Positions 1 through 31,810 of a stretch of 31,810 nucleotides of DNA are shown here, in pieces. Numbering within the stretch: the stretch's first letter is position 1; each line of letters begins with the position of its first letter. Both the position numbers and the translations under genes were made by a program. The notes beneath the pieces are model-generated. The model did not search any database, was not told the origin of the DNA, and saw nothing but the letters and a program-made list of their open reading frames with translations. Source of the stretch: a virus; IMG/VR virus record IMGVR_UViG_3300025151_000173, positions 1 to 31,810 of that record, one strand, 5' to 3'.

Positions 1-70
1 CGCGAACCTGATAGAGACACGCGTTCCAGAAGAACCTGAGAATCAACGACTTACGCATATATAAAAACTA

Positions 71-100
71 TAGACAATTTGGCTAGGTTTTCTTTATGTA
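71..100 (+). promoter_or_regulatory. Candidate early rightward promoter
   Basis: TAGACA (71-76, 5 of 6 to the sigma70 -35) is followed after 18 nt by TATGTA (95-100, 4 of 6 to the -10). The perfect inverted repeat at 104-119 lies where the transcript would start, so a dimeric repressor bound there could block it. A second TTGACA at 165-170 has only a poor -10 (AAAATC at 188-193). Prediction by eye only. Confidence 0.35.
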
Positions 101-103
101 TTC

Positions 104-119
104 ACATTGTAAACAATGT
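104..119. promoter_or_regulatory. Operator-like inverted repeat ACATTGT-AA-ACAATGT
   Basis: Two perfect 7-bp arms flank a 2-bp spacer, giving a 16-bp dyad in the spacer upstream of the initiator gene. The size suits a dimeric HTH regulator such as the XRE-like protein at 10540-10707. That pairing is inference. Confidence 0.5.
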
Positions 120-137
120 CAACGCAACTCATTTAAT

Positions 138-157
138 ATTAACGATTATTAACGATT
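138..157. repeat. Tandem 10-bp direct repeat (ATTAACGATT x2), iteron-like
   Basis: Two exact head-to-tail copies of ATTAACGATT sit about 57 bp upstream of the initiator gene. The 10-bp period puts both copies on the same helix face, as for protein-bound iterons or an upstream activator site. Two copies are too few to call an origin. Confidence 0.5.
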
Positions 158-213
158 GGAAAAATTGACATATCCAAGATTTCATCGAAAATCGCAAACC
201 TACCCTCCTACGA

Positions 214-1098
214 ATGAAAGCCTTAATTGACAGCTCAATATGGACTGATCCAGCCGTTGAGTCTTTAGACGCTCAAGAAAAATTAATTTTATTCTGGCTA
301 CTAACGAACCCGAGCCGCGACAATGCAGGGGTGACTCGTTGCGGGTTTCGTCGTCTGAGCTTTGAGACTGGGATCCCTGAGGAAGAGATTGGTGCTTGTC
401 TTGATCGAGCGATGGAAGCTGGACGCTTTGAGAAGCATGGCGACCGCGTGGTATGTTTAAATTGGATAGCAAAGCAAGTTGGGCGTGGCAATTCATTGGT
501 GAGGAATAATATCTTTAAACAGATAGACCGATTAATGGATACTTATCCGAACTCGCTCAAGCAAGCTTTGTGCCGGCGGTACCCTGAACTAATCAAAGAA
601 GAAGAAGAAGAAACAGAAGCCCCTCCAAAGCCCCTTTCAAGGGGTTTAGAAGGGGGCAGGAAAGGAAAGGAAAGGAAAGGGAAGGGAAAAGATAATAAGA
701 ACGAAGCCCACACGATTGAGTCCTTTTGCCAGTCAGTTGCTCAACTATACGGAACAACATTGCACAAAATCACACCAGAGGCCAAGCGGGCTGTATTCAA
801 TCAATGCCCGACCGAGGATGAAATGCAAAGCGTCTTAAGATTTATTGAGCAACATAGGGCAGGGAAGTTCGGGAAAGATGCTCCAGCAATATCAACGACT
901 GCAAACAGAGCCTTGGTCAATATTGCCGATTTAATTGATAGAGCGTTGGCAAATGTTCAGATTAAACAAGAAAAGGCAAAGAGCTTAAAGCCTAAGCCCT
1001 TGCCTCAGATCGAAGACAATCCCCCGACAAAGGAAGAAATGAAACAGGCAAGAAAAGAATTTGCCGCACTCAAAAACAAAATAAAAAACAGAGAATGA
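214..1098 (+). CDS. Phage replication initiator-like protein (winged-helix N-terminus)
   Basis: 294 aa. Residues 1-105 have the pattern of phage replisome organisers: an AQEKLILFWLLTNPSRDNAGV stretch (about 21-41), then a second helix pair RLSFETGIPEEEIGACL. This is a winged-helix DNA-binding fold of the lambda O/DnaD-associated sort. Residues 125-165 are a charged low-complexity linker (EEEEE, then KGKERKGKGK), and the C-terminus is helical and basic. Inferred role: origin recognition and recruitment of host helicase, since no phage helicase is visible. The start follows a non-coding leader without a Shine-Dalgarno. The next gene overlaps by ATGA. The linker DNA holds CCCCTT-TC-AAGGGG (631-644) and a pure purine tract, so the origin may lie inside the gene as in lambda. 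Family fairly sure, exact role inferred. Confidence 0.7.
   Translation: MKALIDSSIWTDPAVESLDAQEKLILFWLLTNPSRDNAGVTRCGFRRLSFETGIPEEEIGACLDRAMEAGRFEKHGDRVVCLNWIAKQVGRGNSLVRNNIFKQIDRLMDTYPNSLKQALCRRYPELIKEEEEETEAPPKPLSRGLEGGRKGKERKGKGKDNKNEAHTIESFCQSVAQLYGTTLHKITPEAKRAVFNQCPTEDEMQSVLRFIEQHRAGKFGKDAPAISTTANRALVNIADLIDRALANVQIKQEKAKSLKPKPLPQIEDNPPTKEEMKQARKEFAALKNKIKNRE
631..686. other. Inverted repeat plus purine tract inside the initiator gene (possible origin)
   Basis: A perfect 6-bp inverted repeat CCCCTT-TC-AAGGGG (631-644) is followed by an almost pure purine run of AAAGG units (about 650-690) encoding the KGKERKGKGK linker. Lambdoid origins lie in the middle of the initiator gene and combine binding sites with an AT- or purine-rich unwinding tract. 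The same DNA could just be a repetitive linker. Confidence 0.3.
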
Positions 1099-1319
1099 CA
1101 AAAGAACAAAAAGAATATGGCTTTTTCCAATCAGCACGACACGAGCGGAACTCGGTCAATCTGTTGCAGAAAATGGCTAAACATTACGGACTGATGGGAG
1201 AGAAACCGCATCACAAACAGCCAAGTGCCACTGCGTTAATTCGCGCCCTAATTGACGGCGACTTGGACTTGATAGACGACAATGGAAGGAGGTTTTGGAA
1301 CGATGACAGACAATCCTGA
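1095..1319 (+). CDS. Small phage protein, paralogue of the 4983-5312 product
   Basis: 74 aa. Start overlaps the initiator stop (ATGA). The C-terminal 50 residues align with the C-terminus of the 109-aa protein at 4983-5312: NLLQKMAKHYG / VLLKKMAAYFE, then ALIRALIDGDLDLID / GFVHRLLDGELDIVR, then a shared FW followed by acidic residues. I do not recognise the function. The pattern suggests a small helical domain with a conserved DGxLD turn. Both copies are translationally coupled to a nucleic-acid enzyme upstream. Confidence 0.65.
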   Translation: MTKEQKEYGFFQSARHERNSVNLLQKMAKHYGLMGEKPHHKQPSATALIRALIDGDLDLIDDNGRRFWNDDRQS

Positions 1320-1548
1320 CGACACCATGGAGATGTTTCCTGAGTTAGTGCATAACTGGGAAGACCACTGGAAAGATATGCCCGAGTTCTTACCAAAGCC
1401 ATATAAAGCCATCGCGTCCGTGACGATTCATTTTGAGACAGTCGAAGCAATGGAAGCGTTTGGCGAATTGATAGGTCGGAGAATTACTCACGACACAAAA
1501 GGGGTTTATTACCCAGTGAAAGAGAAAACTACCTACATATGTGAATGA
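1303..1548 (+). CDS. Small conserved phage protein next to DNA-modification glycosyltransferases
   Basis: 81 aa from ATG 1303, which has a strong AAGGAGG at 1286-1292 (10-nt spacing). An in-frame ATG at 1282 lies upstream of that site and is less likely. The pattern is MPEF..KPYKAIASVTIHFETVEAMEAFGEL ending in TKGVYYPVKE, i.e. a small alpha/beta domain with a terminal YYP. I recall similar short proteins or C-terminal domains beside phage ParB-like/methyltransferase genes, but cannot confirm it. It overlaps the glycosyltransferase start by ATGA, so the two are probably co-translated. Confidence 0.6.
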   Translation: MTDNPDDTMEMFPELVHNWEDHWKDMPEFLPKPYKAIASVTIHFETVEAMEAFGELIGRRITHDTKGVYYPVKEKTTYICE

Positions 1549-2339
1549 TGAACAAATATCCAATTTACATACCTTCAAAGTCCAGATATTTCCAATGCTC
1601 AATCAGCAAATTACTGGAACAATCTGGGTTAAGTTATTCAATCGTGGTAGAGCCACAAGACTATGGCAAATATTGTGAAATCTATAATCCAAATAATGTT
1701 CTGCAAATGGACAAAAACGACCAAGGGATTGCATATGCTAGGACTTGGATTAAAAAACATTCCATTAAAAATAATGAAAAGAAGCATTGGCAAATGGATG
1801 ACAATATCCGATCCTTTAAAAGATGGAACAAACACGAAAGACAAGAAACATCCGCAAGAGTTGCCATTTGTTCTGTTGAGAGATTCTCCGGTCGGTTTAA
1901 AAATTGTGGCATTGTCGGGCTTCGTTCTTCTGTTTGGGGCTTTCAAAAAGAGGCTCCCTACAAAATAAATAAAATGGTCTATTGTTGCACCCTTGATGAT
2001 AACAGTATGGACATATATTGGAGGGTTAAGGGGTTAGGCTCGGATACGGACTATTCCATCCAAGTGTGTGAGACAAGAAAATGGTGCACCGTCTTAATGC
2101 ATAAATACCAAATTGATAAGCCGGCAATGGGTAAGCAAAAAGGCGGGAATGAGCTTGATTATGCCGACAATGGAATTGAAAAGCGGATCGCATCATTACA
2201 AAGCATATGGGGAAAGGAAATGATTAAGCGAACAATCAGAAATGGAAAGCCAATGCTTAACTGCAATCACATTTGGAGAACATACAAGCACTCTTTAATC
2301 CCTATTAATCAACAATCCACAAATTTAGTTTTGGCATAA
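1545..2339 (+). CDS. TET-associated-type (TAGT) glycosyltransferase, copy 1
   Basis: 264 aa. N-terminal YPIYIPSKSR, then VVEPQDYGKY (34-43), GIAYARTW, and the DDN metal/nucleotide-sugar motif at 85-87 in HWQMDDNIRSFKRW, followed by GSDTDYS (165-171) and KQKGGNELDYAD. This is the GT-A-like plan of the phage TAGT family, which adds sugars to hydroxymethylated bases in phage DNA. Its paralogue follows 1 nt downstream, with DDN, (S/E)DTD and KGGN motifs at nearly the same positions. The start (ATGATG) overlaps the previous stop. Likely acts on phage DNA in the cytoplasm to block restriction. Acceptor base unknown, because no TET dioxygenase or hydroxymethylase gene is visible. Confidence 0.72.
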   Translation: MMNKYPIYIPSKSRYFQCSISKLLEQSGLSYSIVVEPQDYGKYCEIYNPNNVLQMDKNDQGIAYARTWIKKHSIKNNEKKHWQMDDNIRSFKRWNKHERQETSARVAICSVERFSGRFKNCGIVGLRSSVWGFQKEAPYKINKMVYCCTLDDNSMDIYWRVKGLGSDTDYSIQVCETRKWCTVLMHKYQIDKPAMGKQKGGNELDYADNGIEKRIASLQSIWGKEMIKRTIRNGKPMLNCNHIWRTYKHSLIPINQQSTNLVLA

Positions 2340-2340
2340 A

Positions 2341-3192
2341 ATGAACCCAGAATTTCCAGTTTATATAATCAGCAAAGGCAGAGCGGACACGCGATACACG
2401 TCCAAAGCTCTAGAAGATATTGGAGTCCCTTATCGTATCGTTATTGAGCCGCAAGAGTTCGACGAATACTCGGCAGTTATTGATAAAGAAAAGATTCTCC
2501 AGCTTCCGTTCAGTAATCTTGGTCAGGGTTCAATACCTGCCCGGAATTGGTGCTGGGAACATTCGATAAGCGAGGGGCACGAATGGCATTGGATATTGGA
2601 TGACAACATTAAGTCCTTTCTCCGTTTTACAAATGACCAACGCTACACCGTCACAAATGGCACCATATTTAAATGTGCGGAAGATTTTGTACAACGATAC
2701 GAAAACATTGCCTTGTCCGGTTTCCAATATCGTTTCTTTTGTGGTGGAGCAACTCAGCCCTACAAACTGAATACGAGGATTTATTCTTGCTTGTTGATTA
2801 ACAACAGCACACCCCACCGATGGCGTGGTCGTTACAATGAAGATACCGACTTATCGTTAAGAGTCTTAAAGGACGGATATTGCACCGTGTTATTTTATGC
2901 GTTCCTTTGTTCAAAAATGGAAACGATGACATGCAAAGGCGGCAACACGGAAGAATTATATGCGGAAGATATTGACGGAAGACTAAAAATGGCTGAGAGT
3001 CTGCAAGCACAACATCCGGACGTGGCTACAGTCGTTTGGAAATGGGATCGCTGGCATCATGAGGTAGACTACCGACCTTTCAAAAAGAATAAATTAATAA
3101 TGAAGCAAGGATTGAGGATTCCCAATCGCGTCAATAATTACGGAATGTTTCTTAAAGAACTAACCAACCAAAAAAAAGAAAATGAAAAATAA
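2341..3192 (+). CDS. TET-associated-type (TAGT) glycosyltransferase, copy 2
   Basis: 283 aa and closer to the family consensus than copy 1: PVYIISKGRADT (6-17), VPYRIVIEPQEFDEY (29-43), SIPARNW, HWILDDNIKSF (83-93, DDN 87-89), RWRGRYNEDTDLSLRVLKDG (160-179), KGGNTEELY (199-207). NEDTDLSLR is the usual second acidic motif of GT-A-like enzymes; copy 1 has GSDTDYSIQ here and has lost RWRGRYNE. Predicted to transfer a sugar to a modified DNA base, possibly with a different acceptor or as a second sugar from copy 1. It starts 1 nt after copy 1 and overlaps the membrane-protein start by 11 nt. Confidence 0.78.
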   Translation: MNPEFPVYIISKGRADTRYTSKALEDIGVPYRIVIEPQEFDEYSAVIDKEKILQLPFSNLGQGSIPARNWCWEHSISEGHEWHWILDDNIKSFLRFTNDQRYTVTNGTIFKCAEDFVQRYENIALSGFQYRFFCGGATQPYKLNTRIYSCLLINNSTPHRWRGRYNEDTDLSLRVLKDGYCTVLFYAFLCSKMETMTCKGGNTEELYAEDIDGRLKMAESLQAQHPDVATVVWKWDRWHHEVDYRPFKKNKLIMKQGLRIPNRVNNYGMFLKELTNQKKENEK

Positions 3193-3469
3193 ACTACAAC
3201 AACTCCGCACTGAATCCCGTTATTGGGAAAAGCTGGCAACTAAATGTTCCATTCTTATGCCATGTTCATTAGCAGTAACAGCACTTGCCAATGTTGCTTT
3301 TGCGTTCAGCTATACAATTGGGCAAAATACATTTGTTCCAGTTCTGATAAGCATTATGGGATTACTTTGTGCGATTCTTGCCGAGATTGTCACCCAAGGA
3401 TATTGGAAGAATTTTGCAGATGCCGAGAATAGGTATCGGCAACAAATAAAACAAAAACTGGAGGAATAA
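3182..3469 (+). CDS. Small two-TM membrane protein
   Basis: 95 aa. Two hydrophobic helices (about 22-46 and 52-73) form a hairpin, with a charged N-terminus and a basic/acidic helical C-terminus (FADAENRYRQQIKQKLEE), so both ends are probably cytoplasmic. It starts inside the end of the glycosyltransferase (11-nt overlap). No family recognised. A role in membrane attachment of replication or in exclusion would be speculation. Confidence 0.6.
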   Translation: MKNKLQQLRTESRYWEKLATKCSILMPCSLAVTALANVAFAFSYTIGQNTFVPVLISIMGLLCAILAEIVTQGYWKNFADAENRYRQQIKQKLEE

Positions 3470-3473
3470 AAAA

Positions 3474-3734
3474 ATGCCATCAAGAAAAATATATGACGTG
3501 GTCGCCACAATTGGCGAATATAAAACCGGAGACGGCGAGATAAAAAAACGATACTTAAAATGTGGAGCGATGTTTGAAAATGACGAGGGCAACAAATCAA
3601 TCAAGATTGATGGACTGCCGGCAGGTTCAGACTGGAATGGCTGGTTGTCATTGTATGAGCCGAGAGAGTTTAACGCACCCACAAACAGTCCTCCGCAAAT
3701 AACAGGACGGAAGGACGATGATGTTCCATTTTAA
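3474..3734 (+). CDS. SSB-like single-stranded DNA-binding protein with acidic tip
   Basis: 86 aa. A beta-rich domain (YDVVATIGEYKTGDGEIKKRYLKCGAMFENDEG..) is followed by a polar linker and the C-terminus DDDVPF. That ending closely matches the DDDIPF tip of bacterial SSB, which recruits host repair and replication proteins. It is shorter than bacterial SSB (about 110-180 aa). A good Shine-Dalgarno (GGAGG, 3460-3464) precedes ATG 3474. It lies directly before an OB-type phage protein and an exonuclease, consistent with recombination or replication. The fold is inferred; the tip is seen directly. Confidence 0.7.
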   Translation: MPSRKIYDVVATIGEYKTGDGEIKKRYLKCGAMFENDEGNKSIKIDGLPAGSDWNGWLSLYEPREFNAPTNSPPQITGRKDDDVPF

Positions 3735-3751
3735 TTGAACCAAAAAAAGAA

Positions 3752-4108
3752 ATGAGCAAAGAAGAAAAAAAACAAGAAAAAGAGGGCTTCAAGTTCTCGT
3801 TGGCTTATCCTTCAAAATACTTAAGGGAGCCCGATTTAAATGGCAAGAGTGTCACGCTAACAGTCAAAGGTTGGCGATATACTGAGAAGAAGGACGTTGG
3901 TGATGACGGTCGACAAATGAAGGGAATTTGCCTTTCGTTTGAAGAAACGCCAAAGGAGTACATTGCCGGCGTTACCGTGTTCAGACAATTGCAGAGCGTT
4001 CTAGGATTTGATCCTGAAACTTGGAGCGGTAACTCTGTCACGTTCTTTCCAACAACTTGTCGCTTCGGCAAAGACCCAGCCCACCCTTGCATTAGGGTTC
4101 GTGTTTAA
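3752..4108 (+). CDS. Phage recombination-associated OB-type protein
   Basis: 118 aa. Layout is KYLREPDLNGKSVTLTVKG .. ICLSFEETPKE .. TVFRQLQSVLGFDPETWSGNSVTFFPTTCRFG .. IRVRV. I recognise this arrangement (an L-x-GK start, a middle asparagine/phenylalanine helix, WxGxxVxxFPT, terminal IRV) from a common phage protein family of unknown function that sits with SSB and RecE/PD-(D/E)XK exonucleases. Probably a small beta-barrel. Follows an A-rich leader without a Shine-Dalgarno. Confidence 0.6.
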   Translation: MSKEEKKQEKEGFKFSLAYPSKYLREPDLNGKSVTLTVKGWRYTEKKDVGDDGRQMKGICLSFEETPKEYIAGVTVFRQLQSVLGFDPETWSGNSVTFFPTTCRFGKDPAHPCIRVRV

Positions 4109-4119
4109 CATAAAAAAAA

Positions 4120-4986
4120 ATGAAATTCATAGATTATACAAAAGCCGAGGGGGTTAATTGTTCCAGCTTTGGAGGGATTGATCCAGACCGTGATGGATGT
4201 CCATTAATTTGGAGAGCAAACGAACTTGGAGAGGGAGAGCCTAGAAAAGATTCTCCAGCTTTAGGATTCGGAAGAGCTTTCCATTCCGCTGTATTAACTC
4301 CGGACGAGTTTGTGGACGAGTTTGTCGCATTAGATGAAGGCGTCCAACACAAGCTATATACGGACGCACTAGAAAGCGGTTCGAAAGCTAAGAAGTTTTC
4401 CCGCTCGTTGTCTACATATAAAGATTGGATGGCTGAACAAAAGCAACTTGGTCGGACTGTTCTTGATCTAGATTCTCTAGAAAGAATAGAAGACATGAAG
4501 GACGCTTTGATGAGAAACAAACAAATGGCAGATTATTTAAATGATCCCAGCCTCCAAACGGAACTAAGTTTGTTCGCATCGTTAACAGACCACAGGGGCA
4601 ACCATGTTGCTTGTAAGGGACGACTGGACGCATTATTGCCGGGTGGTGCTTGCGTTGATCTGAAAACCGTGGCAAGTGCTTCTCCTATTTATTTGGGGAA
4701 CTTCGTGCCGCGTTTCAAGAATCACATCCAAGCGGCGTTCTATCTTGATCTGTTAGAAGCAAACGGGCATGAAGTCGACCATTTTGCCTTTGCTTTTATC
4801 GACAAGAGAAAGCCGCATCCGGTAACGCTTTGGAAAGTGCCGGACGTTATGATTGATCTAGGTCGGCAAGAATATAAAACCTTCCTCGGTTGGATATTTG
4901 ACGGACGTAAAACAGGCAAATGGCCGGGGCACTCTCCAATGATTGAGTTTCCGGCATGGTTTGAAAAGATGCTGGAGGAAGTATGA
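4120..4986 (+). CDS. PD-(D/E)XK exonuclease, RecE/exodeoxyribonuclease VIII-like (DUF3799 type)
   Basis: 288 aa. The nuclease motifs appear in order: GRAFH (51-55), E148 in QTELSLFA, KGRLDAL (166-172, D170), CVDLKTV (178-184, D180 and K182) and QAAFY (204-208). These are the signatures of the RecB/RecE-like PD-(D/E)XK fold, which resects double-stranded ends for recombination. Length fits phage single-domain members. No annealase (RecT, Erf, Beta) is recognisable nearby, so the SSB-like protein or the host may supply that step. Next gene overlaps by ATGA. Confidence 0.8.
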   Translation: MKFIDYTKAEGVNCSSFGGIDPDRDGCPLIWRANELGEGEPRKDSPALGFGRAFHSAVLTPDEFVDEFVALDEGVQHKLYTDALESGSKAKKFSRSLSTYKDWMAEQKQLGRTVLDLDSLERIEDMKDALMRNKQMADYLNDPSLQTELSLFASLTDHRGNHVACKGRLDALLPGGACVDLKTVASASPIYLGNFVPRFKNHIQAAFYLDLLEANGHEVDHFAFAFIDKRKPHPVTLWKVPDVMIDLGRQEYKTFLGWIFDGRKTGKWPGHSPMIEFPAWFEKMLEEV

Positions 4987-5312
4987 GTCCGAGTGAACAT
5001 ATATCCAACACCGATTATCATAATTCGTTGAAAAAGGAAATGAGTAAACAGAAGATAAAAAACGGGATTAGCGACATGCAGGAGGCGAGTTGTGAAGGAG
5101 CGTCTACCTTTTACGGCGCAGGTGGTCGCGTCTTGCTTAAAAAAATGGCGGCATATTTTGAATGTTACGGGGCTGGAAGACACTCTGGAGACATTACTGC
5201 CGCTGGATTTGTTCATCGTTTGCTGGACGGTGAGTTGGATATTGTGAGAGTGAGCGATGGGAAGGGCTTTTGGCACGAGGAGGGATATGATGCTCGAACT
5301 GAAGAGAATTAA
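4983..5312 (+). CDS. Small phage protein, paralogue of the 1095-1319 product
   Basis: 109 aa, starting ATGA on the exonuclease stop. Residues 50-100 (VLLKKMAAYFE, then GFVHRLLDGELDIV, then GKGFWHEEG) match the 74-aa protein at 1095-1319. The N-terminal 45 residues are polar and unrelated to it. Function unknown. Ten bases after its FW, near the end, is GGAGGGATATGATG, a possible coupled start for a short frame over the structured RNA, paralleling the gene order after the other copy. Confidence 0.65.
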   Translation: MSPSEHISNTDYHNSLKKEMSKQKIKNGISDMQEASCEGASTFYGAGGRVLLKKMAAYFECYGAGRHSGDITAAGFVHRLLDGELDIVRVSDGKGFWHEEGYDARTEEN

Positions 5313-5316
5313 AAAA

Positions 5317-5413
5317 GACGTGACTGGGAGACTAGAGTCGGAAGAGAACTCCGAACTTGGTGGAGATTTTTGTTCATTTTTCTCCACCGGTAGTGAACAC
5401 TCCCAGCCGCGTC
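5317..5413 (+). ncRNA. Structured RNA element, copy 1 of a tandem pair
   Basis: Outer stem P1 pairs 5317-5330 (GACGTGACTGGGAG) with 5400-5413 (CTCCCAGCCGCGTC): 13 of 14 pairs counting one wobble. Inside is P2, TCGGA (5338-5342) with TCCGA (5350-5354) around loop AGAGAAC, and P3, GGTGGAGA (5359-5366) with TCTCCACC (5381-5388) around a 14-nt loop containing GTTCATT. TGAACA (5394-5399) abuts the 3' side of P1. Together this is a three-way junction. GTTCA can pair with either the P2 loop (GAAC) or TGAAC, so a switch is possible. Seen from sequence only; no RNA family recognised. Confidence 0.6.
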
Positions 5414-5422
5414 CAAAACCTT

Positions 5423-5494
5423 TGCAGGGACTAGAGTCGGAAGAGAACTCCGAACAGCGGTTTATTTGTTGGCCAGTTCATTGAACACCCTGCA
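5423..5494 (+). ncRNA. Structured RNA element, copy 2 of a tandem pair
   Basis: The 26-nt core at 5430-5455 is identical to copy 1 (5331-5356). The outer stem has a different sequence but still pairs: TGCAGGG (5423-5429) with CCCTGCA (5488-5494). GTTCATT (5476-5482) and TGAACA (5482-5487) are kept. P3 is reduced to a weak GGTT/GGCC helix. It ends 12 nt before the start of the next gene (5507), so it probably lies in that gene's 5' leader. Changed outer pairs with an unchanged core argue for selection on RNA structure. Confidence 0.62.
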
Positions 5495-5506
5495 TCCTAA
5501 AAAAAA

Positions 5507-5995
5507 ATGAAACCTTACAAAATAGAACTAGACGAAAAAGAAATCCAGCTTGCTAAAAAACAAGCTTTGGCAACTGCAAGCGATTCAAGACAACGCGGAT
5601 TGATTGATCGTAAATTTGCCCGCGAAACAGGAGCAGAGATTGACGAGCTTGGCGCAGGTGGTGAAATTGCGTTTTGTAAATTCTTCCGAATTCCATACAC
5701 CGATCTGCGATTTGGATCATGCAGGGGTTGGGATGTTAATCTCCCTGGCATTGGAACTTTTGACGTGAAGACGACAAAGAAGCCGGGGAATAATATATCT
5801 ATAGCGGCACGATGTGAACACAAAAAGGACAGGGCGGATTGGATCGCAGGAATGGCAAGAGAAGGCAAAAGCTGGACATTTTATTATTACGGCATGCTGG
5901 AAAGCCAGCATTGTTTTTCCGATAAGTATACGAAGGAGGGCAGATTTGGTGAGTCTTTTTTTTCTGTTCCTGTTTCTGAGCTTTTTTTAGTGTGA
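5507..5995 (+). CDS. PD-(D/E)XK nuclease-like phage protein
   Basis: 162 aa. The core is ELGAGGEIAFCKFF (E53), GWDVNLPGIGTFDVKTTKK (D86-V-K88) and a later strand (SWTFYYYGML). The E .. D-x-K pattern on adjacent strands is the restriction-endonuclease-like fold. It could be an endonuclease or Holliday-junction-type enzyme serving recombination or packaging; the substrate cannot be read. It follows the tandem RNA element by 12 nt on an A-rich leader. The stop overlaps the next start (GTGA). Confidence 0.6.
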   Translation: MKPYKIELDEKEIQLAKKQALATASDSRQRGLIDRKFARETGAEIDELGAGGEIAFCKFFRIPYTDLRFGSCRGWDVNLPGIGTFDVKTTKKPGNNISIAARCEHKKDRADWIAGMAREGKSWTFYYYGMLESQHCFSDKYTKEGRFGESFFSVPVSELFLV

Positions 5996-6240
5996 AGAAA
6001 AAACTGGAGATCGGTTGCTTTTGGTGCGACATGACAAACAAAAAAGATCCTCCAATCTATTGGATGAATGTGGTGAGCGTTGATGATTATGGACGTTTTG
6101 AACCAGTTACTTCTGTGGAATTAAGTCTTGAAGTGTTCCAGCTTTTTCACAATGATGGAAAGGCTTTGCGGTCATGCTTGACCAAGATCAGCAAAATAAA
6201 CGACATTAAACCAATCACCAATTATCAAAATATAAAATGA
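5992..6240 (+). CDS. Hypothetical early protein
   Basis: 82 aa from GTG 5992, chosen because it overlaps the previous stop as GTGA, like the ATGA couplings around it. A later ATG at 6031 would give 69 aa. The sequence (CFWCDMTNKKDPPIYWMNVVSV .. ELSLEVFQLFHNDGKALRSC) shows no recognised domain. Two cysteines near the N-terminus (CFWC) might bind metal, but there is no second pair. Confidence 0.5.
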   Translation: MKKKLEIGCFWCDMTNKKDPPIYWMNVVSVDDYGRFEPVTSVELSLEVFQLFHNDGKALRSCLTKISKINDIKPITNYQNIK

Positions 6241-6548
6241 CCAATCACGCCCTCAGATTTAAAACCGACATAGATGCCGCTTTTGCCTTAGCCTATCATT
6301 CCCTTGGGGCAAGCAAACAGCTATTCCAAAAACGTCATAAAAGATTCGTTCAGTATTACGGCAAAGAACTCGACTCGGTAATGAACACTTGCAACAGAAG
6401 AGAACTGGACACGACCGCGCGGGATCATTATGCGGGCGCCCTTGATTGTGGTCGTCGTCACATATTCGAACTTGCCAAAAAATGGGTGCAAGGTGCTGAG
6501 GCTTCACACAAAGAATTGGACGACATTATCGAAGGTCTCTGGGAATAA
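6237..6548 (+). CDS. Hypothetical early protein
   Basis: 103 aa, ATGA overlap with the previous gene. Mostly helical and charged (AAFALAYHSLGASKQLFQKRHKRFVQYYGKELD .. DCGRRHIFELAKKWVQGAEASHKELDDIIEGLWE). No family recognised. It is the last gene of the tightly coupled block; the promoter repeat follows directly. Confidence 0.55.
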   Translation: MTNHALRFKTDIDAAFALAYHSLGASKQLFQKRHKRFVQYYGKELDSVMNTCNRRELDTTARDHYAGALDCGRRHIFELAKKWVQGAEASHKELDDIIEGLWE

Positions 6549-6560
6549 GCTTGGAAAGCT

Positions 6561-6645
6561 TGTAGGTATAAGGGAAAAAGAATCTGAAAAAAAAAGCATT
6601 GTTTCGCTTGATTCATCCTATATATGTGATCTATTATCACTATCA
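6561..6645 (+). promoter_or_regulatory. Promoter/operator repeat, copy 1
   Basis: Shares a long block with 8148-8235 and 8630-8730: GAATCTGAAAAAAAA, GCATTGTTT, then TTGATT (6608-6613), an 18-nt spacer and TATTAT (6632-6637). The inverted repeat GTGAT-N5-ATCAC (6626-6640) covers the -10. The A-tract upstream could act as an UP element. This copy lacks the small GGGA..TCCC leader hairpin of the other two. Before it, AAGCTT-GGA-AAGCTT (from 6547) is a short hairpin. Expected to drive the gene at 6671. Confidence 0.62.
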
Positions 6646-6670
6646 ACAACAACAAATCTTAAATCTAAAA

Positions 6671-6970
6671 ATGAAAATAAAAACCAACACCAACAGCCAC
6701 CTTGAAGGTCGTTTTTCTAACCCAAGCAATCTTAACCCTAATAAAGGTAAAGTTTTTGCACATGTTGTCAGAATTCATCCTGACGGTTCTGAATCTTTTT
6801 GCCCAAGCTTTAAGGCTAAATATTACGCGAATAGGAAAAATGCAGAGAAGGCAGTAAACCAGTATCTGAAAAAAGAACAAGAAGTCATTAAAAGAAACGC
6901 ATTTCGAAACTCATCGGCAACTGAATTTTTCCAAGCTCAAGGTTTAAATCTGATTAGCACCAAATACTGA
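6671..6970 (+). CDS. Hypothetical early cassette protein
   Basis: 99 aa from ATG 6671. An in-frame ATG at 6599 lies inside the promoter repeat and is rejected. The protein (GKVFAHVVRIHPDGSESFCPSFKAKYYANRKNAEKAVNQYLKKEQEVIKRNAFRNS) looks like a small basic alpha/beta domain. Not recognised. Its 3' flank carries the first tRNA T-arm-like hairpin. Confidence 0.55.
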   Translation: MKIKTNTNSHLEGRFSNPSNLNPNKGKVFAHVVRIHPDGSESFCPSFKAKYYANRKNAEKAVNQYLKKEQEVIKRNAFRNSSATEFFQAQGLNLISTKY

Positions 6971-6981
6971 ATCGAAACGCC

Positions 6982-6998
6982 TCGGGTTCGATCCCCGA
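6982..6998 (+). repeat. tRNA T-arm-like intergenic hairpin 1
   Basis: Stem TCGGG (6982-6986) with CCCGA (6994-6998) and 7-nt loop TTCGATC, exactly the geometry and consensus of a tRNA T-arm. It starts 11 nt after the preceding stop. No cloverleaf or acceptor partner exists, because the upstream DNA is coding. Confidence 0.75.
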
Positions 6999-7029
6999 CG
7001 CACTAGAAAACAAAAACAAAAAAAGAAAA

Positions 7030-7281
7030 ATGAAATTAAAAGACATATACAATCTAACCGAAAAAGAGAGCCAGCTTTTTCAATCAATACTAACTGGCAT
7101 GGATTACCCTGGCATGGGATGGCTTCACGCATTAGCGGAAGAATCTTTATCAACCAACGCTGTTCTTGGAAGCTTAATTAAAAAGGGGCTAGTTACTAGC
7201 CAACGCGAAAAAGAGCCGGGTTTACCGGAAGTTTTTTGGATTGAACTGACTACAGAAGGAAAAGAATTCCTTAATTCTTAA
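7030..7281 (+). CDS. Small winged-helix DNA-binding protein
   Basis: 83 aa. LTEKESQLFQSILTGMDYPGMGWLHALAEESLSTNAVLGSLIKKGLVTSQRE .. FWIELTTEGKEFL matches the helix-helix-turn-helix-wing pattern of MarR/PadR-like domains, with NAVLGSLIKKGLV as recognition helix and start of the wing. Likely a phage transcription regulator; the GTGAT-N5-ATCAC sites in the promoter repeats are possible targets. A-rich leader AAAAAAAGAAAA before ATG. T-arm-like hairpins lie on both sides. Confidence 0.6.
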   Translation: MKLKDIYNLTEKESQLFQSILTGMDYPGMGWLHALAEESLSTNAVLGSLIKKGLVTSQREKEPGLPEVFWIELTTEGKEFLNS

Positions 7282-7290
7282 TTAAATCCC

Positions 7291-7309
7291 GCAGGGTTCT
7301 ATCCCCTGC
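7291..7309 (+). repeat. tRNA T-arm-like intergenic hairpin 2
   Basis: Perfect 6-bp stem GCAGGG (7291-7296) with CCCTGC (7304-7309), loop TTCTATC. An A-T pair replaces the C-G pair seen at the same level in hairpins 4 and 5, a compensatory change. Starts 9 nt after the preceding stop. Confidence 0.75.
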
Positions 7310-7332
7310 ATAACTCAAACAAAAAAAGAAAA

Positions 7333-7827
7333 ATGAAAAACACTGCACAAAACGCCACTTACACTTATAAAGCGGTAAAAGAATTTATTGAGCATATTAC
7401 AGAAGTTGATGCCGATGGGATTTTTGATTTTGCAATCACGCATCTCCAATGGGATGACAACGGCAACCTTTGGTTTCATATCAGAGGTCAAAGTAACTCG
7501 GATGGGTCCGTATATAATGACGCCAATCTTTATCAAGCCAAGCCTTCAGGGGTTATTAATTCTTACGAGCCGAAAGATGATAGTTATTGGAACACTGATT
7601 GGGCTTGTGACCCTATTGACTTTTTGGAAAATGCCAAGCTTAGAAACCGTTACTTCGAGAAATCAAAGCCATGCGCCCGGTTCAATAAAGAATGTGGGGA
7701 ATTGACCAGCCGCTACATTGATCCGCTTTGGGGCAAGCCTGTTAGCTTCAGAAACATTTGGGACAAAAACGAGGACAACCCGTTTCTCTGCACCATAGCA
7801 GGGGACATTGGACAATATTGCGAATAA
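7333..7827 (+). CDS. Hypothetical early cassette protein
   Basis: 164 aa, acidic and rich in aromatic residues (FDFAITHLQWDDNGNLWFHIRGQSNSDGSVYNDANLYQ .. YWNTDWACDPIDFLENAKLRNRYF). No domain recognised. Starts after the same A-rich leader as its neighbours and sits between T-arm-like hairpins 2 and 3. Confidence 0.55.
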   Translation: MKNTAQNATYTYKAVKEFIEHITEVDADGIFDFAITHLQWDDNGNLWFHIRGQSNSDGSVYNDANLYQAKPSGVINSYEPKDDSYWNTDWACDPIDFLENAKLRNRYFEKSKPCARFNKECGELTSRYIDPLWGKPVSFRNIWDKNEDNPFLCTIAGDIGQYCE

Positions 7828-7837
7828 TCAAAACGCC

Positions 7838-7854
7838 TCGGGTTCGATCCCCGG
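7838..7854 (+). repeat. tRNA T-arm-like intergenic hairpin 3
   Basis: Stem TCGGG (7838-7842) with CCCGG (7850-7854), closing with a T-G wobble where hairpin 1 has T-A; loop TTCGATC. Flanks (CGCC before, CGCACTAGAAAAC after) are the same as hairpin 1. Starts 10 nt after the preceding stop. Confidence 0.75.
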
Positions 7855-7885
7855 CGCACTAGAAAACAAAACCGAAAAAAGAAAA

Positions 7886-8140
7886 ATGAGCATAAACAAA
7901 AAAATCCTATATAAGATAGCCGAGGAAACAGAATACTTTTATGATCGGTGGCAAGATGAACAAGGACTTGAAGATTTTTCCGATTACGTCAAAAGCATGG
8001 AAAAAATAATCAACGCGAAAGAACAAGAGTTCTTGGGACTTACTCAAAATCCTTTTAAGGTTTCTTACATTGATTCAAAAACGCAAAAAACGGTTGTTTT
8101 AAAACCGGACGCAACTGGAATCAGCGTTATTGTGAAATAG
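7886..8140 (+). CDS. Hypothetical early cassette protein
   Basis: 84 aa from ATG 7886, which follows GAAAAAAGAAAA. The longer frame from 7808 runs through the hairpin and overlaps the previous gene, so it is rejected. Helical N-terminus (KKILYKIAEETEYFYDRWQDEQGLEDFSDYVKSMEKIINAKEQEFLGL) and a short beta C-terminus. Not recognised. Confidence 0.55.
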   Translation: MSINKKILYKIAEETEYFYDRWQDEQGLEDFSDYVKSMEKIINAKEQEFLGLTQNPFKVSYIDSKTQKTVVLKPDATGISVIVK

Positions 8141-8147
8141 AAAAAAC

Positions 8148-8256
8148 AAAAAAAGAATCTGAAAAAAAAGCATTGTTTTAGTTGATTAGTTCCATATATG
8201 TGATTTAATATCACTATCAACGGGAGCAATCCCAAAACTAAAAACAAAAAAAGAAA
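8148..8256 (+). promoter_or_regulatory. Promoter/operator repeat, copy 2, with GNRA-loop leader hairpin
   Basis: TTGATT (8182-8187), 18-nt spacer, TAATAT (8206-8211), with GTGAT-N5-ATCAC (8200-8214) over the -10. The leader then has GGGA-GCAA-TCCC (8222-8233), a 4-bp stem with a GNRA tetraloop, then an A-rich ribosome-loading tract. Bases between the dyad arms and in the spacer have drifted while the arms are kept. Confidence 0.62.
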
Positions 8257-8607
8257 ATGACAACACTTAAAAAAATCAACGACGAATTGGCAAACGCAGG
8301 ACTGGAATTAATTAAATGGGATAATTATTTTACTTTCCAAATTTTGGATATTGATCTAGTTCCACTACCCAGCTTTGTCAAAACTGCCGGACATTTGGGC
8401 AACGGAGATCAATTGTTGGATTCTATTGCAGTCTGTAAGCTCAACCACTTGAGCTTTGAGAAATGGATAGGAGAGGCAATTATTTACCTACAAAGATTTT
8501 TGGAAAGATATGATTGGGCGCATCCTAAAGGCGACTATCACCCAGAGGAATTCGATTCATGGATGGATAATATTGATCGGTCTTTTGAATTAAATAACTC
8601 TAAATAA
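8257..8607 (+). CDS. Hypothetical early cassette protein
   Basis: 116 aa, acidic (LKKINDELANAGLELIKWDNYFTFQILDIDLVPLPSF .. SFEKWIGEAIIYLQRFLERYDWAHPKGDYHPEEFDSWMDNIDRSFEL). No family recognised. It has promoter repeats on both sides, so it forms a one-gene transcription unit unless there is read-through. Confidence 0.55.
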   Translation: MTTLKKINDELANAGLELIKWDNYFTFQILDIDLVPLPSFVKTAGHLGNGDQLLDSIAVCKLNHLSFEKWIGEAIIYLQRFLERYDWAHPKGDYHPEEFDSWMDNIDRSFELNNSK

Positions 8608-8629
8608 TAAGAACATCTGGATGTTTAAT

Positions 8630-8755
8630 CCCTTGTAGGTATAAAGAAAAAAGAATCTGAAAAAAAAGCATTGTTTCACTTGATTCATCCTATAAATGTG
8701 ATCTATTATCACTATCAACGGGAGCGATCCCAAAACTAAAAACAAAAAAAGAAAA
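8630..8755 (+). promoter_or_regulatory. Promoter/operator repeat, copy 3, with GNRA-loop leader hairpin
   Basis: Begins with TGTAGGTATAA as copy 1 does; TTGATT (8680-8685), 18-nt spacer, TATTAT (8704-8709), GTGAT-N5-ATCAC (8698-8712), then GGGA-GCGA-TCCC in the leader. Copy 2 has GCAA in that loop: both are GNRA. A short AACATC-TG-GATGTT hairpin (about 8611-8624) lies between the previous stop and the repeat and may weakly terminate. Confidence 0.62.
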
Positions 8756-8992
8756 ATGCAATATTCAAGAAAAACAAAAAAACCAACACCGGGACACTCT
8801 GGCAACCGAAAAAACGTTATTGTGGAATGGCGTTACAGTGAAGCCGAGATTGCTGAACGGAAAGCTGATGGAATAGACTCCAATCTCGATTGGCAACCGG
8901 TTTCCGGTGTGCGATTAACTCAAAAACAGGCAACCTATTGCCGCCTTAAGTTTGAGAAATTAGGATTTTTAACAAGGGAAAGGAATATATAA
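8756..8992 (+). CDS. Hypothetical early cassette protein
   Basis: 78 aa, basic (QYSRKTKKPTPGHSGNRKNVIVEWRYSEAEIAERKADGIDSNLDWQPVSGVRLTQKQATYCRLKFEKLGFL). The last part could form a helix-turn-helix-like pair, but no family is recognised. Driven by promoter repeat 3 and followed by T-arm-like hairpin 4. Confidence 0.5.
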   Translation: MQYSRKTKKPTPGHSGNRKNVIVEWRYSEAEIAERKADGIDSNLDWQPVSGVRLTQKQATYCRLKFEKLGFLTRERNI

Positions 8993-9002
8993 ACAATACC
9001 CC

Positions 9003-9021
9003 GCCGGGTTCGATCCCCGGC
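9003..9021 (+). repeat. tRNA T-arm-like intergenic hairpin 4
   Basis: Perfect 6-bp stem GCCGGG (9003-9008) with CCCGGC (9016-9021), loop TTCGATC. Followed by ACAACCAAAAAAAG. Starts 10 nt after the preceding stop. Confidence 0.78.
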
Positions 9022-9057
9022 ACAACCAAAAAAAGAACAAGAAAGGAACCAAGTAAA

Positions 9058-9510
9058 ATGGGAGCAAGAAGTGAAGAAAGAGAAAGGATCGGTTGGGCAA
9101 TCACGGATTCATGGAGAGATGATGCGACTTACGAAAAAGTCCGCGGAAGACTTCGCCAAAATTTAATCATAGACACCCCGTGGATGAACGCCGGAGGACG
9201 GTGGATGACTCAGGTTGATCCTTGGTCTGAGAAAAGGGTGGAGGATATGGCTAACCTCATCTGGAAATACGCCCCGCTCAAATCCGCTCTGCATCAGACT
9301 TTTCTCAATGTCATGGAAGCCGAGTGGGTTCTTGGGGAAGCAAGAGAGGCAGGGTTTCCGATTGAGGACGGAGAACCATTTGAGCGATACAAGGGCTGGA
9401 TTAATGAACTTGAGGAGGCTCTTGAGAAGGTAAAAAAGGAGCCGGGTAAAGACCCGCATGAGACTCTGGGAATGTTAACTAAAAACAAAAAAGAAGAATC
9501 CGTATTTTAA
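9058..9510 (+). CDS. Hypothetical early cassette protein
   Basis: 150 aa, helical and charged (GARSEERERIGWAITDSWRDDATYEKVRGRLRQN .. MANLIWKYAPLKSALHQTFLNVMEAEWVLGEAREAG .. WINELEEALEKVKKEPGK), with a probable coiled-coil tail. A weak AAGGA precedes the start. Not recognised. Confidence 0.55.
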   Translation: MGARSEERERIGWAITDSWRDDATYEKVRGRLRQNLIIDTPWMNAGGRWMTQVDPWSEKRVEDMANLIWKYAPLKSALHQTFLNVMEAEWVLGEAREAGFPIEDGEPFERYKGWINELEEALEKVKKEPGKDPHETLGMLTKNKKEESVF

Positions 9511-9516
9511 TCACCC

Positions 9517-9535
9517 GCCGGGTTCCATCCCCGGC
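9517..9535 (+). repeat. tRNA T-arm-like intergenic hairpin 5
   Basis: Perfect stem GCCGGG (9517-9522) with CCCGGC (9530-9535), loop TTCCATC. Only 6 nt after the preceding stop, the closest of the six. Confidence 0.75.
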
Positions 9536-9552
9536 ACAATAGAAACAATCAA

Positions 9553-10014
9553 ATGCTCAAAATTGTAAACATAAAACACGAATCCCCAAGGGCGGAGAAA
9601 AGCTACAATCAGAGGTCTGGAACCTACGGAACTGAGACGCATCCTTTGCGGCGAATAGTCGATGCGGATGGAAACATCGTAGGAAAGATGCGAAAGCAAC
9701 GCCGACAAGCAACTCGACCCGATGGTAACATTGACAGGTATAGCCCTAAAAAATGGGTTTGGATAATAGACCTTACATCTCGGATTAGTGGGTTTGGCCA
9801 AAGAGGAAATAGCAAGATCCATCTAAACTTGTTCGACTCAAAAAAACTTTCGGGAATGATTAACTACAGAGACGCTTGGCAGAAAGAAGTAAAGGGCTTG
9901 AGGGAAGCGAAGGAAATTCTTGCGGGTCTCTCAATAACCGATCACATCCCTATTAAAGAATGGGTCGAGAAGCAGAGGAACTTACGGAAAGAGTTACAAA
10001 AAAAAGATAAGTGA
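9553..10014 (+). CDS. Hypothetical early cassette protein
   Basis: 153 aa, strongly basic (RRIVDADGNIVGKMRKQRRQATRPDGNIDRYSPKKWVWIIDLTSRISGFGQRGN .. WVEKQRNLRKELQKKDK), with a beta-rich middle. The charge suggests nucleic-acid or envelope binding. No family recognised. Confidence 0.5.
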   Translation: MLKIVNIKHESPRAEKSYNQRSGTYGTETHPLRRIVDADGNIVGKMRKQRRQATRPDGNIDRYSPKKWVWIIDLTSRISGFGQRGNSKIHLNLFDSKKLSGMINYRDAWQKEVKGLREAKEILAGLSITDHIPIKEWVEKQRNLRKELQKKDK

Positions 10015-10025
10015 ATAATCACTCC

Positions 10026-10044
10026 GCTGGGTTCAATCCCCGGC
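10026..10044 (+). repeat. tRNA T-arm-like intergenic hairpin 6
   Basis: Stem GCTGGG (10026-10031) with CCCGGC (10039-10044), with a T-G wobble in place of the C-G of hairpins 4 and 5; loop TTCAATC. Followed by ACAACC as in hairpin 4. Starts 11 nt after the preceding stop. Confidence 0.75.
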
Positions 10045-10060
10045 ACAACCTACAAAAAAA

Positions 10061-10456
10061 ATGCAAACCATAAAAACAAAATATCACGGTCCCACAAATC
10101 ATAGGGGAGCCCGAATCTCAGCGAAGCAAGCAAGCCACAAAAATGGCAAGCGAATCTTTGTTCCGTATTGTTACGCATCAAATCCAGTTGAAAATCATAA
10201 GCGAGCCGCTGGACGATTGCGCAACATGCTAAACTGGAATCATACCCCAATGATTCCCGGAGATACGAACGATGGAATGATTTGGGTGTTTTCGCCTAGA
10301 TACAATCCCGAAAGAATCGGGACACATGCTCAACCGGATCCAAAAGTTGAAGCACTCAAAGACGAAATAAAAACATTGTCGGCGATGTTGCTTGATGCAG
10401 TCGGCGAAAAGAACTTGGAAGCGTTTATCTACAACTGGAGCAAGAATAATGGTTGA
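10061..10456 (+). CDS. Conserved phage/plasmid-type protein of unknown function
   Basis: 131 aa. The opening QTIKTKYHGPTNHRGARISA and the later ENHKRAAGRLRNMLNW resemble small proteins I have seen in phages and mobile elements, where a TKYxGPTNxRGxRI start is followed by an AA-x-x-L-x-x-x-LxW helix. Function unknown. The C-terminal third is a predicted helix (KVEALKDEIKTLSAMLLDAVGEKNLEAF). It overlaps the next microprotein by 8 nt. Confidence 0.5.
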   Translation: MQTIKTKYHGPTNHRGARISAKQASHKNGKRIFVPYCYASNPVENHKRAAGRLRNMLNWNHTPMIPGDTNDGMIWVFSPRYNPERIGTHAQPDPKVEALKDEIKTLSAMLLDAVGEKNLEAFIYNWSKNNG

Positions 10457-10559
10457 AGTAATTATTGGAGGAGTTGTTTGGCCTTTCTTGCTGATTGTTG
10501 CCTATGCTGTTTTTGCAATTCAAACAAAACCAAAAAAAGATGACACCGAAGAAATATAA
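10449..10559 (+). CDS. Single-pass membrane microprotein (36 aa)
   Basis: ATG 10449 to TAA 10557-10559. The sequence starts MVEVIIGGVVWPFLLIVAYA, continuing to a lysine-rich, acidic tail (KPKKDDTEEI). One clear transmembrane helix (about 4-24) with a charged C-terminal tail, so N-out/C-in is likely. It overlaps the previous stop by 8 nt and the following HTH gene by 20 nt, a compact arrangement favouring a real gene. Possible small inhibitor or anchor; function unknown. Confidence 0.45.
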   Translation: MVEVIIGGVVWPFLLIVAYAVFAIQTKPKKDDTEEI

Positions 10560-10707
10560 AACAATAAGAGAACAGATAGGAAGTCAATCAATGGTAGCTT
10601 CCAAACTGCAAACAGCCCGCGAAACAATCGCAAGAAGAGAAATAGGAGCCCAGCGAATCACCAAAGAAGCGGAGCTGGCTCTGTTGCAACTCTTAAAAAA
10701 CAATTAA
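10540..10707 (+). CDS. Cro/XRE-like helix-turn-helix protein
   Basis: 55 aa from ATG 10540 (an ATG at 10495 would run through the microprotein tail). YKTIREQIGSQSMVASKLQTARETIARREIGAQRITKEAELALLQL has the XRE plan: helix 1, QSMVASKL as helix 2, RETIARREIG as recognition helix, then ITKEAELAL. Its size suits a Cro-like dimeric repressor. Likely targets are the dyads at 104-119 or over the promoter repeats (inference). Its stop overlaps the stop of the opposing late operon (TTAA). Confidence 0.6.
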   Translation: MTPKKYKTIREQIGSQSMVASKLQTARETIARREIGAQRITKEAELALLQLLKNN

Positions 10708-11048
10708 CGACTGAACACCCATTGGCAAAAAGCGGGGTTCTGGAGCATTACGCACCGGAGCCCCGTTGTCATTCTCGAAATATAATCTTCTTCAGGCGGT
10801 GCAGGCTCGCTTGGAGAAAACCCAACGAGATTGGCAATGGCGTGTTGCACCTCATGGAGGCAAGTGTCGCGTATTGAGTCGCCACCCTGTCTCTCGTTGA
10901 TTACAAGGACTTGATGCGTTGTCTCACACCTGCCAAGCTCCTCGTCGCTTAGATCGCGACTGTGTGCGATTCTGAAGCGATGCCCCAAAATGTCCACAAA
11001 CTCAACCGGACAACGATCCCGCTCCTTAGTTTTCTTCCCAGTCTTCAT
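10704..11048 (-). CDS. IrrE/ImmA-like zinc metalloprotease-like protein
   Basis: 114 aa. The motif TCLHEVQHAIANLVG (63-77) contains HExxH (HEVQH 65-69), as in the ImmA/IrrE (DUF955) proteases, some of which cleave phage or element repressors. The family's downstream acidic ligand could be E86 or E87 (PPEEDY). It overlaps the upstream wHTH gene by 23 nt, forming a regulator-plus-protease pair at the end of the late operon. An alternative is a SprT-like or structural metal-binding protein. Confidence 0.6.
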   Translation of the reverse strand: MKTGKKTKERDRCPVEFVDILGHRFRIAHSRDLSDEELGRCETTHQVLVINERQGGDSIRDTCLHEVQHAIANLVGFSPSEPAPPEEDYISRMTTGLRCVMLQNPAFCQWVFSR

Positions 11049-11277
11049 TTATTGAATAATAACAGACCGATCCAATCTTGACCCGCTCAATCTTGCCCTG
11101 CTTTGCAAGCTTTCTGAAATATTCGCTCACCGTCTTTTGGTTTGTGTTTGTCTTTTCCGCGTATTCGCTCGCCGTGATTGTTCCCGGTGGTCGCTTTAGC
11201 TCTTTTGGAGCGTTGAGCAATTCTTGGAATTTTTCAGCAAGTGCGCCTATCGGATCACTTTCGTCGGGTCTAGCCAT
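11026..11277 (-). CDS. Winged-helix DNA-binding protein
   Basis: 83 aa from ATG 11277, preceded by AGAGGG. In-frame ATGs at 11307 and 11334 lie deeper inside the phosphoesterase gene. GTITASEYAEKTNTNQKTVSEYFRKLAKQGKIERVKIGSVCYYS is a textbook HTH with wing: T-x-x-E-Y-A, recognition helix NQKTVSEYFRKL, then a beta hairpin. Overlaps the 3' end of the metallophosphoesterase by 31 nt and the protease gene by 23 nt. Likely a transcription regulator. Confidence 0.6.
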   Translation of the reverse strand: MARPDESDPIGALAEKFQELLNAPKELKRPPGTITASEYAEKTNTNQKTVSEYFRKLAKQGKIERVKIGSVCYYSINEDWEEN

Positions 11278-11984
11278 TTTCCCTCTTTTGTTTTTTTGAT
11301 GTTCCATAAAATCCAGTCTCCGGTTTTGTCGCAAGCAACGCCATAGGCGAATCCCACTTGGTGCTTGAGTCGTCGCCTATGCGTCCGATTGTATTCTTGC
11401 TGTATACTTCCAATTCCGCATCCGACAACATAACTTTCCGATTGAGACAGATTATCCAATTGATGATAATCAAACGAATGGACATGTCCTGTGATTGTGC
11501 TTCCAAAGTGCTGGCAATTTACCTTTGCAGGATACATTGACGAAACGTATCCATGCCCTATCAATCTCCCAGGGGCAAACTCAAACCAACCTTTCTCCAC
11601 ATCATATTCCAGAGTCGTGCATCCAATTTGCTTTAGCTCGTTTAGAATCTGATCCCTTAACTGTTTAGCAAAGTCCACTTCCAACGACTCACGCGAAGAC
11701 TCAGCAAGCAAAAACAATCGGTGATCGTGATTGCCTAGCGTCATTACTTCGGGCTTATATTGCCGAATGAAATCTATTCCAGCCGCTATGTCTTCGCGCA
11801 ACGAATGAGCCCGATCCTCATCGTCCGCGCCTTTTCGTAACGGGGCTAAATCAATAAAATCTCCAAGATGAAAGCGACGAGCTTTCGGATGGTCTTTGCA
11901 GAACTGAAGAACCCTTTTTTTATAGTCAGGGCAAATCAATTCCCCGTGGGTGTCGGTTGCAATTATGAACTCTTTCCATGCCAT
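11247..11984 (-). CDS. Calcineurin-like metallophosphoesterase
   Basis: 245 aa. All motifs of the family are present: DTHG (11-14), GDFID (41-45), GNHDH (84-88), GHG (144-146) and GHVHS (167-171). Such enzymes hydrolyse phosphomono- or diesters with two metal ions. It sits at the end of the lysis module and starts TAATG on the stop of the TM/coiled-coil gene. Substrate unknown: nucleic-acid ends, cyclic or signalling nucleotides are all possible. Confidence 0.82.
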   Translation of the reverse strand: MAWKEFIIATDTHGELICPDYKKRVLQFCKDHPKARRFHLGDFIDLAPLRKGADDEDRAHSLREDIAAGIDFIRQYKPEVMTLGNHDHRLFLLAESSRESLEVDFAKQLRDQILNELKQIGCTTLEYDVEKGWFEFAPGRLIGHGYVSSMYPAKVNCQHFGSTITGHVHSFDYHQLDNLSQSESYVVGCGIGSIQQEYNRTHRRRLKHQVGFAYGVACDKTGDWILWNIKKTKEGKWLDPTKVIR

Positions 11985-12328
11985 TAATCATTCTCCAAAT
12001 TATTTTTCCACGTTTGCTCTAACAATCTGCCATGCGTATCAAGCTGGACTTTATGAATTCGCAATTCCTCGCCATGCTTTCTTTGCTCTTCTTTGATTTG
12101 TTGCAAGTCCTTCTCCATGCTTGTTTGCCGTTCTTTGATTCTAGCCACGCCGGCGTGATTGCTTAAAGCTAAATCATACAGCCTGGGCTGATCCCCTGAA
12201 TGATTGACCGCATTATTGGCTTGGGTCGCCTCTCGCTTTGCTCGCCATGCGTAATACGTTCCAACGGAAACAATCAATCCCATAAAAGCTTCAATTATGA
12301 CCTCCATGTCCAATGTGTTTTCAATCAT
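11984..12328 (-). CDS. Membrane-anchored coiled-coil protein, holin-like candidate
   Basis: 114 aa. One TM helix (about 8-28, VIIEAFMGLIVSVGTYYAW), then a basic stop-transfer region (RAKREATQ) and a long heptad-rich coiled coil (RIKERQTSMEKDLQQIKEEQRKHGEELRIHKVQLDTHGRLLE). It resembles single-TM proteins next to phage endolysins that are annotated as holins or lysis regulators. Starts ATGA on the endopeptidase stop. Confidence 0.5.
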   Translation of the reverse strand: MIENTLDMEVIIEAFMGLIVSVGTYYAWRAKREATQANNAVNHSGDQPRLYDLALSNHAGVARIKERQTSMEKDLQQIKEEQRKHGEELRIHKVQLDTHGRLLEQTWKNNLEND

Positions 12329-12855
12329 CTTTGCCAGTCGGCGTTTTTGCCTCTTGTGTCAATGTGTAAAAAATTTGCTTTTGAGTAACAACCAACCCCA
12401 CCTTTAAAGAGTCCGTCCTTTCTTGCTCCAAGTGCGACTCGGTAAAGTTCTGCAACTGGTTTTTGTGGGCTAGTGCAATCCATAGCCTTGCCTTCTTTGT
12501 GCTGGCTCAATGGTGCGCCACCAATTGCCGCGTTGTATCGTTCGCTCCGGTAAACACTCAACAAGCGGATTGGAGCGTTCAATCGGTCGCGTAATTCGTC
12601 AGCAAGTAAAGCAAGTTGGTATATGTTTGCCCATAATCTTTTCGGGGGTGATCCGTTCAATCCATATCCTTTGCTTGCCGTGTTGTTATGACTTGCCCCT
12701 GGGTATAAAAATTCCTTGTATCCGAAATGTTTTATTCCTAGTTTTCTGAACCCTTCGCAAAACGTCTCCGCATTTGCCGCAATATGCCGAACGTCCGTTC
12801 GCTTGCTTCGACGGCGAAACAATCTTGCCAATAGGCTCTTTATTTTGCTGAACAC
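12325..12855 (-). CDS. Endolysin: M15-family peptidoglycan peptidase
   Basis: 176 aa. SVYRSERYNAAIGGAPLSQHKEGKAMD gives the H-x6-D pair (H119, D126), and NFLHIDTRG gives the H-x-D pair (H164, D166). Together these are the zinc ligands and base of M15 D-Ala/L,D-type peptidases. The N-terminus is a basic amphipathic stretch (KIKSLLARLFRRRSKR) without a clear signal peptide, so export would need a holin. Predicted to cleave peptidoglycan cross-links at lysis. Confidence 0.75.
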   Translation of the reverse strand: MFSKIKSLLARLFRRRSKRTDVRHIAANAETFCEGFRKLGIKHFGYKEFLYPGASHNNTASKGYGLNGSPPKRLWANIYQLALLADELRDRLNAPIRLLSVYRSERYNAAIGGAPLSQHKEGKAMDCTSPQKPVAELYRVALGARKDGLFKGGVGCYSKANFLHIDTRGKNADWQR

Positions 12856-12877
12856 ACCTTGAGGGAATTAAAGTGTG

Positions 12878-13072
12878 TTATTGCTTGGGATGCATCCAAA
12901 CTCCAGCTCCAACTCGTCTGGACAAAACATCAACCTCCACTCCAATCACTTTTCTATTCCCAAGAATAGTTGATGGGTTGGAAACTGATGCTTTCAAATT
13001 GTTTGAATTAACTCCCGAACAGTTCGCGAGAAATAACACCGCAACAGATAAAAATAAAAGTTTGGTTTTCAT
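12878..13072 (-). CDS. Small lipoprotein, possible spanin-type lysis protein
   Basis: 64 aa. N-terminal KTKLLFLSVAVLFLANCSG is a lipoprotein signal: basic start, hydrophobic core, cysteine at residue 18. The -1 asparagine (LANC) is unusual for a lipobox. The mature part is about 46 residues. Its position beside the endolysin suggests an outer-membrane spanin or similar lysis accessory protein, and thus a Gram-negative-type host (inference). Starts ATGA on the upstream gene. Confidence 0.5.
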   Translation of the reverse strand: MKTKLLFLSVAVLFLANCSGVNSNNLKASVSNPSTILGNRKVIGVEVDVLSRRVGAGVWMHPKQ

Positions 13073-13284
13073 GGATGAGTCCTTTCCAGTTTTGTTTTGT
13101 TAAGCTTGGAGAATATAACTTCAACCAGCATTAATGCACCTGCGATAATCACCGCAACAGTGGCATCAATCTGGTCATTTGTTACGGCTAAAACAGGAGC
13201 GATTGCCAATCCTAGTTTTAACAGTTGCCGTTTTCCCCATCCTTCGATGAGGCTCGTTATACCTTTGCGGATTAATGCTTTCAT
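13069..13284 (-). CDS. Small membrane protein, holin-like candidate
   Basis: 71 aa from ATG 13284; the longer frame from 13455 has a non-coding-looking N-terminus. An amphipathic basic start (KALIRKGITSLIEGWGKRQLL) is followed by hydrophobic segments KLGLAIAPVLAV and ATVAVIIAGALMLVEVIFSKL separated by TNDQID, giving one or two TM helices. A holin is plausible from size and place. The gap 13285-13432 upstream holds no gene. Confidence 0.5.
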   Translation of the reverse strand: MKALIRKGITSLIEGWGKRQLLKLGLAIAPVLAVTNDQIDATVAVIIAGALMLVEVIFSKLNKTKLERTHP

Positions 13285-13432
13285 AATTTTCGGTTCTCTT
13301 GGTTGGTGGTTTCTGAATCCCCGGCGATGGATAAAACTTTTCATTATAATCCTTGTGCAATAAGCAAACTGCAAGCCACAAGGTATAGCCAAGGGCTTTG
13401 CAGGGTAAAACTTGCTGTTAAGAAAAATGCAA

Positions 13433-13792
13433 TCATGGGTCAATACCCGGCTCAATTATTTCATTTGCTGGATCATTAGTGTCAGACGGGAGCCAGCCAT
13501 TATTCTCAACCTCGGATATGGTAAGTTTTGCCCTTGCGTCTAGCCTCGATTGTATGTCTGTTGGAACGTCTACCAGTTCCAAACAAGTTACATCAATAGG
13601 AACAATATATTCATCCTTGTCAGGATGTTTTTTAGGTATTGCCCAACAATCCGCATTGTAGCCTTCAATCCCTCCTTCTGATGCAGGTCGGCTTGCTAGC
13701 TGATGGCACAAATCACAAGCCGCTTGTGCCTCTAATAGTGCATTTTCCCCGGTGTAATAAAGGAAATAATTTTCCGGCGTTTCGTTTTCCAT
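13433..13792 (-). CDS. Hypothetical tail-fibre-associated protein
   Basis: 119 aa from ATG 13792, overlapping the fibre stop as TGATG. Acidic (NETPENYFLYYTGENALLEAQAACDLCHQL .. GYNADCWAIPKKHPDKDEYIVPIDVTCLELVDVP). Contains CDLC and two more cysteines. It could be a fibre assembly chaperone or minor tail protein. Not recognised. Confidence 0.5.
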   Translation of the reverse strand: MENETPENYFLYYTGENALLEAQAACDLCHQLASRPASEGGIEGYNADCWAIPKKHPDKDEYIVPIDVTCLELVDVPTDIQSRLDARAKLTISEVENNGWLPSDTNDPANEIIEPGIDP

Positions 13793-14724
13793 CAGTATCC
13801 TAATCCAGTTGTTGAGCAAGTTGCGTCTACATTGTGTCGTTTGCACATTTGCAAAATCAAGGATTCAACTTGTGTATTTGTTATGTCCGATTCCGTGGCG
13901 TCAAATAAAATAACCTCGGCAATGTAACCATCTACGGCATTAGTTTCTAAAGGATGGTTACCGACAAAGAAAGGAGCGGTTACCGTTGGGTCTTTTGCAT
14001 ACGCCGTCGAAGCTGTTGTCTTTTTGTCTGACTTCATAAACAGCGTTGGTTTATTAGTATCAGACGGTAATCTCACCCCGCTTACCTGATCATAATTTGT
14101 TCCGGGGTTGTCATATTGATTATAAGTTCCGCTGATCCAGTTGGTCGTATATTTGTAAGATGATGTCGGTGCGTAAGCCCAAATTACGCGATTCTCTTTT
14201 GGACTTGCCGCATTTATGTTATAAAGAATCCATTGGCGGTCAGTGTCCCAATCTGTATTTCCAGCTTGGCCGCATAAGCCTTGAGTGGTTCCGTAAGTTG
14301 TTTGATACATGGCAACCAAAACAAGAGGAGAATCAATGTTCCGATCTGTGTCGCTTCCACAAAATAAGCCGGTTTTAGTTCCGCTTCTTTTAAACTCTAT
14401 TATCCCTTCGTCAAAGCAATGTTCTCCGGCTGATCCTCCGGCTCCGTCTGTTTTTCGGTTGTGAGCATGAAAGGCATTTGTATCGCCATCATGTCCACTT
14501 CCCGGGCTGTAATAATATGGTTGATCCGCCGCTGTTGATTGTGACAGCGTCCAATCCTCGCTAGGAACTTTGCCTGTCCATCTTGATCGCCAATTAGAAA
14601 CTTTATAACTGCCATCCACGTCAAGCGAGTCGGTTAAGGTAGCGTCCCACCAAGCTACTGGCTGATTGCCATAAAATTCGTAACCGTATGGGGTGCTGGA
14701 ACTGGCGGCGATTCCTGCAAACAT
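13792..14724 (-). CDS. Tail fibre/receptor-binding protein with LamG-like domain
   Basis: 310 aa. QPVAWWDATLTDSLD (21-35) and, near the end, VDGYIAEVILFDATESDITNTQVESLI are the opening and closing strands of concanavalin/LamG-like jelly-roll domains in phage fibres, which bind glycans. The glycine-, aspartate- and aromatic-rich body fits a surface protein. It starts TAATG on the previous fibre gene and is the last large tail gene before lysis. Predicted adhesin at the tail tip. Confidence 0.6.
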   Translation of the reverse strand: MFAGIAASSSTPYGYEFYGNQPVAWWDATLTDSLDVDGSYKVSNWRSRWTGKVPSEDWTLSQSTAADQPYYYSPGSGHDGDTNAFHAHNRKTDGAGGSAGEHCFDEGIIEFKRSGTKTGLFCGSDTDRNIDSPLVLVAMYQTTYGTTQGLCGQAGNTDWDTDRQWILYNINAASPKENRVIWAYAPTSSYKYTTNWISGTYNQYDNPGTNYDQVSGVRLPSDTNKPTLFMKSDKKTTASTAYAKDPTVTAPFFVGNHPLETNAVDGYIAEVILFDATESDITNTQVESLILQMCKRHNVDATCSTTGLGY

Positions 14725-16655
14725 TAGGTTGTTAAGTCTCCAATTAAATCAAACTCGGATGCACCACTGCCTTTTGTAATGCATATCAAGGTGGCGGCTG
14801 AGTATTGGTAGGCGAGTTTTAATTTTGAACCTACTGAGTTAATTGTAACACCGGAAGCCGCCGAGATTGTAACTCCACCAGCACCTTTACGAAAAAGCGT
14901 GACCACATCACCCGGTTCAAATGTATTATCGGGAACAGTTACCGTGACGGTTGATGCGTTGTTTAGTCGAACCGTCTTTCGAGCATCACCAGCAACTAAG
15001 GTATAAGTTGTTCCGGTTTGGTCGTTTTTGGCAGTAAGTAAATTGCTGTTAAGTTGCGTTAAAGTAACTGCATCCTGGTTGCTTGATGCATCGGATAAAT
15101 TATTGATCTGACTATAATTGGCATCCATCGCGCCCCCCAGCGTGAGACTACCAGTCATCGTGCCACCGGACTTCATTAAAGCCCCAGCCGCTGAGACGTT
15201 AGTTGCATCAGTTACGTCTGCACCGGATTCGATTGCGTCCAACTTTGTCTTGTCTCCATTCGCAAAAGCTCCTTCGGATGGCTTGACTTGCAGTGTTGAA
15301 ATGGTGACCCCCTTTACCCCTGCCAAATCGGTTAGCTCACTATCCATTAACGCGCCAGCGTTTGTAACACTAGTATTATTGGTTACGTCCGCCCCAGTTG
15401 CGATACCGTCCAGCTTTGTCTTGTCTCCATTTGCGAAAGCCCCTTCCGAAGGTTGAGCTTGCTTGGCATCAAGTTGTGTTTGAATAGCTGAAGTGACTCC
15501 ATCCAAATATCCAAGCTCCGTTGATGTGACCGCGGACACCTCAATTTTTCCTGAAGCATTAGAAGCCAATGCCCTAGATGCAGTCAGATCCTCGGTGTCA
15601 ATGGTTGTTGCCGCTCCTGTAATCGTTGCTTGGGCACCAAGATTTGTTCTTGCCGTCGATGCGTTTGCCAAGTCGCTGAGATTGTTTGCCGCTAATAACT
15701 GCCCAGTTCCGGTTTCTGTAATCTCGTCCCAGTTTGCCGCGCCAGCTCCGTTTGCCATTAACAAGAACGCACTTGGCGTTGATGTGTTTATCCACAAAGT
15801 GCCAACTCCATAGCCATCGTTCGTGTCATCATTGACGGTCGGATTGCTCCCGCTCGTAACAATCTGCGGAAAAATTGCGTGAATGGAAGATCCGTTTAAG
15901 TCGTTTGGATCAACTGCCGGAAATGCTCTAAGCGTTCCGCGATACAACGCACTGGACGCATTCTTTACCGTTAGAGTTAAATCCCCTGGATCTTTTTTTG
16001 ATAAATGAGCAAGAAGCCCAGCCCCGTTCAATGCAAGCGAAGCAGTTAATCCTCCAAAGCTCCCACTTGTGACAGTTGACCACGCACTTTCAGCAATTGA
16101 AGCCACTGGTTTTTCTGCCAAATTGATTAACCATAAAGCTCGCTCAGAACTTGAGCCGGTCTTGACCACTGTTACTTCGCCAATTGCCGGCGGTGTTGCT
16201 CCGTCACAATCAAAAGAAGGATTGGTCCCTGGGGCTCCGTTGTTTTGCAATCGCACATAAAAAGACAGTTCCGAATCATCATCGCCCGCCCTCCAAACAT
16301 CGCATCCCCCTGCCGTCTCCATTGCGTCCAGTCGATTCAATGCGGAAGAAAGTGTTTCTGCCGTTAATGTTTCAATTGAAAGCTCCCCGCTTGTATCCGA
16401 TCCATAAGTAACCGTTAATTTGCCGCCTGTTGGTTTAGCTCTTGGAACACCAATGTCCAAACTCACGTTTGCAGTCAATATGGTGTTGGCTGTTACGGCT
16501 CTAGTCTGAGGGTTGACGTTAACGCTAAACACTTCCACCGATTCAGTTGCACCAGCTTCAGCGTTGAAGAATTCGTCCAGTGAGGCAATGCGCCTTGCCG
16601 TGAAATCCTCGTAAAGGACTCCAGTTCTGTCGTCAATTATAAGCCGTCTTGCCAT
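14724..16655 (-). CDS. Tail fibre protein with internal repeats
   Basis: 643 aa. N-terminal attachment-like part, then fibre elements: NNLSDLANASTARTNLG (324-340, the linker common in phage fibres), TELGYLDGVTSAIQTQLDAKQ (379-399), and two tandem PSEGAFANGDKTKLD .. GADVT .. AGALM units at about 402-437 and 459-494. The C-terminal domain (from about 545) is beta-rich. TELGYLDGVTS and KLD repeats are typical of trimeric fibre shafts. The gene ends TAATG on the adhesin. Confidence 0.7.
   Translation of the reverse strand: MARRLIIDDRTGVLYEDFTARRIASLDEFFNAEAGATESVEVFSVNVNPQTRAVTANTILTANVSLDIGVPRAKPTGGKLTVTYGSDTSGELSIETLTAETLSSALNRLDAMETAGGCDVWRAGDDDSELSFYVRLQNNGAPGTNPSFDCDGATPPAIGEVTVVKTGSSSERALWLINLAEKPVASIAESAWSTVTSGSFGGLTASLALNGAGLLAHLSKKDPGDLTLTVKNASSALYRGTLRAFPAVDPNDLNGSSIHAIFPQIVTSGSNPTVNDDTNDGYGVGTLWINTSTPSAFLLMANGAGAANWDEITETGTGQLLAANNLSDLANASTARTNLGAQATITGAATTIDTEDLTASRALASNASGKIEVSAVTSTELGYLDGVTSAIQTQLDAKQAQPSEGAFANGDKTKLDGIATGADVTNNTSVTNAGALMDSELTDLAGVKGVTISTLQVKPSEGAFANGDKTKLDAIESGADVTDATNVSAAGALMKSGGTMTGSLTLGGAMDANYSQINNLSDASSNQDAVTLTQLNSNLLTAKNDQTGTTYTLVAGDARKTVRLNNASTVTVTVPDNTFEPGDVVTLFRKGAGGVTISAASGVTINSVGSKLKLAYQYSAATLICITKGSGASEFDLIGDLTT
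15175..15452 (-). repeat. Internal repeat in the fibre gene (two units, 171-bp period)
   Basis: Units near 15350-15452 and 15175-15281 encode PSEGAFANGDKTKLD-x-I-x-x-GADVT-x6-9-AGALM. DNA is similar with mainly third-position changes, so the duplication is not recent and is kept at protein level. Probably shaft-repeat units that set fibre length. Confidence 0.6.
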
Positions 16656-16657
16656 GT

Positions 16658-17707
16658 TTATCCTTGGGAAATCAATTTAATATTGTAAGCCTTTGCCGCT
16701 GTTGCACTCCATGTTGTAAAATAAATACGAGCATGTTGAGCAAACAAATCCGTTCCGCTAATAATCTGATCCTGATCAGTATCCAAATCCGTTATAGTTG
16801 AAACAGCGTCCCTCCAGTTTGTGTTGTCATTACTCATTTGGATTTTAGGTGCAACACTAGCCCCAGGGTCTTGGCATCTTATATCGACAACAAAACGTCC
16901 ACGGACTGTCATTGAATCACTTGCACCAGTTAGCAATCCGCTGGCGTTTGTCGTTGCCAAATCTTCGCTGTCTAGATTTACTCCACTTGTGCTTGAAGTG
17001 CTTGCGGAACTTGAAGCCACTGCAATTTGCACAAGCTCGGTTCCATCAATGCCTCCTCTGATTGGTGATATATGAAAGTCGGACGCATCACTCGCAGTTG
17101 TGACCCAAGCCAATTGTCGTTTACAATTAATCCTATCAGTGAAGGTCAGGGTTCCCGATGAAGAAGTTGCGGTAATCTGAGTGTGAGCGGCTGAACTGTT
17201 CCAATCAGTGTTGTCTGTCGGACTCGTTGTTCCTGTTTGTGCGTCATTAATAGCGGATGCCAAGTTGTCGGCAGTTGCCGCTGTTGATGCCCCTATCTTA
17301 ACTTGCCCTGGAGAGGAAACGCTGGTCTTAAAAGTATAAACAGTGGTGAATCCTGTTAGCCCGATTGTGAATGTTTCCCCGTCTGCTGGGTTTGTTGTTA
17401 TCTTGCAACTACCAGTTGCCGCTGTTCCGTCATTGCTAAATATCGAGCCAATGCCATTCAACGCCGCACTCCATTTTGCTAGGTAAAGATGGGACCAAGC
17501 AGTTGTGGAAAGTTGCTCAACTTTGCCCTCACCAGACCCAGGGTTCAATTGCACATAATCAGCGGTGGAATCAGATGTTTTCCGACCATACAAATTGATT
17601 GTTCCATCATCATTCGTTGCAGTACTTCGACAGTAAATAAACTGCCCAGCAGTGTGTGAGTTGGTGAAGAAAGTGTCCCCTGTGAATTTTGTGGTGTGGA
17701 CTGGCAT
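16658..17707 (-). CDS. Tail/baseplate structural protein
   Basis: 349 aa, Thr/Ser/Ala-rich and beta-rich. The middle (NPADGETFTIGLTGFTTVYTFKTSVSSPGQVKIGASTAATADNLASAIND) has the pattern of a domain common in phage tail and baseplate proteins (ADGDTFTIG .. YTF .. NLAAAIN). Two nt separate it from the fibre gene. Likely tail tip or adaptor for the fibre. Confidence 0.5.
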   Translation of the reverse strand: MPVHTTKFTGDTFFTNSHTAGQFIYCRSTATNDDGTINLYGRKTSDSTADYVQLNPGSGEGKVEQLSTTAWSHLYLAKWSAALNGIGSIFSNDGTAATGSCKITTNPADGETFTIGLTGFTTVYTFKTSVSSPGQVKIGASTAATADNLASAINDAQTGTTSPTDNTDWNSSAAHTQITATSSSGTLTFTDRINCKRQLAWVTTASDASDFHISPIRGGIDGTELVQIAVASSSASTSSTSGVNLDSEDLATTNASGLLTGASDSMTVRGRFVVDIRCQDPGASVAPKIQMSNDNTNWRDAVSTITDLDTDQDQIISGTDLFAQHARIYFTTWSATAAKAYNIKLISQG

Positions 17708-17746
17708 CTTGCTAATATTTTAAACGATGTTAATGGGCGCGATAGA

Positions 17747-18007
17747 CTAATCCGGCAAATATACGAGGACTGGAATCTTCATGTCTAGCTTGTTTAATGT
17801 GTGCAAAGCGGAGAGCCTATGTTTCCCGTCACGCAATATTGGCACATATCCGCTCCTTAAAAAGATTTTGGCTGGATGATTTTCTTGCCATCCGTTTTCC
17901 ATTAAAGAATCTTCCAAGCTCTTGTTCTTTGTTAGTCCTTTTGGTCTGTTTGCGAGTTCCCAAATAATTCTTGCGGGTATCTCAGGGCATGAAATCTGCT
18001 TTTCCAT
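17747..18007 (-). CDS. Small ParB/Srx-fold protein
   Basis: 86 aa. VPILRDGKHRLSALHTLNKLDMKIPVLVYLPD (55-86) carries the DGxHR motif (60-64) of ParB/sulfiredoxin-fold proteins, where it binds nucleotide. N-terminal ParB helices and the HTH are absent, leaving a minimal domain. Located between two tail genes, where a DNA-partition role makes no obvious sense. CTPase, nuclease or phosphotransfer activity cannot be judged from sequence. Confidence 0.6.
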   Translation of the reverse strand: MEKQISCPEIPARIIWELANRPKGLTKNKSLEDSLMENGWQENHPAKIFLRSGYVPILRDGKHRLSALHTLNKLDMKIPVLVYLPD

Positions 18008-18016
18008 ATTGTCGAA

Positions 18017-19078
18017 TTATGCACCAACAACAGGTTCAACGCCTGGACGGTTAGCATCTGCCGCGGCGACAATTGTGGGAGGTTCAGAATCTTGCACATC
18101 GGTATATGGCGAAAGCAATATTCCCTCCCGTTGCGCCCATATTGGTCCTTCCAAAAACCACCGGAATCCATTGTGAAAATTTGTTGGCGTTGATTCCCAT
18201 CCCTCAATTAATCCCATACTATTTAAATAGATATATCCAGCGGGGATGTAAGTTGTCGTCTCCGTTTCTGTTGGAGGAGCTTCATCAGTTTGCACAACAA
18301 ACTCCGATGCGGAATAGATGTATTTCCTCTGAGTAATTGGAACAAGTATTCCGCTCTCGGTAGGATATCCGCTTATTGTTTTGGCATTGCCATCTGCTAC
18401 CATGTTCCCAGATGTTCCGCCCGCGTTGCTTTCGGATAGATTGTGTGAATGTGAATCGTAAGAACCCTCTCCAGATCCACCTGAAGCCGTGTCGGTTTGT
18501 CCTTCAACGTGCAACCGATGATGGGCTTTGAAAGCATATTCCGAGCCATCCCATGTCGCGCCGCCAGCCCTATAGTTCATCACTGACCAAGTAACTTTTA
18601 AATAAATATAATTGCCGCTTAAATTGGTAAGTTCCAAAGTTGGAGGAGTGTCGCTTGATAAATACGTCCCAGATATTTTTGGTTCATATGCCCATTGGTT
18701 AATTGTCTGATGGGCTTGATGGCTTATTCCTGAAGCATCAGACCCAAAATGCGATGCATAAACATAGCCAGTCCTTATTGCCAATTTTGTTTTCGATGAA
18801 TGACCATGAGCCGCAAATCCTTGTGGACTGTTTGCGTCTCTATCGGAGGAATTTTCAATGCCGGCTAATGGCGTTTGATCTCCATAAAAGATTGTTGGAT
18901 GGAATTGCGGAAGTCGTTCGTAGTCTTTTGGCTGAAATCGTTTTCCTTCCGGCGTTTCAATGATCCCTGGTCCCGGCAACAATCGTTCCCTTTTCATCCA
19001 GTCGTGTAACTCTTGGAGCTGGCGTTCGTGAATCTTCCAGCCTCCTTCAGGGCGTTCTGGCGTTTTTTCTCCAGGCAT
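18017..19078 (-). CDS. Tail structural protein
   Basis: 353 aa. The N-terminus is charged and proline-rich (PGEKTPERPEGGWKIHERQLQELHDWM). The body is beta-rich, with several histidine clusters (HGHSSKTKL, SHQAHQT, SYDSHSHNLSES) that could bind metal, as HxH motifs do in fibre proteins. The C-terminus is proline-rich. No family recognised. Place in the operon suggests tail tip or baseplate. Confidence 0.5.
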   Translation of the reverse strand: MPGEKTPERPEGGWKIHERQLQELHDWMKRERLLPGPGIIETPEGKRFQPKDYERLPQFHPTIFYGDQTPLAGIENSSDRDANSPQGFAAHGHSSKTKLAIRTGYVYASHFGSDASGISHQAHQTINQWAYEPKISGTYLSSDTPPTLELTNLSGNYIYLKVTWSVMNYRAGGATWDGSEYAFKAHHRLHVEGQTDTASGGSGEGSYDSHSHNLSESNAGGTSGNMVADGNAKTISGYPTESGILVPITQRKYIYSASEFVVQTDEAPPTETETTTYIPAGYIYLNSMGLIEGWESTPTNFHNGFRWFLEGPIWAQREGILLSPYTDVQDSEPPTIVAAADANRPGVEPVVGA

Positions 19079-19081
19079 TGT

Positions 19082-19747
19082 TTACAAATTAGATTGAAGA
19101 AACGTCTCCCAGGTTTCGGTTACGGTAAAAACATTGCCAACTTCCGTATAGCTAAACGAGCCGTCCGGTATCGTTTCCACATAGTCTTTGTTTAAAACCA
19201 ATAACTCCGCTTTGGGTCCTTCTCCGCTATCTTTTTTTAATGGCTTTGGGACTGGCAAAAATCCTTTTGCAGTTATTCCGCCAATTAAATTCTGTGAGGT
19301 CGGTCTTGTGTCAGAAGTATACCGAACGGTAACTTGCCCGCCGATATATGAATACCAAGTTGGCATTTCTTTTTCATTGTTTGGAAATTTGTCGATTCTG
19401 AACGACAACCAATTCCCAGTGAAAGAATATTCCGGCGTTGTTGTTTCTTGATCTTGATTGACTTGCCCTTCCGAGCTTTGTTGTTCTATTCCTTCAAATC
19501 TTAAAATGGCTGTGGAATAACCATACTCATCCTCCTTGACGCTTGGAGCCTTGACCAACACGCAGTGATTAAAATCGGCAATTGGGCACTCTTCACCTTT
19601 TGGCCAATCTTTAAGAAACCTTCCAGTGGTGTGAGTTGGTCCACGATATTTTAATTCCACATGGTCAAGTCCCTCTCTTGAAGAACCAAAAGAAGTGCCA
19701 CGTTGTTGCTTCCAATCCTGACTGCCTTTAAATGTTGGAGTTGGCAT
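19082..19747 (-). CDS. Hypothetical tail protein after the tape measure
   Basis: 221 aa, beta-rich and acidic (PTPTFKGSQDWKQQRGTSFGSSREGLDHVELKYRGPT .. TGNWLSFRIDKFPNNEKEMPTWYSYIGGQVTVRYTSDTRPT). The slot directly after the tape measure in siphovirus tails usually holds the distal tail protein or tail-tip hub; no specific family is recognised. Confidence 0.5.
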   Translation of the reverse strand: MPTPTFKGSQDWKQQRGTSFGSSREGLDHVELKYRGPTHTTGRFLKDWPKGEECPIADFNHCVLVKAPSVKEDEYGYSTAILRFEGIEQQSSEGQVNQDQETTTPEYSFTGNWLSFRIDKFPNNEKEMPTWYSYIGGQVTVRYTSDTRPTSQNLIGGITAKGFLPVPKPLKKDSGEGPKAELLVLNKDYVETIPDGSFSYTEVGNVFTVTETWETFLQSNL

Positions 19748-19752
19748 AATGA

Positions 19753-21042
19753 TTAACGGTCTTGGGTGTTGTCGATGAGTTCACCAAGCTTTGAATTAAA
19801 TTCTTTAACGGATGTCAACATGCTTTCCATCGTCCCTGTTTGTTTTTCCAATTGAAGTTGTTCCGGTGTTTTTCCTACAAAAGTCGCACCAAGCCCGGCA
19901 GTTTGCACAAACTGAGAAAAGCGTCCAGAAAGTGTTTCTTCTTCTTCTTTTCTTCCTCCAACCCGCATAATTTCCCTTTTCTTTTTTTGCCTTTCTTTAA
20001 AGTCTTCGATTGTTTCTGCAAAAGGATTTTCATTATCTGAATCTGCAAACGCTTTAGCGGTTCGCATTAAACCCCGTTCACCAATAAGGATGTCCATTTG
20101 TGATTTCTGGACGTCCCGACTTAATCCTTTATTAAACTCTTTTATGCTTTGCCCAAGTTTGCTTTTTTTTATCGCTTCTTTTTCCTGTGTTTCTCCTTCC
20201 AAAACTTCTTGAAGCGAAAGATCCCGGCCTTTTGTTGTCATTTTTTGCCCAAGAACTTCCTTCCGATAGATATTGGCCATTTCTTCATTGGAAAATTCCC
20301 CGGTGAACAAATTTTTTAAAGCCATGACGCCAACAAAAATTTTGCCATATTCTCTTTCCAACCAACTGTGTCCGCCTACCAAAAGATTTGCCGCCATTGC
20401 TGTGGTCGTGTTTTTAATTTCTGTTAATTTGTCACTGGCGTTTTCTAATGAGGCAACAGTTGCATTGGTCGCAACAGTCGCGGAATCCATCATTGTTTGG
20501 ATTCCAGTTGAGCCAGCTTGGAATAATGGGATTAAGTTTCTGACTTCCGTGTCCAATATCTTCATCAAAGAAGCCACTCCCTCAACTCCACCACCTGTTG
20601 CTTTGAACGCATCAGCAACGGCAAAGAACTGTTCCTTTAATCCCATTTGGCTTAGTTCTTCAGCATTCAATCCCAATTCCTTAAAAGCTTTTGCCGCCGC
20701 AGTCGTTGGACTTTGCAATGCTTCTCCAATTCTTCGCTGTAATCGCGTGAGGATCGCTTGTAAGCTTTCGAAATTCGTCCCGCTTAGTTCTGCCGCATGT
20801 GCTAGTTTTTGCACCTCCTCAGCAGTTATGCCGACACGTTTTGCAACTTTGCCAATCCTGTCAAATTTCTCAATGATTCCACCGACGACCATCGCGCCGC
20901 CCATTGTCGCAAATGCTCCCTTAAGCTTGCTTGCCATTGCACCCATTTGAGTGCCGGACTTCATAACGCGACCAGCCGCCCTCTGGAAATGTTTGTCGTC
21001 TCCAGTAAAAGTGGTGTGGAGCTTGGATGTTTTTGTCGCCAT
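19753..21042 (-). CDS. Tail tape measure protein
   Basis: 429 aa. Small-residue-rich helical start (MKSGTQMGAMASKLKGAFATMGGAMVVGGIIEKF, about 28-61), then RIGKVAKRVGITAEEVQKLAHAAELSG and GTNFESLQAILTRLQRRIGEAL, both typical tape-measure segments, then long charged helices and a coiled-coil end. At about 1.5 angstrom per residue it would set a tail near 60-65 nm, short for a siphovirus (calculation from length only). It is the longest helical protein in the tail block and lies after G/GT and one basic protein. Confidence 0.75.
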   Translation of the reverse strand: MATKTSKLHTTFTGDDKHFQRAAGRVMKSGTQMGAMASKLKGAFATMGGAMVVGGIIEKFDRIGKVAKRVGITAEEVQKLAHAAELSGTNFESLQAILTRLQRRIGEALQSPTTAAAKAFKELGLNAEELSQMGLKEQFFAVADAFKATGGGVEGVASLMKILDTEVRNLIPLFQAGSTGIQTMMDSATVATNATVASLENASDKLTEIKNTTTAMAANLLVGGHSWLEREYGKIFVGVMALKNLFTGEFSNEEMANIYRKEVLGQKMTTKGRDLSLQEVLEGETQEKEAIKKSKLGQSIKEFNKGLSRDVQKSQMDILIGERGLMRTAKAFADSDNENPFAETIEDFKERQKKKREIMRVGGRKEEEETLSGRFSQFVQTAGLGATFVGKTPEQLQLEKQTGTMESMLTSVKEFNSKLGELIDNTQDR

Positions 21043-21044
21043 TG

Positions 21045-21740
21045 TTACTTATATTTTTTAGAGCTGAATTTGTTATCCTCTTTCTGCATCTTTTTCCTAA
21101 CGTATTCCATTTCCAACTGGATTACTTTATTCATTGCCCTTGCCATTGGTCTGTATTTTGACCCAGCCATATTTTCAATTGCACCAGACCCAGGGACATT
21201 GTTGAATGCTTCAGCTTTTAACGCTTTCAAGGATGATTTTTTGCCCCATGATTTCAAAGCTGGAGAACCTGGGGCTGGAGTCTTTTTCTGCGTTCTTAAC
21301 TTTGCACCAAGTTGCGCCGCAGGTTTCAAAAAGCCAGCCGCCAATACTCCAATACTGCGCCGCTTGCTGTTGTAAATCTTCAAGGCTTCCTCATAGTTGC
21401 CCTCCCCTTTATGGACTCCGCGATGTTTAACCCATCCATGTGCTGTTCTTCTGTAACCAGTCGCAAGAGCATGGAACAATGTTACATCCTCGCGCCTTTT
21501 GATTCTTCGCCGGCGTTTTGTTGTGCTTCTTGTTGGAATGGGTTCAGGTTTTTTTGGTCTATTTCTGTCGGCAAGTGCTTTTGTTTTTCTTGCTCTCGGC
21601 GTGTATTTAACAGCCCACAAACAAGCTTGGGCACCAAAGTGATTAATAATCTCCCGATGGGTCATTTTTCTTTTCACTTTTGCATAACGAGAAAAAGCGT
21701 TTCTCCACTCTTTGACGTTGCTGGACTTTAAATTAGCCAT
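21045..21740 (-). CDS. Very basic tail/neck protein
   Basis: 231 aa with several lysine/arginine clusters (RSTTKRRRRIKRRED, KLRTQKKTP, KSWGKKSS). The stretch FGAQACLWAVKYTPRARKTKALADRNRP recalls the start of phage minor tail/neck proteins (a helix followed by a TPxxTGxLxxS loop), but without the usual glycine-leucine. Position between the chaperones and the tape measure is unusual for a neck protein. Function uncertain. Confidence 0.5.
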   Translation of the reverse strand: MANLKSSNVKEWRNAFSRYAKVKRKMTHREIINHFGAQACLWAVKYTPRARKTKALADRNRPKKPEPIPTRSTTKRRRRIKRREDVTLFHALATGYRRTAHGWVKHRGVHKGEGNYEEALKIYNSKRRSIGVLAAGFLKPAAQLGAKLRTQKKTPAPGSPALKSWGKKSSLKALKAEAFNNVPGSGAIENMAGSKYRPMARAMNKVIQLEMEYVRKKMQKEDNKFSSKKYK

Positions 21741-21776
21741 TTAGGGAATATAAATCTTGAACGCTGTTTCGATAGA

Positions 21777-21980
21777 TTAAGAAAAGAAGCCGGCAATTTC
21801 TTCAAACGATTCCCCTGGGTTCGTTGTCAATAATTGCTGAAACTTTACGCCCTGCCTCGCGCAATCTATAGCTTGCAGTTGTAAGCCTTGAGAATATGGC
21901 AAGCAATTCAAATACCAATCCACGGAATGCCCCGGCAAAACGCGAGACAATGCGGCAACATACATCGCCGCCTGACTTAC
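21777..21980 (-). CDS. T part of the G-T tail assembly chaperone (made by -1 frameshift)
   Basis: Reading from GTA at 21980 after slippage: V-S-Q-A-A, then 62 residues from the ATG at 21965 (VAALSRVLPGHSVDWYLNCLPYSQGLQLQAIDCARQGVKF .. EEIAGFFS). The only route from the G frame is the GGGAAAG heptamer just before the G stop. The fusion would be about 206 aa. In lambda, GT recruits the tape measure to the tail shaft. Independent translation from ATG 21965 cannot be excluded. Confidence 0.65.
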   Translation of the reverse strand, partial: VSQAAMYVAALSRVLPGHSVDWYLNCLPYSQGLQLQAIDCARQGVKFQQLLTTNPGESFEEIAGFFS

Positions 21981-22396
21981 TTTCCCGGCGAGTTTTCCTC
22001 CAACTCTTCTGTCTGTTCTTTATCGTTTTCCACTTCATTCGTAGACCCTTCAATGTGATCCCACATTTTTGAACAGAATTCTCCGACCTCTTGAATCTCT
22101 ACCGAATCCGGTGTGAAGATAAAATCCTCCGATCTGTTTTCGAACTTCTGAAAAACAATCTCCGAATCCATTCGCCATTCTCTTCTTATTGTTTTCAATT
22201 CGTCTGCATCAAATGAAGACAGCCAAAACATCATCAAAGACTGTTCCTCCAATGATATTTTGCCAGCTTCCTTAATCATTGCCAATAATGCGTAGCGATG
22301 ATTGAAGGAAAAGAAATGCGGGCGCCCGTTGAATACATAATCCCCGGAGTCCAAAAATGCTTCTTCTGTAAGTTCTTCCAGTTCGTCTTTTGTCAT
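21977..22396 (-). CDS. Tail assembly chaperone G
   Basis: 139 aa, acidic and helical (TKDELEELTEEAFLDSGDYVFNGRPHFFSFNHRYALLAMIKEAG .. SLEEQSLMMFWLSS). RPHFFSFNHRYALLAMI and SLEEQSLMMFWLSS resemble the core of gpG-like chaperones. The tail is acidic and disordered (TNEVENDKEQTEELEENSPGK). Position after the major tail protein and before the tape measure fits. The last two sense codons and the base before them form the slippery GGGAAAG. Confidence 0.65.
   Translation of the reverse strand: MTKDELEELTEEAFLDSGDYVFNGRPHFFSFNHRYALLAMIKEAGKISLEEQSLMMFWLSSFDADELKTIRREWRMDSEIVFQKFENRSEDFIFTPDSVEIQEVGEFCSKMWDHIEGSTNEVENDKEQTEELEENSPGK
21980..21986 (-). other. Programmed -1 ribosomal frameshift site GGGAAAG
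   Basis: On the minus strand the frame reads CCG GGA AAG TAA. The heptamer G GGA AAG is in the exact X-XXY-YYZ phase for tandem slippage to GGG AAA, moving into the open T frame. GGGAAAG is the same heptamer lambda uses for G-GT. The stop codon directly after the site is also typical. Confidence 0.8.
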
Positions 22397-22403
22397 CGTT
22401 TTT

Positions 22404-22913
22404 TTACTCAGTTAATCCCCACCTTTTTGCTGTTTCTTTTGATTTTCTAGGCAAGAGAAATTTCTTTTTTCCTTTCTTTAAAAAGACCCACGGCTCAACT
22501 TGTCGCCACCATTTTCTGATCACTGAACGATTGCCCATAGCCGCTCGATGATGCGACATGATAGCCAGTGGCAACTGGTCTTTTATCTTAGCCCGTAAAG
22601 ACTCGTCCTGAATCTTCTCAATTAAAGCGTCCAGCGTTTCATTTGCGTCCTTGCTGTTATATCCTGCCGCAAGTCGATCCGCTGTTACAGGCGATCCTTC
22701 AGAGTCCAAGAACGTGTCGGACTTTGTTTGCAAATGATATAAAACTTTCCCTGGTCTGCCTTTGCGGTGCGGATTCTCTTTTGTGTAAGTATTAGAGACT
22801 GGTCCGTCCTTTAACGGTGCGACTCCACAAGCCATAAGGGAAGCCGCTAAATCAGTGCTGTCGGTCATCCATTGACCGTTACGCAAACCGGAGAGTTCCT
22901 CGTAGTTGTTCAT
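22404..22913 (-). CDS. Hypothetical tail-region protein
   Basis: 169 aa, basic in its second half (WWRQVEPWVFLKKGKKKFLLPRKSKETAKRWG). Starts MNNYEELSGLRNGQWMTDSTDLAASLMACGVAP. Lies between the major tail protein and the chaperones. No family recognised; it could be a tail assembly or neck-associated factor. Confidence 0.5.
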   Translation of the reverse strand: MNNYEELSGLRNGQWMTDSTDLAASLMACGVAPLKDGPVSNTYTKENPHRKGRPGKVLYHLQTKSDTFLDSEGSPVTADRLAAGYNSKDANETLDALIEKIQDESLRAKIKDQLPLAIMSHHRAAMGNRSVIRKWWRQVEPWVFLKKGKKKFLLPRKSKETAKRWGLTE

Positions 22914-22935
22914 TACTCAAGCTGGCGCAACTTTT

Positions 22936-22955
22936 ACCTCTGTCGCGCAAGAGGT
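22936..22955. other. Hairpin downstream of the major tail protein gene
   Basis: ACCTCT (22936-22941) pairs with AGAGGT (22950-22955) around an 8-nt loop, between the tail protein stop and the next gene. On the plus strand it is followed by TGGGTTTTTG, so it resembles a terminator for antisense rather than late transcription. On the minus strand it may only stabilise mRNA. Confidence 0.3.
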
Positions 22956-22966
22956 TGGGTTTTTGT

Positions 22967-23398
22967 TTATGCTATGTCAGGATGTGAAATTGCGGAAATG
23001 CTCATTGTCCTGAATCCATCGCGTGATTCGCTGAAGCTTACCGACTCAGCATAAAAACCGCCAGTTGATTCGACTCCAGCAAATGCGGAATCTTCTGTTG
23101 AATCCGAGCCAATTGGGTCGGTGAGTTTTGCATTGTTCGCATTGGCAAAAGTAATTGCCGTTCCATATTGAGCAATACACAAGCCGGCGTTCTCGTTGCT
23201 AACTTCTCCAGAAACTGTAATTGTAATGGACGGATTGTAGTTATGACAGAAGCCATCGGCACTTCCGTTCTTGTCGAAAGAATACGTTTTGGGATCGCTT
23301 ATCGAATGTTCAACGGAATCCACTTTAATTCCAGATTCCACAGAGCCGACCCCCTTGCGGAGTCCATCGGCGGCGTCAATATATTGCGGTGTTGGCAT
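22967..23398 (-). CDS. Major tail (tube) protein candidate
   Basis: 143 aa from ATG 23398 (PTPQYIDAADGLRKGVG); the longer frame to 23473 overlaps the upstream gene and looks non-coding. Beta-rich, with SDPKTYSFDKNGSADGFCHNYNPSITITVSGEV and, near the end, YAESVSFSESRDGFRTMSISAIS, patterns expected of tail-tube proteins. The slot after the tail terminator candidate and before G/GT is where lambda keeps gpV. Short for the family. A TATAAT lies in its leader. Confidence 0.55.
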   Translation of the reverse strand: MPTPQYIDAADGLRKGVGSVESGIKVDSVEHSISDPKTYSFDKNGSADGFCHNYNPSITITVSGEVSNENAGLCIAQYGTAITFANANNAKLTDPIGSDSTEDSAFAGVESTGGFYAESVSFSESRDGFRTMSISAISHPDIA

Positions 23399-23417
23399 GG
23401 TGCTAAAATAGTTTGAT

Positions 23418-23423
23418 ATTATA
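23418..23423 (-). promoter_or_regulatory. Possible -10 box in the major tail protein leader
   Basis: On the minus strand TATAAT (23423-23418) lies 19 nt before the start codon, in an AT-rich 55-nt gap. The -35 region is poor: TCGACA is 20 nt upstream, too far for a good fit. A separate promoter would raise tail-tube output, but this is weak evidence. Confidence 0.3.
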
Positions 23424-23453
23424 AATGTAATTGTTTTTTTGTTTGTCGATAGA

Positions 23454-23903
23454 TCAAGGGGCAGAAAGTCCAAGCGATGCAGTAAAGCGGAAATATCTTA
23501 GCCGTTCCGCGTCTCCAGCATAATCATGGGATTGGTCATAGAACACACTTCCGTCCATGCACTTCAAACGACCAGAAGAAAGCTGGGTTTCTATATCAGA
23601 CCCTCCATCGCCTAGTGCTGTTTCTATCTCCTTCATTATGGTGTCCGTGTCGTCGTCGGATAAATCTCTCGGATCAAACTCAACTTCCACAGCACATATC
23701 CACCAACCTGTTCCCGGTATGTCTTCTCCGTCCCTTCCGATTGTTACAATTACCACGGGAGCTTCTTGATCCAGTCCCTCGTCGTCGATTGTGTGACCAG
23801 TTAAAATATTGGCATCCGGCACCAAAGATACTTGTGCCTCCAATAAAGCCTTTACGCGATTTTCCGCAAAGCTTTCAAGCGTTGATGGGCTGGCAATCTC
23901 CAT
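23454..23903 (-). CDS. Tail terminator/completion protein candidate (gpU-like position)
   Basis: 149 aa. ESFAENRVKALLEAQVSLV .. APVVIVTIGRDGEDIPGTGWWICAVEVEFDPRDLSDDDTDTIMKEIETAL .. YDQSHDYAGDAERLRYFRFTASLGLSA has the helix, strand, helix, strand layout and size of tail terminator proteins. It starts TAATG on the upstream joining-protein gene and precedes the tail tube. Assigned mainly by position. Confidence 0.5.
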   Translation of the reverse strand: MEIASPSTLESFAENRVKALLEAQVSLVPDANILTGHTIDDEGLDQEAPVVIVTIGRDGEDIPGTGWWICAVEVEFDPRDLSDDDTDTIMKEIETALGDGGSDIETQLSSGRLKCMDGSVFYDQSHDYAGDAERLRYFRFTASLGLSAP

Positions 23904-24214
23904 TAGTAACTTCGCAGAGCTATTCTCAAAGTGAAAGCTTCTTCTTCAACTCCTTCCTCATCAACAACGCAATTCCACCCATCCAGTTTTGCTCTGCTTC
24001 CGGGCGCGGGAATTGTTTTCAAGTCGCTTTTGAGAACTCCAACCAATGCTCTTCTTGTGCCTCTTTGTCGCCCTCTTCTTGCGTCCCCTTCAGTCGTAGG
24101 CGGTGCAATCAATAAGGCTGAAATTGTCTTCCCGTCCAATATCAACTTAGCATCCCCGTTCCTTTTCGCGAAGTTGAATTGGCTTTCAACTGCTTTTTGG
24201 AAAGTTGATAACAT
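23903..24214 (-). CDS. Head-tail joining protein candidate (gpFII-like position)
   Basis: 103 aa. LILDGKTISALLIAP .. RALVGVLKSDLKTIPAPGSRAKLDGWNCVVDEEGVEEEAFTLRIALR is a small beta protein; PxxGDxxxxxGxxWxV-like spacing near the end matches small head-tail joining or stopper proteins. Located between the head genes and the tail terminator candidate. Family assignment uncertain. Confidence 0.5.
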   Translation of the reverse strand: MLSTFQKAVESQFNFAKRNGDAKLILDGKTISALLIAPPTTEGDARRGRQRGTRRALVGVLKSDLKTIPAPGSRAKLDGWNCVVDEEGVEEEAFTLRIALRSY

Positions 24215-24237
24215 GGAAAGGAAGAGTGGTTGAGGAT

Positions 24238-24435
24238 TTAGCGTTCAGCCTCGACCACGGGTTTCGCTTTCGCGGATTTTTTCTTTGCGACTTTCTTTTT
24301 GGGAGCTTCACTCAATTCCGCATCCCCGTATCCAATTAGAATATTTGCCGCCTGTTGCGTTACTTCGTAAACATTGCCAGTCCGAAGAATTTTTCCATCC
24401 CTGGAAACGCTTTTAATCATCTTTATATGTGCCAT
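24238..24435 (-). CDS. Small head-associated protein
   Basis: 65 aa from ATG 24435, preceded by ACAAAAGAA; an in-frame ATG at 24477 directly abuts the terminator T-tract and would give 79 aa. AHIKMIKSVSRDGKILRTGNVYEVTQQAANILIGYGDAEL resembles short phage head proteins with a G-x-V-Y-E-V .. A-x-x-L-I-x-x-G-D-A core. The tail is lysine/alanine-rich (KKKVAKKKSAKAK). Possibly a capsid decoration or connector accessory. Confidence 0.55.
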   Translation of the reverse strand: MAHIKMIKSVSRDGKILRTGNVYEVTQQAANILIGYGDAELSEAPKKKVAKKKSAKAKPVVEAER

Positions 24436-24478
24436 TTCTTTTGTGGTTTTGTTTCTGAAGTCGTCGCTTGTTAACATT

Positions 24479-24512
24479 AAAAAATGCCGGGGGAGATTTT
24501 AGCCTCCCCCGG
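24479..24512 (-). terminator. Intrinsic terminator after the capsid gene
   Basis: On the minus strand CCGGGGGAG (24512-24504) pairs perfectly with CTCCCCCGG (24495-24487) around an 8-nt loop, followed by CATTTTTT. A 9-bp GC-rich stem plus six T is a strong rho-independent terminator, 20 nt beyond the capsid stop codon. It would make the capsid message more abundant than downstream tail messages unless antiterminated. Confidence 0.85.
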
Positions 24513-24531
24513 TCATTGTGATTAGGTGCGA

Positions 24532-26478
24532 TTAAGCTCCGTTGTCGGAGGTTGCAAACGCTTTCGGCTGACGGACATCTCCGTCACACATTACGTTGGC
24601 AACAAAGGTCACAAGACGATTCTTGGCTCCGCTGAATGGATCATAAACGATTTCCACACCGTCCCAAATACCAAGGAGGTATTCGCTCAAGTCGCCAAAG
24701 ATAGTTCTTTCGGCTTGAATGTTGGAAGTGCTGTAAGCGTTATATCCAAGGATTGTATTGTTAGCCATGTCCCACTGATAACCGCTTACGGCACTTGTGA
24801 GAAGTGTCTGCTTCATGTTTGAAGCAATCACGGCTCCGGTAATCCATGAACAATTATCCCGAAGGGCGTTGTTGTTGTCCAAGGATTCCAAGAAGTCGTG
24901 CAACTCAGCAGTGGTAGGCTTTCCGCCACTGTCGTCGGCAATAGCAATAACTGGCACATCATTTGCGTTAATGATTCCCTGTGGCTCGTTTGAACCATCT
25001 CCAAGTCCTTGAATCACGGCTTTATCAAGCCCGACTGCAATCGCTTGGTTTAAATCATCGCGAATCAATGCGTCCACGTCAGGAGTTCCCTGGGCAAGTA
25101 ACTGCTTGGAAACATCGGTATAACAACCGAGGTGGCGTGGTGTCATTGTAACGCTTGCAAACTGTGGCTCGCTGTTGGCAGATGCTTCGACCTCAGTCTT
25201 GAAGCTTGCGGCCGCGGCACTTGATTTGCGAGGAATTGAAACGTCCCCTTTCAGTCCGTTAAGGACGCGGACTCCAGCTTGCAATGTGACCATGTTTGGC
25301 CTCAATGCGTCGATGAAATCGCCTCCACGAAGATCGGTTCCGACAAGCTCGTCTCCGTCTGTTGCTGTTCCCGCGACTAGGTCACGCTTAGACGCGACAA
25401 AGAAGCCGTTGGTTTCACGCCCGGAGCGTTGAGCAATTGCATCAGATACCTCGCCCTCAAGACCACCAACGCTTTTGCCGGCAACGAGTGCCCGCATGGC
25501 TTCAGTCAGTGAATAAGACTTGGATTCCTTCTTTGAAAGACCGAGAGGCTCAGGGCTTGTGCCTAAGCTTGCGTTCTTTTCTTTTAACTTTTTAATGGCG
25601 GCACGCTGGACATCTTCGACAGATTCACCGTTGCGAAGGCGAGCAAGTGCCCACTCCGCATCCTCGACCTCTTGCCCAATGGCAAGAATCGCGTCGGCTC
25701 TTTTGTCGAACTCTTCGGCTCCAGCTTTGACAGCCTTTGCCTTGATTTCTTCAGCGTCCACCTCATTGATTGGATTTTCCATGATTAAATGAGTTTTTGG
25801 ATTTATGTTTTTGGTTTCTTGCTTCCCGCTCTCTTCTTGTGATTCGGCCGGCTCCGTGTCATTGTCGCCATCCTGTTCAGCAGTCACGCCGTCAAGGTTG
25901 CTTTCTTCTCTTTTGAGTTTGGAAATCTTTTGCCGAGCATCGTTAACGCTCGCATATCCACGGATTTGGGCCTCATCATCTGCCCCGAGTGGGACCAAGC
26001 TTGCTTCGCTTGCCATCCACTTTGTTCGGATGTTCACTGGACCAGTATATTCTGTTCCGTTTATTTCTCTTTTTTCGCCTTCCGGGATGTGAACGGTTTC
26101 TCCATCACTGTATGAGTAGCCAACCGACATTTCGTTAATATGTCCCTCTGCCACTTTCGTTGCGATCTTTTCTTCCGTTTCTGAAATTCTTATATTGCCT
26201 TCCGCAAAGTTGTAGGGAACGTCACGCTCGCCGGCGTTTCGGATCGTTATTTGATCAAAGCTTCCCAAGACATTACGGACGCTGGACGTGTTGTGCGTGT
26301 CCAGTAATTTAATGGACTTTCCTCGGGTCTTCATGCCCGACATAAGCAAAACTTCCGGCACATATTCGCCGCGTGAATAGTCGAACATTGCCACCGGCTG
26401 TTCTGAAGTTAGTATCCCACGAGAAGTTTGGTTTTCCTCTCGTTCAATGGTAAAAGTTCTATAGCCTTTTTGGTCCAT
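24532..26478 (-). CDS. Prohead protease-scaffold-major capsid (HK97 fold) fusion
   Basis: 648 aa. Residues 1-175 form the protease: LLDTHNTSSVRNVLGSFDQI (58-77, H62) and GHINEMSVGY (112-121, S118), as in HK97-type prohead proteases, then ASLVPLGAD. Residues 180-330 are charged and helical, like a scaffold/delta domain. From about 365 the capsid begins: GDELVGTDLRGGDFIDALRP .. SIPRKSSAAAASFKTEVEAS .. RHLGCYTDVSKQLLAQGT .. IQGLGDGSNEPQGI, the HK97-fold signatures. The protease would have to cut itself off during maturation. ATG at codon 233 (25782, MENPINEV) could give free scaffold-capsid. An A-rich leader precedes the start, and a terminator follows. Confidence 0.85.
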   Translation of the reverse strand: MDQKGYRTFTIEREENQTSRGILTSEQPVAMFDYSRGEYVPEVLLMSGMKTRGKSIKLLDTHNTSSVRNVLGSFDQITIRNAGERDVPYNFAEGNIRISETEEKIATKVAEGHINEMSVGYSYSDGETVHIPEGEKREINGTEYTGPVNIRTKWMASEASLVPLGADDEAQIRGYASVNDARQKISKLKREESNLDGVTAEQDGDNDTEPAESQEESGKQETKNINPKTHLIMENPINEVDAEEIKAKAVKAGAEEFDKRADAILAIGQEVEDAEWALARLRNGESVEDVQRAAIKKLKEKNASLGTSPEPLGLSKKESKSYSLTEAMRALVAGKSVGGLEGEVSDAIAQRSGRETNGFFVASKRDLVAGTATDGDELVGTDLRGGDFIDALRPNMVTLQAGVRVLNGLKGDVSIPRKSSAAAASFKTEVEASANSEPQFASVTMTPRHLGCYTDVSKQLLAQGTPDVDALIRDDLNQAIAVGLDKAVIQGLGDGSNEPQGIINANDVPVIAIADDSGGKPTTAELHDFLESLDNNNALRDNCSWITGAVIASNMKQTLLTSAVSGYQWDMANNTILGYNAYSTSNIQAERTIFGDLSEYLLGIWDGVEIVYDPFSGAKNRLVTFVANVMCDGDVRQPKAFATSDNGA

Positions 26479-26498
26479 ATTTTATCAATAACACGTTT

Positions 26499-28088
26499 TT
26501 ATTCCTTCGCTAGATCGGGCTTCAAAACATCTGGCAGACTTGCTTCCAAATCGCCTCCGTTTTCGTTAACAATCTTCCGAGCTTCTTCTGCTGTAATCAC
26601 TGTTCCGACTGCCAAGTAAATTTGTTGCAAGGTTCGCGCCAAAGAATCGCTCCTTTCACTGCTTGAAATAACTCCAGGGACTGGCAATCCAGCTTTCTTA
26701 AACGCTTCAACATCCCGCGACCTTTCTTCCAAAATTGTTTCAAGCGAAATGCCCAAACGTTCCTTCACGGCACGACTTAAAGAAGTGGCTCCAATTGCGA
26801 GTTCTTTTTCCAATCCTGCCACATCTTTCAGCGGATCCACCCATGCTTGTCCTTTTCCGATGAATGTCGCTTTGGCAAAGTTTTTAAAGTTGCTAGTTGG
26901 AAGAGAAATCGCTCCAGTGTTTAAACAAGTTCCAAGCCAGCTTCTAAAAATTACTTCTTCTTCGTTTTCAATGTTCCATTGCCTAAAGGTGTCGGTCAAT
27001 GCGCGAATGTTCAACTTCGACTCCCTCAAGCTTGAATAACTTACCCCGCTAAAATCTTGAGCAAGTGTCGGATAGGAACTATGCAATCCGCTTGCCACAC
27101 CTTTCAGAACTGCCGCGCGGAAGCCATCAAAGTTGGCGTTTGGATGGGTTGGATTTAAAAGTGTAGCACGTTCGCCAGGCTCAAGCTCAAACTTGCCGCC
27201 GGGAGTTAATTCTTGGTCCGCGTATTCGTCGCCCTCATAAGGTGCTGATGCGTCCCGCTCAATCGCGACAGTCGAACAAGCAGAGATCCGCGCACTAATC
27301 AATTCCGCTTCTTGAAACTTCTCCAAGTGTCTGAGGGCCTCAATGCATGAAGTCATTAACGGCTGACCATGCGACGACTCTGGACGGTTTCTGTAAAATC
27401 TGTGGATTATGTCTTTTGCATCCACACGGGTTCGCTTTTGCCCAGATGTTGTGCCGTAAGTGTCGCCGGGGTGTTCGCCAAGCAAGTGATAAGCCACTGG
27501 TCGGTTGTAACGATCAAGCTCCTTGCCCATCACAATCCTATTCCCTTGCTTTGTGGCGCGAACATTGTAATCCACATCCAGTCGATCAATCTCCAACAAG
27601 TGCAATGTGAACGGCCAATCACCTTTGTCCCAGCCGCGCACTTTCTGAATCAATATTCCGCCGTCCCTTGCACAAGCCCGTTCCGATAAAGCTTTCAATT
27701 CCATATACGGCATATCCCCTGCCGCGGTGCAGTTGCGAGGCTTTTTCCAATCTTCCCAAGCTTCTTCGATTATCTCCCTAGCCGCAATATCTTCGCGGCC
27801 TTGTGCGTTTGTCGCCAAGCTTTGAAACGTAAACCCATTGCCGACAATGTTCGTTGTCCATTCAGTTAGAAACCGGGAGGCATAACTGTTTGAGCGTTCA
27901 AGATCCCGCGTTTGGTTTCTTAATTGTTTAATGCCGCCGCGGAATTCGGAATGAGCATTTGTCCATGGGGCACTCCAGCCGGCGTTCAGTTGTGAAGAAA
28001 TAACCGAAGAATAGGCGCGAGCTTTTTCCTTAATCGGTTTTTTCAACTCCATTTTTTGGCTTTTTGGGTTGAAATAATATCGGCTCAT
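26499..28088 (-). CDS. Portal protein (lambda gpB family)
   Basis: 529 aa, the usual length for this family. SRYYFNPKSQKME .. RGGIKQLRNQTRDLERSNSYASRFLTEWTTNIVGNGFTFQ (about 50-90) and later GGILIQKVRG, LLEIDRLDVDYN, KDIIHRFYRNRPESSHGQP and QDFSGVSYSSLRESKLN are hallmarks of lambda-type portals. Forms the dodecameric DNA channel at the capsid vertex and docks the terminase. Starts TAATG on the gpW-like gene. No protease is fused to its end, unlike lambda's separate gene C; here the protease is on the capsid. Confidence 0.88.
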   Translation of the reverse strand: MSRYYFNPKSQKMELKKPIKEKARAYSSVISSQLNAGWSAPWTNAHSEFRGGIKQLRNQTRDLERSNSYASRFLTEWTTNIVGNGFTFQSLATNAQGREDIAAREIIEEAWEDWKKPRNCTAAGDMPYMELKALSERACARDGGILIQKVRGWDKGDWPFTLHLLEIDRLDVDYNVRATKQGNRIVMGKELDRYNRPVAYHLLGEHPGDTYGTTSGQKRTRVDAKDIIHRFYRNRPESSHGQPLMTSCIEALRHLEKFQEAELISARISACSTVAIERDASAPYEGDEYADQELTPGGKFELEPGERATLLNPTHPNANFDGFRAAVLKGVASGLHSSYPTLAQDFSGVSYSSLRESKLNIRALTDTFRQWNIENEEEVIFRSWLGTCLNTGAISLPTSNFKNFAKATFIGKGQAWVDPLKDVAGLEKELAIGATSLSRAVKERLGISLETILEERSRDVEAFKKAGLPVPGVISSSERSDSLARTLQQIYLAVGTVITAEEARKIVNENGGDLEASLPDVLKPDLAKE

Positions 28089-28675
28089 TAATCCACTAGA
28101 TATATTCTGCCACGCCGTGTTCTGTCTCCGCTGAATAGCCGATAGGCGTGCTTTCTTTCTCGATTCACTTTGGCTTGGTAGTTGTCAATTAGTTGTTCCA
28201 GTTCCATGCTTGCAATCTTGGTCACATCTTGTCCAAGAATGGAGATGGACTCTTGAACGTCCACGGCACGTTCTTCCATTGCCGCTTTGAGTAACCGGAG
28301 GCACTTCTCGTTATGCGTCTCAACTGGGATCGCTTCAGGATTGGGCAAGACGACCGTTGTGCCAGTTGCCACCGTTTTCGTCGTCGCGTCTTTTGCAACC
28401 CGAATGCCCCACAACCAACGCCCCGATTCCAATGCCGAAGAGTCGCTGGGTGAGATTGTAAAAACGAAGTCCGTTCCAGATGCCACGCCTTCAATTCGGT
28501 AAGCACTTGCGCCCGGTCTTTGAAAGACGCAAGTGGCAACCCAGCTTTCTGCCGCCGAATAGTCTGCAAATGAACTGGTCCACGTCGAAGAGTCGCCCGC
28601 ATAAAATGATTTTTTTGGTGCTGAATCTGCCACGCTTTCAAATGTAACGAAAAAACCAATTTTCGATAGTGTCAA
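28088..28675 (-). CDS. gpW-like head connector with an extra N-terminal beta domain
   Basis: 195 aa from a TTG start (28675) overlapping the previous stop as TTGA. Residues 1-115 are beta-rich (FVTFESVADSAPKKSFYAG .. DFVFTISPSDSSALESGRWLWGIRVAKDATTKTVATG). Residues 120-190 (KCLRLLKAAMEERAVDVQESISILGQDVTKIASMELEQLIDNYQAKVNRER) look like gpW: helix, a strand pair with G-x-x-V, helix. The place between terminase and portal is exactly that of lambda W. Domain fusion inferred. Confidence 0.55.
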   Translation of the reverse strand: MTLSKIGFFVTFESVADSAPKKSFYAGDSSTWTSSFADYSAAESWVATCVFQRPGASAYRIEGVASGTDFVFTISPSDSSALESGRWLWGIRVAKDATTKTVATGTTVVLPNPEAIPVETHNEKCLRLLKAAMEERAVDVQESISILGQDVTKIASMELEQLIDNYQAKVNRERKHAYRLFSGDRTRRGRIYLVD

Positions 28676-28953
28676 ACCTTTGCAACTTTTAAAAGTCGAA
28701 TGTGCAAGCCCCGCCCGGTTCTTTGTTTGTCGATTAAGTTTCTAGAAGCCATTAGATCCAAAGCTCTTCTTGCCCCGGTTTCACTCAACAAAGCAACAGA
28801 CGCAACCTCTCCAAGACTTGAATGGAACTCTGTTGTTTCACACTTTGCCGCTATCTCGCGGAGTGCTAGATAGCAAGCAAGCGTCCCAGGTTGGCTTTCC
28901 GGCCATCTTCTAATTAAGGTGGTGGCATCAATATCAAAGCGGATTTTTTTCAT
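28672..28953 (-). CDS. Winged-helix DNA-binding protein in the packaging region
   Basis: 93 aa. TLACYLALREIAAKCETTEFHSSLGEVASVALLSETGARRALDLMASRNLIDKQRTGRGLHIRLLKV has helix 1, VASVALLSETGARRAL as HTH, then a basic wing (QRTGRGLHI). Starts ATGA on the upstream gene. A regulator or DNA-binding packaging accessory inside the head block is unusual. Confidence 0.55.
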   Translation of the reverse strand: MKKIRFDIDATTLIRRWPESQPGTLACYLALREIAAKCETTEFHSSLGEVASVALLSETGARRALDLMASRNLIDKQRTGRGLHIRLLKVAKV

Positions 28954-29318
28954 AACTCGTCGGCGGGCAATTTGTTATTTCCTGAGATTCGACAACTCAA
29001 GGCTCGGTTTAGTTTATCCAAAAGTTCCTCTTTGTCCATCTCAACATTACAAAGGGCACCAATCGAAACCATTGGAGTGTTGCTGTTCCAATACGCAATC
29101 AATTCCTTTAGTCCAGAAACTGTCATCGGATTCGAAAAGCCTCCAATTAATTGATTTCCATTTCCTTTAAATCGAAAGGCCGTTGGGTTAATTACTCCGC
29201 GTTCAGTAATATAATCCAAACTTCTAGCCGTAACCCAGTCCTCGCGAGCTTGCGACAAAATCGCCAAATGGATTCTTTGCCAAGGGGCAAGCTGGTCATC
29301 CAATTCGCTTTGTTTCAT
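28950..29318 (-). CDS. Hypothetical protein after the large terminase
   Basis: 122 aa. SELDDQLAPWQRIHLAILSQAREDWVTARSLDYITERGVINPTAFRFKGNGNQLIGGFSN then a helical end with three cysteines. Not recognised. It begins 3 nt after the terminase stop and is coupled to the wHTH gene (ATGA), so the pair may act together. Confidence 0.5.
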   Translation of the reverse strand: MKQSELDDQLAPWQRIHLAILSQAREDWVTARSLDYITERGVINPTAFRFKGNGNQLIGGFSNPMTVSGLKELIAYWNSNTPMVSIGALCNVEMDKEELLDKLNRALSCRISGNNKLPADEL

Positions 29319-29321
29319 TGT

Positions 29322-31217
29322 TTACGAATTAAAGCCTCCAATAAACCCAGAGCCTCCTTGCTTTTTGCGGATTGTTCTTTTTCTCGCCGGCTGTTCTTTT
29401 CTTGTCGTCTTGCTTTTGTTTCTGTTCATGTTTTCGCGCACTCGATCAAATCGCGGGTTAACTGCAACCCTAGCCGCTAGGGCATAAACAAAACAATCCA
29501 ACGGCTCGTTTCTTTTCCCTGTCGGGCATACATAGCGGGTGAAAGACTCTCCTCGGAATATTTCTTCTTTTCCAAATTCGCAAGTAAGTCCATCCAAGTA
29601 TTGATGAGTGGCGGCACGATTCAGATGGACATAACCGGGAGGGACGCTTGTTGAGTCTTTTGCCGTCAAACTCAATCGCGCATATAATATATCCTTGGCT
29701 TGGTTAACTCCAACCGGATAGATTCTTGCCTTGGGGGAATTTGCATAACGTAACTTTCCCAAGATTGGAGCATTGACTGTTGGCGATCCTTGCACAGCAG
29801 AAACTCCAAGAAGTTGCTTCGAAAATGTCCAAGGTAAAACATGCTGATCCCAATGTCCTGCATCAACAAACACGCGGCTCCCTGGCTGAAATAAGGCAAG
29901 ATTTGCTCCGCTTGGGTGCGGGTATGAACAAGAACTAAGAAACTTTTCCAAGTCGTTCCAAGTTGCTGGGTCATCTGGTGCGCCCTGGATCATCTTGTGT
30001 TCCAAAAGCCAGCTTTCTTTATTCTCACCCCAGCCCCAAACAGACGCTTCCAAATATCTCTTTTGCACATCAACACCCGCAGTAATAATCAACACCCCAT
30101 CCGGTAACTCTTCGCGCGGGTTGTATTCTTCGACGCGATCAAGCAAAGCATTGGCATCCGGGGCTTCGACCACTTCCGGTTTATACGGTTCAGCGTCGAA
30201 CGTGTTGGTAAGGACGTGTCTTGCTCTGTCTGGATTGTCCGCTTTTTCAATCTTCTCCTCCTGCGATGCGACCCAATGCAAATGACAAGAATAACCCTTT
30301 TGGACTGGATGTGGTGAAAGCATTCCATTGCCCCAAAACCCAGCTATCCCATTAAAAGGTCGCGTTGCAATCCATCGACCATTGACAACCATTTCCCTTC
30401 GTTGCTTGTCTGTAATGCCTTCTCCGCAATGTGGACAAATCAAAACGGCAAGCTTGGGGTTGCCTTCAGGGTATTGCAGATGCTCGCGGAGAATTACATA
30501 TTCCGTCGAACAATGCGGGCAAGGTGTGTGCCACTTTCTGTAGTCGCTCGCTTGCAACAGTTGAGAAATTCGACTCCTGCCCTCGACTGATGGATAAGAA
30601 GCCGCGATCCGTATTGTGTCGCGATACTCAGAACCCCTTGTCCAGAAAATCTCAAGCTGGTCGCCTTCGTCTTTTTCGCTTGATTGCAAAGCATCCACCT
30701 CGTCGGCAAACAACAAGTTCCCTTTTGCTCTTCGCATCTCTCCGGGTGCGTTGCCTCCAAATATGTTAATCAGTCCACCTGGGAATAGTTTGTGGAGAAT
30801 CGTGTTTGACGAATCGCGCCGCCCTCCGCGTTCAAGCCATCGCAAGCTTGGAGTCGGTGCAAAGAGTTCTTTCTCCAGTGTTTCTTTTGACCACTTTTCG
30901 GCCTGACTGGTCGTCGGATATAAAGCAAGTATTCTTCTCGGTGCTTCGTCGATTGCGTGTCCGATTATGTTCATACAAACCTCCGTTTTCCCTAGGCGAG
31001 AAGCCAGTTGGAATACTGTCATTTGGACAGAAGGGTCAAAAGGCGTTTCCATCATTTCCTTTTGATAAGGAGCAAACGCGAAACGATAACGCCGACCACC
31101 TTCCATTCTTCTTGTGTGTTCAGCCCAGACATGGGCTGGAGTTATCTCTTCATAGTTGAAAACCTTGGAGACTGTTCCCGAAGTGCCGTCGATGTATTTT
31201 TGGAAACCTGTTGTCAT
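29322..31217 (-). CDS. Terminase large subunit (GpA family)
   Basis: 631 aa from ATG 31217, which overlaps the small-subunit stop as ATGA; the ATG at 31238 is less likely. ATPase: Walker A variant ASRLGKTE (72-79), Walker B LLFADEVDA (168-176). Zinc-ribbon-like pair CPHC (233-236) and CPHC (261-264), typical of the GpA family. Nuclease half: ITAGVDVQKRYLEASVWGWG and SRVFVDAGHWD supply acidic metal ligands. The C-terminus is a basic tail (RKEQPARKRTIRKKQGG). Translocates DNA into the prohead and cuts it, as a rule at cos sites for GpA-type enzymes. Confidence 0.9.
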   Translation of the reverse strand: MTTGFQKYIDGTSGTVSKVFNYEEITPAHVWAEHTRRMEGGRRYRFAFAPYQKEMMETPFDPSVQMTVFQLASRLGKTEVCMNIIGHAIDEAPRRILALYPTTSQAEKWSKETLEKELFAPTPSLRWLERGGRRDSSNTILHKLFPGGLINIFGGNAPGEMRRAKGNLLFADEVDALQSSEKDEGDQLEIFWTRGSEYRDTIRIAASYPSVEGRSRISQLLQASDYRKWHTPCPHCSTEYVILREHLQYPEGNPKLAVLICPHCGEGITDKQRREMVVNGRWIATRPFNGIAGFWGNGMLSPHPVQKGYSCHLHWVASQEEKIEKADNPDRARHVLTNTFDAEPYKPEVVEAPDANALLDRVEEYNPREELPDGVLIITAGVDVQKRYLEASVWGWGENKESWLLEHKMIQGAPDDPATWNDLEKFLSSCSYPHPSGANLALFQPGSRVFVDAGHWDQHVLPWTFSKQLLGVSAVQGSPTVNAPILGKLRYANSPKARIYPVGVNQAKDILYARLSLTAKDSTSVPPGYVHLNRAATHQYLDGLTCEFGKEEIFRGESFTRYVCPTGKRNEPLDCFVYALAARVAVNPRFDRVRENMNRNKSKTTRKEQPARKRTIRKKQGGSGFIGGFNS

Positions 31218-31603
31218 TCGTCGAACCCTTCTGCCCATTTCTTGCCATGATCCCGTATTGCGTTGAATATGTCTTCCTTTGCCCGTTCGTTAAGATCCGA
31301 GCCTTTTATTATTTGAGCAATCCCCTCCAATAGATCGTTTTCCGCTTTCATCAATGCAGAAACTTCTGCCACCTCTCCTTCGATCTTCTCCGCTTGCAGT
31401 CGCTTCAATCTTGTTTCCTCAATTGCCAAGTCCGTTCGTGCCGCTTCAAGACTGATCCTTTGGGCGTGTTGCTCATCGAGTGGACGAAGTTGCAAGACTG
31501 CCTTCGGATCAATCTCTTTCCCTAGTCCCCATCTTGTTTGTCTCGTCTTGATTGAGTGACGGTCAAAGCCGGTGAATTGAGCAATTGCAGTGCAGGTTGG
31601 CAT
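31214..31603 (-). CDS. Terminase small subunit
   Basis: 129 aa. TAIAQFTGFDRHSIKTRQTRWGLGKE at the N-terminus is an HTH as in Nu1-like subunits (IAxxxGxxxxTIxxWxxxGLP-like). The middle is a long charged helix (LEAARTDLAIEETRLKRLQAEKIEGEVAEVSALMKAENDLLEG) that would oligomerise. It recognises the packaging site and hands it to the large subunit. First gene of the leftward operon. Confidence 0.75.
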   Translation of the reverse strand: MPTCTAIAQFTGFDRHSIKTRQTRWGLGKEIDPKAVLQLRPLDEQHAQRISLEAARTDLAIEETRLKRLQAEKIEGEVAEVSALMKAENDLLEGIAQIIKGSDLNERAKEDIFNAIRDHGKKWAEGFDE

Positions 31604-31810
31604 TTTATAGTCCTTATAGTATTTTAACGCAAGCTTGGCAACTTGTTTGCTTTTTCTCGTCTATATCGTTCTAGGATTCGTTTTAACGTGTTTTGGATTT
31701 GTTGCTTGGTCGTATGCGATTTTCACAAACAAACAGCACCAGCCTCATCCTCCGCTCTTGTAGTTGCATTATAGAAAGCCGTATAGCTAGAAAAAGATGT
31801 CGCGCGAACC
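31604..31810. promoter_or_regulatory. Non-coding spacer right of the terminase operon
   Basis: 207 nt without a gene. Holds the terminase promoter and a second TATAAT (31773-31768, minus). The last 8 bases, CGCGAACC, equal the first 8 of the window. In lambda-like phages cos lies just upstream of the small terminase gene, so this spacer or its junction with 1-213 is the place to look. Confidence 0.5.
31613..31641 (-). promoter_or_regulatory. Strong late promoter giving a near-leaderless terminase mRNA
   Basis: On the minus strand TTGCCA (31641-31636, 5 of 6) is followed by exactly 17 nt and TATAAG (31618-31613, 5 of 6). Transcription should begin about 31606, only about 3 nt before the small-terminase ATG at 31603, so there is no room for a Shine-Dalgarno. 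A further TATAAT at 31773-31768 has a poor -35. Confidence 0.55.

Follow-up and report, generated by a model that had tools for sequence, protein, structure and literature searches.

A 31.8-kb virus record (IMGVR_UViG_3300025151_000173), analysed over all of its 31,810 nucleotides and referred to here as the window, contains a folded RNA in two tandem copies. This RNA lies on the sense strand of phage transcription units and is strongly selected for both its structure and its core sequence. It is almost certainly a genuine class of phage RNA, and it belongs to the phage's own polycistronic mRNA. The novelty that we claim, and consider near certain, is that of the RNA family; its mechanism may turn out to be a familiar one. 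Covariation and a number of carriers as high as described below, without an entry in Rfam, show that the catalogue of natural RNAs is incomplete. Lying next to phage genes for RNA polymerase, DNA polymerase, recombination and nucleases, the RNA is a candidate site for the control of infection in abundant, uncultured phages. For any of the mechanisms considered (a new ribozyme class, antiterminator, phage switch or anti-host RNA), a transcript of ~75 nt suffices for first tests.

Two tandem copies and their surroundings

The repeat GACTAGAGTCGGAAGAGAACTCCGAAC is found in identical form at 5330-5356 and 5429-5455, with a spacing of 99 nt. The earlier note had reported exact copies at this spacing; their length is 27 nt rather than the 26 nt given there. 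Even when 3 mismatches are allowed, the repeat is confined to these two sites in the window (0 of 100 shuffles). Each repeat is part of a three-way-junction RNA on the plus strand, copy 1 at 5324-5406 and copy 2 at 5423-5494. As had been noticed before, the P1 flanks differ between the copies and yet pair in both (CTGGGAG/CTCCCAG in copy 1, TGCAGGG/CCCTGCA in copy 2). The fold z-scores are -3.2 for copy 1, -2.0 for copy 2 and -3.6 for the entire region.

In copy 1, the 5′ strand of P1 (5324-5330) pairs with the 3′ strand (5400-5406) in the predicted fold. In the fold of 5310-5520 the helix is lengthened to about 13 bp by an outer GACGTG/CGCGTC pairing, for which the segment GACGTGA (5317-5323) pairs with 5407-5413 around a bulge. 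P1 is followed by the J1/2 core ACTAGAG (5331-5337; AMUAGAG in the family), of which A5334 forms a cross-junction pair with U5394, and by the P2 hairpin TCGGA-AGAGAAC-TCCGA (5338-5354), whose assignment is based on covariation and on its fixed length. J2/3 is AC (5355-5356). The P3 hairpin (5359-5388) consists of the strands GGTGGAGA and TCTCCACC with a 14-nt loop according to the fold, and J3/1 (5389-5399) has the conserved TGAACA (5394-5399) at its 3′ end.

Copy 2 has the same order of parts. The P1 strands (5423-5429 and 5488-5494) are assigned from the fold, the J1/2 core ACTAGAG occupies 5430-5436 with A5433 pairing to U5482, and the P2 hairpin (5437-5453), supported by the fold, is that of copy 1 by repeat identity. 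P3 (5456-5471) is a weak predicted hairpin, AGCGG/TTGTT plus a G, with the loop TTTAT, and the conserved TGAACA of J3/1 is at 5482-5487. The next ATG (5507) follows 12 nt after P1.

The three neighbouring genes described here are on the plus strand. Two genes upstream of the RNA, an exonuclease VIII/RecE-like PD-(D/E)XK gene (4120-4986) was assigned by PHROG 412 (E=1.7e-47) and Pfam DUF3799. It is followed by a gene for 109 residues (4983-5312), the stop codon of which lies 11 nt 5′ of P1 of copy 1. The gene downstream of the RNA (5507-5995) codes for 162 residues, and its GWDVN..GTFDVKTT pattern is PD-(D/E)XK-like by eye only; the PHROG search gave no match, and Pfam gave only DUF5843 below the cutoff. 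Thus, the position 12 nt before a gene stands as had been described, but the identity of that gene as a nuclease is unproven.

Some further repeats were observed in the window. A 142-nt repeat occurs in three copies (6564-6705, 8138-8279 and 8636-8777), which are 62-84% identical to the reference copy and all lie close to where a small gene starts; it may be a promoter or regulatory unit of the phage. A 71-nt stretch is present in two copies with 90% identity just 5′ of start codons (6970-7040 and 7826-7896) and includes CGCCTCGGGTTCGATCCCCGACGC, which resembles a tRNA T-arm and 3′ end; ARAGORN found no tRNA. The adjacent genes 1545-2339 and 2341-3192 have similar N-termini (PIYIPSKSR.. and PVYIISKGR..) and are probably paralogues of one enzyme.

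A covarying family in viral contigs

Relatives were sought by sequence-pattern scans of IMG/VR. A pattern derived from the core detected five other viral contigs, each with a P1 of its own. With a looser pattern of the ACUAGAG form, 54 contigs were found, and P1 and P2 are formed in all of them except one (L026). The AAUAGAG form gave at least 120 matches; about two of these (L181, L202) resemble chance on inspection, and the remaining ones are paired or were recovered by a covariance model. As the two patterns are mutually exclusive, the RNA occurs in at least 170 viral contigs, near-duplicates included. The ACUAGAG form found in the window is the rarer of the two.

Most genomes have a single RNA locus. 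Side-by-side tandem copies exist at nine sampled loci (the window, L004, L024, L038, L097, L111, L125, L170 and L172), and two loci (L035, L042) are near-identical to L024. In L004, the core of the upstream tandem copy (1574-1650) is degenerate (AATACCAG, with AGG instead of AC) while the helices are intact; this second copy may have decayed or become specialised.

The consensus reads P1 - AMUAGAG - P2 (5 bp) - RGAGANY - P2′ - AC - P3 (variable) - short linker - UGAACA - P1′. The RNA has a size of ~65-90 nt and forms a three-way junction with junction lengths of about 7/2/9. P1 is variable, mostly 7-15 bp long and contiguous up to 15 bp, and the RGAGANY loop of P2 is GNRA-like. About 19 unpaired bases are near-invariant in the family, an invariance that for the core letters is in part imposed by the search patterns.

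The helices are supported by covariation. Among 33 members, 92.4% of the cells are paired, as compared to 45% after a slide by one column, and 18 of 18 pairs have changed on both sides. For 85 diverse members the values are 89.0% versus 42-47%, with 582 double-changed cells, a number that none of 500 shuffles reaches. A set of 102 members aligned by the covariance model concurs, this alignment being biased toward the model. All 18-19 helix pairs vary on both sides and P1, P2 and P3 all covary heavily, so that the tandem structured RNA proposed in the earlier note is borne out above shuffled and slid controls and the lack of covariation that would have weakened it was not encountered. The model necessarily matches its own training members, but copies outside the training set support it independently (for example, 64 bits for copy 2 of L024 and 44 bits for copy 2 of L025). 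A blind mutual-information scan over 133 columns, with 40 nt of flank on each side, ranked the inner P1 pairs and P2 pairs at the top, followed by P3. No further helix was detected within the element or the 40 nt on either side, a scan in which a pseudoknot is detectable only in fixed register. With the same restriction to fixed-register pseudoknots, a pseudoknot, or the ring that one closes in an exonuclease-resistant RNA (xrRNA), was rejected. As P2 contains 31 G-U cells and no A-C cell, the functional strand is the RNA on this strand.

The two window copies are 99 nt apart and share one open frame (ORF 5257-5484), as would befit a small-protein repeat with the peptide LESEENSE. We give this explanation practically no weight. 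The lengths of the variable inserts are spread evenly modulo 3 (29, 29 and 27 for remainders 0, 1 and 2), the two sides of P2 change jointly, and most members are located outside ORFs. What is kept is the pairing and not the reading frame; compensatory changes and frame-breaking insert lengths refute the protein repeat.

The length of P2 is strictly fixed. Scans that doubled as chance background gave no members among 5 matches for a 4-bp P2 and none among 13 for a 6-bp P2, compared to the at least 120 matches of the 5-bp pattern. Since the 4-bp and 6-bp matches never form P1 and P2, P2 has exactly 5 bp, and this suggests that its GNRA-like loop may dock at a fixed distance. A pair across the junction was also resolved. 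In two copies outside the pattern (copy 2 of L038 and copy 2 of G017), position 4 of J1/2 is changed from A to G together with a C for the first U of UGAACA. In a follow-up scan with G4 fixed and U or C left free, C was found in six of six distinct true members (L038 included), as opposed to 10 T and 4 C among the non-members. It follows that A4 pairs with U1 (as A-U or G-C), so that the pair closes the internal loop AMU/GAACA. At the base of P2, copies that only the model recovered (L060, L194, L170) have G.A, A.G or A-U, a hint of a further, non-canonical pair there.

Two mutually exclusive switch states had been proposed as well, with GTTC pairing either to the P2 loop or to TGAAC. Both pairings can indeed be drawn in both window copies, but the family is at chance: of 85 members, 22 have a 4-nt complement of the loop, where 24.7 are expected, and 8 have a sequence complementary to TGAACA, where 6.2 are expected. 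The proposal is therefore abandoned. Among the functions suggested in the earlier note (riboswitch, thermometer, protein-binding leader or ribozyme), the evidence weakens the thermometer and a P1-switching riboswitch.

The RNA is absent from the bacterial genomes sampled (0 of 398 Pseudomonadota, 0 of 296 Actinomycetota). Two pattern matches in bacterial genomes were rejected by the covariance model, and one probe run against plasmids gave no match. A single annotated record was found to have the RNA, the uncultured fosmid phage AP013544, directly upstream of a T7-like RNA polymerase gene. Further searches of phage collections gave no convincing match, and in Pelagibacter and Roseobacter relatives the RNA is missing from the RNA polymerase region examined. 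No Rfam 15 family (4227 models, gathering cutoff) matched the window, nor the RNA at any of 40 member loci, in agreement with the earlier note, which could match it to no known class; at relaxed E-value, the window gave only chance lncRNA matches. A literature search covering sources other than most subscription journals and bioRxiv returned no description of the RNA.

Position in phage genomes

The RNA is strictly co-directional with its neighbours. The nearest upstream gene is on the same strand in 84 cases and on the opposite strand in one, and for the downstream gene the ratio is 65:5. Many copies end 3-16 nt 5′ of a start codon. Genes 3′ of the RNA include those for single-subunit RNA polymerases, family A DNA polymerase, PD-(D/E)XK/DUF2800 nucleases and Holliday-junction resolvases, and also for excisionase-like HTH proteins, a methyltransferase, ParB, GMP reductase/IMPDH and the portal protein. 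On the 5′ side, genes for SSB, helicases, exonuclease VIII, clamp loader and capsid protein occur. In one clade of RNA polymerases, whose proteins are as little as 59% identical, the RNA is kept 3-16 nt upstream, while P1 and P3 are wholly different. As the RNA strictly follows the direction of its neighbours and is retained beside one start codon, it probably acts in cis on the mRNA that contains it.

Elsewhere the RNA lies between an SSB-like gene and a terminator, adjoins a tRNA, or is in frame within an ORF. Terminator-like hairpins follow the RNA at 15 of 121 loci, as compared to 1-7 at control positions. In L104, the copy at 5477-5549 abuts an apparent downstream tRNA gene with anticodon GTT. 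In a phage group represented by L010 (3132-4085), L020, L027 and L031, the RNA is in frame inside a gene for ~320-350 residues and encodes a would-be linker between two conserved parts. Genomes related to this group (G010, G011, G017) have a second copy that is more divergent and about 19-24 kb distant, and two of these second copies precede an intrinsic terminator.

A Shine-Dalgarno site precedes 5 of the 39 start codons adjacent to the RNA. In AP013544.1 (L265), a complete T7-like phage genome, a Shine-Dalgarno-like motif is present at 2 of 39 annotated genes, which suggests that its host uses non-SD initiation. That the RNA replaces the Shine-Dalgarno site was rejected, the adjacent starts being no different from other starts (p=0.32). 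A restriction to phages of non-SD hosts was likewise not confirmed when member contigs were compared with chance-match contigs (p=0.17).

Possible mechanisms and comparison with known RNAs

Self-cleavage appears to be the most likely mechanism, with a probability of roughly one in three. The RNA would cut itself within the conserved junction, and the cut would sever the message between cistrons, as RNase III sites do in T7. Tentatively, we may thus be dealing with a new class of self-cleaving ribozymes with the AMU/GAACA internal loop as active site, spread across uncultured dsDNA phages and located between cistrons, especially before the RNA polymerase gene. Self-cleavage is favoured because of the compact and rigid fold, the invariant internal loop and the variety of sites. 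Cleavage or processing is preferred to a switching P1, as P1 is contiguous for up to 15 bp, a Shine-Dalgarno site is rarely there to be sequestered, and the sites are varied (start codons, after stop codons and before terminators, tRNA, ORF) with unrelated neighbours. Several points disfavour self-cleavage. Cutting would break the message in the four phages with in-frame copies, about 19 near-invariant unpaired bases are many for a small ribozyme, the tandem copies at nine loci are not obviously required, and no Rfam ribozyme matches.

We rank three other explanations behind self-cleavage. It is possible, though rather unlikely, that the nascent RNA, in the manner of a put element, binds the host transcription machinery and alters its pausing or its termination within operons of early and middle genes. 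HK022 putL and putR likewise are ~70-nt phage cis elements (PMC9378689), and this explanation would fit a phage-specific RNA of about 70 nt with one or two loci per genome, lying in operons of early and middle function and followed by an excess of terminator-like hairpins. However, this excess is modest, the fold differs from the two stem-loops of put, and the RNA is often the last element 5′ of a start codon and is not known to lie near a promoter. Slightly less credible is a leader switch, an RNA bound by a ligand or protein that would control whether the next gene is translated or transcribed, with tandem pairs steepening the response. The end of P1 lies within the ribosome footprint at many loci, and the near-invariant unpaired bases together with the fixed-length P2 resemble a binding pocket. 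On the other hand, a common expression platform was not found, terminator-like hairpins and Shine-Dalgarno sites each being present at a minority of loci. A P1 of up to 15 bp is difficult to switch, the downstream genes are unrelated, the RNA also occurs within ORFs and before terminators, and a metabolite riboswitch would not usually be absent, as the RNA is, from the bacteria searched. The length of P1, the lack of a common platform, the unrelated neighbours and the absence from these bacteria also weaken a riboswitch that works by switching P1. Least probable of the three is an RNA which is processed from the operon transcript and acts in trans on a host component, as decoy or anti-defence, with tandem copies raising the dose. 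The core is invariant while the helices change freely, the RNA is phage-specific, and it has usually one locus per genome at a position tied to no one gene; but co-direction with the neighbours and retention just 5′ of the RNA polymerase gene indicate action in cis, and a terminator follows at few loci.

Among known systems, the antiterminator RNAs HK022 putL and putR, which suppress pausing and termination, are also phage RNAs of ~70 nt that work within phage operon transcripts, and they are present as two copies per genome. They consist of two stem-loops downstream of early promoters (PMC9378689), whereas the phage RNA is a three-way junction that usually flanks a gene closely. A put fold, which requires two stem-loops, was rejected since covariation and mutual information show the members to form a three-way junction. 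The glutamine riboswitch (glnA motif) is another structured RNA of marine phage genomes, but it has a different core, and Rfam reports no match to the RNA in the window or the member loci searched. The hammerhead ribozyme is a small three-way junction with a conserved core and variable stems, as is the phage RNA. It was rejected because the core AMUAGAG / AC / UGAACA, with its junctions of different length, is devoid of the CUGANGA and GAAA strands and the Rfam models are silent. The RNase III processing sites of T7 differ in being long duplexes that serve a host enzyme, whereas the phage RNA has a P1 of mostly 7-15 bp and an invariant junction core, but they share its location: they sit between early cistrons, and one of them precedes the RNA polymerase gene.

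Follow-up and report, generated by a model that had tools for sequence, protein, structure and literature searches.

The hairpins that follow stop codons in the analysed stretch of viral DNA (hereafter the window, 31,810 nucleotides) probably act as intercistronic RNA punctuation marks, each a folded 3' cap that closes its cistron. We give this reading a probability of roughly 0.6. The hairpin would thus probably mark the end of one message and the start of the next. For the elements themselves, we establish here their position, structure, covariation and phage specificity, as well as their interchangeability with hammerhead ribozymes.

The window holds six hairpins with a TTCNATC loop, all on the + strand and with stems of 5–6 bp (Table 1). 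A preliminary description had placed them 6–11 nt past stop codons, and both their coordinates and shuffling confirm that they are real: six TTCNATC hairpins of at least 5 bp were seen against 0.16 expected, with a maximum of two in 200 dinucleotide shuffles. As a bare sequence, GTTCNANNC was unremarkable (25 seen, 16.9 expected). Two stem levels hold differing standard pairs (C-G, A-T and T-G at level 4; T-A, C-G and T-G at level 5), which bears out the covariation noted earlier and supports the view that the structure is selected. Within the two gene runs, a hairpin stands at all six spaced junctions, and the gene ends at 8140 and 8607, each followed by a promoter-like repeat, have no T-arm hairpin. 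Hairpin 1 is preceded by ATCGAAAC, a motif that also opens the post-stop hammerheads of a relative (G001). In the same relative, the junction matching hairpin 6 keeps GCTGGG-TTCGATC-CCCGGC ahead of the homologue of the next gene, and a hairpin and leader nearly identical to those of hairpin 2 occur in another (L013/L186). A search for DNA similarity to the window among isolate phages gave no match, and no relatives of its exonuclease were found among viral contigs.

Table 1. Hairpins, genes and promoter-like repeats in the hairpin-bearing part of the window.
Feature	Position	Strand	Details
Promoter-like repeat GCATTGTTT...TATATATGTGAT	6596..6630	+	ahead of first gene run
Small ORF, 99 aa, no family	6671..6970	+	closed by hairpin 1
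T-arm hairpin 1	6982..6998	+	TCGGG-TTCGATC-CCCGA; 11 nt past TGA 6968-6970
Small ORF, 83 aa, weak winged-helix similarity	7030..7281	+	closed by hairpin 2
T-arm hairpin 2	7291..7309	+	GCAGGG-TTCTATC-CCCTGC; 9 nt past TAA at 7281
ORF, 164 aa, no family	7333..7827	+	closed by hairpin 3
T-arm hairpin 3	7838..7854	+	TCGGG-TTCGATC-CCCGG; 10 nt past TAA at 7827
Promoter-like repeat, copy 2	8170..8204	+	gene ending 8140 without T-arm hairpin
Small 5'-leader hairpin, GNRA loop	8222..8233	+	GGGA-GCAA-TCCC; behind promoter-like repeat 2
Promoter-like repeat, copy 3	8668..8702	+	gene ending 8607 without T-arm hairpin
Small 5'-leader hairpin, GNRA loop	8720..8731	+	GGGA-GCGA-TCCC; behind promoter-like repeat 3
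ORF, 78 aa, no family	8756..8992	+	closed by hairpin 4
T-arm hairpin 4	9003..9021	+	GCCGGG-TTCGATC-CCCGGC; 10 nt past TAA at 8992
ORF, 150 aa, no family	9058..9510	+	closed by hairpin 5
T-arm hairpin 5	9517..9535	+	GCCGGG-TTCCATC-CCCGGC; 6 nt past TAA at 9510; position 57 is a pyrimidine
ORF, 153 aa, no family	9553..10014	+	closed by hairpin 6
T-arm hairpin 6	10026..10044	+	GCTGGG-TTCAATC-CCCGGC; 11 nt past TGA at 10014
ORF, 131 aa, phrog_3199	10061..10456	+	3' of hairpin 6; G001 homologue likewise behind T-arm hairpin

The same element was found in about 75 fetched viral loci from diverse phages, where the homologues also lie behind stop codons and the stems covary, with arm sequences free to differ while pairing is kept. 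Covarying homologues after stop codons, whose absence from related phages would have counted against the preliminary description, are thus present in other phages. Stems across the family are 5–9 bp long with no acceptor stem. The distance from stop to stem was 6–12 nt in 62 of 69 non-redundant T-arm sites and below 6 nt in none, in a set that leaves out the 13–15 bp TTCTATC hairpins of some contigs (L033, L050, L093), which could be terminators or match the loop by chance. Stem pairs were overwhelmingly G-C (442/478), set within A/C-rich flanks in which G is scarce. With genes called by a simple script, 90 of 95 T-arm gene ends had a same-strand ORF start 35–140 nt downstream, versus 58% of genes generally, and the hairpin mostly ended at least 15 nt ahead of the next AUG. 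A control pattern with a reversed loop occurred in 9 stretches versus 61, and could be extended to a 6-bp stem at 2/9 versus 47/62 sites.

No Rfam family matches these hairpins, and Rfam searches of the window at gathering and relaxed thresholds returned only a chance S4-leader match; searches of the open-licence literature found no report of intergenic T-arm or T-loop hairpins in phages. The T-run of an intrinsic terminator is missing after nearly all hairpins: TTTT lies within 12 nt downstream at 5 of 96 T-arm sites, and no window hairpin has it. Nor is the element host-wide. When 257 Gb of bacterial and archaeal genomes were scanned with the pattern, 14 matches came back, one of them clear; this one (L157), alone in having both hairpin and post-stop position, belongs to a Verrucomicrobia MAG, on a contig that is phage-like. 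Another match (L162) has the stem and no ORF end.

Further support for a role at gene ends comes from type II hammerhead ribozymes. The window's closest relative (terL 71%) carries two of these behind stop codons at equivalent gene ends, one of which exceeds the Rfam gathering score, and T-arm hairpins at its other gene ends. In six upstream gene families, including the antirestriction gene ArdC, some phages place a T-arm hairpin behind the gene and others a hammerhead. In roughly 200 phage loci, stem III of the hammerhead begins 6–12 nt past the stop in 223 of 269 cases and never closer than 6 nt, a minimum partly fixed by the ribozyme's own invariant GAAA and stem II. Most of these hammerheads are structural-script calls and few are backed by the Rfam model; the full type II set (GAAA, stem III, GUH, stem I, CUGANGA) is present in L178, L208 and others. 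Placement just past the stop codon is thus a hammerhead regularity found here and shared by the T-arm hairpins, with an equal distance distribution. The TTCNATC loop itself sits on hammerhead stem III in six loci (L103, L206, L208, L212, L220, L222). The window hairpins are not themselves type II hammerheads: RF02276 gave no match on the window, GAAAC precedes hairpin 1 only, and CUGANGA is missing. Hammerheads flanking single prophage genes, with processing to single-gene mRNAs, have been proposed before, and the purpose of post-stop hammerheads was termed unclear at their description in 2011 (PMC3088659). The equivalence of T-arm hairpins with post-stop hammerheads is a new link, missing from the preliminary description.

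Under the punctuation reading, the GC-rich stem and T-loop, beginning 6–12 nt past the stop, would close the message of the preceding gene. Given its spacing from the stop and from the next AUG, the hairpin should therefore be able to stay folded between terminating and initiating ribosomes. It occupies the slot held by a type II hammerhead in many other phages, where cleavage leaves stem-loop III as the 3' end of the preceding message, equally far past the stop. Judged by position, the two elements may have an equivalent outcome, which we infer to be that every small accessory gene in a polycistronic early transcript obtains a separate message with a hairpin-protected 3' end; the hairpin would accordingly shield or define 3' ends. 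Among the functions raised in the preliminary description, 3' stabilisers or processing marks between cistrons fit best.

An insulator that is never cut, blocking 3' exonucleases in the manner of REP elements and freeing the next leader of structure, with the T-loop merely compact, is a possible though unlikely alternative. The very GC-rich stems in low-G flanks are consistent with it, as are the UUCG-like or GNRA loops frequent on hammerhead stem III. However, plain stability would predict just such tetraloops, and stand-alone post-stop hairpins almost never have them: their loops are nearly always T-loops, although most T-arm sites were gathered by patterns with the loop fixed. The loop therefore seems to be read by something, and the punctuation reading needs a trans-acting reader to account for it. 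Speculatively, the near-invariant T-loop could be read by an enzyme such as host RNase Z, cutting 3' of the hairpin and replacing the ribozyme's cut. The fuller version, in which phages have a tRNA-processing enzyme of the host cut early polycistronic mRNA into single-gene messages by disguising gene ends as T-arms (the simplest candidate being RNase Z, cutting 3' of the hairpin), with T-arm and self-cleaving hammerhead interchangeable, strikes us as doubtful.

Recruitment of TruB or TrmA to phage mRNA, with pseudouridine or m5U there as the purpose, was also suggested in the preliminary description. Isolated T-arms are substrates of these tRNA-modifying enzymes; TruB needs the uridine U55 and TrmA a purine at position 57, and tRNA T-loops have a purine at 57 and avoid pyrimidines. 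All six window loops are 7 nt long and carry U55 as part of GUUCNANNC, the TruB rule, and most loops of the family match it, with G-C closure. But about 10% of family loops are TCCNAYC, with C in place of U55 (TCCAATC, TCCGATC, TCCAACC and TCCGACC were all seen at the same post-stop position), so TruB cannot account for the whole family. Two of the window's six loops have C or T at position 57, as do 51 of 69 sites in a sample partly chosen for a pyrimidine there, making pyrimidine the commonest state, which does not fit the purine of TrmA substrates. Nor can the hammerhead equivalence be derived from such recruitment. Even with pseudouridines present in E. coli mRNA (PMC11421799), we regard modification as a highly improbable general function.

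A DNA-level role, with the hairpin as a recombination or homology linker for swapping accessory genes, is improbable as well. One identical hairpin and leader can lie between unlike genes in unlike phages, with identity beginning at the hairpin, as cassette exchange would have it. Yet stem sequence varies freely with pairing preserved, unlike the conserved arms expected of an integron attC-like or integrase core site, and hairpin orientation tracks the gene. Swapping of neighbours showed no clear excess at hairpins in the few cases available: by identity band, the successor was conserved at 0.22/0.50/0.43 of hairpin junctions and 0.11/0.40/0.73 of other spaced junctions (small numbers). Descent from tRNA genes, or from integrase core sites within them, we consider extremely improbable, even if a T-arm with its 3' flank looks like a tRNA 3' end. 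ARAGORN predicted no tRNA gene in the window, with no acceptor, D or anticodon arms around the hairpins, and placed none of 144 collected hairpins with stems of at least 6 bp inside a tRNA; the short stems lacking an acceptor, the pyrimidines at 57, the placement tracking stop codons and the repetition at many unrelated gene ends all argue against decay. Overall, the preliminary interpretation is supported in part: for selected structure, homologues, the absence of other tRNA parts or decayed tRNAs (ARAGORN and Rfam being negative on the window), and stabilisation or processing as the best-fitting option, but not for TruB/TrmA recruitment as a general function or cassette exchange as a main role.

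These results describe a family of intercistronic RNA elements outside any Rfam family, present in many uncultured phages and tied to the post-stop hammerheads described in 2011 (PMC3088659). Any role must account for T-arm hairpin and hammerhead alike, and function becomes testable because homologous genes bear either element. The family also bears on how phages insert accessory genes such as ArdC in an operon with neighbours undisturbed.

Several known systems offer parallels. Plant mitochondrial t-elements are tRNA-like structures at mRNA ends that RNase Z or P cuts; they resemble the speculative processing version as a tRNA-like mark of an mRNA end, but retain an acceptor stem, whereas the phage element is a T-arm alone and its cleavage hypothetical. 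REP/BIME and similar bacterial intercistronic stabilising stem-loops are likewise stable hairpins between co-transcribed genes; the phage hairpins differ in their nearly invariant T-loop, variable stem, fixed stop distance and occurrence in phages. With the T-arms on which TruB, TrmA, RNase P and RNase Z act they share U54, C56 and A58 in a 7-nt loop closed by a G-C pair, but position 57 is unconstrained, U55 is sometimes C, and the 5–9 bp stem contrasts with the 12-bp acceptor/T helix of tRNA. Finally, although the window hairpins lack a catalytic core (no CUGANGA or GUC) and are thus incapable of self-cleavage, they share with the intergenic type II hammerheads of phages (Perreault et al., 2011, PMC3088659; RF02276) the post-stop slot and spacing, gene families in common and, sometimes, the TTCNATC loop on stem III.

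The window spans all 31,810 bases of an IMG/VR virus record. It carries portal, major head, tape-measure and terminase genes together with an exonuclease VIII-like nuclease and, between 6,982 and 10,044, six hairpins with a TTCNATC loop and 5-6 bp stems, each 6-11 nt 3' of a stop codon. The preliminary description took the structure of these T-arm hairpins to be selected, and this view was borne out: shuffled window sequence gave a mean of 0.16 such hairpins (maximum 2 in 200 trials) against the six observed, and the stems covary at two levels within the window itself. Because GTTCNANNC as a bare sequence is not enriched in the window, the signal lies in the structure. Searches of the window for tRNA genes, of which the hairpins might have been decay products, and for Rfam families found neither. 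A promoter-like repeat (GCATTGTTT...TATATATGTGAT), present in three copies, appears to split the region into three transcription units. All six hairpins lie at spaced junctions within the first and third of these, and the gene ends facing a repeat copy have none; the element therefore appears to mark cistron boundaries, not transcript ends.

Positions of the elements and of other features in the window
Feature	Position	Remark
T-arm hairpins 1-6	6982, 7291, 7838, 9003, 9517, 10026	+ strand
Promoter-like repeat	6596, 8170, 8668	three copies
Leader hairpin	8222, 8720	GGGA-GNRA-TCCC, downstream of repeat copies 2 and 3
Gene ends facing a repeat copy	8140, 8607	no hairpin
TGA stop, then ATCGAAAC	6968-6981	before hairpin 1
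TET-associated glycosyltransferases (Pfam TAGT)	1545-2339, 2341-3192	adjacent pair

Pattern scans of viral contigs, with the loop fixed by the pattern, recovered a wider family. Nearly all hairpins in stretches retrieved by the first scan were not tRNAs, and two more scans required a pyrimidine at position 57 (tRNA T-loop numbering), ruling tRNAs out. With genes called throughout by a simple script, an ORF stop lay within about 32 nt upstream at 110 of 140 collected sites. Covarying post-stop homologues were what the preliminary description had staked its reading on: about 75 loci in other phages carried hairpins behind stops, with stems as long as 9 bp, and stems covary, though the search patterns had partly fixed the inner pairs and only stems of at least 6 bp were admitted. 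A reversed-loop control pattern returned 9 stretches versus 61 with the true pattern; 2/9 control sites extended to 6 bp and 2/9 lay behind a stop, compared with 47/62 and 38/62 T-arm sites. Contigs with hairpins do not form a single clade, and close structural genes are common only to the window, its nearest relative G001 and a fragment, L186. In keeping with phage specificity, a post-stop motif scan across 257 Gb of genomes from bacteria and archaea found 14 stretches, of which one was clear: contig L157, from the MAG of an uncultured Verrucomicrobia, which has phage-like genes and three post-stop hairpins. This makes Verrucomicrobiota a lead for the hosts but does not establish them. In three contigs (L031, L038, L078) a long T-run follows the hairpin, and the two together may double as an intrinsic terminator. 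Stems of 13-15 bp with a TTCTATC loop occur in contigs of other types (L033, L037, L049, L070, L072, L093, L109, L113, L147); these may be another branch, or terminators whose loop matches by chance.

A second element occupies the same position. G001 (terL 71%, portal 71%) has two type II hammerhead ribozymes directly 3' of stop codons, scoring 46.5 and 35.0 bits. T-arm hairpins stand at further gene ends of G001, one of which is the junction orthologous to hairpin 6. The sequence preceding hairpin 1 (ATCGAAAC) resembles the opening of these hammerheads (TAATCGAAAC) and is possibly a hammerhead relic; hairpin 3 is preceded by TCAAAAC. The same relative has genes whose sequences resemble QueE, QueC and QueD (L178, minus strand, 7086-9116), suggesting 7-deazaguanine DNA modification, and the TAGT pair in the window suggests hypermodified phage DNA.

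A targeted search found hammerheads with a T-loop on stem III in L103, L206, L208, L212, L220 and L222. A 112-kb phage contig (IMGVR_UViG_3300033112_000310) has at least 20 type II hammerheads in its first about 14 kb, 3' of most small genes there, one with a TTCAATC loop on stem III. Two general patterns yielded 296 structure-checked candidates among the matches listed, 269 of them no more than 40 nt from an ORF stop; calls were mostly structural, the Rfam model confirming only part. Among those matches (L235-L469), hammerheads exactly at stop codons were very common, and most had 6-12 nt, none fewer than 6, between stop and stem III, as do the T-arm hairpins. Six gene families include both members closed by a T-arm hairpin and members closed by a hammerhead; the best pair is from ArdC (50% identity, E 2e-80). 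Moreover, 197 contigs picked for hammerheads only held four stand-alone post-stop T-arm hairpins versus 0-1 for each of five control loop patterns. Hammerheads were proposed in 2011 to process prophage transcripts into single-gene mRNAs (PMC3088659).

Post-stop hairpins with G-C-closed 7-nt loops in these phages carried TTCNATC in 49/72 cases, some of these sites having recruited their contigs; the unselected variants were TCCAATC, TCCGATC, TCCAACC, TCCGACC, TTCGACC, TTCCACC and TTTGATC. No loop bias was seen in such hairpins away from stops in the same phages. The rule is T-Y-Y-N-A-Y-C: U54 and A58, whose pair makes the T-loop fold, are kept, U55 is sometimes C and position 57 is free. U55 is the target of TruB, and the recruitment of TruB or TrmA suggested at the outset fails as a general role on loops with C55 (TCCNAYC), which lack the target U, and on the pyrimidine at position 57. 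Cassette exchange, with the hairpin as a gene-swap site, is a less likely reading: it would account for the occurrence of the same hairpin and leader between different genes, but stem sequence is free while pairing is kept, which speaks against recognition of the site as DNA, and swapping of neighbours at hairpins is not clearly raised. A plain stabiliser hairpin, left uncut, is possible.

We infer that both elements supply each accessory cistron with a 3' end that is defined and protected. A hammerhead cut would leave the upstream message with the stop, a spacer of about 6-12 nt, stem-loop III and a final GUC, and the stand-alone hairpin is the same object at the same place. The distance from hairpin to next AUG has its mode at 15-18 nt; given the size of the ribosome footprint, on which this argument rests, the spacing on both sides leaves room for the hairpin between a ribosome that is terminating and one that is initiating. 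Since T-loops cap the stand-alone hairpins in place of the UUCG-like or GNRA loops that stem III of hammerheads commonly has, a trans-acting factor likely reads the T-loop. RNase Z is a candidate, as its cut would leave a 3' end identical to the hammerhead's; its substrates usually have a 12-bp helix, whereas the T-arm hairpins have stems of 5-9 bp.
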